From: Prochlorococcus sp. AG-686-J21
GTDB taxonomy: Bacteria; Cyanobacteriota; Cyanobacteriia; PCC-6307; Cyanobiaceae
Direction of reading: 5' to 3'
Assembly: GCA_003210285.1 (NCBI GenBank)
Contig: QCVS01000012.1
Coordinates: forward strand, 1 to 51,096
DNA length: 51,096 nucleotides
The position numbers and the translations under genes were made by a program. Shown here piece after piece: positions 1-51,096 of the stretch. The notes below the pieces were generated by a model. It was not told the origin of the DNA. It worked only from the letters and a program-made list of their open reading frames with translations, and searched no databases. The stretch's first letter is position 1, and every line of letters starts with the position of its first letter.

Positions 1-2139
1 TGATTTCTTTGACTTTCTTCCAATTAATAAGTTTTGTCTAGATCTATATTCATACCAATCATTACTAAGTGTACTTACATGTACTAAACCTTCAACATTT
101 AAATCTGGAATCTCAACAAAAAACCCATAACTTTGAACTGTCATTATTAACCCACTATACTTATTCCCTATAAATTTTTCAGCTTTTCTTACTTGTTTTA
201 TATTAATCATATTAGATTTAAACTGTCTAACTTTATTCTTATATTCATTAATTTTATCAATTATTAGCTTATTAAATATTAAATCCAAATTTTTTAATGT
301 TGATGAATTATATAGATTCCAATTAAACTTATTCCAAGAGTCTTTTTCCATAATATTTATAAAACTTCCGCTACTATTTTTGTTTCTTTTTCCATTAATT
401 ATCATATTATAAATATTATATTGATTAATTAAATTAGTAAAATCAAACGAGGGTAATGTCCAAGGTGAAATAATTTTTTCAGATTCATTTATAGAATGAT
501 CTTTAGGAATTAATGTTACTTCATTGTCCTTTACCACATTAATTAGAATTTTATTCAAAATTCTTTTTTTATTATCATCACTGCATAACTGAACTAATTC
601 CTTAAACGATAGACTTCCATTTTCATTAAGTTCGATTTTACTATCAATTAATTCTGAATTTTTGATAATTTCGGCGACATTTATATAATCTAATTTTTGA
701 GAAATATATGATGCATTATTTAAACCATAATTTTTTGAATGGTTGTACCATATTGAATTCCCCTCGTACAACAAAGGAGAAAGATATGTTTGTATGTCAT
801 TTTTATTTAATGGATCTAAATATTCCTTTGAAAAGTCACCTGGGTTGTGAACTAATAGTTCTTTTAAAGACTCAATTTTATTATTCGACTTAGGTAATTC
901 TATTTTTCCCATTAATAATTGTTTTTTTCTAAATTCTTTTGAAATCTCTATTATTTTCTCTAAATCTTCTATGTAGTCTTTAATTGGTTTAAGTATTCTT
1001 GAAGTGATTCGAGCATTACTTTTTCTAGATAGAAGTGCTTCTATATGTTGATTTTCAACTAAAAGAGAACATTTCACTTTTGTTAAATGGAATGACCAAT
1101 TAATAATTTCATTTTCACTATTAATCTCTATACACAAACTAATAGCATCATTTATTTCGTTGGTATTAAATTTTGCTGCGCTACATATTTCATCACTAAG
1201 GTAGTTTTGCCATTTATCTAGTAAGGGAAATGACTCAAATCTATCAAAAAACATTTGTATGGATTTCTTATTGCTTAGATCTACTCTTTCTGCAATTGCA
1301 TTTGTGTGTAACCAAAGTTTATAGGTGTTGTTTTTATTTTTATCTATTTGAAAAATTGGTAGTATTGGCGAATTTTCATCATTCCAATTTTTGAACATAT
1401 AAGAATTTTTTGTTGAAAGATCTAGTCTTTGGTGTTGATTGGCAACAGTAATTTTTGGACTTTGAATGTTATCGATTTTATTTATATTGCTTTTAGATAA
1501 TACGAAATCTGTATCTAACTTTTCGTTGTTATTTAATTTTAATTCCTTTATTACATGACCAATACCTTCTTGTTGGCCAATTGGGAATAAGTCAATTTCA
1601 ATTTTTACTATATTTTTATTATCAATAATATATTTATATTTTTCATCTTTTTTGGGAAGCTTTATTTTAGATAGGATTCTGTCATCAATAGGTATTCCGT
1701 ATACTTCGTCCTTAATTATTTCAACTTTTGCCAACAGTATTTGATTTGTTCTTTCAAGTATGCAATCTACCACTCCTTCTGGTGATCTTCTTCTTACACC
1801 TTCTTTGATTATTCTTACTAAGACTTTATCTCCATTCCAGGCATGGTTAAGTAAATTCTCCTTTATATAAATATCTTCATTGTTATTTTCTCTAACCGCA
1901 AAACAATAACCTTTGCTGCTGCATCTAATTTTAGCAACCAAATGATTATTCTCTTTGACGCTGAAATATTCATTATCTTTATTTTTGTTTATTATTTCGA
2001 GATCTTCTAAAGCTCGCAATGCTATATCTAATTTGGCCTTGTCTGTTTTTTTTGATAATTTCAATAATCTGCATAATTTCTTATATTCCAAGCCTTCTTC
2101 TTGGTTTAAATTTTCAATTATTGAAGAAGTTGAAAACAT
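1..2139 (-). CDS. RNase R-like protein with degenerate RNB domain (3' end outside window)
   Basis: I translated this by hand from ATG at 2139; the frame stays open for 713 codons to the window edge. The order fits RNase R: a winged-helix-like N-terminus (about 1-60), OB/cold-shock-like segments (about 65-230), an RNB-like core (about 235-640), and an S1 domain (from about 655) with the segment GFFVEIPDLNVEGLVHVS. The expected RNB catalytic cluster (D, D, D-D-A) is not there: the region about 255-285 reads ILPIFQIDKNKNN then LWLHTNA. The TSPIRRY-type motif is replaced near 555-570 by ISPWTLPSFDF. The fold looks kept but the exonuclease residues do not, so it is probably a catalytically dead RNA-binding relative. 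Its start lies 74 bp from the end of the converging-side neighbour at 2214. The function is inferred; the homology is fairly sure. Confidence 0.8.
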   Translation of the reverse strand, partial: MFSTSSIIENLNQEEGLEYKKLCRLLKLSKKTDKAKLDIALRALEDLEIINKNKDNEYFSVKENNHLVAKIRCSSKGYCFAVRENNNEDIYIKENLLNHAWNGDKVLVRIIKEGVRRRSPEGVVDCILERTNQILLAKVEIIKDEVYGIPIDDRILSKIKLPKKDEKYKYIIDNKNIVKIEIDLFPIGQQEGIGHVIKELKLNNNEKLDTDFVLSKSNINKIDNIQSPKITVANQHQRLDLSTKNSYMFKNWNDENSPILPIFQIDKNKNNTYKLWLHTNAIAERVDLSNKKSIQMFFDRFESFPLLDKWQNYLSDEICSAAKFNTNEINDAISLCIEINSENEIINWSFHLTKVKCSLLVENQHIEALLSRKSNARITSRILKPIKDYIEDLEKIIEISKEFRKKQLLMGKIELPKSNNKIESLKELLVHNPGDFSKEYLDPLNKNDIQTYLSPLLYEGNSIWYNHSKNYGLNNASYISQKLDYINVAEIIKNSELIDSKIELNENGSLSFKELVQLCSDDNKKRILNKILINVVKDNEVTLIPKDHSINESEKIISPWTLPSFDFTNLINQYNIYNMIINGKRNKNSSGSFINIMEKDSWNKFNWNLYNSSTLKNLDLIFNKLIIDKINEYKNKVRQFKSNMINIKQVRKAEKFIGNKYSGLIMTVQSYGFFVEIPDLNVEGLVHVSTLSNDWYEYRSRQNLLIGRKSKKS

Positions 2140-2213
2140 AATAATTTTAATCTAATCTATAAAAATATATTTATATTATATCTTTCTTTCTAATCAAAAA
2201 ACTATTTAACATA

Positions 2214-2513
2214 TCATTCATTATTATCATTTTCATTTGAAATAAATGAATTTATGAAAAGTCTCATACCAAGAATAAAAAAGGTTACAGATGCTATCGA
2301 TTTTAAAATAATTTCAGGCACGAAATTGGAGATTGAACCACCCGCTAATGCTCCTACTAAACTTGCTAATACAAGTGCGGTTGAGGAACCTAAAAATACC
2401 GCTAAAGGCTTATTGGATGTTCCACTCATTGTTAATGTGGCTAACTGAGTTTTGTCACCTAGTTCGGCAATGAATATTGTAATGAATGTCGATAGTAGTA
2501 AACTTAAAATCAT
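2214..2513 (-). CDS. GDT1/TMEM165 (UPF0016) half-size transporter, second of pair
   Basis: This 99-residue membrane protein carries one copy of the family signature, AELGDKTQLATL, at about residues 16-27. Three hydrophobic helices are likely (about 3-20, 36-60 and 65-90). Full-size GDT1 proteins have two such halves; this one has a single half, so it probably works as a dimer with its neighbour, whose stop abuts this start. In cyanobacteria the family exports manganese (Mnx and the half-size Hmx proteins), and members elsewhere also move calcium. Manganese export is therefore the likely role, but the ion cannot be read from the sequence. Confidence 0.85.
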   Translation of the reverse strand: MILSLLLSTFITIFIAELGDKTQLATLTMSGTSNKPLAVFLGSSTALVLASLVGALAGGSISNFVPEIILKSIASVTFFILGMRLFINSFISNENDNNE

Positions 2514-2840
2514 TTATATGAAGGGCTTTAAAATGTCATAAGCTAAAAATATACTTATGATAATCATTAATAAACCAGTAAAAAGTGCAAATTTGTTTGG
2601 AGATATTTTATTTGATAACCACTTACCAATTAATACGCCTACAAGGCTAGAACTTATTAATGCTATTGAACTTCCAATAAAAACAATAATTGGTTTTCCC
2701 GATTCTGCAGATAACATTAGAGTCGCAATTTGAGTTTTATCTCCAAGTTCAGCGATGAATATAGTAGTAAAAGTTGTTATAAAAATAGATGAAAAATTCT
2801 TTTCAATATTTTTGCTCTCCTTTTTTAAATTGATATTCAT
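2514..2840 (-). CDS. GDT1/TMEM165 (UPF0016) half-size transporter, first of pair
   Basis: This is a 108-residue relative of the downstream gene, with the signature AELGDKTQIATL at about residues 30-41, followed by two further hydrophobic stretches. A short charged N-terminal tail (about 15 residues) distinguishes it from its partner. The gene starts inside the stop of the upstream cysteine-cluster gene (TAATG overlap) and ends exactly where the second half-transporter begins, so the three genes are almost surely one transcript. The two halves together would rebuild a complete two-motif transporter. Manganese is the best guess from characterised cyanobacterial homologues. Confidence 0.85.
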   Translation of the reverse strand: MNINLKKESKNIEKNFSSIFITTFTTIFIAELGDKTQIATLMLSAESGKPIIVFIGSSIALISSSLVGVLIGKWLSNKISPNKFALFTGLLMIIISIFLAYDILKPFI

Positions 2841-3184
2841 TATTTTGAAACAGCCGATTTAAAGGCCTTCATTTGTTCACTTTTTCTACCATAGATAGAA
2901 GATATATGTTGTGTACAACAATCAATTAAGAATTTATCACCATTTTTTAAATACCCTTTAAATGATGAAGAAAATTCATTTACGCGACAAAAATGTGGTC
3001 TTGATTCATAAATAGTGCATTTTTTGTTTGATTTATCTAGATATTTGCACCATCCGTCTTTGCTTTTCATTGAATTTATTAATGCTATATCCTTTTTACT
3101 TAGTACCTCTGATAAATTATCTCTATCAGCTAAATCTAATCGACAACATGCCCCACAATTTTCTATACAACTCCATGATTTCAT
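2840..3184 (-). CDS. YkgJ-type cysteine-cluster (putative metal-binding) protein
   Basis: This is a 114-residue protein rich in cysteine. Cys6, Cys10, Cys13 and Cys14 form an N-terminal CX3CX2CC cluster, and Cys46, Cys56, Cys66 and a CC pair at 89-90 follow. The segment SRPHFCR is typical of the YkgJ/UPF0153 family, which is thought to bind zinc or an iron-sulfur cluster. No enzymatic role is established. It leads the run into the two half-size GDT1 transporters (one-base overlap), which hints at a metal-related theme. It diverges from psb30 across an 81-bp gap that must hold both promoters. Confidence 0.8.
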   Translation of the reverse strand: MKSWSCIENCGACCRLDLADRDNLSEVLSKKDIALINSMKSKDGWCKYLDKSNKKCTIYESRPHFCRVNEFSSSFKGYLKNGDKFLIDCCTQHISSIYGRKSEQMKAFKSAVSK

Positions 3185-3265
3185 AATTTAATTCAATCTT
3201 GTAACGTATTGGTACAGTTGAAAGGTTTATTTGTAAAAATAGTATCACATCATTCAATTAATCAC

Positions 3266-3343
3266 ATGGCAACTCTTATACCTTTAGCAGTCGTTGCATT
3301 AGCTGGACCAGCAATTATAGCGCTTGTGTTTTTTCGTAAATAA
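3266..3343 (+). CDS. psb30: Photosystem II protein Psb30 (Ycf12)
   Basis: This 25-residue ORF is one transmembrane helix flanked by a short start and an FFRK end. The core VVALAGPAIIALV matches the pattern of Psb30/Ycf12, a low-molecular-weight subunit at the edge of the photosystem II core near PsbJ and cytochrome b559, where it helps stabilise the complex. The family is usually 30-45 residues, so this is a short form as found in marine picocyanobacteria. It starts with ATG, ends in TAA, and lies 17 bp before the HAD gene. Its size makes the call rest on the helix pattern alone. Confidence 0.7.
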   Translation: MATLIPLAVVALAGPAIIALVFFRK

Positions 3344-3360
3344 AAAATATTTTTTGACCA

Positions 3361-4113
3361 TTGGCTACTTACCTAGAGGGGGTTTATTGGGACTTAGATG
3401 GAACAATTGCGAATACTGAATTAGAAGCTCATTTGCCAGCTTTCAATTATGCATTTAATGATTTTAATCTTAATTGGAATTGGGATAGATCTGCATATTT
3501 AGATCTATTAAAAATAAATGGAGGTAAAAATAGAATTTCTTATTATTCAAAATTAATAAAAGAATCATTGAATAATCAAGAAGTAAAAAAAATTCACGAA
3601 CGAAAACAATATCACTATATTAATTATGTAAAAAAAAATAATGTCATTACACTTAAACCTGGTGTTTATAGACTTATTAAAGAATTACAGAAAAATAAAG
3701 TAAGACAATTTATAGTAACTTCCAGCTCTAAGAAACAAGCCAAATTAATAACTAAACTACTGTTTAAAGAATTTAATCCATTTGAATTTATTATTTCAAG
3801 TGATGATGTTCAATTTCATAAACCAAACCCTTTACCTTATCTAAAAGCGATTAAATTAAGCGGTATAAAATTAAACAAATCAATAGTTTTTGAAGATTCT
3901 ATTCCTGGGCTTAGATCATCTTTAGCAGCTAAACTTCCTACTATTTATGTTCCTTCAAATATACCCGCGATTATTGAAAAGGATATGAATTTAGACTGTT
4001 TTATAGATAGTTTGGGTAATGAAGGTTGTATGGCTAATGTTGTAAAAGGTCCTCAACTTGTTAGTAATTATGTTGATTATGCTTATTTGGAAAAATATTT
4101 GATGACTTTTTAA
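3361..4113 (+). CDS. HAD-superfamily phosphatase, CbbY-like
   Basis: This 250-residue hydrolase has HAD motif I as DLDGTIANTE at residues 11-20, with the nucleophile Asp11 and acid/base Asp13. Motif II falls at VTSSS (about 119-123), motif III Lys in FHKPNP (about 157-162), and motif IV in VFEDSIPG (about 178-185). The helical cap after motif I fits the CbbY/beta-phosphoglucomutase branch, found in plastids and cyanobacteria, where CbbY removes inhibitory xylulose-1,5-bisphosphate formed by Rubisco. The substrate is not visible here. The start is TTG: no ATG lies upstream in frame and motif I follows immediately. Only one base separates its stop from the ycf20 start. Confidence 0.85.
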   Translation: MATYLEGVYWDLDGTIANTELEAHLPAFNYAFNDFNLNWNWDRSAYLDLLKINGGKNRISYYSKLIKESLNNQEVKKIHERKQYHYINYVKKNNVITLKPGVYRLIKELQKNKVRQFIVTSSSKKQAKLITKLLFKEFNPFEFIISSDDVQFHKPNPLPYLKAIKLSGIKLNKSIVFEDSIPGLRSSLAAKLPTIYVPSNIPAIIEKDMNLDCFIDSLGNEGCMANVVKGPQLVSNYVDYAYLEKYLMTF

Positions 4114-4114
4114 A

Positions 4115-4441
4115 ATGCAAAAAACAAAATTTTCAAAAATTAATGATCAATTTAATAAATTATTGTTTGGTTTCTTAAGTTCTTCTTGGAAATCAAAATC
4201 TATTAATATTATCTCTGTATTGACAGGTTATTTTTTATTTGCAAATTTTGCTACTAAATTTATATCTGAAGGTAGAAACGAATTAATAATGGTTCCAGTA
4301 ATAATATTAATTATTGAACTTATAATTAGAATAAGACCACCATCAAGTTCTAGTTTATTTGACTTGTGGTCAATAATTGATAAAGCTAGAATTGGAGCAA
4401 CTTATGCTGTGATACTCGAAGCTTTTAAACTAGGTTCATAA
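4115..4441 (+). CDS. ycf20: Ycf20-like DUF565 membrane protein
   Basis: This 108-residue protein has two hydrophobic helices (about 31-48 and 58-72), followed by a conserved RIRPPSSSSLFDLW region and the ending KARIGATYAVILEAFKLGS. This arrangement is that of Ycf20/DUF565, shared by cyanobacteria and plastids. In green algae a Ycf20-like protein affects non-photochemical quenching, but the biochemical role is unknown. The ATG lies one base after the HAD phosphatase stop, so the two are probably translated from one message. The gene ends five bases before the converging rpmF stop, leaving no room for separate terminators. Confidence 0.8.
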   Translation: MQKTKFSKINDQFNKLLFGFLSSSWKSKSINIISVLTGYFLFANFATKFISEGRNELIMVPVIILIIELIIRIRPPSSSSLFDLWSIIDKARIGATYAVILEAFKLGS

Positions 4442-4446
4442 CCAAT

Positions 4447-4623
4447 TTATTCTTCACTTTCTTCTTCTTCGTCAATCGGATATACAAACCCTTGTGCTTT
4501 ACCGGTTAAAACAGATTTCCCTAGTGACATCGCTTTTTTAGCCGCTAATGCTGCTTTACCTTTCCAAACCGCATGTCGATGATTTCTCTTGCTCTTTGAT
4601 TTTTTCTTCTTTGGAACAGCCAT
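4447..4623 (-). CDS. rpmF: 50S ribosomal protein L32
   Basis: This 58-residue protein begins [20 protein letters not shown], the standard L32 N-terminus, followed by a basic middle and an acidic tail (DEEEESEE) typical of cyanobacterial and plastid L32. L32 sits in the large subunit near the peptidyl-transferase region. No zinc-binding cysteines are present, so this is the Cys-less type. The gene converges on ycf20 and diverges from the ftsH-like gene across a 135-bp AT-rich spacer. Confidence 0.93.
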
Positions 4624-4758
4624 ACTAATTTCTTATATCCTTCTATTAATATAACCTTTCAGTGGTTATCTCTCAAATATTTGATTATATTTGTTTTAAA
4701 CAATGCAATTCTTAATCTCAGCTTTTAAGATTTACTTATTATATTTAATTGAAGATTA

Positions 4759-6513
4759 GTGTTCTTTAAATCAAAATTCTCATATTCAGATTCTAATAAA
4801 AGCTATTCTGATCTCTTATTAGAATTAGATTCAGGAAACATACAATCTATATATTTCTATCCTAGAAAAAGGGAAATAGACGTTCTATATAAGAATGGAA
4901 ATAAAGAAAAAGTACCTATTCTTTACAATGATCAATTAATTCTTGAAAAAGCATCTGAAAATAATGTTGACCTAACAATAAATAACAGTCGTAAGGAATC
5001 TTCAGCAGCAAATTCGTTTGCATCAGTTGGACTTTTCTTGATTTTTATAATCGCGATAGTTTTAATATTGAGAAGTACTTCTAAACTTGCCTCAAGAGCT
5101 TTAGGTTTTGGTAAAAATAAATCTAAATTTGTCACCATCGATGATGTAGATACACGTTTTGATGATGTTGCTGGTGTTCCTGAAGCTGCGGAGGAATTAA
5201 AAGAAGTTATAAAATTTCTCAATGAACCAAAAAAATTTACAGATCTTGGAGCAAAAGTACCTAAGGGGGTCTTATTAATTGGTCCTCCAGGAACTGGTAA
5301 AACATTATTAGCTAAAGCAATTGCAGGAGAGTCAGGTGTTCCTTTTCTCTCCATTGCCGCATCAGAATTCGTTGAACTATTTGTAGGTGTTGGTGCAAGT
5401 AGAGTTAGAGACTTATTTGAAAAAGCAAAAGAAAAGTCTCCTTGCATAATATTTATTGATGAAATTGATTCTATAGGAAGACAAAGAGGTTCTGGGATCG
5501 GAGGAGGTAATGATGAAAGAGAACAAACTCTTAATCAGCTTTTAACAGAATTAGACGGTTTTGCAGATAATTCTGGAATAATTGTTATTGCCGCAACTAA
5601 CAGACCAGATATCCTAGATTCAGCTCTTCTAAGACCCGGACGATTCGACAGGAAAATTGTAGTCATGTTGCCTGATTTAGATGGGAGAAAAAAAATACTT
5701 TCAGTTCATTCATTATCGAAACCTCTTTCAAAAAATGTAGATTTAGCATATTGGGCTACAAGAACAGTAGGTTTTTCTGGAGCTGACTTAGCTAATTTAA
5801 TGAATGAAAGTGCTATACATTGTGCTAGAGAAAAATCCAAATTAATCAATGATATTCATATAGAAAATGCTTTAGATAAAATTACTCTTGGTCTGCGTAC
5901 TTCTATTATTTCTTCTCAAAATATGAAAAAAATTATTGCATATAACGAAGTTGGACGTGCAATTGTGTCGGCGGTTAGAAATGGTATTGATTCAGTAGAT
6001 AAAATAACAATTCTTCCGAGATCTGGATACTTAGGAGGATATACAAAAATCAATCCAGATGAAGATATCGTATCAAGTGGATTAATTTCAAAGAAATTAT
6101 TGTTATCTAAAATTGAAATAGCATTGGCAGGGAGAGCTGCAGAAACAATTGTATACGGTAAAAATGAAATTACTCAATGTTCAATTAATGATATATCTTA
6201 TGCAACGAGGATTGTTAGAGAGATGGTAACTAAATATGGATTTTCTATAATAGGTCCTCTATCTCTTGAAAGTAGTGGTGAAATTTCAATCGGAGATGGT
6301 TTTGTTAGGAATAAATCAATAATAGCTGATAACACCTACTCAAGAATTGATAATGAAATTATCAATATTTCTAAAATTTCTCTAAATAATGCCATAAATA
6401 TCCTCAATAATAATCGAATTTTATTAGAAAAATTAGTTGAACTTTTATTAATTACTGAAACGGTAGAGAATAATATTTTTAAAAAAATAACTTTTGATTT
6501 ATTAAAAGTGTGA
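4759..6513 (+). CDS. FtsH-family AAA protein lacking the protease zinc site (pseudoprotease)
   Basis: This 584-residue protein has a complete AAA module: Walker A GPPGTGKT (175-182), pore loop FVGVGA (208-213), Walker B IIFIDEID (230-237), and an arginine-finger region ending RPGRFDR (292-298). In the M41 domain the HEXXH zinc motif reads N396-E-V-G-R400, so both zinc-ligand histidines are lost. The glutamate and the third ligand Asp478 remain. The N-terminus also lacks the usual first membrane helix: the FtsH extracellular-type segment starts at about residue 16 and only one helix (about 88-105) follows. A stop codon nine bases upstream of the GTG start excludes a longer product. It resembles plant FtsHi inactive subunits in principle. 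It probably unfolds substrates, or assembles with active FtsH proteins as a non-cutting subunit. Confidence 0.9.
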   Translation: MFFKSKFSYSDSNKSYSDLLLELDSGNIQSIYFYPRKREIDVLYKNGNKEKVPILYNDQLILEKASENNVDLTINNSRKESSAANSFASVGLFLIFIIAIVLILRSTSKLASRALGFGKNKSKFVTIDDVDTRFDDVAGVPEAAEELKEVIKFLNEPKKFTDLGAKVPKGVLLIGPPGTGKTLLAKAIAGESGVPFLSIAASEFVELFVGVGASRVRDLFEKAKEKSPCIIFIDEIDSIGRQRGSGIGGGNDEREQTLNQLLTELDGFADNSGIIVIAATNRPDILDSALLRPGRFDRKIVVMLPDLDGRKKILSVHSLSKPLSKNVDLAYWATRTVGFSGADLANLMNESAIHCAREKSKLINDIHIENALDKITLGLRTSIISSQNMKKIIAYNEVGRAIVSAVRNGIDSVDKITILPRSGYLGGYTKINPDEDIVSSGLISKKLLLSKIEIALAGRAAETIVYGKNEITQCSINDISYATRIVREMVTKYGFSIIGPLSLESSGEISIGDGFVRNKSIIADNTYSRIDNEIINISKISLNNAINILNNNRILLEKLVELLLITETVENNIFKKITFDLLKV

Positions 6514-6546
6514 TTAAATACATTTAATTTATATAAAAACCTTTCC

Positions 6547-7302
6547 TTGATAATAAAATTTAGCCTAATAAGGCTATCCATAATTTTTTTATTAGTAATA
6601 CTTTTTCCATTAGTTCAAAATCAATGGTTAAATTTATATCTGTTTAATATTAATAATTTTACTATTTACAAAGGTTTATATTATTTGAGTGGCTTAATTG
6701 TACCGATTTTTGTAATTATAAATTCTTTAAAAAATTTTACTTATTATAAATTTAATTATAATAATAAAAATAGAAATAATTATATTAGTGGTAAATTATT
6801 ACTATTAATAGCCGCAATTATACTAAGTTCACTCTCAATTCTTATATCTCAATATATATTTATAAATTCTAATATAATTTTTAATTTCTTTATAAGTAAT
6901 AATGAATATTTAGAACAATTTGATATTGATAAACAAATATTATTTGTAATGATTTTTTCGATTTTTTTAATATTTAATAAAACTAAATTTATTATAAAAA
7001 AAATTGTTTTAGCAAATTTTCTTCTATTTTCTATTATTATTTGGTTTTCACAAATTAATAATTCTTTTTTCAACGATTTAATCCCACCTTATATTTCTAA
7101 ATTCGGAAATATAAACTTTATCAATATAGCCTTCCTTTTAGCCATTGAAACAGTCTTTTATTTATGGTCATATATTTCATATGGCTCTTACTTAAGTGAC
7201 TGGAACGTGCCAAAAATAAGTAAAAATGATTTTTCACCAATTTTAAATATTGTTATGGTTTACTTATCAATTTTCTTATATTATTCAATACTTTTTAAGT
7301 AG
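6547..7302 (+). CDS. Unknown polytopic membrane protein
   Basis: I do not recognise this 251-residue protein. It has about six or seven hydrophobic helices (roughly 6-24, 42-60, 83-108, 133-147, 152-170, 193-212 and 233-249) joined by short Lys/Asn-rich loops. Its base composition is even richer in AT than the neighbours. The proposed start is TTG, and upstream ATG codons are absent. It follows the ftsH-like gene on the same strand by 33 bp, so the two are likely co-transcribed. Its stop codon lies in the loop of a 17-bp perfect hairpin shared with the convergent peroxiredoxin gene. Confidence 0.7.
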   Translation: MIIKFSLIRLSIIFLLVILFPLVQNQWLNLYLFNINNFTIYKGLYYLSGLIVPIFVIINSLKNFTYYKFNYNNKNRNNYISGKLLLLIAAIILSSLSILISQYIFINSNIIFNFFISNNEYLEQFDIDKQILFVMIFSIFLIFNKTKFIIKKIVLANFLLFSIIIWFSQINNSFFNDLIPPYISKFGNINFINIAFLLAIETVFYLWSYISYGSYLSDWNVPKISKNDFSPILNIVMVYLSIFLYYSILFK

Positions 7303-7320
7303 ATAAAAAGTATTGAATAA
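7281..7320. terminator. Bidirectional hairpin terminator
   Basis: Positions 7281-7297 and 7304-7320 are perfect reverse complements (17 bp) around a six-base loop. The stop TAG of the upstream gene is in that loop (7300-7302). The hairpin sits between two convergent genes, and it has a T5 run on one arm and an A5 run on the other, so it could end transcription both ways. No long T tract follows the stem. Confidence 0.7.
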
Positions 7321-7334
7321 ATTATATCTAATTC

Positions 7335-7919
7335 TTAAAGGGCAGAAAAATATTCTTTACTTCCTTTAGGATCTTCTAGCATTGTTTTCTCTCCTGGAGT
7401 CCAGTTCGCTGGACATACCTCATCAGGATTAGCTGCTACATACTGATAACCCTGAAGGATTCTTAGTGTTTCATCAACATTTCTTCCTACAGGTGCTTTA
7501 TTAACTGTTGTGTGCATTACAATTCCTTCTGGATTAATAAGAAATAAACCTCTATCGGCTTCTCCATCATCATTAAGAACGTTGTAGGCTGTGCAAATTT
7601 CTCTTTTAAGATCAGATACCAAAGGATAATTAATTTCACCAATACCACCTTCATTTCTAGGTGTTTGTATCCAAGCTAAGTGGCAATGTTTGCTATCTAC
7701 AGATACTCCAAGGATTTCAGTATTTAAGTCCGAGAATTTATTAAATTCATCACTGAAAGCGGTAATTTCAGTTGGACAAACAAAAGTAAAGTCTAATGGA
7801 TAGAAAAACAACACTACCCATTTCCCTTTATAACTTGAAAGGGTAATATCTTTAAATTCTTGATCATAAACTGCAGTTGCAGTGAAATCTGGTGCTTCTT
7901 GACCAACTCTTAAACTCAT
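7335..7919 (-). CDS. 2-Cys peroxiredoxin (thioredoxin peroxidase)
   Basis: This 194-residue typical 2-Cys peroxiredoxin of the AhpC/Prx1 group reduces hydrogen peroxide and alkyl hydroperoxides with electrons from thioredoxin. The peroxidatic Cys48 lies in FTFVCPTE and the resolving Cys169 in [14 protein letters not shown] segment (near 107-110) and a C-terminal YF (in KEYFSAL) are present; these two features mark peroxiredoxins that are easily over-oxidised by excess peroxide. It stands alone, converging on the membrane-protein gene across a shared hairpin. Confidence 0.95.
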
Positions 7920-8024
7920 GAAATTTGTAGTCCTTTTTTGAAAAAATTAAGGCCCATATAACACCTTAATCTCATTATAAATTTACCGTCTATAATATAG
8001 CAAGTAATTCTTTAATGTGAATCT

Positions 8025-8153
8025 ATGAAATGGCATCAATCCTTAACAAGGAAATTCACAATTATGAATTATTCTAAATTAATAAAAAATCTCAAAAGAG
8101 AATTGATTAAATACCCAATTAATAGAGATAGTGATAAGAAGAATAATCAGTAA
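8025..8153 (+). CDS. Small basic hypothetical protein
   Basis: This is a 42-residue ORF from ATG to TAA with no recognised domain. It is strongly basic (many Lys/Arg, including KNLKRELIKY) and would form an amphipathic helix. No clear ribosome-binding site is visible. It lies between the peroxiredoxin promoter region and another small ORF in a run of short genes. It may be a chance ORF; the support is its length in an AT-rich context and its location. Confidence 0.35.
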   Translation: MKWHQSLTRKFTIMNYSKLIKNLKRELIKYPINRDSDKKNNQ

Positions 8154-8242
8154 TTACGTTGTTCTCTTTGTTAAACATAAATAAATCTAAAGTATTTATT
8201 TAAAACATTTTTACAAAAATTTTTTTAGAAATTTTATCTAAT

Positions 8243-8401
8243 ATGACTAATTACATAGAAAGACTTAAAGCAAAACTAAAAATTAAAAAATTTGATGCTA
8301 ATCAACCAATCAATGCCTGGTTATTTGTCTTGATATTAAATATTGTCGGTTTTGCTGGTTACTTTTATTTAAAAATAAATGATATTCATTTAGGAGACTA
8401 A
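8243..8401 (+). CDS. Small single-helix membrane protein
   Basis: This 52-residue ORF has a basic N-terminus (ERLKAKLKIKK) followed by a clear membrane helix (about 25-43, AWLFVLILNIVGFAGYFYL) and a short polar tail. The positive-inside arrangement favours a cytoplasmic N-terminus. No family is recognised. It converges on the small gene ending at 8407, with five bases between the stops, and belongs to the 8.0-10.5 kb run of small genes. The even codon reading and the coherent helix make it a likely real gene. Confidence 0.6.
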   Translation: MTNYIERLKAKLKIKKFDANQPINAWLFVLILNIVGFAGYFYLKINDIHLGD

Positions 8402-8406
8402 CTTCT

Positions 8407-8625
8407 TTATTTAATCTCTTTTTTAATTGATCTACAAAAATTTTTATATCTCTCTATTCTTGTTAAGTCAGGTAATGTCCAAATCAATTCTTTATTAAAT
8501 AAGGGATCATTCCATTCCTTAAACTCTTCACTAATTGAACTACTATTTAATTTGGAAAGTTTTTTTATTCTTTTTCTTAGATGTGTTTGAATTACATTTA
8601 CGTTTGCACTAATATACTCTCTCAT
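8407..8625 (-). CDS. Small hypothetical protein, 72 residues
   Basis: This soluble, helical-looking protein with alternating basic residues (THLRKRIKKLSKL) is followed by an acidic and aromatic part (FKEWNDPLFNKELIWTLP) and a basic end. No domain is recognised and no membrane segment or signal peptide is seen. It converges on the small membrane-protein gene before it. The conserved-looking Trp and Pro residues suggest a real folded protein rather than a chance ORF, but its function is unknown. Confidence 0.6.
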   Translation of the reverse strand: MREYISANVNVIQTHLRKRIKKLSKLNSSSISEEFKEWNDPLFNKELIWTLPDLTRIERYKNFCRSIKKEIK

Positions 8626-8687
8626 AAAAACTACATTACTTATATAAATTTAACATTAAAAATGTCAATTAAACTTCTTTGTAACCG

Positions 8688-8858
8688 TTAAACGTTATTA
8701 ACTGCTTGAAATAATCCGAATGAATAACCTCCTATTAAAATCCAACCCAAAACACTAGATATTATAGTTGATCTTCTATTATGCCTTCGTAAAGCATTCT
8801 CAATCATTTCGTTGACTTCATCTTTACTTATGAATTCAGAGTTGGATTTTTTATTCAT
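8688..8858 (-). CDS. Small membrane protein with helical N-terminus
   Basis: This 56-residue ORF from ATG has an N-terminal polar helix (about 11-28, KDEVNEMIENALRRHNRR) and then one membrane helix (about 31-51, rich in Ile, Gly and Ser). It vaguely recalls single-helix chlorophyll-binding stress proteins, but the ExxNGRxAMxGF signature of high-light-inducible proteins is absent, so that name is not supported. The 234-bp AT-rich stretch behind its start holds no other ORF that I can support. Confidence 0.55.
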   Translation of the reverse strand: MNKKSNSEFISKDEVNEMIENALRRHNRRSTIISSVLGWILIGGYSFGLFQAVNNV

Positions 8859-9092
8859 TACTTTTTATTTTGCATATTAAACGAAATATACTTTAAATGA
8901 GTTTTTGACTTTGTTTTTTGATTCTAAATTTTAGCTAATGGACTTTAATAGTGTTTTGTAAGATTTATTACTAGATTTATTATTAATCATTTTATTAATA
9001 TTTTTATTGAATATTTAATTTTAAATGTTCATGCCCATTAATATGCGACTAAAATTAAGTTTCAATGATTTAATTTAAATAGGTTCTTAGAT

Positions 9093-9260
9093 ATGAATGT
9101 TAATGATGAATCTGTTCTTGAAATGATTAATAGACTCATTGCTACTGATAGATTAAATAAAAATCAAATTCTTCAATTAGTAAACCTCGCTTCAATATCT
9201 AATAGTATTTATGAATTAGAGGATAATATGAAATGGGAAACTTTTAAATCTAAATATTAA
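9093..9260 (+). CDS. Small hypothetical protein, 55 residues
   Basis: This is a mostly helical, slightly acidic protein (VLEMINRLIATDRL then ILQLVNLASI). No domain is recognised; it has no signal or membrane segment. A weak purine-rich stretch (ATAGGTTC) lies upstream of the ATG. It is followed by another small ORF 65 bp downstream on the same strand, so the two could share a transcript. Confidence 0.55.
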   Translation: MNVNDESVLEMINRLIATDRLNKNQILQLVNLASISNSIYELEDNMKWETFKSKY

Positions 9261-9325
9261 ATGAATATAAAGAATAATATAATTTCTGGTCAACATAAAT
9301 ATTATTTATATAAGTATTAAAGTTA

Positions 9326-9484
9326 ATGATGAACTCAGAAAATATTCAAAATAAAGTATCATCAAATGAATCTTTTGAACCTTTGAAAGGAGTTGATCTT
9401 TGCAAAGCAAGCGAGGCTAGCGTGGAAATTATGCTAGAACGTTTTTGTAAGGATAACGAAATTGATTTTCCTTTTTCTCAATAA
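9326..9484 (+). CDS. Small acidic hypothetical protein, 52 residues
   Basis: This is a soluble acidic protein with two cysteines (in GVDLCKASEA and ERFCKDNE). No known domain. Two ATG codons begin it (9326 and 9329), and the choice between them is arbitrary. Its TAA stop abuts the stop of the converging gene at 9485 with no gap. The regular helix pattern around ASVEIMLERF supports a real product; the function is unknown. Confidence 0.5.
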   Translation: MMNSENIQNKVSSNESFEPLKGVDLCKASEASVEIMLERFCKDNEIDFPFSQ

Positions 9485-9643
9485 TTAGGATTTTTTAGCA
9501 GTCAAAATTTCCATCGGAGCAGTTTCAAAATAAGTTTGTTTATCACTGTCTTTGAATTTATTAATAATAAGAACTGTTGAAATTACAAAAACTAAAATTA
9601 GCAATAAATCTCCTACCGTTACGCCTCTCTCCTTTAAATTCAT
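9485..9643 (-). CDS. Small N-terminally anchored membrane protein
   Basis: This 52-residue ORF has a start well supported by the adjacent AT-rich spacer. Residues 11-28 (GDLLLILVFVISTVLIIN) form a membrane helix, followed by a soluble polar tail with Lys and acidic residues (KFKDSDKQ, then ETAPMEIL). This is the layout of a bitopic protein with a short tail. No family recognised. It converges directly on the preceding small gene, stop to stop. The coherent helix makes it a likely true gene. Confidence 0.6.
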   Translation of the reverse strand: MNLKERGVTVGDLLLILVFVISTVLIINKFKDSDKQTYFETAPMEILTAKKS

Positions 9644-9885
9644 GAAATTTTTATACTTTTTATTTACTATAACTGAATAATTTAGATAATTTTATTTAAA
9701 TCAATGATATTTTACCTTTTATAAATATTCTTCATAAGTTATGTGATAACTATTTAACTTTTTATTCTGTTTAATATTTAACTGAACCTATTAAGAAAAT
9801 AAATATCGAAGCTACTTAATTTTGAATTAAAATTTCAGACACAATTTGTAGTTTAAATAATTTCTATTATTAGTAAATAATACGT

Positions 9886-10038
9886 TTAAAAACTCTCTTT
9901 CAGAATATTTAATAACTTTGTCCTTTTAACATAATTCTCTTTTTCCCATAAACATGTCGCTTCATCATTATTAATTGGTTTCGCTTCATAAGCAAAATAC
10001 CAAAGAATAAAACCAAGTGGAATTATAAATAATTGCAT
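9886..10038 (-). CDS. Small hydrophobic-N-terminus protein, 50 residues
   Basis: This ORF begins with a hydrophobic stretch (MQLFIIPLGFILWYFAYEA, residues 1-19), which could be a signal anchor, followed by a charged tail with one cysteine (EATCLWEKENYVKRTK). No domain is recognised. It is divergent to the RHH gene at 10112, and 73 bp separate the two starts. That spacer carries the palindromic elements described separately, so the two genes may share control. Confidence 0.5.
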   Translation of the reverse strand: MQLFIIPLGFILWYFAYEAKPINNDEATCLWEKENYVKRTKLLNILKESF

Positions 10039-10066
10039 TTAATTTATGTTGACTTGAGTTTAATAT

Positions 10067-10097
10067 AGTGCAACACTAATAATATGCAAGTGTTACA
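10067..10097. promoter_or_regulatory. Candidate operator: TGCAACACT / AGTGTTACA inverted elements
   Basis: TGCAACACT (10069-10077) and AGTGTTACA (10089-10097) form an imperfect inverted repeat (8 of 9 positions). AGTG and CACT also flank 10067-10077. TACAAT at 10094-10099 is a good -10 box for the RHH gene, so the right arm would overlap the promoter. RHH regulators usually bind such sites and repress themselves, so autoregulation is a plausible reading. Confidence 0.45.
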
Positions 10098-10111
10098 ATA
10101 AAATCTTTTTT

Positions 10112-10477
10112 ATGCCCACACAAAGAAGAAGAATTGGTTTTTTACCAAGATCAGAAGTTCAAAATATAATAGATAAAATTTGCTTTCATAATAAATTAAG
10201 TCAATCAAAAGTAACTGGGATTTTAGTTGAAGAAGCACTCAGTTCTAGAGGTGTATTAAATACATCTCTTAATAAGCTATCATTTGATTTTAATAGTAAT
10301 AAAAACGCATCATTATTGATTACTAATAAAACAATTAACAGTGAAATGCCTATTGATGAAGATAATATTAATTTAGATGATGGTTCTATAAAAGATGAAG
10401 TTCAAATGATTAACGACTTTATTGAATTTAAATTTTTTAAAAATATAATGAATAGAAATAAAAAAAAGAATAAGTAA
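10112..10477 (+). CDS. Ribbon-helix-helix DNA-binding protein, CopG-like
   Basis: This is a 121-residue protein. Its first 50 residues carry the pattern of a ribbon-helix-helix domain: a basic start (TQRRRIGFLPRSEVQ) for the beta-strand, then helices IIDKICFHN and SKVTGILVEEALSSRG. Such proteins dimerise and bind DNA through the strand pair. The rest (about 51-121) is acidic and then basic (FKFFKNIMNRNKKK) and is not recognised. The palindromic elements just upstream and an AGTGTCACACT element just after the stop (10479-10489) suggest self-regulation. The downstream neighbour on the other strand is tRNA-Met. Confidence 0.7.
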   Translation: MPTQRRRIGFLPRSEVQNIIDKICFHNKLSQSKVTGILVEEALSSRGVLNTSLNKLSFDFNSNKNASLLITNKTINSEMPIDEDNINLDDGSIKDEVQMINDFIEFKFFKNIMNRNKKKNK

Positions 10478-10498
10478 TAGTGTCACACTTTAAAAAAA

Positions 10499-10572
<74 letters not shown>

Positions 10573-10578
10573 ATATTC

Positions 10579-11082
10579 TTATTTTAAATCATGACTTGTC
10601 TTATTACCATTTATAAAATTTATTTGTTTATAAGCCTCATATATAGCAATGCCACAGGCTACTGATAAATTCAGACTCCTTACACCTTTTGGATCATTAT
10701 TAGATAACGCTACGTTCGGCATAAATATTGATATTAATGAATCACTCGCACTAATAATATTATTAGGTAACCCAGTATCCTCTCTACCAAATAATAATAT
10801 ATCGTCTTCGTGAAATCTAAAGTCTTTCAAATAAACCCCATTTTTTTTGCTAAAGGCAATTATTCTTTTATTTATTTTTGAATCTTTGAAATTATTAAAG
10901 TTAGGATAATTTTTTAATTTTACTAAAGGCCAATAATCTAAACCAGCTCTTTTTAAATATTTATCCTCTAATTTAAAACCTAAAGGCTCAATTAAATTTA
11001 ATGTGATATCAAAAGCAGCACAAGTCCTCGCTATACTTCCTGTATTTTGAGGAATCCTTGGTTCAAAAAGTGAAATTTCCAA
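10579..11082 (-). CDS. trmL: tRNA (cytidine/uridine-34-2'-O)-methyltransferase TrmL
   Basis: This 167-residue SPOUT-family enzyme, short and without an extra RNA-binding domain as in TrmL/YibK, uses S-adenosylmethionine to methylate the ribose of the wobble nucleotide in tRNA-Leu. Family marks are N13-T-G-S-I-A-R18 near the N-terminus, the knot-forming GREDTGLP segment in the middle, and IFMPN then RSLNLSVACGIAIYEA at the C-terminal knot. It lies 3 bp after cobU on the same strand and just before the tRNA-Met gene. Confidence 0.93.
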   Translation of the reverse strand: MEISLFEPRIPQNTGSIARTCAAFDITLNLIEPLGFKLEDKYLKRAGLDYWPLVKLKNYPNFNNFKDSKINKRIIAFSKKNGVYLKDFRFHEDDILLFGREDTGLPNNIISASDSLISIFMPNVALSNNDPKGVRSLNLSVACGIAIYEAYKQINFINGNKTSHDLK

Positions 11083-11085
11083 TTT

Positions 11086-11634
11086 CTAAGCGGGTATTTC
11101 AATACTTATATTATCTAGTTTTATTGCTCTGCCATTCAATGTAAGCCAATTCTCTAGAGAAATCTTCGTAATTCTCTTTTGAAGATCTCCAAGCCTCTCA
11201 ATATATTTGTTCCCAATTTCATATTCCGAGACTAAACTCCAACCTACTTGCTCTCCTACAATTAATGTTGTATTTGCCCTCAATACTAAAAGATCTAAAA
11301 GTGAATCAATCATTATTTTCCATTCTTCATCATTTTTATTAATGCTCTCCATGATAAAACCGCCAATCGAATCAATCAGTATTGGACCGTTTTCTTTTTT
11401 TAATGTATGAATTAGATTATTGGTCTCAACTAATCCCCACTCCGAGGGTCTTCGTTTACGATGCTGAATGATTTTTTTTTGCCAATTAAAATCTTCTGGT
11501 CTTGAATCTGATAATGCTATATAAGTTAATTTTTTAATCTTTTTTCCTAAATATTCTGCAAATTCGCTCTTTCCACTCTTTGTTCCCCCGGTTATAAATA
11601 TGATATTTGAAGAATTATTATCCTTGATTTCCAT
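11086..11634 (-). CDS. cobU: Adenosylcobinamide kinase/guanylyltransferase CobU (CobP)
   Basis: This 182-residue bifunctional enzyme of the nucleotide-loop step of cobamide synthesis phosphorylates adenosylcobinamide and then forms adenosylcobinamide-GDP. A P-loop GGTKSGKS lies at residues 16-23. His58 in QHRKRRP matches the His that carries GMP in the family. Length is near the usual 180-190. The gene precedes trmL (3 bp gap) and follows the small secreted-type protein gene. With cobN at 27.6 kb and metH at 23 kb it forms part of a cobamide theme in the window. Confidence 0.95.
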   Translation of the reverse strand: MEIKDNNSSNIIFITGGTKSGKSEFAEYLGKKIKKLTYIALSDSRPEDFNWQKKIIQHRKRRPSEWGLVETNNLIHTLKKENGPILIDSIGGFIMESINKNDEEWKIMIDSLLDLLVLRANTTLIVGEQVGWSLVSEYEIGNKYIERLGDLQKRITKISLENWLTLNGRAIKLDNISIEIPA

Positions 11635-11643
11635 AAATAAATG

Positions 11644-11958
11644 TTATTTAGAGAAATACCACCATGTTGCAAGTGGAATTATTGTAGCTGCTAGTAATAA
11701 TCCAATAACAATGTAAGTTGATGTTGAAGAACTTTCAGCATCTTCATCCCTCATAGCATTAAAATTTGGATCCACTACTGGGTTATCAATGGATGAAGGC
11801 TGACTTTTTTCGTAATTAATAATTGTTTTTTGCTGGCCAACTAGAAACAGATTACCGATGTTATTAACACTTTCTGCATAAGTACTAATTGGTAGTGCAA
11901 TGAAAAGAAAACCAATGATTACAAGTGAGAATAAAGATTTATAAATAGAGTTTTTCAT
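11644..11958 (-). CDS. Secreted or anchored hypothetical protein with signal peptide
   Basis: This 104-residue protein has a typical signal peptide (Lys2, hydrophobic core about 9-25, cleavage likely after STYA near residue 28), a polar middle, and a C-terminal membrane helix (about 82-100, IVIGLLLAATIIPLATWWYF). The product would therefore be anchored with its middle outside the cytoplasm or in the thylakoid lumen. No family recognised. It starts the run into cobU (9 bp gap) and trmL. The 110-bp spacer ahead of it also holds the promoter of the divergent CCB-like gene. Confidence 0.7.
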   Translation of the reverse strand: MKNSIYKSLFSLVIIGFLFIALPISTYAESVNNIGNLFLVGQQKTIINYEKSQPSSIDNPVVDPNFNAMRDEDAESSSTSTYIVIGLLLAATIIPLATWWYFSK

Positions 11959-12068
11959 TTTTGTTTTAGGTCGATTATATAATAATAAACTATAAGTCTG
12001 AGCTTCTTTGATATATAAATCAAATATAATTATGAAAAGTAATTTTAAATTTAATATATGATACTGAT

Positions 12069-12695
12069 ATGAATTTTAATGGTAAAACGTTAATCATTAT
12101 TGGTTCTATACTTTTTTTCTGTCAATTAGGAAATTTTTTTTCAATAGATTCAATTTCTCCAGCATTAGAGAGAGCACAAGTATTATCAGCTATATCATCT
12201 GTAATTATTGTATTAATAGGTTTTTTATTTAAACAATTTAATCCAAACTCAGGAGATAAAGTAGAACTAAAAGGAGAAAATAAATTTATATTTCAACCGG
12301 ATATACCTACGGACATTTTAGAAGAATTGGCATGGGGTTCAGAGGCAATATTAACCTCCACAGCTGCCGCTACAGTATTAATTCATAATGATGGCAAAAA
12401 TATCTTAAGAAGAGGTATCACAACGAATGAAGTTTTTAAACCTGGCGAAACATGTTTAAGATCAACAAGAGATATGAAATTAATTTCATTAGTAAACACA
12501 AAATTTTATCCAGGAAGAGATGAATTTATCAGCTTTTGTCCAAACGTACCTTCCATATTAATAATTCCAATAAATAGTAAATCATTCATTTTAATAGGTG
12601 GATGGAGTTATAGATGTTTTACAAAGTCAGATGAAGAATGGATTAATAATTGGTCCAAAAAAGTAAATAATATATTTATTAAAAATAGTTTTTAA
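12069..12695 (+). CDS. Cofactor assembly of complex C subunit B, CCB2/CCB4 family
   Basis: This 208-residue protein has two N-terminal membrane helices (about 6-24 and 38-55) and a soluble C-terminal domain. The pattern resembles CCB2/CCB4 (DUF2930), factors that attach heme c_n to cytochrome b6 in plastids and cyanobacteria. The conserved soluble part contains WGSEAILTSTAAATVLI and PSILIIPIN. The recognition is by overall fold and segments, not a catalytic site. Its stop shares the palindrome TTAA with the converging lptC stop at 12692-12695. Confidence 0.75.
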   Translation: MNFNGKTLIIIGSILFFCQLGNFFSIDSISPALERAQVLSAISSVIIVLIGFLFKQFNPNSGDKVELKGENKFIFQPDIPTDILEELAWGSEAILTSTAAATVLIHNDGKNILRRGITTNEVFKPGETCLRSTRDMKLISLVNTKFYPGRDEFISFCPNVPSILIIPINSKSFILIGGWSYRCFTKSDEEWINNWSKKVNNIFIKNSF

Positions 12696-13318
12696 AAATA
12701 TATTTTAGAACGAACTCTTGCTTTCTTTGATATAAATTTTATAGATTTATTATCAATATTATAATATGCATTTTCAGAGTTAATTTCATATCCATTATCC
12801 TTAATACTATTATTATATTTATATTTTACAGGATTAAAAAATTCAATTATATTTGTACTGTTTTTTAAAATTGCTTTATTTGAACTTAATGTAACTAAAC
12901 TATTTTCTAATTTAACATTTCCTAATAATAAAAACTCAGAATTTTGTATGTTCCAAGTAAAACTATTTGCTGTTAATTTATCATCTTGTTGATTAATTGT
13001 TTTAACTATTACATTACCATTTAATATTATTATTTTATTATTATTAGATAATTTTGATTTGTCTGAATTTATTATATATTCAAGTTTTTCATCTTTGAAT
13101 AAATTTATTGTTGTTTCTTTAAGATTAAATGTATTACTCTCTTTATCATAGGTGGAATTAGGGCTTTTAATTGAAAGCAATTTTATGCCTTTATTAGAAA
13201 AAATATTCATATTTAAAGTATTAATACTTTGACTTAAATATTTTTTGTCTATTTCTTTATTTTTACATCCAAAAATTATTAATGGAATTAAGAATAAAAG
13301 TTTATACAAACTAATCAT
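12692..13318 (-). CDS. lptC: LptC-like lipopolysaccharide transport protein
   Basis: This 208-residue LPS-assembly protein is anchored by an N-terminal segment (about 1-17) that ends in a lipobox-like IIFGC (Cys18). The remaining sequence is a series of short beta-rich repeats, as in the OstA/LptC fold that moves lipopolysaccharide across the periplasm. LptC usually has a plain anchor helix; a lipobox is an alternative. The start overlaps the metG stop by eight bases (ATGATTAG), indicating translational coupling. Confidence 0.75.
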   Translation of the reverse strand: MISLYKLLFLIPLIIFGCKNKEIDKKYLSQSINTLNMNIFSNKGIKLLSIKSPNSTYDKESNTFNLKETTINLFKDEKLEYIINSDKSKLSNNNKIIILNGNVIVKTINQQDDKLTANSFTWNIQNSEFLLLGNVKLENSLVTLSSNKAILKNSTNIIEFFNPVKYKYNNSIKDNGYEINSENAYYNIDNKSIKFISKKARVRSKIYF

Positions 13319-14846
13319 ACTCTAGCTTTTCTATTATTGGATTTGGAGATGGTAAAATTGATTTATGTTTTAATTTACCCCATTCTAATTGTTTTATCCA
13401 AGATTCTTTTTCTTTATATAGTAAACCAAGTTGTAGATCAATTTTTGAAGATAAATCAGGCAATATTGGTAATAATAATAAGCCCACTATCCGAGTACTT
13501 TCTAAAACGTTATAAATAATATTGCTTACAATAGGTATATTTTTTTCGTCTTTAATTAATGTCCAAGGTTGTTTTTCATTTAAATATAAATTTGTGTTTA
13601 TTGCAAGGCTAAGTATTACATTGGCTGCTAGATCTATTTCGTAGGAATTAAAATGTTTAATATAATCATCAATTAACTTTTTTGCATATAATTCCAGTGT
13701 TCTATCTTTACTTTTCATTTCATTACTTGGAACCCTATTATCAAACCATTTCCTAGACATCGAAGAGGTTCTATTTAATAAATTACCAATCGTATTTGCC
13801 AAATCGTTATTGATGATATCCACAAATCTTTTATTTTGAAAATCTCCATCATTTCCCAATGTAATATCTTTAAGTAGATACCACCTAACAGCTTCTTTAC
13901 CGTATTTAGATAATAAAATATCTGGATCTAATACATTTCCTAGGCTTTTACCCATTTTTTGACCTTCTCTAGTAAGAAAACCATGACCGAATACCTTTTT
14001 AGGCACTTCCATACCAGCGGAAATAAGCATTGCAGGCCAATAGACCGCATGAAATCTTAGAATATCTTTACCAATTAAATGAATGTCAGCAGGCCAACTA
14101 TTATTAATTGATTCCTCTAATGAAGGATTCTTCGTATCAAGGCTTAACGCACTTACATAGCCAAGTAAAGCATCAAACCAAACATAAAAAGTATGGTTAT
14201 CAGTATCTGGAACTGATATACCCCAAGATACGTTTGTTCTAGATATTGAAAAATCATTTAAACCTTTAGATACAAAATTGATAATTTCATTTCTTCTTTC
14301 TTTTGGCTGAATAAATGAAGGCTCATTAATAAGTTCTTCAATATTTGATTGGTATTTTGACAATTTAAAAAATAGATTCTCCTCATTTTTCCATTCCAAA
14401 TTTTTTTGATGAATAGGACATTTACGAGTTGGTGAATTATCTGGGTTATCTTTAAATTCTTCACAACCGACGCAATACCAGCCTTTTTGGACTCCCATGT
14501 AAATATCATCAGATTTTTTAACTCTGTTGTAAAATTCATTAACTATGTATTCATGTTGTTGCGAACTTGTTCTTACAAATTTGTTATTCGTTATGTTCCA
14601 ATCTTTCCAGTTTTTCATAAAGATATCTGAAATCTCATCGCAATGAGATTGAGGCTCTACACCTTTATTAATTGCTGTTCTTTGAATCTTTAGACCATGT
14701 TCATCAACTCCAGTAATAAATATGACATCTTCACCAGAGAGCCTCTTATATCTCGCTATTGAATCACAAATCAACGTAGTATAGATACTTCCCAAATGAG
14801 GCTTATCGTTTACATAATATAATGGTGTAGTAATTACAAAACTCAT
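13311..14846 (-). CDS. metG: Methionyl-tRNA synthetase
   Basis: This 511-residue class I enzyme charges tRNA-Met. The HIGH-type motif is H17-L-G-S20, and the KMSKS-type loop is KMGKS at 297-301. A zinc knuckle region appears with Cys125, Cys128 and Cys143. A helical anticodon-binding part follows (about 340-511). Its short length and lack of a C-terminal tRNA-binding extension mark it as the minimal type, common in cyanobacteria. The gene overlaps lptC (8 bp), and 62 bp separates its start from the end of the RNB gene. Confidence 0.96.
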   Translation of the reverse strand: MSFVITTPLYYVNDKPHLGSIYTTLICDSIARYKRLSGEDVIFITGVDEHGLKIQRTAINKGVEPQSHCDEISDIFMKNWKDWNITNNKFVRTSSQQHEYIVNEFYNRVKKSDDIYMGVQKGWYCVGCEEFKDNPDNSPTRKCPIHQKNLEWKNEENLFFKLSKYQSNIEELINEPSFIQPKERRNEIINFVSKGLNDFSISRTNVSWGISVPDTDNHTFYVWFDALLGYVSALSLDTKNPSLEESINNSWPADIHLIGKDILRFHAVYWPAMLISAGMEVPKKVFGHGFLTREGQKMGKSLGNVLDPDILLSKYGKEAVRWYLLKDITLGNDGDFQNKRFVDIINNDLANTIGNLLNRTSSMSRKWFDNRVPSNEMKSKDRTLELYAKKLIDDYIKHFNSYEIDLAANVILSLAINTNLYLNEKQPWTLIKDEKNIPIVSNIIYNVLESTRIVGLLLLPILPDLSSKIDLQLGLLYKEKESWIKQLEWGKLKHKSILPSPNPIIEKLEYD

Positions 14847-14908
14847 ATTATTGTTTTTCTTATATTAACAGCTTTAAATTGTACAATAGGCCGGTAAAAT
14901 TATTTTAT

Positions 14909-16093
14909 CTAGTGAATAAACTCTAATAAATTATTATTACTTATATTATATTTTACTTTATATATTTTATTAGTATATGTTTCTATAGAAATAAAAAATA
15001 CAATTAAAAGTTCTAATGAATATTCTGGAAAGTAAACTAAGGCTATACTTCTCTTTTTATTTATCCATTTAATAAATATTATTTTATAAGATGTTTTTTT
15101 TTCTTTCGTAAAGAATATATTTAAATATTTTAATTTATCATTTTTGTAAATATTGCTATTTTCTGATTGTTTGATTTTTGTTATATCTATTAATTCATTT
15201 ATCTTATTAGAACTCAATCTCTCAATATTATTAATATTATTAAAGACTTGTCTTTGAACAATTAAATCTAAATATCTTCTTAGAGGTGAAGTACATTGAG
15301 TATACTTAACGAGACCTAATGATTCATGTTTATTAGACTTAGTAGTGATATAACTTTTACCCATATATTGCTTTAATATTGAATACTTAATATCACTATC
15401 TTTGTATCTATCTAATATCTCTTCTGCATCACAATTAATTTTATGTGTTCGGTAGGGAGTAGCTATATTATTTTTAAATAAATATAAACTAGTGACATAA
15501 CCCATTAGTATCATTGATTCAGATACAATTGATTGAGCAATACTTTTTTGTATTTTATTAATTTCTACAATTCCATTTATAATATCTATTTTATAACCTG
15601 GTGTATCAAAAATAATTGCTCCTTGCTTTTTACGATAATTAATACTTTTAAGTAATAAATTCTTAATTTCAACTATTTCTAATTCTTCTTTAGGTTCTAG
15701 TTCAATAATTTCTTCTGCATCTTCATATATTAATTGATATTTTGGTTTTATTTTTGCCTCTACTATTTCATATTTATTTACTGAACCATCATCATTAAAT
15801 ATAATTGACGCACTTATTGTATCTGAGACTTTATTTTGATTTAAATTTGCTTTTTCTATAATTTCAGCTGGTAACATGGGAATATATTGATTAATTAAGT
15901 AGAGGCTGCTACTTTTACCTCTTGCATCAATATCAATCTTTGAATCTGTTAAAAATAATTTGCATGGATTACTTATATGTATCCATAATTTTTTTATGTT
16001 TCCCTCTATTAATTCCAATGAAAAAGCATCATCAACTTCCTTGGGATCTTTGGAATCAATTATAAAAGTTTTTAAATTAGTTAAATCTCTCAA
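14909..16093 (-). CDS. Short RNB-domain exoribonuclease (RNase II-like)
   Basis: This 394-residue protein consists almost wholly of the RNB core and begins directly at the catalytic motif. Asp13, Asp21 and Asp22 (in IDSKDPKEVDDAF) are present, and Glu19 takes the place of the third acidic metal ligand. SESMILMGY (about 191-199) and TSPLRRYLDL (268-277) match the family. The cold-shock domains before RNB and a normal S1 domain after it are lacking, so RNA binding must come from elsewhere. It degrades RNA 3' to 5' by family inference. It follows rpsR by 39 bp and so lies in a ribosomal-protein transcript. Confidence 0.85.
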   Translation of the reverse strand: MRDLTNLKTFIIDSKDPKEVDDAFSLELIEGNIKKLWIHISNPCKLFLTDSKIDIDARGKSSSLYLINQYIPMLPAEIIEKANLNQNKVSDTISASIIFNDDGSVNKYEIVEAKIKPKYQLIYEDAEEIIELEPKEELEIVEIKNLLLKSINYRKKQGAIIFDTPGYKIDIINGIVEINKIQKSIAQSIVSESMILMGYVTSLYLFKNNIATPYRTHKINCDAEEILDRYKDSDIKYSILKQYMGKSYITTKSNKHESLGLVKYTQCTSPLRRYLDLIVQRQVFNNINNIERLSSNKINELIDITKIKQSENSNIYKNDKLKYLNIFFTKEKKTSYKIIFIKWINKKRSIALVYFPEYSLELLIVFFISIETYTNKIYKVKYNISNNNLLEFIH

Positions 16094-16132
16094 ATATTTA
16101 TAATATTATTTAATTAACTATTATTTATAGAA

Positions 16133-16354
16133 CTATCCCTCAGGGTTAACAAAAGGCAAAAAAGCAATAATTCTTGCTCTTTTTACTGCCAATGTTAGAT
16201 CTCTTTGTTGTTTGGAGGTCAATCCAGTCATTCTTCTTGGTAATATTTTACCTCTTTCAGTTATGAATTTTTTAAGAAGCTCAACGTCTTTATAATCAAT
16301 TGGGTCTCCAGGTCTAATTGGAGATAGTTGTTTTTTAAAAATGGAATTTGGCAT
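16133..16354 (-). CDS. rpsR: 30S ribosomal protein S18
   Basis: This 73-residue S18 carries the conserved [19 protein letters not shown] and the [22 protein letters not shown] regions; both bind S6 and 16S rRNA in the platform of the small subunit. It follows rpmG on the same strand (16 bp gap) and precedes the RNB gene. No zinc-binding cysteines are found. This rpmG-rpsR order is common in cyanobacteria and plastids. Confidence 0.96.
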
Positions 16355-16370
16355 TGTTTTTTTGTTTTTT

Positions 16371-16565
16371 TTATTTGATTTCTTTGTGAATTGTCATTTT
16401 GTTTAGATGCGGATTGAATTTTTTAAGTTCTAATCTCTCAGTAGTATTCCTTTTGTTCTTTTCAGTTGTATATCTGGAAACACCATTAGATCTCCTTGGT
16501 TCTGAACTTGTTCTCGCTTCAGTACATTCCAAGGTTACGACAATTCTTGTACCCTTTTTCGCCAT
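16371..16565 (-). CDS. rpmG: 50S ribosomal protein L33
   Basis: This 64-residue L33 begins [20 protein letters not shown] and ends with the conserved [17 protein letters not shown], the usual L33 tail. A single Cys is present, not the four-Cys zinc ribbon, so this is the zinc-free type. It starts the run rpmG-rpsR-RNB and diverges from pheT, with about 100 bp between the starts for both promoters. Confidence 0.96.
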
Positions 16566-16666
16566 TTTAATTAATACGTTGATGTATAATTATCTATTGT
16601 ACAACTTCAGGAAACTATTTTGCATATATTCACTTTTCTTTTAGTATCATTAGACAAAAATAATAA

Positions 16667-19132
16667 ATGAAGGTCTCTCAGAATTGGTTGAAAACCCTTG
16701 TAGAAATAAATACTACACCAGACGATTTATCTGAAAAACTATCAATAGGTGGTTTCGAAGTTGAATCACTTGTTGATTGTTCAGCAAATGTTAAGGGTAT
16801 AATTCTTGGGAGAGTTTTATCAGTAGTTAGACATGAGAATTCAGATAAATTATCTATATGCAGTGTAGATATAGGAAGACCTAATCCTTTACAAATAATT
16901 TGTGGAGCAAAAAATGTAAAGCAAAATATATATGTTTATGTAGCAACCATTGGTACGCATTTAAGTGCAATAAATTTAACTATTAAAAAGAGTGAAATAA
17001 GAGGGGTTTTTAGTGAAGGAATGATATGTTCGCTAGAAGAATTAGGAATTGAAGAATCTAGTGAAGGTATCGCTATTATTGATGAAGATATAGCTTTAAA
17101 ACATAAATTAGGTACAAAAGGAGCTGATTTACTTAATCTCAACGATTATATCTATGATTTAGCGATTACTGCTAATAGACCTGATGGAATGTCTGTAGTT
17201 GGCATCGCAAGAGAAATATCTGCTCTCTTGGAAACAAAGTTAAACTTTCCAGATTTAGAAACTAAGTATAAAATCAATGTTTATAAAAATTTTGATCTCT
17301 GCTCTAAGGCGATTACAACAAATTGTCTTTATTCAATTTGCAATATTGATTCTGTCAATGGCAAGGAATTATCTCCAGCATGGCTCAAAGATCGTTTAGA
17401 TAAATCAGGAATTAAATCTATTAATCTCATAGTAGATATAACTAACTACATTCTTTTAGAACAAGGACAACCATTACATGCATTTGATAAAGACAAATTA
17501 TCTAAATTAATTGGGCGTAAGGTTTCATTTGAAGATTTTTCTGTGAGAAAGGCAAATAATAATGAAAGCCTTTTGTGTTTGAATGGTGAGAATTATAAAC
17601 TAAATGAAAATATAACTATTATTGCTTGTGATGATAAACCGGTAGCTATAGCTGGTGTAATAGGTGGTTTGGAAACAGCTGTAAATGAGAACACTTCTTC
17701 AATTTATCTTGAAGGAGCAGTTTTTAATCCAGCTACCATAAGAAAATCATCAAAAGAAATAGGAATTAGAACAGAATCTAGTAGCAGATATGAAAAAGGA
17801 ATTTCTTTTAAAAATACATTAGATTCAGTTACCCGCGCTGTTAACATTCTAGAAAAATACTTTAATATTTCTCATCCAATAATTAATACTTCCATAGAGT
17901 TGGATTCCACAAAAATACAAATACCGTTGAGAAGAGAAAGAATTCATAAAATACTTGGTCCAATTGTAATAAGAAATGAGAATTACGATACTAATGGTAA
18001 ATTTGAAAAAAGATGTTTATTAGATACAGAAATAACAGACAAATTAAAGCTTATAGGTTGTACTTTAAATATTAAGGAATATGGATGGGATGTGGAAATT
18101 ATTTCCAATAGGTCACAGGATTTATTACGAGAAATTGATTTAATAGAGGAAATTGCAAGATTAATTGGTTACGACATGTTTGATTTGAATTTACCAAATC
18201 CTATTAATCCAGGAAAGCTTTCTTCCTCTCAAATAGCTTTAAGGAAGTTAAAAACTGGATTAATGGTTAGTGGATTCAACGAGGTATTGTCTTATTCACT
18301 TGTGCCAGAAAGTAATAATGATTTAATCAAGATTTCTAATCCATTGCTATTGGAGACAAGTTGTTTAAGAGATAATATTTGGCAAGAACACATTAAAATA
18401 TGTAATCAAAATATTAAGTCAGGACATGACTATTGCTGGATCTTTGAAGTAGGAAATATATTTCATAAAGAACCTGATTTCTCACAAGAGGAAATCTTAA
18501 ATGGAGCAATTTATGGAAATAATAAATTTGAAAAGTGGTCAGGCTCAAATAAAGATAATAATTTGAACTATTTCGAGGCAAGAGGAAAGTTGAAAGAAGC
18601 ATTAGCAATATTAAATTTAAAAATAGAAGATAAACCAACTGATTCTTTAAATTTTCTTCATCCAGGCAGATCATCTAGATTATTTACTGAAGGTAATGAG
18701 ATCGGATATTTTGGTGAAATTCATCCAAAATTAATTTCTAATAAAAAGGCATTGAAAAAAATGTATTTATTCAGTATCAAAATAAACAATATCTTAAAAG
18801 CTAGCACCAGAAAACATAAGTGGATAACAGTTTACAAACAATTTCCAACTGTTCCAAAAATGCAACGTGATATTAATTTTATATTCAATAAAAAATATTT
18901 AGTAAGTGAAATAATCTCGCAAATAAAAAAATCTGGTAAAAAATTATTGGAAGATGTTAATTTAATTGATATTTACGACGATAGTAGTTTTGATAATGAA
19001 TTAATAAGTTACACATTTAGATTATCGTATAGAGATTCTGAAAAAACATTATTGGATTCTGACATTGCAGTTCTTCACGATAACATTGTTGAAGTAATAG
19101 AAAATAAATTCTCTACAAAATTGAGAGATTAA
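16667..19132 (+). CDS. pheT: Phenylalanyl-tRNA synthetase beta subunit
   Basis: This 821-residue beta chain pairs with PheS to charge tRNA-Phe. Domain order fits the bacterial type: tRNA-binding B1/B2-like fold at the start (residues about 40-150, GVFSEGMICSLEELG), B3/B4 editing domain (about 215-390, DITNYILLEQGQPLHAFD), B5, a catalytic-like core (about 510-690), and a C-terminal anticodon-binding FDX-ACB domain (about 725-821, PTVPKMQRDINF). The length is near the family average. The iteron-like arrays begin within about 10 bp of its stop. Confidence 0.97.
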   Translation: MKVSQNWLKTLVEINTTPDDLSEKLSIGGFEVESLVDCSANVKGIILGRVLSVVRHENSDKLSICSVDIGRPNPLQIICGAKNVKQNIYVYVATIGTHLSAINLTIKKSEIRGVFSEGMICSLEELGIEESSEGIAIIDEDIALKHKLGTKGADLLNLNDYIYDLAITANRPDGMSVVGIAREISALLETKLNFPDLETKYKINVYKNFDLCSKAITTNCLYSICNIDSVNGKELSPAWLKDRLDKSGIKSINLIVDITNYILLEQGQPLHAFDKDKLSKLIGRKVSFEDFSVRKANNNESLLCLNGENYKLNENITIIACDDKPVAIAGVIGGLETAVNENTSSIYLEGAVFNPATIRKSSKEIGIRTESSSRYEKGISFKNTLDSVTRAVNILEKYFNISHPIINTSIELDSTKIQIPLRRERIHKILGPIVIRNENYDTNGKFEKRCLLDTEITDKLKLIGCTLNIKEYGWDVEIISNRSQDLLREIDLIEEIARLIGYDMFDLNLPNPINPGKLSSSQIALRKLKTGLMVSGFNEVLSYSLVPESNNDLIKISNPLLLETSCLRDNIWQEHIKICNQNIKSGHDYCWIFEVGNIFHKEPDFSQEEILNGAIYGNNKFEKWSGSNKDNNLNYFEARGKLKEALAILNLKIEDKPTDSLNFLHPGRSSRLFTEGNEIGYFGEIHPKLISNKKALKKMYLFSIKINNILKASTRKHKWITVYKQFPTVPKMQRDINFIFNKKYLVSEIISQIKKSGKKLLEDVNLIDIYDDSSFDNELISYTFRLSYRDSEKTLLDSDIAVLHDNIVEVIENKFSTKLRD

Positions 19133-19142
19133 TTGTATTACT

Positions 19143-19193
19143 ATTCTTATATAAGACTTAGCAATAGTCTAGATATAAGACTTAGCTGATACA
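19143..19193 (-). repeat. Phased half-site array R1 (inverted relative to R2-R4)
   Basis: Half-sites ATTCT (19143), AGACT (19154), AGTCT (19166), AGACT (19178) and a weak ATACA (19189) follow at 11, 12, 12 and 11 bp. In reverse complement this block resembles R2 strongly, including the flank AGTAATAC, so R1 is an inverted copy. It sits directly between the pheT stop and the small secreted-protein gene, and may therefore overlap that gene's promoter. Confidence 0.75.
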
Positions 19194-19237
19194 AGTAACA
19201 TTCGTGTAAATCTAAGTAATCATATATAATAATACTC

Positions 19238-19486
19238 ATGTTAAATTTTCTCTCATTTTTATTATCCTCGGTTCTTTGGGTGCAAGTACCTCAATGGTCT
19301 GACGATTGGTCTAAATGTTCAGTGGATGTACCAGATTCTTCATGTCATTGGTACATAACAGCTCCAGACAATACCTTCGGAGAAGGGTTTGATTGGGCAA
19401 GTGCCCCTTGGTTTGACGCTAACGGATTGAGTGATGTACCTAGTATTGGTAAAGAAACCGCTCTACAAAAGCTTCAAATTCAGTAG
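19238..19486 (+). CDS. Small secreted hypothetical protein with Trp-rich mature part
   Basis: This 82-residue protein has a hydrophobic N-terminus (MLNFLSFLLSSVLWVQ) that looks like a signal peptide, although the basic residue before the core is missing. The mature part is rich in Trp, Asp and Ser (VPQWSDDWSKC, SSCHWY, GFDWASAPWFD) with two Cys that could form a disulfide. I do not recognise a family. It is bracketed by inverted copies of the phased arrays R1 and R2, and its stop lies in the left arm of a hairpin. Confidence 0.65.
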   Translation: MLNFLSFLLSSVLWVQVPQWSDDWSKCSVDVPDSSCHWYITAPDNTFGEGFDWASAPWFDANGLSDVPSIGKETALQKLQIQ

Positions 19487-19510
19487 TACTGTCTTTAAGG
19501 CAGTACCACT
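19482..19510 (+). terminator. Hairpin after the small secreted-protein gene
   Basis: AGTAGTACTG (19482-19491) pairs with CAGTACCACT (19501-19510) with one mismatch around a nine-base loop. The stop TAG lies in the left arm. A short AT stretch follows rather than a clean T run, so it may terminate transcription or only stabilise the 3' end. Confidence 0.5.
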
Positions 19511-19612
19511 TAATTTAAACAGTTGTCATTTCAACCCTTTTATTTCTGTAATTCTAATTTGGACGTGTAAAGGACAACCATCAACATGAATATCATTTAT
19601 ACTTTTATTTAT

Positions 19613-19663
19613 CTTCTTATATAAGAACCATTAGTAGACTATCATTAAGTCTAGAATGAGACT
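19613..19663 (+). repeat. Phased half-site array R2
   Basis: Five half-sites occur at 19613 (weak, CTTCT), 19624 (weak, AGAAC), 19636 AGACT, 19648 AGTCT and 19659 AGACT, with steps of 11, 12, 12 and 11 bp. TTCTTATATAAGAA keeps perfect dyad symmetry although its ends differ from R3, which suggests that symmetry is maintained. The flank AGTAATAC follows. It is the mirror copy of R1 around the secreted-protein gene. Confidence 0.75.
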
Positions 19664-19876
19664 AGTAATACTAATTTGCTCTATAAATACAATTTACTCT
19701 TCTACTTAGGGCGGGGTTGTTATTAGTCTTCAATTTTTCATATGTAAGAATTGTAATACAGGTTTATTTGTATTTACTTTATAAATTTAAATATCTAGTA
19801 TGCATTATTTAGGTTTAAATACTTTGTGAATTTAAAAGCTACTTTTATGGACTATTTATTATTTACTCTTCTATTA

Positions 19877-19927
19877 AGTCTTATATAAGACTATTATATA
19901 GACTATAAACAAGTCTCAGATAAGATT
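19877..19927 (+). repeat. Phased half-site array R3
   Basis: AGTCT (19877), AGACT (19888), AGACT (19900), AGTCT (19912) and AGATT (19923) are spaced 11, 12, 12 and 11 bp. The first two form the perfect 16-bp palindrome AGTCTTATATAAGACT. Orientation runs forward, reverse, reverse, forward, reverse, exactly as in R4. Confidence 0.8.
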
Positions 19928-20044
19928 AGTAATATCATATGTTTTGAATATTTATAGGAAATTGTTATGCATCATTTAATTTAGTCATTATTCAAAGTAA
20001 ACAACTACTTTTATAACTCTCCATAGTTCTTATTAATTCTCTTA

Positions 20045-20095
20045 AGTCTAATATGAGACTATAAAACAGACTAGTTATAAGTCTCAGTTAAGATT
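20045..20095 (+). repeat. Phased half-site array R4, next to the RHH/J-domain gene
   Basis: AGTCT (20045), AGACT (20056), AGACT (20068), AGTCT (20080) and AGATT (20091) repeat the 11-12-12-11 bp pattern and orientation of R3. The block ends eight bases before the stop of the RHH/J-domain gene (20103-20105). Confidence 0.8.
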
Positions 20096-20102
20096 AATAG
20101 TA

Positions 20103-21116
20103 TTACTTTCTATACATATTTTTAAGCAATTGATATGCATCATTTAGTTTTCTCATCTCATCAGTTGATCCACCTGAATCTGGATGAGTTTCTAAAGCTT
20201 TTATTTTATAAGCTTCTCTTATTTTATTTAATGTATGGGCTGATCCTGCGGCTGTTGATAGCCTTAATAATTTTAGAGCTCCATGAACAGACATTGTTGA
20301 ATCAAGGGCTTCGAATGAATTTCCTTTATTTTTTCTTTTAAACCTACTTATAAATCTTCTTACTAACGTTGGTACTCTATTTAATAAATCGGATGTTGCA
20401 AAAGGATCTTCTAATACCCCTATCATTAATATTACTAATTCTAAGGAAGGAGTTTGTTTTATCCAAAATGGGCATAAATCCGACATTAATTTATTAGCGG
20501 CACTCCAAGTAAATGGTAAGTGCTCGGTTCCATCAATATTTGGCCAAATATCTATACAAAACCAATCAATAGATGCTTCTATTACTTGTTGATTTGGAAT
20601 TGATCCATACAGAATTTTCCAATGGCTTATTATTTCTATTCGACACTTTATTAAATCATTTTCCTTAATCGTATTGATTTGAATATCATTAATTTTTTGT
20701 TTTGTCTTTTCAATATTTATACTTCTTCTTAGATTTTTAACTTTTTTTCCAACAAAATTAGGTAGGTTTATATTTAAGTTTGGTTTTTCAATAACTTCTT
20801 TCTTATTTAAAACTAGTTTTTCATCAGATTCTATACTAGTATTCTCATTCTTATCAGATTTAATTAGAACTAAAGCACTGTTTTCATCAAAATTAGAATA
20901 TTCACTTATGTTGCCCTTTTCATTATAGTCAATAGTCTGTTGTTGATTTTTAGGTAATAATTCATCTTCTTGAAGAATTTCTGTAAGCAACTTTTCTATT
21001 ACAGGACCTCTTGCTCTAAAACCCCATTCTTTTCGCAATTGATCAAACCGAGTAATTAACTCTTCTGGCAAATCAATAGAAATCCTCTTTGTATTTGAAT
21101 TCTCAGAATTACTCAA
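20103..21116 (-). CDS. Ribbon-helix-helix plus J-domain protein
   Basis: This 337-residue protein has an N-terminal ribbon-helix-helix-type domain (about 9-50: TKRISIDLPEELITRFDQL, GFRARGPVIEKLLTEIL), a long polar linker (about 55-150), a central region with conserved Trp residues (about 160-270), and a C-terminal J-domain-like part with helix and HPD motif (LETHPDSGGSTDEMRKLNDA, about 310-330). The HPD triad is what stimulates DnaK ATP hydrolysis in J proteins. Such a DNA-binding plus J-domain architecture is unusual. The gene stands alone on its strand, and its 3' end runs into the repeat region, which contains decayed copies of that end. The DNA target and partner are not known; binding to the neighbouring arrays is a hypothesis. 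Confidence 0.75.
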   Translation of the reverse strand: MSNSENSNTKRISIDLPEELITRFDQLRKEWGFRARGPVIEKLLTEILQEDELLPKNQQQTIDYNEKGNISEYSNFDENSALVLIKSDKNENTSIESDEKLVLNKKEVIEKPNLNINLPNFVGKKVKNLRRSINIEKTKQKINDIQINTIKENDLIKCRIEIISHWKILYGSIPNQQVIEASIDWFCIDIWPNIDGTEHLPFTWSAANKLMSDLCPFWIKQTPSLELVILMIGVLEDPFATSDLLNRVPTLVRRFISRFKRKNKGNSFEALDSTMSVHGALKLLRLSTAAGSAHTLNKIREAYKIKALETHPDSGGSTDEMRKLNDAYQLLKNMYRK

Positions 21117-21261
21117 TTGATCATTTTTTTTTTATAATAGAACAAAAATATTAATTGTATTAATAATATGAAAGTCTAATTAAATATATTGTCTTTAAAT
21201 CAAAATCTTGCTTTTTGTAAGTCACATCTCAATAAAATAAATTTTTATAATAAAAATAAAA

Positions 21262-21438
21262 ATGTTCTACTGCAACTTTAAATCTTCAGAAGAGAAAAAG
21301 TCTTTTTATCAAAGAAAAAAATTAGAAATGCTTAATTACATCAAGGATTCTCTTGAAAGAAAAATTGCTTCTGTGAGTGCTTCAATTGAAGTTCTTGAAA
21401 ATCAGATTTCTAGAGATAAAGTTGAAATTAATAATTAA
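21262..21438 (+). CDS. Small coiled-coil-like hypothetical protein, 58 residues
   Basis: This is a charged, helical protein (KLEMLNYIKDSLERK then SASIEVLENQISRDK) with hydrophobic residues in a heptad-like order, so a short coiled coil is likely. One Cys near the start. No family recognised. It lies 145 bp from the divergent RHH/J-domain gene, and its stop is three bases from the converging phosphorylase gene. Confidence 0.6.
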   Translation: MFYCNFKSSEEKKSFYQRKKLEMLNYIKDSLERKIASVSASIEVLENQISRDKVEINN

Positions 21439-21441
21439 TCT

Positions 21442-22272
21442 TCAAACGAAATTTTCAAGAAGTTTCTCCGGCCCATTTTTTTTTAAATAATTAATATTAG
21501 ATTTTTTTGTTAATAGTAAATATCCAGCAAAACCCAATCCATTAACACTAAAGCCATAAACATGATCATATTTTCTTTTAATTATTGCTATCCAATTATT
21601 TGTGATTAAAATGTTGTATGGAAATCTTGGTTTCTTATCAATACTTGGATTACCTAACCCTATTTTTTTTGATAGTTTTAAGTATAAATTATAAATTTTA
21701 GTTGAATCCTCTAAAAAGTTAAATTCTGAGACAACAACATTTTTTTTAAGCTTGCTATCGTGATCATTATTAATTTCTAAATCTAAAAACCACTTCTCTC
21801 TCGGACAAGTAATTTCACCATTAGCTCTTCTCAAAAGCTGAATATGTCTATGAGGTTGACTTGCACCAGCTATAGGAGAACTATTAAAAAACCATAGGCC
21901 ACTTGTATCATTATTTACCATTTGAATAGCTAACCAATCATTAATATCTAACCATCCATCTTGAGGTCTCCAAGTATTTGTTATTAATAATATGTGCCCC
22001 TTTTGTACAGGATATTTATTAAGTATTAATTGATGATTAGTTCCAATTTTATCAATTTCAAGTATCTGATCCCAGGGGTTAAATGGATTATGTTTTGGAC
22101 CATAACTATTTTGTTTTTTAAATCTTGAAGTATCAAGTTCTCTAATTATAAAGTCATTTTTATTGTAATATTCTCCCGTTACAACAGTAGTATTTAGTGG
22201 AAATAAGCCATTTTTATAAATAGATAAATGAGTTTGATCTAAGGCTTTATGCCAATATTTTTCACTTCTCAT
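21442..22272 (-). CDS. ATP adenylyltransferase (Ap4A phosphorylase-like)
   Basis: This 276-residue HIT-superfamily enzyme breaks diadenosine tetraphosphate with phosphate to ADP and ATP. The catalytic His triad reads QPHRHIQLL, with a preceding NSSPIAGAS, and is typical of the Apa1/Apa2 phosphorylase branch. An N-terminal segment including HNPFNPWDQ and the basic C-terminal part match the family layout. Length is close to the usual 280-320. Two converging features surround it: a small ORF behind and DUF2237 ahead on the same strand (56 bp gap). The exact substrate is inferred. Confidence 0.85.
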   Translation of the reverse strand: MRSEKYWHKALDQTHLSIYKNGLFPLNTTVVTGEYYNKNDFIIRELDTSRFKKQNSYGPKHNPFNPWDQILEIDKIGTNHQLILNKYPVQKGHILLITNTWRPQDGWLDINDWLAIQMVNNDTSGLWFFNSSPIAGASQPHRHIQLLRRANGEITCPREKWFLDLEINNDHDSKLKKNVVVSEFNFLEDSTKIYNLYLKLSKKIGLGNPSIDKKPRFPYNILITNNWIAIIKRKYDHVYGFSVNGLGFAGYLLLTKKSNINYLKKNGPEKLLENFV

Positions 22273-22328
22273 TTAGAAAATAGATATAAATTCTCATAAT
22301 CATTTTAAAAAAAATAAGTAATTTAGAA

Positions 22329-22721
22329 TTACTTTTTATTAAATTGATATTCTTTTAATTTTTCTAACGATACAGATTCTAAAACTATAATATTTGTTGC
22401 TTCTAAAATAACCATAGGTGCTAAGCCATCAAGCATTGCCTGTTTCCACCTATCTAAACAAACACACCAATGATCTCCATCTTTTAAACCTGGGAAAGAA
22501 TACATAGGCATAGGCGTTATTAAATCATTACCTTGTGATTTACTATATTTAAGGAAATTATCATCCATTACACAGCAAATTGAATGATTTCCTCCATCAT
22601 TAGAATCGTATTTGCAAAATCCATCTCTAAACCAACCTGTAAGAGGACTGCAGCTACATACCTCAAGCTTTTGTCCTAAGACATTTAAATGTTCATTATT
22701 TTTTTGATCTTCTTTATTCAT
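22329..22721 (-). CDS. DUF2237 cysteine-rich protein
   Basis: This 130-residue protein matches DUF2237: NVLGQKLEVCSCSPLTGWFRDG near the start, HSICCVMDDNFL in the middle and SFPGLKDGDHWCVCLDRW towards the end. Seven or eight cysteines in short pairs suggest metal binding or a redox site; no function is established. It lies on the same strand just after the Ap4A phosphorylase gene's start region (56 bp gap) and 340 bp from metH, with a decayed small gene between. Confidence 0.85.
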   Translation of the reverse strand: MNKEDQKNNEHLNVLGQKLEVCSCSPLTGWFRDGFCKYDSNDGGNHSICCVMDDNFLKYSKSQGNDLITPMPMYSFPGLKDGDHWCVCLDRWKQAMLDGLAPMVILEATNIIVLESVSLEKLKEYQFNKK

Positions 22722-22785
22722 TGTTAGTTAATTTATTTAAATAATTATAAATACTCGTACATTTCTTAAAAAAGGATTAACGAAT

Positions 22786-23056
22786 ATGGGAGATGAAGAG
22801 GTAATAATTTTAATAAAGTTTCTTTAATGTGGATTAGGACTTTAATGAAAACATAGCATTTAAATCATTAATTGAGGGTTATATAGAATGTGATGAAACA
22901 TCAGCAATTAAATTCTTGTAAAGTGATTGGGCATCATATTGTTTTGAATTAATTCAAGATGTTGCCGGTGAATCCATCGATATAATTGATTCTGAAATTA
23001 TGGAAGATCTTCAAGAAGAATTGATATACTATATTGAAAATAATTTTAATTTATAG
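22786..23056 (+). pseudogene. Decayed small acidic protein gene
   Basis: Starting at ATG 22786 (MGDEEVIILIKFL) the frame closes after 13 codons. A frameshift then leads into a conserved-looking acidic stretch (NENIAFKSLIEGYIECDE) in a second frame, which meets one TAA at 22919 and continues as SDWASYCFELIQDVAGESIDI and IENNFNL to a TAG at 23056. The protein-like composition on both sides of the stop and the shift argue for a degraded gene of about 85-90 residues. The parent family was not identified. Confidence 0.5.
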
Positions 23057-23061
23057 TTTAT

Positions 23062-26000
23062 TTACGCACTAAAATATTTTGCTTTTGAATGAAGTGAAAT
23101 TATGGCAGTAGTACTTTGTTCAGGATGTAATTGCTCTGATTCATCCATTGTTAAATTAATCCTTTTCGTATCTAATAATGATAACTGTATATTTGAATCA
23201 GATACTTTAGGACAAGCTGGATAACCAAATGAATATCTAGCGCCTCTATATTTTTGAGCTAATATATCACGATTATCGGTTGGCTCATATGATTTAAATC
23301 CACATTCAATTCTTACTAATGAATGAACATATTCAGCTAGAGCCTCTGCTAATTGAACGGTTAAACCATGAAATATTAAATAATCACTATATTTATCAGC
23401 TTTAAATAATTCTTGAGAATATTCGCTAGCTATTTCGCCCATTGTTACTGCTTGCATTGGAAATATATCTGCTGGTTCATTATTTTTAAGATCACAGTAG
23501 AAATCTGCAATACAAAGATTATTTCCTGATTTTTGTCTAGGAAAATTAAATTCAGAAATTTTCTTATGTGATTTATTATCAAAGAGGTAAATACTATTAT
23601 CTTTCCTCCCGCAACTAAAGTACCCATATACTGCTTTTGGTGAAATTAGGCTTTTATCTAAAATAATATCAATCCATTTTTCAAGTAAAGGATTTGCATA
23701 TGAATCTAAATAGCTATTATATTCTTCTACTGATTGACCTTTATTTTTTTTAATTTGCCATTGACCACTAAATAATGCCTTTTTATCCAGATAGAAAATA
23801 AGTTTGTCAAAGTCTATTTCTATATCATGAAGTACTTTAGTTCCCAAAAATGGAGCCTTAATAGGTTCCTCTTCATCAACAAAATTTGATCTATTAAAAT
23901 TTTCAATTAATTTAATATTTTTAGTTTTTTTGATATTTTTATTAAAATTTTTATCTTTACCAGAAGACCTTGGGGAGGCTAATTTAATTTGGATGTCCTC
24001 GGTATTAGTAAATCCATTTTCATTAGACCAATTTCCCTTCTTTTTACTATCCATAAATTCATTCATGAATTGTAAATCTGTAAAAGCATCTTTACCGTAT
24101 AAAATTTTCCCTTTATATATCTGACTACAATCTTCGTTCACAAATTTTGGAGTTAATGCTGCACCTCCAAGAATAACAGGAACATTAATTTCAGCGTTGT
24201 TAAATGCCTCTAAATTATCCTTCATAAATGCTGTGGATTTAACAAGTAAACCACTCATAGCTATGCAGTCTGCATTGTGTTTCTTTTGTGCATCAATAAT
24301 TGCTGTAACATCCTGCTTAATTCCAAGATTGATTACATCAAATCCATTATTTGAAAGAATTATATCAACTAAATTTTTACCTATATCATGAACATCTCCT
24401 TTTACTGTTGCTATTAGTAATTTTCCGTTAGATATTTTTTCATCTGTTGTTTCCATATGTGGTTCTAGTACTGAAACAGCAAATTTCATTGTTTCTGCTG
24501 ATTGCAATACAAAAGGTAATTGCATTTGACCGGATCCAAATAATTCACCGACTACTTTCATTCCATCTAATAAATAGGTATTAATAATTTCAAGTGGTTT
24601 GTATTTTTTTAACGCATTATTCAATTGTTCTTCTAAACCAATTTTTTCCCCATCTACAATATGGTTTTTAAGTTTTTCTTCTAAGGTTAAGTTTTTATTT
24701 GAAGTAGATGCCTTTTTAAAGTCACTGATTGTTAAATCTTGGAATGCTTTTGTTAGTTCAACTAATGGATCATATATACATATTTCATTTTCGAATTTTC
24801 TTCTGTCATAAATTAAATCCAAACATAATTTTTTTGTTTCCGCAGATATTTTAGAAAGAGGTAATATTTTATTTGGTGCAATAATAGCTGAATCTAATCC
24901 TGACTTTATACATTCATCGAGAAAAATTGAATTTAGATTAATTCTTGATAATGGTGAAAGCCCGAAACTTATATTAGATATTCCTAAAATAATATGAACA
25001 TCTGGGAAACTTTTTCTTATATTTGATATAGCTTCAATAGTTGATTTGGCATTTAACCTGTCTTCTTCAATTCCAGTAGATATTGGCAATGCTAGAGGGT
25101 CAAAAAATATCTCATAATCAGCGAGGCTACATGATCTGGTTTTAATTAATGCTCTTTTTGCAATTCTATATTTTTTCTCTGATGTTCTTGCCATTCCATC
25201 TTCATCAATAGTTCCAATAACGATTCCAGCACCATAATCTAATGCAAGATTTAAGACCTGATTAAATCTGTCATCTCCATCTTCGTAGTTTGTTGAATTT
25301 ATAATGCATTTTCCTCCTACAGTTTTTAATCCGCTCTCCATTTTATCTGCTTCTGTTGAATCTATCATTAAAGGAAGGTTTATATTAGTAACTAATCTTG
25401 AGGTAATTTCCTTCATATCTTTAACTCCATCTCTTCCTACATAATCAACATTGACATCTAGTATGTGAGCATTTTCTTTTTGCTGTTGCTTAGCAATTGA
25501 TACCAATCCATCCCAATCATCTTCATTTAGTAATTCCCTTACTTTTTTAGATCCACTAGCATTTAGACGCTCTCCAACAATTAATATTGAATTATCTTGT
25601 TTATAAGGAACCGCGTTATATATAGATGCTGCTGATGGAATAAAATTTGTTTTTACAGTAGAGAGTTTTTTATTTATTATTTTTTTATCAACTATTTCAT
25701 CAATGATTGATGATAAATGTTTGATATGTTCAGGAGTAGTACCACAACATCCGCCGATAAGCTGAACGTTAAAATCATATATAAAGTTCATCAACTGCAT
25801 TTTTAACTCAAGCGGAGTTAATTTATAGTGAGCTACACCTCCAATATTTTCAGGTAATCCTGCATTAGGTATACAACTAATAGCAAAGGGTGAATTTTCA
25901 GCTAAATATTTAATATGTTCTTTCATGTGAACTGGACCAGTTGCACAATTCAGTCCCAAAATATCTATATTATATGGTTCTAGTATTGTTAATGCAGAGG

Positions 26001-26625
26001 CTATATCCGAACCTACAAGCATAGTGCCTGTTGTTTCCATAGTTATGGAAATCATTATTGGTAATTCAATATTCTTATTTTTGATAACTTCTTGAGAAGC
26101 AAATAATGCTGATTTTATCTGTAATACATCTTGGCATGTTTCTATTAATAGAAGGTCAATACCTCCGTCTATTAGACCATTAATCTGTTCTTCATATGAA
26201 TCTTTTAGTTTATCAAAATTTATATGACCTAATGTTGGTAATTTTGTTGTTGGTCCAATTGAACCAGCGACAAATCTAGGAGTATTAGTAGAAGAATATA
26301 AATTTGCACATTTTTTAGCTAATTGAGCCGCTTTTTTATTGATTTCATATGCTTTGTTTGAAATATTATATTCATCTAAAACAATAGATGAAGCTCCAAA
26401 TGTATTGGTTTCAATTACATGACAACCTGCTTCAAGAAATGAGTTATGTACTTTTTCAACAATATTAGGAGATGTTAAAACTAAGTTTTCATTACAACCC
26501 TCTAATTCATCTCCACCAAAATGATGTGATGATAAGTTTAAATTTTGAAAAGAAGTACCTGTCCCACCATCAAAAATAATAATTGGTTTATCATCTCTAT
26601 TTAAATAATTTCTAAATGTAACCAT
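23062..26625 (-). CDS. metH: Cobalamin-dependent methionine synthase
   Basis: This 1187-residue MetH transfers methyl from methyltetrahydrofolate via methylcobalamin to homocysteine. Four modules follow in order: homocysteine domain with zinc Cys227, Cys293 and Cys294 (GGCCGTTPEH); pterin-binding domain (about 340-620); cap and B12-binding domain with DVHDIG, base-off His746; and the activation domain at the end (YRGARYSFGYPACP near 1140). It is close to full length. The gene follows ilvE on the same strand by 21 bp, so no B12 riboswitch can fit directly upstream. The B12 theme with cobU and cobN implies home-made cobamide. Confidence 0.97.
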   Translation of the reverse strand: MVTFRNYLNRDDKPIIIFDGGTGTSFQNLNLSSHHFGGDELEGCNENLVLTSPNIVEKVHNSFLEAGCHVIETNTFGASSIVLDEYNISNKAYEINKKAAQLAKKCANLYSSTNTPRFVAGSIGPTTKLPTLGHINFDKLKDSYEEQINGLIDGGIDLLLIETCQDVLQIKSALFASQEVIKNKNIELPIMISITMETTGTMLVGSDIASALTILEPYNIDILGLNCATGPVHMKEHIKYLAENSPFAISCIPNAGLPENIGGVAHYKLTPLELKMQLMNFIYDFNVQLIGGCCGTTPEHIKHLSSIIDEIVDKKIINKKLSTVKTNFIPSAASIYNAVPYKQDNSILIVGERLNASGSKKVRELLNEDDWDGLVSIAKQQQKENAHILDVNVDYVGRDGVKDMKEITSRLVTNINLPLMIDSTEADKMESGLKTVGGKCIINSTNYEDGDDRFNQVLNLALDYGAGIVIGTIDEDGMARTSEKKYRIAKRALIKTRSCSLADYEIFFDPLALPISTGIEEDRLNAKSTIEAISNIRKSFPDVHIILGISNISFGLSPLSRINLNSIFLDECIKSGLDSAIIAPNKILPLSKISAETKKLCLDLIYDRRKFENEICIYDPLVELTKAFQDLTISDFKKASTSNKNLTLEEKLKNHIVDGEKIGLEEQLNNALKKYKPLEIINTYLLDGMKVVGELFGSGQMQLPFVLQSAETMKFAVSVLEPHMETTDEKISNGKLLIATVKGDVHDIGKNLVDIILSNNGFDVINLGIKQDVTAIIDAQKKHNADCIAMSGLLVKSTAFMKDNLEAFNNAEINVPVILGGAALTPKFVNEDCSQIYKGKILYGKDAFTDLQFMNEFMDSKKKGNWSNENGFTNTEDIQIKLASPRSSGKDKNFNKNIKKTKNIKLIENFNRSNFVDEEEPIKAPFLGTKVLHDIEIDFDKLIFYLDKKALFSGQWQIKKNKGQSVEEYNSYLDSYANPLLEKWIDIILDKSLISPKAVYGYFSCGRKDNSIYLFDNKSHKKISEFNFPRQKSGNNLCIADFYCDLKNNEPADIFPMQAVTMGEIASEYSQELFKADKYSDYLIFHGLTVQLAEALAEYVHSLVRIECGFKSYEPTDNRDILAQKYRGARYSFGYPACPKVSDSNIQLSLLDTKRINLTMDESEQLHPEQSTTAIISLHSKAKYFSA

Positions 26626-26646
26626 ACCTTTAAAAGAAAATTTAAA

Positions 26647-27561
26647 TTAATTAATTTCAATACGTGTTATCCAATTATAATAGTCTTGAGAACGGCCTTC
26701 CGTTATTTCTATAAGCTTATTTTTCAATTTACTCATTATGGGACGATCATTATTAATATTGGTTGATTCTATTTGTTTTACAGGTGTGATTTTAGCTGCC
26801 GTACCAGTTAGAAATACTTCATCTGCAATAAATAGTTCTGTTTTATCAACAGGTCTTTCTATGACATTAATATCGAACGATTTAGCTAATTCAATAACGC
26901 TAGCTCTTGTAATTCCTTCTAGAATGTCCTGATCAACTCCTGGTGTAATCAATTCACCATTTCTTACTATAAATAAGTTCATTCCACTAGCTTCACTTAC
27001 TTTACCACTTGAATTCAATAGCAAGGCTTCGTCAAATCCTGATAAACTAGCCTCTGTTTTAGCTAATGAACTTGTAATATAAGCACCACTAATTTTTCCT
27101 CTTAAAGGTAGAGATCTATCTTCTTGTCTTGTCCAACTACTCATCCTGCAAGACACACCATCTGGAGATAAATAGTCTCCAAGTTCAATACAATAAATAA
27201 AGAAATCCGTTTCTATATTATGTAATCTTGGAGCTATACCTAAATCACTGGTATAAACAAAAGGCCTTATATAGATCGGTTTTGTGGGCTTATTTTTTTT
27301 TAAAATTGTTTTTATTGCATTGAAAATATAATCTTCAGATATTTCTGTTAAAAGCAATCTTGCACTTTGAGATAACCTTTTAATATGTTTATCTGTTCTA
27401 AATAAAAGAAATTCATCTTTATTAGCTGGATTTGGAATAGCTCTCATTCCCCCAAAGGCTGCTGTTCCATAATGAAGTGCATGAGTTGCTATTGACACTT
27501 TTGCATCTTTAAAGGGTATACACTTACCTTCAAACCATGCATATGGAAGAAATTCTTGCAT
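26647..27561 (-). CDS. ilvE: Branched-chain amino acid aminotransferase
   Basis: This 304-residue fold-IV PLP enzyme moves amino groups to and from Leu, Ile and Val. The start segment FEGKCIPFKDAKVSIATHA is typical, and GKISGAYITSSLAKTEA holds the PLP lysine (near 150-165). Further marks are SEASGMNLFIV and ILEGITRASVIELA. Length is normal (about 300). The 21-bp gap to metH implies a shared transcript. It diverges from cobN across about 70 bp. Confidence 0.96.
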   Translation of the reverse strand: MQEFLPYAWFEGKCIPFKDAKVSIATHALHYGTAAFGGMRAIPNPANKDEFLLFRTDKHIKRLSQSARLLLTEISEDYIFNAIKTILKKNKPTKPIYIRPFVYTSDLGIAPRLHNIETDFFIYCIELGDYLSPDGVSCRMSSWTRQEDRSLPLRGKISGAYITSSLAKTEASLSGFDEALLLNSSGKVSEASGMNLFIVRNGELITPGVDQDILEGITRASVIELAKSFDINVIERPVDKTELFIADEVFLTGTAAKITPVKQIESTNINNDRPIMSKLKNKLIEITEGRSQDYYNWITRIEIN

Positions 27562-27632
27562 ATTTAATTTTAGAAATGAGTTAAAATTGTTCTAACTTAC
27601 TTAAGTATTCTAAACCTAATTGTTATATTTAA

Positions 27633-30600
27633 ATGCATAGGATATTAAATATTGCTGGAAATGAAAATAATAACGTTGATTTAATAGAACATCCAAAAGC
27701 TGATTTCATATTTATCACTAGCGTAAAAGCTGATATTAATATAATTTCAGATTTAATTGATGATAAGGAATTTAATTTATTCAAAGATAATTTTAGAGCG
27801 TTAGAAATTTCTAACCTAAACACATTCGCACAAATAGATAACTATATTCTAAAAACAATAAATTATGCCAAAATTGTTGTTTTAAGATTGTTTGGTGATA
27901 AGGGGACATGGAGTTATGGAGTTGAACAATTAATAAAATGGCAAGATTTAAATATTAATAAAACTCTTTTAATTCTTTCTGGGACGGACGAAGAAGATTT
28001 ATCACTAAATGAATTAAGTAGCGTTGATTTAGATATATCATTACAAATTAGTAAACTTCTTAGATCAGGAGGCAAGGAAAACTATCGAAGATTTCTTCAT
28101 TGTTTGACTTACCTAGCATCTAATGAAACTAATATTCCACAAAAATATACATCTAACGTTTGTTATCCAGATCCTTATCAATATGATTGGAAAAATGAAG
28201 AAGGAATGAAAGTTGGAATCATTTCTTATAAATCATTGTTTTTAGCAAACGAAATCCAATTATCAAATGAATTAATATCTCAACTAAGGTGTAATGGTTT
28301 GTCACCTAAAACAGTATTTATTTCAACTTTAAAAAATTATGATGTTCAGAAGGCATTGATTGATCTTTTTAAAAAAGAAAATATAAAATTACTAATAACT
28401 ACCACCTCTTTTTCTTCCTCGCTTAACAGTTGTAATGGAAATATAGATAATAATTTAAACATCTTTAAATCATTAAATCTTCCAATCCTTCAAATACTCT
28501 CTTCTAATAAATCCAGAAAGGATTGGTTGTATTCATCAACTGGAATGAATTCAACAGATTTATTAATGCAAATAATAATTCCAGAATTTGATGGTCGAAT
28601 TACGACAAAACCTTGTGCTTTTAAAGAGGTTAAATCTATAAATAAAACCTTATGTAGCAAAATTACAAGTTACAAAGTTGATATTGGAAATATTAAATGG
28701 ATAACAAAACTTACTTCTAATTATGTAAAATTAAAAAATTTAAATAATTTCGATAAAAAGATATCATTAATAATTGCAAATTATCCTGTAAAAAATGGAA
28801 GAATTGGAAATGGCGTAGGTTTAAATACTCCTCAGTCTGTTCTTAATATTCTTTATTGGTTAAAAGAGGAAGGTTATGATCTTGGTTCTGGAGAATTACC
28901 TAAAAATTCTTCAGAACTTATGTCGTTACTTATAAAAACTAGAACAAATGATATTGAATCACAAAATAATGAACCTCTGGATTTTTTATCATTAAACGAA
29001 TACTTAAAATATTGGAACCAATTATCTCTTCATCCAAAAAATCTTATCGTTGATAGATGGGGTATTCCATCTGAATCTATAGATTTAGAAAAAAAAGGGT
29101 TTTCGATAAATGGTCTTTTATTTGGAAAAATATGTTTATTAATTCAACCTCAAAGAGGTTACGATATTGAATCTAATAAAGATATACATTCTCCAGATCT
29201 TCCACCTCCTCATCGATATATAGCTCAATATCATTGGCTTGAATGTAAATTTGACTCAAATGCTATTTGTCATGTAGGTAAACATGGCACCGTTGAATGG
29301 TTACCAGGAAAATCTATAGGACTTAGTGATGAATGTTTCCCGAGTATTATTTGTCCACCGATTCCAAATATATATCCATTTATTGTTAATGACCCAGGAG
29401 AAGGATCACAAGCAAAAAGAAGAACTCATGCAACTATAATTGATCATCTTACGCCTCCTTTAGATAAATCTGATTTATATGGAAAACTTTCTATTTTAGA
29501 ACAATGTTTAGACGAATACTATGAAGCTAAGTTATTAAATTCAAAGCGAATAAACATAATTGAAAAATCTATTTTAGAAATTATAAAAAATGATTTTAAA
29601 GATATTATATTTATTGACGAATTAAATAAAATTGAAAAAATTGACTCATATTTATGCGAACTAAAAGAATCACAAATAAGAACTGGTCTTCACATTTTTG
29701 GAAGCAGACAAAAATTAATAAATGAAATAAATTTAATCTTAAGCATTGCAAGAGTTCCGACCTCCAAACGTTGTGGGATAGTCCAATACATCTCTTCAAA
29801 TCTTAATTTAGATTTAGATCCATGGACTAGTAATTATGAACAAGTTCTTAGTGATAATGATAGGGAAATTATTAGTAATTATTCAAAAGATAATATTAAT
29901 AACTTTAGAAGAGCAATAGAATTTATAGAAAATCAAGCAAAATATTTAATTTATCATTATTTTTACAAAAATTATTTAACTATAAATGAATTAAAAACAC
30001 TAGAAAATAAAAAAATATTATTATTTTTTAAATTGGATAAAAAACATAAAGATTATTTTTATCTAATTCATAAAGAGATATTAGAACCTATAGTTAAATC
30101 TTCCATTAATGAAAAGGCTTCATTTATAAATGCCTTAAATGGAATATATGTAAATAGCGGACCCTCTGGAGCTCCAACAAGAGGGAAAACTGAGGTTCTT
30201 CCTACTGGTAAAAATTTTTTTTCAGTGGACTCCAGAGGCTTACCTACAGAATCAGCATGGATTGTTGGATGTCAATCAGCTTCTCAAATAATCGATTTAT
30301 ATAAACAAGATCATGGACAAGATCTTAAAAATATAGCTATTTCTGTATGGGCTACATCTACTATGAGAAACGGAGGGGAGGATATTTGTCAAATATTGTA
30401 TTTACTAGGCGTAAAACCAATTTGGGATGGCCCTTCTAGAAGAGTCATCGATATAGAAATAATTCCTTTAAGTATTCTTAATAGGCCAAGAGTTGATGTT
30501 ACTTTAAGAATTTCTGGAATGTTTAGAGATGCATTTCCTCAATTAATATCTTTAGTTTATAAAGCTATTAAAATAATTTCTCAACTTGACGAAGATATAA

Positions 30601-31370
30601 AATTAAATCCAATTTCTGCATCTTATAAAAACCAAGGTTCTGTAAATCGAATATTTGGTTCTGCACCTGGATCTTATGGCGCTGGTTTACAAGAACTAAT
30701 ATCTAATTCTAATTGGGATAATATTAATGATTTTGCAAATTCATATTTAAACTGGAGTAAGTGGATATATTCTGACGGAAATGAACCTATAGAAAACAAA
30801 AAAGAATTAGAACATGCACTTAAAAATGTTCAAGTAGTTATTCATAATCAAGATAACAGAGAACATGATATTTTAGATTCTGATGATTATTATCAATTTC
30901 AAGGAGGATTATCATCAGCAATAAAAAAATTACAAGGCAAATTTCCCGAAATATATCATGGTGATTTATCTAAATATCGTTTATCTAAAATAAATAAATT
31001 AAGCCATGAAATAAATAAGGTTGTTAGGACAAGAGTGCTTAATCCAAAATGGATTGATGGTATGAAGGAAAATGGATATAAAGGTGCTTTTGAGTTTTCT
31101 GCAACCCTTGATTATTTATATGCTTATGATGCAACAACAGAGCTTGTATCTGATTGGTGTTATACCCAAATCTATGACTCATGGATATGTGATGAGACCC
31201 TTAAAAAGTTTTTTATCGAGAATAATCCATGGGCTTTAAGAGATTTATCCCAAAGATTTATTGAGATTATTAATAGACAAATGTGGAATGATCATACTCC
31301 AGAAATATTAGAAAATTTAAAAAATATTGTTAATATTGCTGATGCCAAAATTGAGAAAAATGAATACTAG
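27633..31370 (+). CDS. cobN: Cobaltochelatase subunit CobN
   Basis: This is the 1245-residue large subunit of the aerobic-type cobalt chelatase, which inserts cobalt into the corrin ring, working with AAA partners. Conserved family parts include YPVKNGRIGNGVGLNTPQS (about 385-405), CHVGKHGTVEWLPGKSIGLS (about 545-565), NDPGEGSQAKRRTHAT (about 585-600), GPSGAPTRGKTEVLPTGKNF (about 845-865) and SATLDYLYAYDATTE. It could be a ChlH relative, but the sequence is the CobN branch, and magnesium chelatase ChlH would be expected elsewhere. ATG at 27633 lies about 70 bp from divergent ilvE; the end is one base from the PHP gene. Confidence 0.92.
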   Translation: MHRILNIAGNENNNVDLIEHPKADFIFITSVKADINIISDLIDDKEFNLFKDNFRALEISNLNTFAQIDNYILKTINYAKIVVLRLFGDKGTWSYGVEQLIKWQDLNINKTLLILSGTDEEDLSLNELSSVDLDISLQISKLLRSGGKENYRRFLHCLTYLASNETNIPQKYTSNVCYPDPYQYDWKNEEGMKVGIISYKSLFLANEIQLSNELISQLRCNGLSPKTVFISTLKNYDVQKALIDLFKKENIKLLITTTSFSSSLNSCNGNIDNNLNIFKSLNLPILQILSSNKSRKDWLYSSTGMNSTDLLMQIIIPEFDGRITTKPCAFKEVKSINKTLCSKITSYKVDIGNIKWITKLTSNYVKLKNLNNFDKKISLIIANYPVKNGRIGNGVGLNTPQSVLNILYWLKEEGYDLGSGELPKNSSELMSLLIKTRTNDIESQNNEPLDFLSLNEYLKYWNQLSLHPKNLIVDRWGIPSESIDLEKKGFSINGLLFGKICLLIQPQRGYDIESNKDIHSPDLPPPHRYIAQYHWLECKFDSNAICHVGKHGTVEWLPGKSIGLSDECFPSIICPPIPNIYPFIVNDPGEGSQAKRRTHATIIDHLTPPLDKSDLYGKLSILEQCLDEYYEAKLLNSKRINIIEKSILEIIKNDFKDIIFIDELNKIEKIDSYLCELKESQIRTGLHIFGSRQKLINEINLILSIARVPTSKRCGIVQYISSNLNLDLDPWTSNYEQVLSDNDREIISNYSKDNINNFRRAIEFIENQAKYLIYHYFYKNYLTINELKTLENKKILLFFKLDKKHKDYFYLIHKEILEPIVKSSINEKASFINALNGIYVNSGPSGAPTRGKTEVLPTGKNFFSVDSRGLPTESAWIVGCQSASQIIDLYKQDHGQDLKNIAISVWATSTMRNGGEDICQILYLLGVKPIWDGPSRRVIDIEIIPLSILNRPRVDVTLRISGMFRDAFPQLISLVYKAIKIISQLDEDIKLNPISASYKNQGSVNRIFGSAPGSYGAGLQELISNSNWDNINDFANSYLNWSKWIYSDGNEPIENKKELEHALKNVQVVIHNQDNREHDILDSDDYYQFQGGLSSAIKKLQGKFPEIYHGDLSKYRLSKINKLSHEINKVVRTRVLNPKWIDGMKENGYKGAFEFSATLDYLYAYDATTELVSDWCYTQIYDSWICDETLKKFFIENNPWALRDLSQRFIEIINRQMWNDHTPEILENLKNIVNIADAKIEKNEY

Positions 31371-31371
31371 T

Positions 31372-32019
31372 TTATCGGCCCAATAATGAATATCCATGAC
31401 TATCTGTTCCACAAGTTTTTAGCATATCAAGGCTTTCTGTTAGTTTATTTATCTCTGAACATACAAAATCACTTGCTTGCCATCTTTCCTTTAAATCATA
31501 ATCGTACCAAACTTCAATCCCATCAACTCGTTGCTTATTAGCTTCAGGGATAAGTTTATAAAAAGGAATTCTGTACCTCGCTGGATGTGCAAGAAAAGAT
31601 AAACCTCCTGCCAATCTGATTGCCTTTGTTACTGAATTGATATGTAAATCATTCCCAATTGGGGACTCACCTTGAATATAAGGTGTTAAATGAGTACTTT
31701 TTATATTTATTCCTAATCCAATAACATGAACTAAGCATCCTAGCAGTAAACAATTTATTTCAATTCCAGAAATCAGGTTAAAAGAATCTGTGGGATATTT
31801 TTCAAGTATATTATTACGTTCAATAAAATCATGTGCTTTAACAGTGTGATGATCTGTTATAGATATAAATTTTAGTTTATTTATAAAGGCTTGATCTAAT
31901 AATTGCTCTGGATCAAAGCTACCATCGCTAAATTTCGTATGACAATGAAAATTCACTACATCTGGACAGCTTTCTCTATTTATATTTTCTGTTATTTTTA
32001 TTAAATCTTGCTTATCCAT
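31372..32019 (-). CDS. PHP-domain phosphoesterase (TrpH-like)
   Basis: This protein has PHP-type metal motifs: FHCHTKFSDGS near the start, then ITDHHT, FLAHPARY and GTDSHGY. These His and Asp residues bind the catalytic metals in the TrpH/RNase AM branch (5'-3' nuclease or nucleotide phosphatase). I chose ATG 32019, which overlaps the hemJ stop by eight bases (ATGGATAA); an upstream ATG at 32076 would extend it by 19 residues within hemJ. The protein is 215 residues long, shorter than the usual 270-290. The substrate is unknown. Confidence 0.85.
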   Translation of the reverse strand: MDKQDLIKITENINRESCPDVVNFHCHTKFSDGSFDPEQLLDQAFINKLKFISITDHHTVKAHDFIERNNILEKYPTDSFNLISGIEINCLLLGCLVHVIGLGINIKSTHLTPYIQGESPIGNDLHINSVTKAIRLAGGLSFLAHPARYRIPFYKLIPEANKQRVDGIEVWYDYDLKERWQASDFVCSEINKLTESLDMLKTCGTDSHGYSLLGR

Positions 32020-32611
32020 TCTTAAGAGATTCTTCATGTTTTCTTCTGATCTTTGCATATAATTGAATAGATACAAGCATAAATATTATTAGTCCAAATA
32101 CACTCCATGTCGCAATACTGGTAGGAAAATTATTTTTAAAAATAACTAATAGGACAATTATAAATAATAATAATGTAGGTAATTCATTTAATAATCTAAG
32201 GTTTTTTGCAGATATTTTTGAAGTGCCATTTTGTAAAGAGTTCATTATTTTATAACAATAAACATGATAAATAACTAAGCCCAAAACAAATGTAATTTTT
32301 ATCTGAAGCCATTTTTCACTTAGCCATCCAGGTTGCATAATTACTAAACAGATAGCCATACTTAAAGCCAGTATCATTCCTGGTGTAGTAATTATATTTG
32401 CAAGCCTTTTTTCCATTAAGGAATATTGATCATTAAAAGCAATCTTCAGATCATCTTGCATGGTTCTTGACTCTTCATGATAGATAAAAAGCCTGACTAA
32501 ATAAAAAAGGCCAGAAAACCATACAATTACACCAATGATATGAAGAGACTTAAACCATAAATATGCTTCAGATGACAAATTAATAAAATATAATTTATAA
32601 ACTATTACCAA
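32012..32611 (-). CDS. hemJ: Protoporphyrinogen oxidase HemJ
   Basis: This 199-residue UPF0093/HemJ membrane protein makes protoporphyrin IX in many cyanobacteria. Five or so helices lie at about 18-41, 73-92, 105-124, 147-164 and 170-188. The characteristic first helix FKSLHIIGVIVWFSGLFYLV includes His24, probably a heme ligand by family analogy. It is followed by the PHP gene with an eight-base overlap (if started at 32019). It supplies precursors for both heme and chlorophyll. Confidence 0.9.
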   Translation of the reverse strand: MVIVYKLYFINLSSEAYLWFKSLHIIGVIVWFSGLFYLVRLFIYHEESRTMQDDLKIAFNDQYSLMEKRLANIITTPGMILALSMAICLVIMQPGWLSEKWLQIKITFVLGLVIYHVYCYKIMNSLQNGTSKISAKNLRLLNELPTLLLFIIVLLVIFKNNFPTSIATWSVFGLIIFMLVSIQLYAKIRRKHEESLKNG

Positions 32612-32666
32612 TATAAATACTTATTTAATATTGACTAATTTTAAATATATAAAAATTAATCAATAT

Positions 32667-34637
32667 TTATAACTCATTAAAATAATTATAAATATCATTT
32701 GCTGAATGTTCACCAAGACCTTTAACTTTTGAAAGTTCCTCTTTGCTTGCAATTCTAATTGCATCTATTGAATTAAAATGGTCAAGCAAATCTTTAATAC
32801 GTAAAGGTCCTAAACCTGGTATTTGAGATAATTGAGATCTATTCATTCGAGAAGATCTTTTATTTCTATGAAATGATAATGCAAATCTATGTGCTTCATC
32901 TCTTACTCTGCGAAGTAATAGAAGCCCTTTTTGATTTTGATCTGTATCAAGGGAATTTGAGAAGCCAGGTATGAATATTTCTTCATTTTTTTTCGCTAAA
33001 GAACATATACTAACTTCTTCTTGTAGATCTAATTCTGTTAAGGCCTTCAATGCTGCATTTAATTGTCCTTTTCCACCATCAATCATAATCAAATCTGGCC
33101 AATCTGTTAGAAGATCATTTTCTAATGCACTTTTTTTCTTATCTTGTAAAGAACTAATTTCTCCACCATCAATTTTAAATTTTGACCATTTTTTAAATCT
33201 TCTATATATGACCTCATAAATTGAGGCATAATCATCGCTATGTCCAATAAATATATTGGGATCTTTAATCTTGTATTTTCTATAATTTTGTTTTGATGGA
33301 ATACCATCTATAAAGACTACTTGTGATGCTACAGGGTCTGTTCCTTGAATATGACTAATATCATATCCTTCAATTCTTCTAGGCTGGTTAGTTAATTCAA
33401 GTATTTGAGTTAAGTCTTCTATTGCAGATTCATTATCTTGAATTCCATTTAATATCCTATCTAATTCTAATTTTGCATTTTTTAAAACCATTTCAACGGT
33501 TTCAAACTTTTTATTTCTTTTTGGGTTAATTAACTTAACCTTTTTCTTACTTAATTCACTTAACCATTCTTCAATTGTTTTATGTTTTTGAAGATTAAAT
33601 TGCAATAAAATTTCTGATGGTATTTCAACTCCTTCAACATTAATGTAGTGCTCTTCTAATACTCTTTGTAATATCTCTTTCTCATCCTTATTATTAATTT
33701 TTTGTGTATATCCAATCCTTCCTATCAATTTACCAGACCTCATTTGAAAAATTTGAATACTAGAGACGTTATTTTCAGAAACAATGCCAAAAATATCTCT
33801 ATTAATTGAAGAGTCTGGTATCGATATTTTTTGAGATTCGGTTAATAATTTTAAACCTAAAATTTGATCTCTTATTTTAGCAGCATTTTCAAATTCTAAA
33901 TCATTAGAATACTGATTCATCTTTCGTTCTAAAAAAACTTCTAAATCATCGTTCCTTCCCTGAAAAATCATAGATACTTGCTTCATAGTTTTTTTATAAT
34001 CTTCTGAGGATATTATTTCTTGACAAACACCTGGACATCTCCCAATTGAATAATTTAAGCAAGTTCTATCTTTATATACTGGACGAGGTCTTTGTCTTAA
34101 TGGAAATATTTTTTTAATGATAAATAATGTTTTTCTTAATAATCCAACATCAACATAAGGTCCATAATATCTATCAAAATTATTTCTATTTCTCCTTTTT
34201 CGTGTTATAAAAATTCTTGGATATTGTTCACTCCATGTAATGCAAAGATATGGATATTTTTTATCATCTTTTAATAAAATATTAAAATATGGTTTATTAG
34301 TTTTAATTAAATTTGATTCTAAATTTAATGCTTCATACTCACTATCTGTAACTATAATTTCAATTTCAGTTATTTGTCTAACCATTAAACTTAATCTAGG
34401 TGAAAGTTCAGCATAATTATTAAAATAACTACTGACCCTGTTTCTTAGTGTTTTAGATTTGCCTATATAAAGTAAGTTATTATCTATATCTTTAAATAGA
34501 TAACAACCAGAAGACTTAGGTATTTCAGATAGTCTTGATTTTAATAATTCCTTATTTTTAATAAGTTTATATTCAATTTTAAAATTATATTTTTTATCTA
34601 ATACTTTAGTAGAAACATTAGTTGAAGGATTATTCAT
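32667..34637 (-). CDS. uvrC: Excinuclease ABC subunit UvrC
   Basis: This 656-residue nucleotide-excision repair nuclease is of normal length. It has an N-terminal GIY-YIG domain (about 35-120, GCYLFKDIDNNLLYIGKSK), a UVR motif (about 235-270, DLEFENAAKIRDQI), an RNase H-like C-terminal nuclease (about 420-570, RIEGYDISHIQGTDPVAS) and tandem helix-hairpin-helix motifs (about 600-655, IPGLGPLRIKDLL). It works with UvrA and UvrB to cut on both sides of bulky lesions such as UV dimers. Cys residues before the UVR region (RTCLNYSIGRCPGVC) match the known Fe-S cluster position. Confidence 0.97.
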   Translation of the reverse strand: MNNPSTNVSTKVLDKKYNFKIEYKLIKNKELLKSRLSEIPKSSGCYLFKDIDNNLLYIGKSKTLRNRVSSYFNNYAELSPRLSLMVRQITEIEIIVTDSEYEALNLESNLIKTNKPYFNILLKDDKKYPYLCITWSEQYPRIFITRKRRNRNNFDRYYGPYVDVGLLRKTLFIIKKIFPLRQRPRPVYKDRTCLNYSIGRCPGVCQEIISSEDYKKTMKQVSMIFQGRNDDLEVFLERKMNQYSNDLEFENAAKIRDQILGLKLLTESQKISIPDSSINRDIFGIVSENNVSSIQIFQMRSGKLIGRIGYTQKINNKDEKEILQRVLEEHYINVEGVEIPSEILLQFNLQKHKTIEEWLSELSKKKVKLINPKRNKKFETVEMVLKNAKLELDRILNGIQDNESAIEDLTQILELTNQPRRIEGYDISHIQGTDPVASQVVFIDGIPSKQNYRKYKIKDPNIFIGHSDDYASIYEVIYRRFKKWSKFKIDGGEISSLQDKKKSALENDLLTDWPDLIMIDGGKGQLNAALKALTELDLQEEVSICSLAKKNEEIFIPGFSNSLDTDQNQKGLLLLRRVRDEAHRFALSFHRNKRSSRMNRSQLSQIPGLGPLRIKDLLDHFNSIDAIRIASKEELSKVKGLGEHSANDIYNYFNEL

Positions 34638-34646
34638 CTATAATTT

Positions 34647-35135
34647 CTAACCCCCATAATTCCATCCCGTGCTATTTAAATTTAATGAGTCAACATCATT
34701 ATTTAAATATGCAGATAAAACCTCACCAACAAATACTGTATGATCACCATACATAACATTACCTACAACTTTACATTCGACACCACCAACACTATCAACC
34801 AATATAGGTAAACCAAATTCTCCTAAATTAAATTCTACAGATTCAAATCTTCCTCCAAGGGCTTTTTGTGGTTTAAAAAAAACGGCGGCTAAATCCTTTT
34901 GATCACTTTTCAGAACATTTAAAGAAAACTTTCCAGTGTTTTTAATTATTTCATGACTTGATCCTTCAGCTCTAACAGCCATAACAACTAGGGGAGGGGT
35001 AAAAGAACCTTGTGTAACCCAACTAGCAGTAAACCCATTAACTTCATTTTTCTCATCATCTTTTACTCCACAAATAAACAATCCATGTGGGATTTTCCTT
35101 AATAAAATTTTTTTGGCTTCAAGATTTAATGTCAT
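34647..35135 (-). CDS. Flavin reductase-like FMN-binding protein
   Basis: This 162-residue protein is of the flavin reductase/split-barrel fold. It carries HGLFICG, NGFTASWVTQGSFTPPLV (substrate and FMN region) and FSLNVL; the C-terminal GDHTVFVGEVL matches the family. The partner and electron donor are unknown; similar domains occur at the end of flavodiiron proteins. ATG 35135 is preferred because the upstream stretch (35168-35136) is basic and unlike the family. The start of coaD is about 60 bp from it on the other strand. Confidence 0.85.
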   Translation of the reverse strand: MTLNLEAKKILLRKIPHGLFICGVKDDEKNEVNGFTASWVTQGSFTPPLVVMAVRAEGSSHEIIKNTGKFSLNVLKSDQKDLAAVFFKPQKALGGRFESVEFNLGEFGLPILVDSVGGVECKVVGNVMYGDHTVFVGEVLSAYLNNDVDSLNLNSTGWNYGG

Positions 35136-35194
35136 AATTAATTTAACTAATACTCTTATTTTAACCAAATATACTTTCTAATCATAATTAAATT

Positions 35195-35674
35195 ATGAAA
35201 ATACTTTACCCTGGTACATTTGATCCTTTAACAAATGGACATCTAGATTTAATACAACGAGCTGAAAAATTATTTGGAAATGTTGTTGTTGCTATTTTGG
35301 AAAATACTAATAAAAAACCAACCTTTGATCTTAGTAAGAGAATAGAACAAATAAACAATTCTACATCTCATCTATTAAACATTAGTGTTATTACCTACGA
35401 GGGGCTCACAGTAGATTGTGCAAAAGACGTTAACGCAAATCTAATCTTAAGAGGACTAAGAGCTATGAGTGATTTTGAATATGAACTTCAAATAGCACAT
35501 ACAAATAAATCTCTTAATAGTGAAATAGAAACTATTTTCCTTTCTACTAATACAAACTTTAGTTTTTTAAGTAGTTCCTTGGTTAAAGAAGTTGCTAAAT
35601 TTGGAGGTGAAATAAGCCATATGGTACCTGGTTCTGTAGAAAGAGATCTAAAGGAATATTTCCAAAAAGATTAA
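35195..35674 (+). CDS. coaD: Phosphopantetheine adenylyltransferase
   Basis: This 159-residue enzyme couples 4'-phosphopantetheine to ATP, the next-to-last step of coenzyme A synthesis. The nucleotidyltransferase signature [16 protein letters not shown] (T/HxGH) is at residues 5-20, and [17 protein letters not shown] is at the C-terminal part. The length is standard. Its stop shares TTAA with the converging dacB stop. It diverges from the flavin reductase gene. Confidence 0.96.
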
Positions 35675-36900
35675 ATACATCCTTCTAATTTATATATATT
35701 TTTTAATAGGTTAAATGTCTTATTCCTATCTATATTTTCTGAGTTCTGAATAATACTTATAACTAGTGGTTTATTATCCTTATATAAATATCCTGATAAC
35801 GCAAATACGTTTGATAAAGTACCTGTTTTACCAAAAAACTTACCTTGTAATTCTGAATTTGGGAATATATTAGCCAAAGTACCTCTTACCCCAATAATTG
35901 AAAGTGATGAATGGAAGGTACTAAAGTTTTTTGAATATTTCATCTTATTCAAAAATTCTGATATTAATTTGGTTGTTACTCGATTGTTTCTTGAAAGACC
36001 ACTTGCATCTGAAAAAGTTGAATTATCAACGTTTAATCCTCTATTTCTCAACCAATATTTTAACTTAATATAATTATTATCATTCCAGGAATTTGATGCA
36101 TTTTTAAAAAGTGATTCTGCAGTGAAGTTATGACTTTCCGAATTAGCTAATGTTATTAATGACAGTAATGGATTAGAAGGAATTGTTTGCAATTCAATTG
36201 AAGAATTCAAATAATATTTTTCAGAGTTATCTACAATGTTTATATTTATTGAGGCGTATCGAAATTTATTGTAAATATATTTTTCTATAGTATTTTTTAA
36301 GTATTCAATATTTTCATATTTACTCTGATTACTATTTAATGCCAAAGTTGTAATAGGAGCTCCGTAATCAAATTGCTTATCACTGTATGTCCAACCTTTT
36401 GGCCAATAATAATTAGGATTTATTTCTAAGATATTTAGATTAATTTTATTATTATTAGTAACTTTAGATAGTAATTTATAAATATCAGAATAATTAAGAT
36501 CTGGATCTCCTTGTCCTACTAAATAATATTTATCATTACCCTTTCTTAATATTGATGTTTTAAAACTTTTTGAGGGTTTGAATTTATTTAATACATATGC
36601 CGCAGAAAATAATTTTAAATTTGAAGCTGGAATTCTTAATACATCATCATTATATGAACTTATAAGAACACCATTTTCATTAATAATGGATACGCTAAAT
36701 GTTTCATTAAGCGATTCAAATAATAATTCATCATATTTTATACATTTTTTATTATTCCTAATTATTCCTGGAGAATTAAAATATATGCTATTTATTAATT
36801 TATTTTTTTGATTAATTAATAAATACCATATTAAAAAAGGAAAACTTAATAAACTAAAAATTATAATAATGTAAAAGTAGTATTTTCTAATAACTTTCAA
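35671..36900 (-). CDS. dacB: D-alanyl-D-alanine carboxypeptidase (PBP4 type)
   Basis: This 409-residue class C penicillin-binding protein trims peptidoglycan peptides. It has an N-terminal membrane anchor (about 8-28), SxxK as S93-N-L-K96, SxN as S303-R-N305 (in SGLSRNN) and KTG at 358-360. The region between holds the extra domain typical of DacB. Length is near the usual 430-480. It closes a tight same-strand run dapF, nifS-like, DUF1995, dacB with gaps of 0 to 3 bases, so probably one operon. Its end overlaps coaD by four bases. Confidence 0.9.
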
Positions 36901-36902
36901 AA

Positions 36903-37550
36903 CTATAAATTTACAAAAATAGTTTCATTATCAGGTCTCTCATCAAATTCTTTTTTAAATAAATATCTTTTATTAATTTCTTTAAAAAGTAACCATTTAT
37001 TTGGATAAGAATGCATTAAGGCCCCATTATCAATAGGTTGAAGAAAGTATATATTAAACCAAGTATTTACAAAGTTTTTTCTTCTTTCTCTAATTACGCT
37101 TCCTATTCCAATATTAGCATCTTCGAATTTTGGATTTAACGAATAGTGCAAACCTTTAAAGTTATCGCACATTGGTTCGAAAGTATCAAAATCGTAAGGT
37201 TGAGGTAGTATCGATATCAAGATTGATTCATCTTGATCAATATAAATGGATTCATTAAAACCTTTAAATGTAAAAATATTATCTTTAATATCTGGATAAT
37301 CTCTCTGAGCCAAAGCTACAGCTCCTGGATCGGAATATGTAAGGAAAACATTTTTTTTTATTTGTTTATTATTATAGTAATTCGCAAGAATCTTATAAAT
37401 AGTTATACCTATTTTATTAAATCTTAATCCCTCAAAATTAAATTCAATCGTAAATCGAAAATTTGATAGTTTTAAACTAGAGATTATTGAACTTTCTAGA
37501 TTTTTTAAGGCATCATTAAGATCCTTAGGCAGCACATAGATAGTATTCAT
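36903..37550 (-). CDS. DUF1995 protein
   Basis: This soluble protein of about 215 residues is conserved in cyanobacteria and plastids. Segments RFTIEFNFEGLRFNKIG, TYSDPGAVALAQRDYP and GSVIRERRKNFVNTWFN suggest DUF1995, a family including the plant photosystem II factor LPA3. The match is by pattern only. I chose ATG 37550, which overlaps the stop of the cysteine desulfurase gene (TAATG); an upstream ATG at 37568 would add six residues. It lies two bases from dacB. Confidence 0.75.
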   Translation of the reverse strand: MNTIYVLPKDLNDALKNLESSIISSLKLSNFRFTIEFNFEGLRFNKIGITIYKILANYYNNKQIKKNVFLTYSDPGAVALAQRDYPDIKDNIFTFKGFNESIYIDQDESILISILPQPYDFDTFEPMCDNFKGLHYSLNPKFEDANIGIGSVIRERRKNFVNTWFNIYFLQPIDNGALMHSYPNKWLLFKEINKRYLFKKEFDERPDNETIFVNL

Positions 37551-38722
37551 TAGAATATTTTTATACAATTTTGAATTAGTTTAAATAATCTATCTATATC
37601 AGACTTATTATTCATATTTCCTAAACTAACACGAATATTTGAATAAAGTAGATTACTATCATATCCCATATTTTCAAGAGTAAGACTATGTTTACCTGAG
37701 GAGCTAGAACAAGCACTCCCACTACTTATAGCAACATTATTATCTGACATATAATTGATAACTTTATAAGCTTTTATTGGTTCTAATTTTTTATTAAATA
37801 ATAGAAATGATATGTGATTTGGAAGTCTTTCAGTACTACTACCTGTCATTCTAATATTTGGAATATTATTCATTTTGTTAATAAAATATTGTCTCAGAAG
37901 GAAATTTTTGTTGTTTTTAAACTCTGCATTATACGAATTAAATTTAATTCTTCCCTTAATATTTTTTATGGATTCATACATTCCAGCAATTAACGGTAAA
38001 GGAGTTGTCCCTTGTCTTATTGAATATTCTTGAGAAAGTGAGATGTCATTATTTTTTAATAATAATCTAGATTTTGAATTCGTTAAGAGTAAACCTATTC
38101 CTTTAGGGCCTCCAAATTTATGAGCGGATAAACTTAATAGATCACAGTTAAGTTCATTCCAATTAAAAATACCGTTACTTAATATCTGTGTCCCATCGAT
38201 ATGAAATAAAATATCTAATTCCCTACATTTATTACCAACTAATTGTACAGGTTGTAATGTTCCTACTTCACTCTGTCCCCAAATTAGTGAGACAAGCTTA
38301 GTGTTAATTTCAATTACTTCATCAATGTCTGAAATATTTATAATGCCATATCTATTAACTGGCCATTCATAGATTTCCCAACCTTTTCTTTTTAGCTTAT
38401 TTGCTGAAATAATTGTTGCTTGATGTTCAACCTTAGAGATAACAACTCGTCCACTATTATATTTATCACTCAGATTACTAAATACTAATGATGTAGATTC
38501 TGATGAACCTGATGTAAAAATAATATCTTCTGATTTAGCATTTAAAATATTTGCAATTTTTAGTCTTATTTTCTCTAGATATGTCGCACATTTAATCCCA
38601 TATTTATAAGTTGAGGAAGAATTACTCCAATAGTTTTTATATGTAGAATTTATTGTATTTAATACATTCTTAGATAATGGAGTTGTAGAAGCATTATCAA
38701 GATAAATATACTTATTAGACAT
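37550..38722 (-). CDS. Cysteine desulfurase, NifS/IscS type
   Basis: This 390-residue PLP enzyme takes sulfur from cysteine for Fe-S clusters. The PLP Lys lies in SLSAHKFGGPKG, and the active Cys in SSGSACSSSSGKHS near residue 336. YLDNASTTPLS and SGSSESTSL near the start are also class I marks. It follows dapF (three-base gap) and overlaps the DUF1995 gene. The substrate acceptor is not shown by context; the genome may have other NifS/SufS copies. It is probably in the dapF-to-dacB operon. Confidence 0.9.
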   Translation of the reverse strand: MSNKYIYLDNASTTPLSKNVLNTINSTYKNYWSNSSSTYKYGIKCATYLEKIRLKIANILNAKSEDIIFTSGSSESTSLVFSNLSDKYNSGRVVISKVEHQATIISANKLKRKGWEIYEWPVNRYGIINISDIDEVIEINTKLVSLIWGQSEVGTLQPVQLVGNKCRELDILFHIDGTQILSNGIFNWNELNCDLLSLSAHKFGGPKGIGLLLTNSKSRLLLKNNDISLSQEYSIRQGTTPLPLIAGMYESIKNIKGRIKFNSYNAEFKNNKNFLLRQYFINKMNNIPNIRMTGSSTERLPNHISFLLFNKKLEPIKAYKVINYMSDNNVAISSGSACSSSSGKHSLTLENMGYDSNLLYSNIRVSLGNMNNKSDIDRLFKLIQNCIKIF

Positions 38723-38725
38723 TTA

Positions 38726-39583
38726 TTATAAAATATATGTTCCAGCAAAAATTTTTTTTGCATTACCAGTCATCAAAATCTCCTCTTCTGATTTAGACCA
38801 ATTAATCATTAGATAACCTCCTGGTAGATTTATTCTTGTTTTTGAATTACATAAACCTAGTTTGTAAGCTGCAACATGTACAGCGCAAGCCCCAGTTCCA
38901 CAAGCTAGTGTTGCACCTGCTCCTCTTTCCCAAACAAGTACATTAATATTATCTCTATTTATTATTTGGGAAAAATGAACATTTGTCTTTTCAGGAAATA
39001 ATTTATGATTTTCAAAAATTGGACCTAATGATGAAAGTGATATTTGAGTGATATCTTCAAGGAAAAATATCAAATGTGGATTTCCAATACCAACTGCATA
39101 TCCTTGTTGTTCAAAATTGGATTCTTTAAAGAGATATGAAGGAATTAAATTAGTTTTTGTATCAATTGTCGTTGGAATAAATTTAGTTTCTAATATTGGT
39201 TTTCCCATTTCTACTGTAATTTCACCATTATGATATTGAGCTATTTTCAACCCAGCTTTTGTTTCGATTCTATATTCCGAAATATCATTAGTCTCTTGAT
39301 TGGAATTGTGTAGATATTGCACTAAACACCTAATTCCGTTTCCACACATTTGAGCTTCCGAACCATCTGAATTATAAATAATCATCTTGGCGAAATTATT
39401 TCCATCAGGTTCCAAGATGAAAATCACCCCATCACCTCCTATTCCGAATTTTCTATGACACAATTTTTTAATATCGATATTTTTTTTTGATTGATATTCT
39501 TTGAAAATATTATTTTTTCTTGAATCAATTATTATAAAATCGTTCCCAATGCCATGATATTTTTCAAATATTATATTATTCAT
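38726..39583 (-). CDS. dapF: Diaminopimelate epimerase
   Basis: This 285-residue DapF turns LL- into meso-diaminopimelate for lysine and peptidoglycan. The two catalytic cysteines lie in MCGNGIRC and in TLACGTGACA. The FHGIGNDFIIID-type start (YHGIGNDFIIID) is at residues 9-20. The length is typical. It begins the run with the cysteine desulfurase gene (3-bp gap) and is divergent to leuS, 109 bp away. Confidence 0.96.
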   Translation of the reverse strand: MNNIIFEKYHGIGNDFIIIDSRKNNIFKEYQSKKNIDIKKLCHRKFGIGGDGVIFILEPDGNNFAKMIIYNSDGSEAQMCGNGIRCLVQYLHNSNQETNDISEYRIETKAGLKIAQYHNGEITVEMGKPILETKFIPTTIDTKTNLIPSYLFKESNFEQQGYAVGIGNPHLIFFLEDITQISLSSLGPIFENHKLFPEKTNVHFSQIINRDNINVLVWERGAGATLACGTGACAVHVAAYKLGLCNSKTRINLPGGYLMINWSKSEEEILMTGNAKKIFAGTYIL

Positions 39584-39692
39584 TTAAAAAATTATATATC
39601 TAATAAATTCTAATTATAAATTAAAGCTTTTAAAAATCTATTTCTTTTTATAGAATCAATATTAAAATAATATTTTAATAAAGTTAAAATAA

Positions 39693-42269
39693 GTGATTAC
39701 TTCTGAAAATACATATAAAAGTGGAAATAATTTATATAACCCATCTGATATAGAGGGTAAGTGGCAGAAAATTTGGGAAAATGACAATTTATATAAAACA
39801 GATGAGCAAGCAAGTAATAAAGAAAAATTTTATGCCTTATCCATGTTTCCCTACCCTTCTGGAAACCTTCATATGGGTCATGTGCGCAATTATGTAATAA
39901 CAGACTTAATTGCACGATTTCAAAGATTTCAGGGCAAAGTAGTGTTACATCCGATGGGCTGGGACGCATTTGGTTTACCTGCTGAGAACGCAGCAATAGA
40001 AAGAGGAATTAATCCTGACAATTGGACTAAACAAAATATCGCTCATATGAAATCACAATTAAAATTATTAGGTCTTTCTGTTGATTGGGATAGAGAATTA
40101 GCCACTTGTGATGAAAATTATTATGTATGGACTCAATATTTATTCTTGGAATTACATAAAGCTGGTCTTGTTTATCAAAAGGAGTCTGAGGTAAATTGGG
40201 ATCCGATTGATAATACTGTTTTAGCTAATGAGCAAGTTGATTCAGAAGGTAAATCATGGAGATCTGGAGCAATAGTTGAAAAGAAGCTTTTAACTCAATG
40301 GTTTTTAAAAATTACTGATTATGCAGATGAGTTATTGCAAGATTTAGAAAAATTAACTGAGTGGCCTGAAAGAGTAAAGATTATGCAGGAAAATTGGATT
40401 GGCAAATCATTAGGTACAAATATAAATTTCAAAATAGAAGAATTCAAAAAAGAAAAAATACAAGTATTCACAACAAGACCTGATACTTTATTTGGTGTAA
40501 CTTACTTAGCAATATCAGTTAATCATCCTTTAATAAAAAAAATATCTGATAATGAAATTTTAAGTAAACTAGAAAATTTAAAAATATATTTAAAAGAAAC
40601 TAATGATAAAGATCAAAAAAAAATTGGTATTCCAACTAATCTAATAGCTATAAACCCAATAAATTCAAAGGAAATACCTATTTGGATAGCAAGTTATGTA
40701 CTTGATGGATACGGAACTGGAGCTGTAATGGGAGTTCCAGCACATGATGAAAGGGATTTTGAATTTGCCAAATTGAATTCTATTGATATTAAACAAGTAA
40801 TTATTAAGGATAAAGATAAAAGTATCAGCGAATTAAACAATGCTTTTACGGATAATGGCTTTCTAATTAACTCAAATAATTTTGATGGATTACATAATAG
40901 TGATGCAATAAAACTAATTTCAGAACATGGAGAACGAAATAGATGGGCAGAAAATAAGATTCAATTTCGTCTGAGAGATTGGTTAATTTCTAGGCAAAGA
41001 TATTGGGGTTGTCCAATTCCAATTATTAAATGTAATAATTGTGGTTCTGTTCCAGTAAATAAAAAAGACATTCCGGTTAAATTACCAAAAGAAATTAAAA
41101 TATCCTCTAATAAAATAAATTCATTAGGTAGTAATCAAGGTTGGGTTAAAACGACATGCCCAAAATGCGGTAATTTGGCTAGTAAAGAAACAGATACCAT
41201 GGACACCTTTATGTGCTCATCATGGTATTTTTTAAGATATCCTTCATCTAAATCTTTAACAAAGCCATTCGAAAAAGAAAAAATTAATAAATGGTTACCT
41301 GTTGATCAATATGTTGGAGGTGTAGAGCATGCAATTCTACATTTGCTTTATGCAAGATTTCTTACAAAAGCTCTAAGGGATAACAATCTTTTCGATATTG
41401 ATGAACCATTTAAAAGGCTCTTAACACAAGGTATGGTTCAATCTGCCGCTTATAAAAATTCAATAACAGGAAAATATATCTCTCCAACTGATATTAAAGA
41501 TATAACTAATCCTAAAGATCCAAAAGACAATTCAAAACTTGAAGTTCTATTTGAAAAAATGTCCAAATCTAAATATAACGGCGTAGACCCTGAATCTGTA
41601 ATTAAAAAATATGGAGCAGATACAGCAAGAATGTTTATATTATTTAAAGCTCCTCCTGAAAAAGATCTTGAATGGGGTGATTCTGATGTTGAGGGGCAAT
41701 ATAGATTTTTATGTAGGATATGGAAACTTTTCTCAGATTACACAAATAATGATAGTTTCCATGAAGAAGATAAACTAAATCCAGAAAATGAAAATTCATT
41801 ATTAAAGTCAATAAATATTGCCATAAAAGAAATTTCTAACGATATAAAAAAGAATCAATTTAACACTGCAATATCAGAATTAATGAAGTTTTATAATTCA
41901 ATATCATCGAACCTAAATCATGTAAATAAAGACTTAAGAAGAGAAGCTCTTAAGAAATTTTGCATATTATTAGCACCATTTGCTCCTCATATATCAGATG
42001 AAATATGGCATTTAATAGGTAATTCAAAATCAGTTCACTTAGAAAAATGGCCAGTATTCGATGAAGATGCCCTAAAGGAAAATAGTTATGAATTAGTTAT
42101 ACAAATAAATGGAAAAGTTAGAGACAAAATTAATGTAGATAATGAAATTTCTGATGATCAAATTAAAGAACAAACATTAATTAGACCTAATGTAAAAAAA
42201 TGGATTGATAAAAAAACAATCAGAAAAATAATAATTGTAAAAGGTAGAATTATAAATATTGTCGTCTAG
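39693..42269 (+). CDS. leuS: Leucyl-tRNA synthetase
   Basis: This 858-residue class I enzyme starts at a GTG. The HIGH motif is H60-M-G-H63 (PYPSGNLHMGH), and KMSKS is at 622-626. The editing domain (CP1, about 220-410) includes the TRPDTLFGVTY region, and the zinc-like cysteine pair lies in IIKCNNCGSVP (about 445-455). The anticodon-binding and C-terminal domains follow. Length is close to the bacterial norm (about 860). The start is supported by position relative to the family and by a purine stretch just ahead. It converges on pgi. Confidence 0.97.
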   Translation: MITSENTYKSGNNLYNPSDIEGKWQKIWENDNLYKTDEQASNKEKFYALSMFPYPSGNLHMGHVRNYVITDLIARFQRFQGKVVLHPMGWDAFGLPAENAAIERGINPDNWTKQNIAHMKSQLKLLGLSVDWDRELATCDENYYVWTQYLFLELHKAGLVYQKESEVNWDPIDNTVLANEQVDSEGKSWRSGAIVEKKLLTQWFLKITDYADELLQDLEKLTEWPERVKIMQENWIGKSLGTNINFKIEEFKKEKIQVFTTRPDTLFGVTYLAISVNHPLIKKISDNEILSKLENLKIYLKETNDKDQKKIGIPTNLIAINPINSKEIPIWIASYVLDGYGTGAVMGVPAHDERDFEFAKLNSIDIKQVIIKDKDKSISELNNAFTDNGFLINSNNFDGLHNSDAIKLISEHGERNRWAENKIQFRLRDWLISRQRYWGCPIPIIKCNNCGSVPVNKKDIPVKLPKEIKISSNKINSLGSNQGWVKTTCPKCGNLASKETDTMDTFMCSSWYFLRYPSSKSLTKPFEKEKINKWLPVDQYVGGVEHAILHLLYARFLTKALRDNNLFDIDEPFKRLLTQGMVQSAAYKNSITGKYISPTDIKDITNPKDPKDNSKLEVLFEKMSKSKYNGVDPESVIKKYGADTARMFILFKAPPEKDLEWGDSDVEGQYRFLCRIWKLFSDYTNNDSFHEEDKLNPENENSLLKSINIAIKEISNDIKKNQFNTAISELMKFYNSISSNLNHVNKDLRREALKKFCILLAPFAPHISDEIWHLIGNSKSVHLEKWPVFDEDALKENSYELVIQINGKVRDKINVDNEISDDQIKEQTLIRPNVKKWIDKKTIRKIIIVKGRIINIVV

Positions 42270-42272
42270 ATA

Positions 42273-43853
42273 TTAACTATTTTTTTTAATTTTTATAGTA
42301 CTGGGATTAGACCAATCTCCATTTATAAGATAGTCTTTATTACCAAAACACATCTGACGAATTATAAAAAATATCGGCTCAGCTGATGAATTTCCAATAT
42401 GAGAAGTAATTTCTTTTATTGATAATTCATCACCATTATTCAATAACTCTGTTACTTTTTTTTGATAATCAATTATTTCTGCTGCTGCTTTTTTACCAGC
42501 TTCAACACCAGGTTGATCATAAGCATTTATATCAACTAATTCCGCGTAAAAAGAAACAGCTCGCTCAAATAAAGCAATTAATGCCCCTAGTGTTAAACAA
42601 TTTAACTTATCTAAGGTGATTGTAATGCTTTGTCTATTTTCGTTGGATAGTGCGGATCTTGTACCTTGTAAAAATCCTGATAAAAATTCCTTTGGATTTT
42701 CAGAGTCAAAATAGTTATTACTATCAGGCGTATCAAGTAACTCTATAAAAATACAAAAGAAATTATCAATACCATCTCTTAACTGTTGAACATATGCATG
42801 TTGATCAGTGGATCCTTTATTCCCAAAAACAGAAATTCCTTGATGAACGATTTCTCCCTTCCTATTAAACTTTTTACCTAAAGACTCCATAACTAATTGT
42901 TGAAGATATTTACTGAATACTTGCAACCTGTCTCTATAAGGTAATACAACCATATCTCTCTTACCTATTCCATCACCAGAAAAATACCATGCTGATGATA
43001 GTAATGCAGCAGGATTGTCTTTAATATTTGGTATCCGGGTTAACTCATCCATTATTGCCGCACCTTTAATAAATTGTGATACATCTCGATTAATAAGAGC
43101 TAAAGGAAGCAGACCAACTGAGCTAGTAATACTTGTTCTGCCTCCAACCCAGTCTGGAAGATTAAATATTTTCAACCAATTCTCTAATTGTGCTTTTTTA
43201 TATAATTGGCTATCTTTCATAGTTATTGCTATAGCATTTGAGCCCCACTCTAAATTTTTATTTTCTACATACTTTTTAATTATATTCATTGCTATTTTTG
43301 GCTCAGGTGTTCCTCCTGACTTACTTACAACAACAAATAATGTGGTAACCAATTTATCAGATAATTTATCTAATTTCTCACTTATCAAAAATGGATCAAT
43401 ATTATCAATATAAGAAAAATTCAATCCAAATGAATTCTCTTGTAATGCTTCAGTTATTAATAATGGTCCTAAACCGCTTCCTCCAATACCTATCCATAAA
43501 ACGTCAGTGTAATTTTGATTTTTATTATTTGTGATTTTACCCTCTAATATATTTTCTCCAAATTCTGAAATATCTCTAATATCATTATTAATTTCATCCT
43601 TAATAAGATTATTTGGGGCTACAGATGGATTTCTTAACCAATAATGTCCAACTTGCCTATTCTCATCAATATTTGAAATCGCACCAGCTTCTAATTCCTT
43701 TAGCGCTGAAAAAACGTTTATAAATTTATTTTCTAGTGATGATATTTGATCGAGAGTAAAATTTATTTTGCTGATATCTAACCATATATTTATTTGTTTA
43801 TCAAACCAGAGGTACTTACAATATTTGTCCCAAGAATTAAAATCATTATTCAT
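42273..43853 (-). CDS. pgi: Glucose-6-phosphate isomerase
   Basis: This 526-residue enzyme interconverts glucose- and fructose-6-phosphate for glycolysis and gluconeogenesis. [16 protein letters not shown] (about 121-136) is the sugar-phosphate site; [11 protein letters not shown] and the later [13 protein letters not shown] and the catalytic-type [12 protein letters not shown] segment are visible. The length is normal for cyanobacteria. Three bases separate its stop from that of leuS. The 180-bp spacer towards purN shows no further ORF. Confidence 0.96.
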
Positions 43854-44034
43854 TTTATATTTTGACTATTTCTTATTTTGTTTATTATATCTAGTATATT
43901 CTTCGTAAATACTAATCATTTCAATTTATTTAGTTATATTATTTTTAGATAATAATGTTTGTGAATTTTAATAAATACTATTAGGGGTTTTATTTATTTA
44001 TATCTCATTTATTATTCAATAAAAATATCAGCTT

Positions 44035-44691
44035 TTGGATAAATCATTCAATTATTTAATTTCACCTGAAATTATTCAACTTAGAGAATTTTCACCAAAA
44101 TTGAAAATAGCAATCTTAGCTTCAGGTGAGGGATCAAATTTTCAAGAATTGATTAACCTCTCTAAATCAAATAGATTTGATATTGATATTAAAATTTTAA
44201 TTACAAACAAATCAGCGGCTGGATGTATATCAAGAGCTCAAAACTCTAATATTTCATATAAGGTAATTAAAGGCTCTGATTATGAAAATAAGGATTATTT
44301 TGAGGATGAAATTATTAACACAATAAAAAAACATGATATAGAACTTGTTGTTATGGCCGGTTGGATGAAAATCATGTCTTCAAAATTTGTTAATGCATTT
44401 AAGAATAAAATAATAAATATTCATCCATCATTACTTCCTTCTTTTAAAGGAAGTAATGCAATTAAAGAAGCTATAAAAAGTGATTCAAAGATCACAGGTT
44501 GTTCAGTACATTTTGTAGAAGCAGAAGTTGATAGTGGTTCCTTAATTATGCAGGCAGCATTATCTATTTCTGATAAAGACGATCTAGAAACCATAACAAA
44601 GAAAATACATTTATTGGAACATAAAATATTACCACTCTCAATTTCTCAGGCTGGATATATTATCCGGAGTAGATTTATGGGTAATGATTAA
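44035..44691 (+). CDS. purN: Phosphoribosylglycinamide formyltransferase
   Basis: This 218-residue GAR transformylase of purine synthesis uses formyl-tetrahydrofolate. ASGEGSNFQELI (about 29-40) and NIHPSLLPSFKG (about 129-140) match the family, the latter with the catalytic His of the HPSLLP block and the conserved Asn before it. Start TTG at 44035 has no nearby ATG; the first 20 residues lie ahead of the family core. A 12-bp perfect hairpin occurs in the HPSLLP coding part. The end overlaps argC by 17 bases. Confidence 0.95.
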   Translation: MDKSFNYLISPEIIQLREFSPKLKIAILASGEGSNFQELINLSKSNRFDIDIKILITNKSAAGCISRAQNSNISYKVIKGSDYENKDYFEDEIINTIKKHDIELVVMAGWMKIMSSKFVNAFKNKIINIHPSLLPSFKGSNAIKEAIKSDSKITGCSVHFVEAEVDSGSLIMQAALSISDKDDLETITKKIHLLEHKILPLSISQAGYIIRSRFMGND

Positions 44692-45730
44692 TCATTTCTA
44701 AACCATTATTTATTGATAAACCAGATATTAAATTAAGGTTTTGTATGGCTTGACCTGTTTGTCCTTTAATTAAATTATCTATTACTGATAAAATAATAAT
44801 TCTTCCATTTCTAGTATCAACTTTTACAGAGAGATGGATTTCATTTGTATTCTTGACCCATTTGGTAGAAGGATAAATGTCAACAGGTAAAACTCGAATA
44901 TTAGAAAAGTTTCTGTAGTAATTTTCTAATATAATCTTACAATCAGATGAAGTTAAACCAGGATCCCTTAATCTTCCATAAATTGTAGAATGCATACCTC
45001 TTGTCATTGGTATTAAATGAGGAGTAAATAGTAGCTCAATATCATTACCTGAAATAAAGCTGGCAATTTGTTCTATTTCAGAAGTATGTCTATGATTTAT
45101 AAGTCCATAGGCAGAAAGACCGTCTCCACATTCTGAAAATAATAATTTTTGATTTGGTTCTCTACCTCCGCCTGATGTACCACTTTTTGAATCTATTATT
45201 ATACCTTCGTTATCAATAATCCCTTGCGATAAAAATGGGATAAGAGGTATCAAAGCAGAGGTAGGATAACATCCAGGGCAGGCGATTAAACTTGCTTTGG
45301 ATATATCGTTGAAATTAATTTCAGGAAGACCATAAACTGCTTCTCTACACAAATCATCATCATCTCTATTATATTTTTTCGCTTCGTTGAAGTAGACACT
45401 TTTCCATTGATCAAGAGATTTGTATCTATAATCGGCTGATAGATCAATAACTTTCACACCTTTCTCTAATAAACTTCTTGTTAATGTAGAAGAAATCCCA
45501 TTAGGCAAGCAAAGTAAAGCTACTTTAGCTTTGTCCGCGATCCTATCTGTTGAAATTTTTTCAATTAAATTGTCAGACTCTAGATTTATGAATGGAAAAT
45601 TATCACTCCATTTTGTCCCTGCGGATTTATTACCACCTAAATATGAAATTTTATAATTTTTATTATCCTTTAATAGATTTACTGCTTGTATTCCCCCGTA
45701 ACCAGTAGCACCAACTATTGCAACATTCAT
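44675..45730 (-). CDS. argC: N-acetyl-gamma-glutamyl-phosphate reductase
   Basis: This 351-residue NADPH-dependent reductase performs the third step of arginine synthesis. GATGYGGIQAV (residues 7-17) is the nucleotide loop, and ACPGCYPTSALIPLIPF (about 150-166) includes the catalytic Cys. The later HLIPMTRGMHST and HRHTSEIEQ segments fit. Length is typical. It overlaps purN by 17 bases at the 3' ends and diverges from ribBA across 88 bp. Confidence 0.97.
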   Translation of the reverse strand: MNVAIVGATGYGGIQAVNLLKDNKNYKISYLGGNKSAGTKWSDNFPFINLESDNLIEKISTDRIADKAKVALLCLPNGISSTLTRSLLEKGVKVIDLSADYRYKSLDQWKSVYFNEAKKYNRDDDDLCREAVYGLPEINFNDISKASLIACPGCYPTSALIPLIPFLSQGIIDNEGIIIDSKSGTSGGGREPNQKLLFSECGDGLSAYGLINHRHTSEIEQIASFISGNDIELLFTPHLIPMTRGMHSTIYGRLRDPGLTSSDCKIILENYYRNFSNIRVLPVDIYPSTKWVKNTNEIHLSVKVDTRNGRIIILSVIDNLIKGQTGQAIQNLNLISGLSINNGLEMINHYP

Positions 45731-45818
45731 TTCTCTTTATTGGCAGACTTTAAGATAGGATTATAAGTGTTGAATAAAATAATAATAAAAACACTTTTTT
45801 CTATATTGATTAGTAATA

Positions 45819-47552
45819 ATGAAAGAAACAAGTCCCAAATCAAATAATGGAACAATTGTGGATAATAGCGAAAAATTTAATATAGAATTTGATCCTATAA
45901 GCGATGCATTAGCTGCTATAAGAAATGGAGAATGCATAATTGTTGTTGATGATGAGAGAAGAGAAAATGAAGGGGATTTAATTTGTGCGGCTCAGTTTGC
46001 AACTCCTCAACAAATTAATTTTATGGCGACAGAAGGTAGAGGTCTTATCTGTTTAGCAATGCAAGGAGACAAGTTAGATGACTTAGATCTTCCTTTAATG
46101 GTTGATCGAAATACAGATAAAAATCAAACTGCATTTACTATTTCAATAGATGCAGGCCCTGAGAATAATGTAACTACTGGAATATCAGCAGAAGATAGAG
46201 CTAAAACTATCCAAGTTGCGATTAACCCATCCACGAGGCCAGAAGATTTAAGAAGACCAGGACATATATTTCCACTAAGAGCAAAAAAGGGAGGAGTATT
46301 AAAAAGAGCCGGACATACTGAAGCAGCTGTAGACATTGCATCTATGTCTGGCCTTTATCCTGCTGGTGTTATTTGCGAAATCCAAAATCCAGACGGCTCA
46401 ATGTCCAGACTTCCCCAACTTCAACAATATGCGAAAGAATGGGGGATGAAGTTAGTTTCCATTGCGGACCTCATTAGTTACAGATTTCAGAACGAAAGAT
46501 TTGTTTATAGAAAATCTGATGCAATCCTCCCAAGTATTTTTGGTAATTTCAAGGCATATGGATATATAAATGAACTTGACGGATCTGAACATATTGCACT
46601 AGTAAAGCAAAAGTCAAAAAAATTAAGTGAACCAGTATTAGTAAGGATGCATTCAGAATGTTTAACTGGTGATGCATTTGGATCACTACGCTGTGATTGC
46701 AGACCCCAGTTGGAGGCAGCATTAGCAAGGATTGAAAAAGAAGAAGAGGGCGTAGTTGTTTATCTAAGACAAGAAGGAAGAGGTATTGGTTTGATTAACA
46801 AATTAAAAGCATACAGTTTACAAGATGGGGGTTTGGATACTGTAGAAGCAAATGAGAAATTAGGTTTCCCTGCAGACCTAAGAAATTATGGAGTTGGAGC
46901 TCAAATATTAACTGACCTTGGGATCAAAAAGCTAAAACTACTTACAAATAATCCTAGAAAAATTGCTGGATTAGGTGGATATGGAATAGAAGTTACCGAG
47001 AGAGTCCCATTGGTTATATGTCCTGGCGAGCATAATTCTGAATATTTAAATGTTAAGAGACAAAAACTTGGACATATGTTGGACGAAGAAAAAATAAATT
47101 CTATAGATATAGATCCTTATATTGCTATTTTCCTTGACGGTGACTATAAATCAATAGATTTAGTTCCTATTAAAAATAATATAAATGAATTTTGCGAAGA
47201 AAATAAAATAAATATAATGTTAGAAAGCTCTCCTAGATTATTAGCTTTTTGGAATAGACCTAAATTAGTATGGAAAATATTGCATGACAAAAACAGAGAA
47301 GATTGCACTATTAATGATAATGAAATAAATAGGATTGAAATCTTTATTCAATTTTTAACAGAATATAATAAAAGCTTAAAAGTAGGTATTATCGTATCAA
47401 AAAATATTCAACAGGCTTTGCATCCAAAAAATAATATTAAATTGAAAAATACTAGTTTTTCAATAAAAAATGAAGAATTATACTCATCTACTAGAAAATT
47501 TAATCTCGATAAAGAAACGTTCAGTATTATTTTTGATAAAAAATTATCTTAA
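45819..47552 (+). CDS. ribBA: Bifunctional DHBP synthase / GTP cyclohydrolase II with C-terminal extension
   Basis: This 577-residue RibBA makes riboflavin precursors. The DHBP synthase half (about 20-225) holds [15 protein letters not shown] and [15 protein letters not shown]; the GTP cyclohydrolase II half (about 226-425) has the zinc site [14 protein letters not shown] and [20 protein letters not shown]. About 150 residues follow that do not belong to either enzyme ([15 protein letters not shown] onward) and are not recognised. Its stop shares TTAA with the converging ppiB stop. Confidence 0.95.
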
Positions 47553-47986
47553 ACTACATTGGCTTTAATAATTTTTGACCCGTTTGTAAGTTTTAAAACG
47601 ATATCCATATCATCTGTTTTTCCAAAGACAGTATGTACTCCATCCAAATGAGGTTGTGACTCATATACTATAAAAAATTGACTGCCGCCTGTATTTTTAC
47701 CTGCATGCGCCATTGATAATGAGCCTTTGAGATGTTTATTAGAATTTATTTCACAATTGATATTGTATCCTGGTCCTCCTGTTCCAGGCATGCCTGAAGA
47801 TCCTTCACGCGTATTAGGGCAACCACCTTGAGCCATAAAACCTGGGATGACACGATGAAAAGCCAAACCATCATAAAATCCTTCACTAATTAGTTTTGTA
47901 AAATTATTAACTGTATTAGGTGCATCATTAGAAAACAATTCAATATTTATAGTGCCGGCATCAGTTTCAAATAAAGCTTTTGTCAT
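47549..47986 (-). CDS. ppiB: Cyclophilin-type peptidyl-prolyl isomerase
   Basis: This 145-residue cytosolic-type cyclophilin speeds proline bond turnover in folding proteins. It carries [23 protein letters not shown] and [16 protein letters not shown], the core active-site blocks, followed by [11 protein letters not shown]. No signal peptide is seen. It follows DUF3110 by 35 bp on the same strand as the dnaK-dnaJ run, so it could be in that transcript; the context suggests a protein-folding theme. Confidence 0.95.
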
Positions 47987-48021
47987 TGTGAATTTAATTA
48001 TCTTTGATTTAATATTAAACG

Positions 48022-48402
48022 TTAGAGAAGCTTTTCAAGATTCTCCTTAATGGAATTTAAATCTATATTTTCTTCTTTACCTTCTTCTTCGTTCCAAGTT
48101 TCCACTTCTAAATTCTTTTGAGGAGGGGAAATTAGTAATCTATCCTCTGGTGTCTTTGGAACAAAATTTTTCTCAACTAATTTACATTCATAATCTAATT
48201 TTATACAAAAATCCCTAATTTCATCTATTGAAATCATTTCTACCGAAGGCAAGGGAAAATCCTGAGCCTCTAAAAGTCCACAGTAACGTTCAGCATCGTC
48301 TTTATCTTCAAACATTAAAACTATAGTTCTACCTTTTAATTCTATTGAATGTATTCCTTCTTTTTCTGTTCCAAAGTTATAAAGTAAAACAAAAATATTC
48401 AT
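48022..48402 (-). CDS. DUF3110 protein
   Basis: This 126-residue acidic protein is known in cyanobacteria and plants as DUF3110. It has an N-terminal region [19 protein letters not shown], followed by [17 protein letters not shown] and an acidic tail ([13 protein letters not shown]). No function is known. It lies between dnaJ (33 bp) and ppiB (35 bp) on one strand, so a link to the folding genes is conceivable. Confidence 0.8.
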
Positions 48403-48435
48403 AAAAACTTTTTAAAATTATTATATATTATTTAA

Positions 48436-49380
48436 CTATTCATCTGCTAGTGATAATTCTTGAAGTCTGGTATACAAAGCTATTTCTTCATCATTAATAT
48501 CAGCTGGAATAACGACAAGGATTTCTACAAATTGATCTCCAATATTATCTCCAAAATTCAAGCCTCTGCCTTTAAGTCTTAATAATCTTCCAGTTGATGA
48601 CTTTGGAGGTACTTGAAGAGTTACATATCCATCAAGAGTAGGGACTTCTACTGCACATCCAAGAAGGGCATCGGGTGGAAATAACTCTAATTTATAAAGA
48701 ACACGTAGACCATCTATTCGAAGTCCATTTTCAGTTTGGACTTTTAATTGCAAATAATGATCTTTACCACCTTTTGCAATATTCTCTAATCTCAATCTCC
48801 AACCATCTCCAGCAAATGGGGGAGTATCAACTTCTACAACAGTTTGATCTTCTAATTCAATCAATATAGATGCCCCGCTCAATGCTTCATCCGGGGTTAA
48901 TTCAATAATTGTTTCAATATCATAATGAAGTTTTACGGGTGGTGGTTCTTCCGGAGATCTCGCAGGGTAATCATAACTATTAAACTTTTCTTCATTAAAA
49001 ATTTCATCAGGCTGGTCATCTTCATAAAATTCTGAAGATTTATCATCATAGCTTTCATTATCTAATTCAGATTCGTATTCAAATCCAAATAGAGAATTGA
49101 GATAATCCTTATATTCAGGAAAACCGGTCCTGTAATTATTAATATTATCATCATTACAAGAATTAGAATCTATAGATTTAGCTCGTCTAGCAGAATCACG
49201 TAAGAATTCGTAGGCTTCATTAATTAGTTTAAATCTATCCTCAGCATTTATATCATTTTTATTTAAATCAGGATGCCATTTTCTTGCTTCCCTTCGAAAA
49301 GCTTTTTTAAGTTCAATATCGTCGAATTCATAGGATAAACCTAAAATAGACAAATAGTCTTTTTTAGAGGAAGTAGTCAT
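48436..49380 (-). CDS. dnaJ: DnaJ-type co-chaperone without zinc finger
   Basis: This 314-residue J protein has the J-domain at the N-terminus (about 8-70; HPD in WHPDLNK), a Gly-poor acidic linker, and the C-terminal substrate-binding domain (about 140-310; [16 protein letters not shown] and [13 protein letters not shown]). The CXXCXGXG zinc repeats are absent, so it is a type II J protein. I chose ATG 49380 because the upstream 11 residues of the alternative (49413) lie within dnaK. It overlaps dnaK by 17 bases and must be translated together with it. Confidence 0.9.
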
Positions 49381-51096
49381 TGTCCCATGGATCGTCGTCC
49401 CTAGAGTTACCATACCTCGAATTTCTAGAATTACTATTCATTTGATTGTCCCAAGGATCATCATCCCAGTAATCATCGGAAAATAATTCGTCTTTTAAAG
49501 ATCCAAAGGTATTTTTAATTCCTTGCAAGGGATTGCTATCAACTTTCTTCTCGGCGGCAAATCTTCTATTTAAGCCAAAAAGAGCTTCTTGCAAAGAACT
49601 TACAGAAATCTCTAATTCTTGAGGATCATCATCATCTATAAATTCTTCAACATCCTGAATTGCAAGCTCGACCGCTCTCTTTTGTCGCTCTGCTCCATAT
49701 GGTCCAAATTCTAATGATGCGTCTCTTAATCTTCTCTCTGCTTGAGCAATTAGTGTTAGTGCATTATTTTTTCTATCAATTACCGATCTTTTCATCCTAT
49801 CTTCTTTTGCTTTTGACTTAGCTTCAGCAATCATCATATTAATTTCTTGTTCATTTAAATTCGAACCTCCGGAAATACTAACTGTTTGCTTTCTACCTGT
49901 AGTTCTATCAGTTGCACTGACCTCTAGCAATCCATTTGCGTCAATATCGAAAGCTACTTGTACTTGGGGAATCCCTCTAGGTGCAGGAGGTATTCCTGAC
50001 AATCTAAATTTTCCTAATGATTTGTTTTCCGAAGCCAGTGGCCTCTCACCTTGTCTTATTTGCACAACTACTGATGATTGATTAGATTCAGAAGTACTAA
50101 AAACATCTGATTGTCTTACAGGTATCGGAGTATTACGTGGAATAAGAACCTTCATAAGTCCTCCAATAGTTTCTAATCCTAAGGATAAAGGAGTTACATC
50201 ATTTAAAAGTAAATCACGTAAATCACCACTAATAATTCCAGATTGTATTGCAGCACCAATTGCAACAACTTCATCAGGATTTACTGACTGACATGGTTCA
50301 TTAGGAACAAGAGTCTTAACTAATTGTTGAACCATCGGTATACGAGTACTTCCACCAACAAGGACTACTTCATCAATCTCTTCAGCAGCCCAGCCAGAAT
50401 CTTCCAATGCAATTTGAACAGGTTCAAGCAACCTATCGAGGAGATCTTCCGATAACGATTCAAATATCTTCCTATCTAATTCCTCTTCAATATGTAAAGG
50501 GCCATCATCAATTGTAGTAATAAAAGGTAAAGAAATTTTAGTTTTTTGTAGTCCTGACAATTCACATTTTGCCTTCTCAGCAGCTTCTGTAAGTCTTTGG
50601 AGAGCTTGCCTATCTCGTCTTAAATCAATCTTATGTTTCTCAAGAAATCTTTCAGCAATCCAATCTACTATTTTGGAATCAAAATTATTACCTCCCAGTT
50701 GAGTATCTCCACAAGTAGCTTTTACATCAAAAACCCCATTAGAGATCCTTAATAAGGAGACATCAAAAGTACCTCCACCTAAATCAAAAACCAGTACGTT
50801 GTTAGAGGAGCTTTTTTCAAAACCATAGGCTAAAGCTGCTGCTGTTGGTTCATTTAAGATTCTATCAACTTTTATCCCAGCTAATACGGCCGAATCCTTA
50901 GTAGCTTGCCTCTGAGACTCATTAAAATAGGCAGGAACAGTAATTACTGCAGAATCAATAGAATCTCCTAAATAAGTTTCAGCGTCATTAATTAATTTTC
51001 TTATTATGGAACTTATTAACTCTTCAGGAGCGTACTCCCGCTCCGTAAATGGACTTAAAATTCTTACACTACCATTTTCATTAGATTTAACATTAT
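49364..51096 (-). CDS. dnaK: DnaK chaperone, DnaK1-like (5' end outside window)
   Basis: This Hsp70 lacks only its first roughly 90 residues, which lie beyond the right edge; about 577 codons are present. NBD motifs are seen: [32 protein letters not shown], and [12 protein letters not shown]; the substrate domain follows ([14 protein letters not shown]). The tail is unusual: it lacks the EEVD-like end and instead carries two copies of DDDPWDN in an Asn/Ser-rich segment ending DYFL. That is the type of long-tailed DnaK1 seen in cyanobacteria. dnaJ overlaps its stop. Confidence 0.95.

Follow-up and report, generated by a model that had tools for sequence, protein, structure and literature searches.

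A cluster of phased AGWCT blocks beside a ribbon-helix-helix/J-domain gene as a candidate chromosome-terminus site in picocyanobacteria

INTRODUCTION

How cyanobacteria mark, finish and separate the ends of their chromosomes is poorly known. A 51,096-nt contig of Prochlorococcus sp. AG-686-J21 (QCVS01000012.1), the whole of which was analysed and is called here the window, holds four near-symmetric arrays of short repeated sites between two convergent genes. What would bind such arrays, and what would they do there? We describe evidence that they may be the chromosome-terminus site so far missing in marine and freshwater picocyanobacteria. A conserved terminus site together with a candidate binder, in phototrophs as abundant as these, would make the question testable.

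RESULTS

Structure of the blocks

The repeated unit is a 51-bp block of five AGWCT sites set at steps of 11, 12, 12 and 11 bp. The block is dyad-symmetric, with the axis on the middle base of the third site; when 50 blocks are combined into a consensus, a weaker GTCT-type site appears outside each block, 9 bp past its end. We ran the pattern AGTCT-11-AGACT-12-AGWCT-12-AGTCT-11-AGACT (maximum score 25) along the window. Two blocks on the plus strand, R3 (19877-19927) and R4 (20045-20095), scored 24/25; two others, R1 (19143-19193, minus strand, as read from the central A/T alone) and R2 (19613-19663, plus strand), scored 21/25. The runner-up places in the window (19842 and 15659) reached 17/25, and the top score in 200 dinucleotide shuffles of the window was 19, reached once. 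The four blocks reported by the initial annotation, with their 11-12-12-11 steps, are thus real, and its observation that the window has no equal array elsewhere holds. A sequence profile (see below) matched all four as well: R1 on both strands, R2, R3 with E 6.9e-13 and R4 with E 1.8e-11 (R3 and R4 both being within the training set).

Two descriptions in the annotation needed qualification. R1 had been called inverted; it is indeed assigned to the opposite strand, but in a block so nearly symmetric the call depends mainly on the central base. Helical phasing had also been proposed; neighbouring sites do share a face of the DNA, but at 11.5 bp per step the two ends of a block drift apart by about one-third of a turn.

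In the whole 1.58-Mb genome the shorter three-site pattern with at most two mismatches had nine matches, seven at this locus and two isolated on contig C2; no second array was found by this pattern search. The profile likewise gave nine matches at E ≤0.1 in the genome of the window; among those listed, eight were the four blocks matched on both strands.

Neighbouring genes

The blocks occupy the gap between the convergent 3′ ends of pheT (phenylalanyl-tRNA synthetase beta, assigned by Pfam; 16667-19132, plus strand) and a gene (20103-21116, minus strand) for a 337-residue protein, an unusual putative co-chaperone with a predicted DNA-binding domain and the candidate binder of the blocks, which we call RHH-J. 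In the window the neighbours of the RHH-J gene are pheT and the gene for Ap4A phosphorylase. R1, which extends over ∼19134-19202 with its outer sites, is placed between the pheT stop and a small ORF of 82 aa (19238-19486, plus strand); R2 follows on the 3′ side of this ORF. R4 ends 7 nt from the RHH-J stop codon, and an equal gap was seen in 76 of 80 named Prochlorococcus loci. R3 and R4 belong to a 168-bp tandem unit (window positions 19869-20156) whose copies are 77% identical over 120 nt.

The small ORF has relatives in phages. Its region is matched by 183 phage records at E ≤1; the 20 phage matches listed, from Prochlorococcus and Synechococcus phages, cover the ORF and are labelled carboxylesterase or esterase, and the relative in P-HM1 adjoins hli and heme oxygenase genes. 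Many genomes of the genus have a second copy of the ORF elsewhere.

Conservation in Prochlorococcus

One set of loci consists of the small ORF's 30 best matches, the window included; each of the 30 carries three or four blocks at a threshold of 18/25. A second set was chosen by the RHH-J gene (the best 80 of 340 relatives) and tests block presence given the gene. In this set, all 80 named Prochlorococcus loci had two to four blocks downstream of RHH-J (three in 75, four in 4 and two in 1), and scores of at least 19 were confined to the 1.6 kb after the gene, the remaining 547,877 bases of these loci having none. In a set of 65 loci, AGWCT pairs at 11 or 12 bp were found downstream of RHH-J in 61, versus 0 of 65 in the 390 bp upstream. 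Allowing one mismatch at most, the three-site pattern was present in 38 of 101 genomes of the genus versus 15 of 101 for the reversed control.

Conservation in the picocyanobacterial family

As a test across the family the short three-site pattern was rejected: it was found in 38 of 200 genomes, and its reversed control also in 38 of 200. Since the short pattern did no better than the control, for the family we used only place and a profile derived from the sequences of 50 blocks. At E ≤0.1 this profile matched 85 of 101 family genomes and 27 of 31 genera; training blocks came from 24 of the 101, which match by construction, and the other 77 include 61 with a match. The matches listed comprise 88 distinct places in 42 of the 85 genomes, in one cluster per genome. 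RHH-J is no more than 3 kb away from 80 of these 88 places, and the remaining eight are in a genus without RHH-J; the 19 non-training genomes listed contribute 34 places (26 at RHH-J plus the eight in that genus).

A more sensitive search of the 16 unmatched genomes turned up five (G121, G151, G204, G207 and G206) whose RHH-J locus has weak matches (E 0.10-0.28); in G206 the better weak match falls inside the RHH-J gene and the other ∼1.3 kb downstream. G183 had a weak match only away from RHH-J. After both profile searches 10 of the 101 genomes were left with no block match, or 11 if G183 is added, G195 among them. Out of 30 loci, only 15 had more AGWCT in the ∼1.5 kb after RHH-J than any of 200 shuffles. 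Block-like sequences directly 3′ of RHH-J in GC-rich members (18/25 in G107, 14/25 in G134) are suggestive only.

The initial annotation had allowed that related genomes might lack the pattern or that shuffled DNA might match it; neither was found (80/80 loci, 85/101 genomes, 200 shuffles).

A near-identical AGTCTCACCYAGGACTAGCTACRAGACT occurs in four genomes of genus g8 (G107:C1:158887, G164:C1:173694, G183:C1:480482 and G293:C174:114); in G107, G164 and G183 it stands more than 100 kb from RHH-J.

A phage or mobile origin of the array was considered and rejected. The four-site pattern had no exact match in IMG/VR, 14 viral loci retrieved with the RHH-J alignment matched the J-domain end only, and the blocks are not tied to the small ORF, common as it is to cyanophages.

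Conservation as sequence

Across 243 blocks no covariation of symmetric positions was detected, either over the whole block or inside each palindrome; complementarity at symmetric pairs was about that expected from column frequencies, or below it at some of them. It is the sequence of the sites that is kept, an argument in favour of a DNA-binding protein. Of the two origins first suggested for the arrays, protein-binding iterons thus gain support from short sites and spacing kept across the family, mostly at one locus, and we regard a block, judging from its sequence, as probably a protein-binding site. Neither the suggested alternative, RNA hairpins, nor the proposed selection for dyad shape is supported, compensatory change being absent from the 243 blocks. 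R2 had been cited as a block that changes its first dyad and keeps symmetry; TTCTTATATAAGAA is symmetric, but over the 243 blocks paired positions do not covary.

The RHH-J protein

RHH-J consists of an N-terminal ribbon-helix-helix (RHH) domain (residues ∼10-47), a variable linker, a conserved middle region (∼155-290) and a C-terminal J domain, in which the HPD motif (H311, P312 and D313) is invariant (16 of 16). At E ≤1 the Pfam RHH_1 model matched the N-termini of 18 of 19 orthologues (best 1.3e-6); the domain of the window's own protein, with E 0.009 and 16.3 versus 20.5 bits, falls under the Pfam curated cut-off. The nearest RHH structure in PDB by sequence was NikR, a weak match both with the full profile (E 0.017) and with the domain alone (E 0.089). 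The predicted model of RHH-J, a monomer without the strand, is poor (mean pLDDT 50.6), with helices 18-31 and 36-47 at moderate confidence. RHH-J had no match to the MatP family in Pfam or NCBIfam.

Of the 101 family genomes, 93 have a match to the RHH-J gene; the other eight are G116 and the seven genomes of genus g7. When 290 genomes of the class were searched, none of the matches listed from outside the family was full-length, these being J domains. Several family genomes contain, at other places, short separate frames (54-125 aa) that carry a similar RHH domain (e.g. G127:C1:1403960 and G107:C1:392467).

In the predicted beta strand of RHH-J, R11 and D15 are invariant and S13 is nearly invariant. 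In an alignment by eye, R11 and S13 presumably correspond to Lys23 and Thr25 of MetJ. The consensus of MetJ, also an RHH protein, reads AGACGTCT (PMC13379313). AGWCT itself is nearly palindromic, which fits the expectation for an RHH dimer. Taken alone, the claim that RHH-J is the usual binder of the blocks has slightly better than an even chance; RHH-J is the leading candidate, short of proof.

Blocks without an intact RHH-J gene

In genus g7 searches with the protein, the full profile and the RHH domain alone found no RHH-J in any of the seven genomes, and six of the seven keep strong blocks (best E 4.4e-12) at other loci (L338-L343). The neighbours of these blocks, read by eye, are mnmE, ureC or nadC in four of the six; none was recognised in the other two. 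In G042, a Prochlorococcus, an RHH-J pseudogene with stops and an internal deletion (L041, 304-744) stands beside three intact blocks (22/25). These cases indicate that blocks persist, at least temporarily, without RHH-J; in g7 either another binder exists or RHH-J is not the binder.

Position on the chromosome

In all 48 single-contig genomes (20 genera) the locus lies at 0.33-0.50 of the chromosome from dnaN, with a median of 0.48 and a distance of at least 0.40 in 45 of the 48; three of the positions are approximate, many lengths were rounded, and the genomes are related and share gene order partly by inheritance, so that the 48 values are not independent and their KS p-value is to be read with caution. 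In all 45 single-contig genomes where both genes were located, pheT is convergent with RHH-J, the two matches being 0.8-6.4 kb apart. Because pheT never parts from RHH-J in these 45 genomes, it could not serve as an independent control gene.

Base skew agrees with the locus in three of six genomes sampled (G015, G138 and G195); G146, G134 and G172 were not decisive. In G015 the T-A skew has its maximum at 849 kb and the third-position G-C skew changes sign at ∼810 kb, with the locus at 829 kb; the plain GC skew in the same stretch has its extremes elsewhere, at 737 and 925 kb. In G138 the skew switches at ∼1.18-1.30 Mb and the locus is at 1.29 Mb. G195 is the clearest off-centre case: the locus, at 520 kb, sits at the skew switch (∼480-600 kb) and not at the dnaN antipode (214 kb); yet this genome has no profile match for blocks.

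The three blocks of G015, a MED4-like genome that we take to be P. marinus MED4, are located at 828,853-829,621. A re-analysis of MED4 vesicle DNA (PMC10913375) used a ‘ter’ window at 826,000-832,000 of NC_005072.1, which held 92,377 of 1,368,548 and 186,179 of 2,729,515 mapped reads, the median elsewhere being 0. Reads elsewhere had means of 3,050 and 16,381 with SDs of 13,221 and 60,827 (PMC10913375), and SDs this large imply that other vesicle-DNA peaks exist. Indeed, the peak ‘directly at the dif site’ is described in that text as the highest of several, and its dif position came from earlier literature (PMC10913375). When our coordinates are set against these data, the G015 blocks fall in the middle of the 826-832 kb ‘ter’ window. 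Support for a location at the terminus thus comes from base skew and from our own coordinates taken together with the published data on vesicle DNA.

DISCUSSION

In the reading that we prefer, the blocks would be a cis-acting mark of the replication terminus in picocyanobacterial chromosomes. Each block would offer five to seven successive sites for RHH dimers, at a spacing of ∼11-12 bp in the core, with two to four blocks usually clustered in the convergent gap between pheT and RHH-J. In most of the family RHH-J would probably contact AGWCT via its beta strand (R11, D15 and S13) and, on the blocks, build a large nucleoprotein complex. The J domain would then (a guess) recruit Hsp70 (DnaK), and Hsp70 would remodel or clear terminus proteins at the end of replication or during segregation. 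We infer both the binding by RHH-J and the function of the complex, and give this reading, a nucleoprotein site that marks the terminus and usually has RHH-J dimers bound to it, an even chance of being correct. A more ambitious version is rather unlikely: the cluster would act as a family-wide terminus ‘centromere’ onto which RHH-J loads, the J domain would bring Hsp70 to dismantle termination or division complexes, and breakage or over-replication would feed the vesicle DNA. If true, this would be a chaperone-driven terminus system without known counterpart. The array is also a concrete lead for the origin of terminus DNA in Prochlorococcus vesicles.

The main rival is a counterpart of dif, where a site-specific recombinase would resolve chromosome dimers and the blocks would be recombinase or accessory sites. 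The terminus position would suit it, as would the persistence of blocks where RHH-J is lost and the MED4 vesicle-DNA peak ‘directly at the dif site’ (PMC10913375); moreover, in a broad survey dif prediction failed in five of five Cyanobacteria tried, though XerCD was present (PMC3025954). Still, the 16-bp palindromic units come at least five in a row, against one 28-bp two-arm site for dif, and the blocks are multicopy while dif is single. We hold this explanation to be unlikely.

Lower again we place an array of transcriptional operators through which a local regulator would control pheT, the small ORF and RHH-J. R1 precedes the small ORF by 45-95 bp, a distance that hardly varies in the genus, as an operator might; but the remaining blocks are situated between convergent genes, at their 3′ ends, none of the 65 loci showed paired sites upstream of RHH-J, and the g7 blocks adjoin other genes. 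Such keeping of form beside different genes weakens the operator reading. The small ORF had no match in the examined loci of other genera, and other-genus loci without it retain the blocks; an operator for the small ORF alone was rejected on the latter ground.

We consider improbable a fork trap of the Tus/Ter or RTP/ter kind, with bound blocks halting forks at the terminus. The position and the presence of both block orientations (R1 versus R2-R4 in the window) would be in its favour, but the blocks are nearly symmetric, known replication-fork traps being polar, and those of the window, rather than flanking the terminus, are confined to a stretch of ∼1 kb. The palindromes AGTCTYATATRAGACT and the convergent gap might suggest RNA hairpins, be they terminators or small RNAs, but with 243 blocks free of covariation and a tRNA as the sole Rfam match in the window at the gathering threshold, we find them scarcely credible.

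Set against these alternatives, a terminus-marking nucleoprotein site can be compared with systems already described. We found no literature on an RHH/J-domain protein in cyanobacteria, and the array is undescribed in the titles and abstracts, partial in coverage, that we searched on the Prochlorococcus terminus and on dif/Xer and MatP in Prochlorococcus or cyanobacteria. Terminus systems are known, and so are RHH iteron arrays; neither their combination nor a terminus site for this family turned up in the literature searched.

In plasmid centromeres of the ParR/parC type, RHH dimers bind iterons ∼11 bp apart beside the gene of the protein. Here too the gene of an RHH protein adjoins phased iterons (except in g7), whereas this array is chromosomal, at the terminus and downstream of the gene. 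MatP of the MatP/matS system (enterobacteria, Vibrio) has an RHH domain, and the system likewise joins a short palindromic site and a DNA-binding protein at the terminus, with sites concentrated there, as in our 48 of 48 genomes (0.33-0.50 from dnaN). The matS site is 13 bp long and present in 23 copies over 800 kb (PMC3330122; PMC7394560). Thus matS is scattered, while Prochlorococcus has two to four composite blocks in ∼1 kb; in addition, RHH-J joins an RHH to a J domain and has no MatP-family match in Pfam or NCBIfam. XerCD/dif offers a cis site at the terminus and the vesicle-DNA peak (PMC10913375), but differs in site anatomy and in having a single 28-bp dif against the multiple block copies found here. 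ZapT of Caulobacter, like the candidate binder proposed here, is a terminus-binding protein distinct from MatP; it belongs to the MerR family (PMC7858052), unlike RHH-J.
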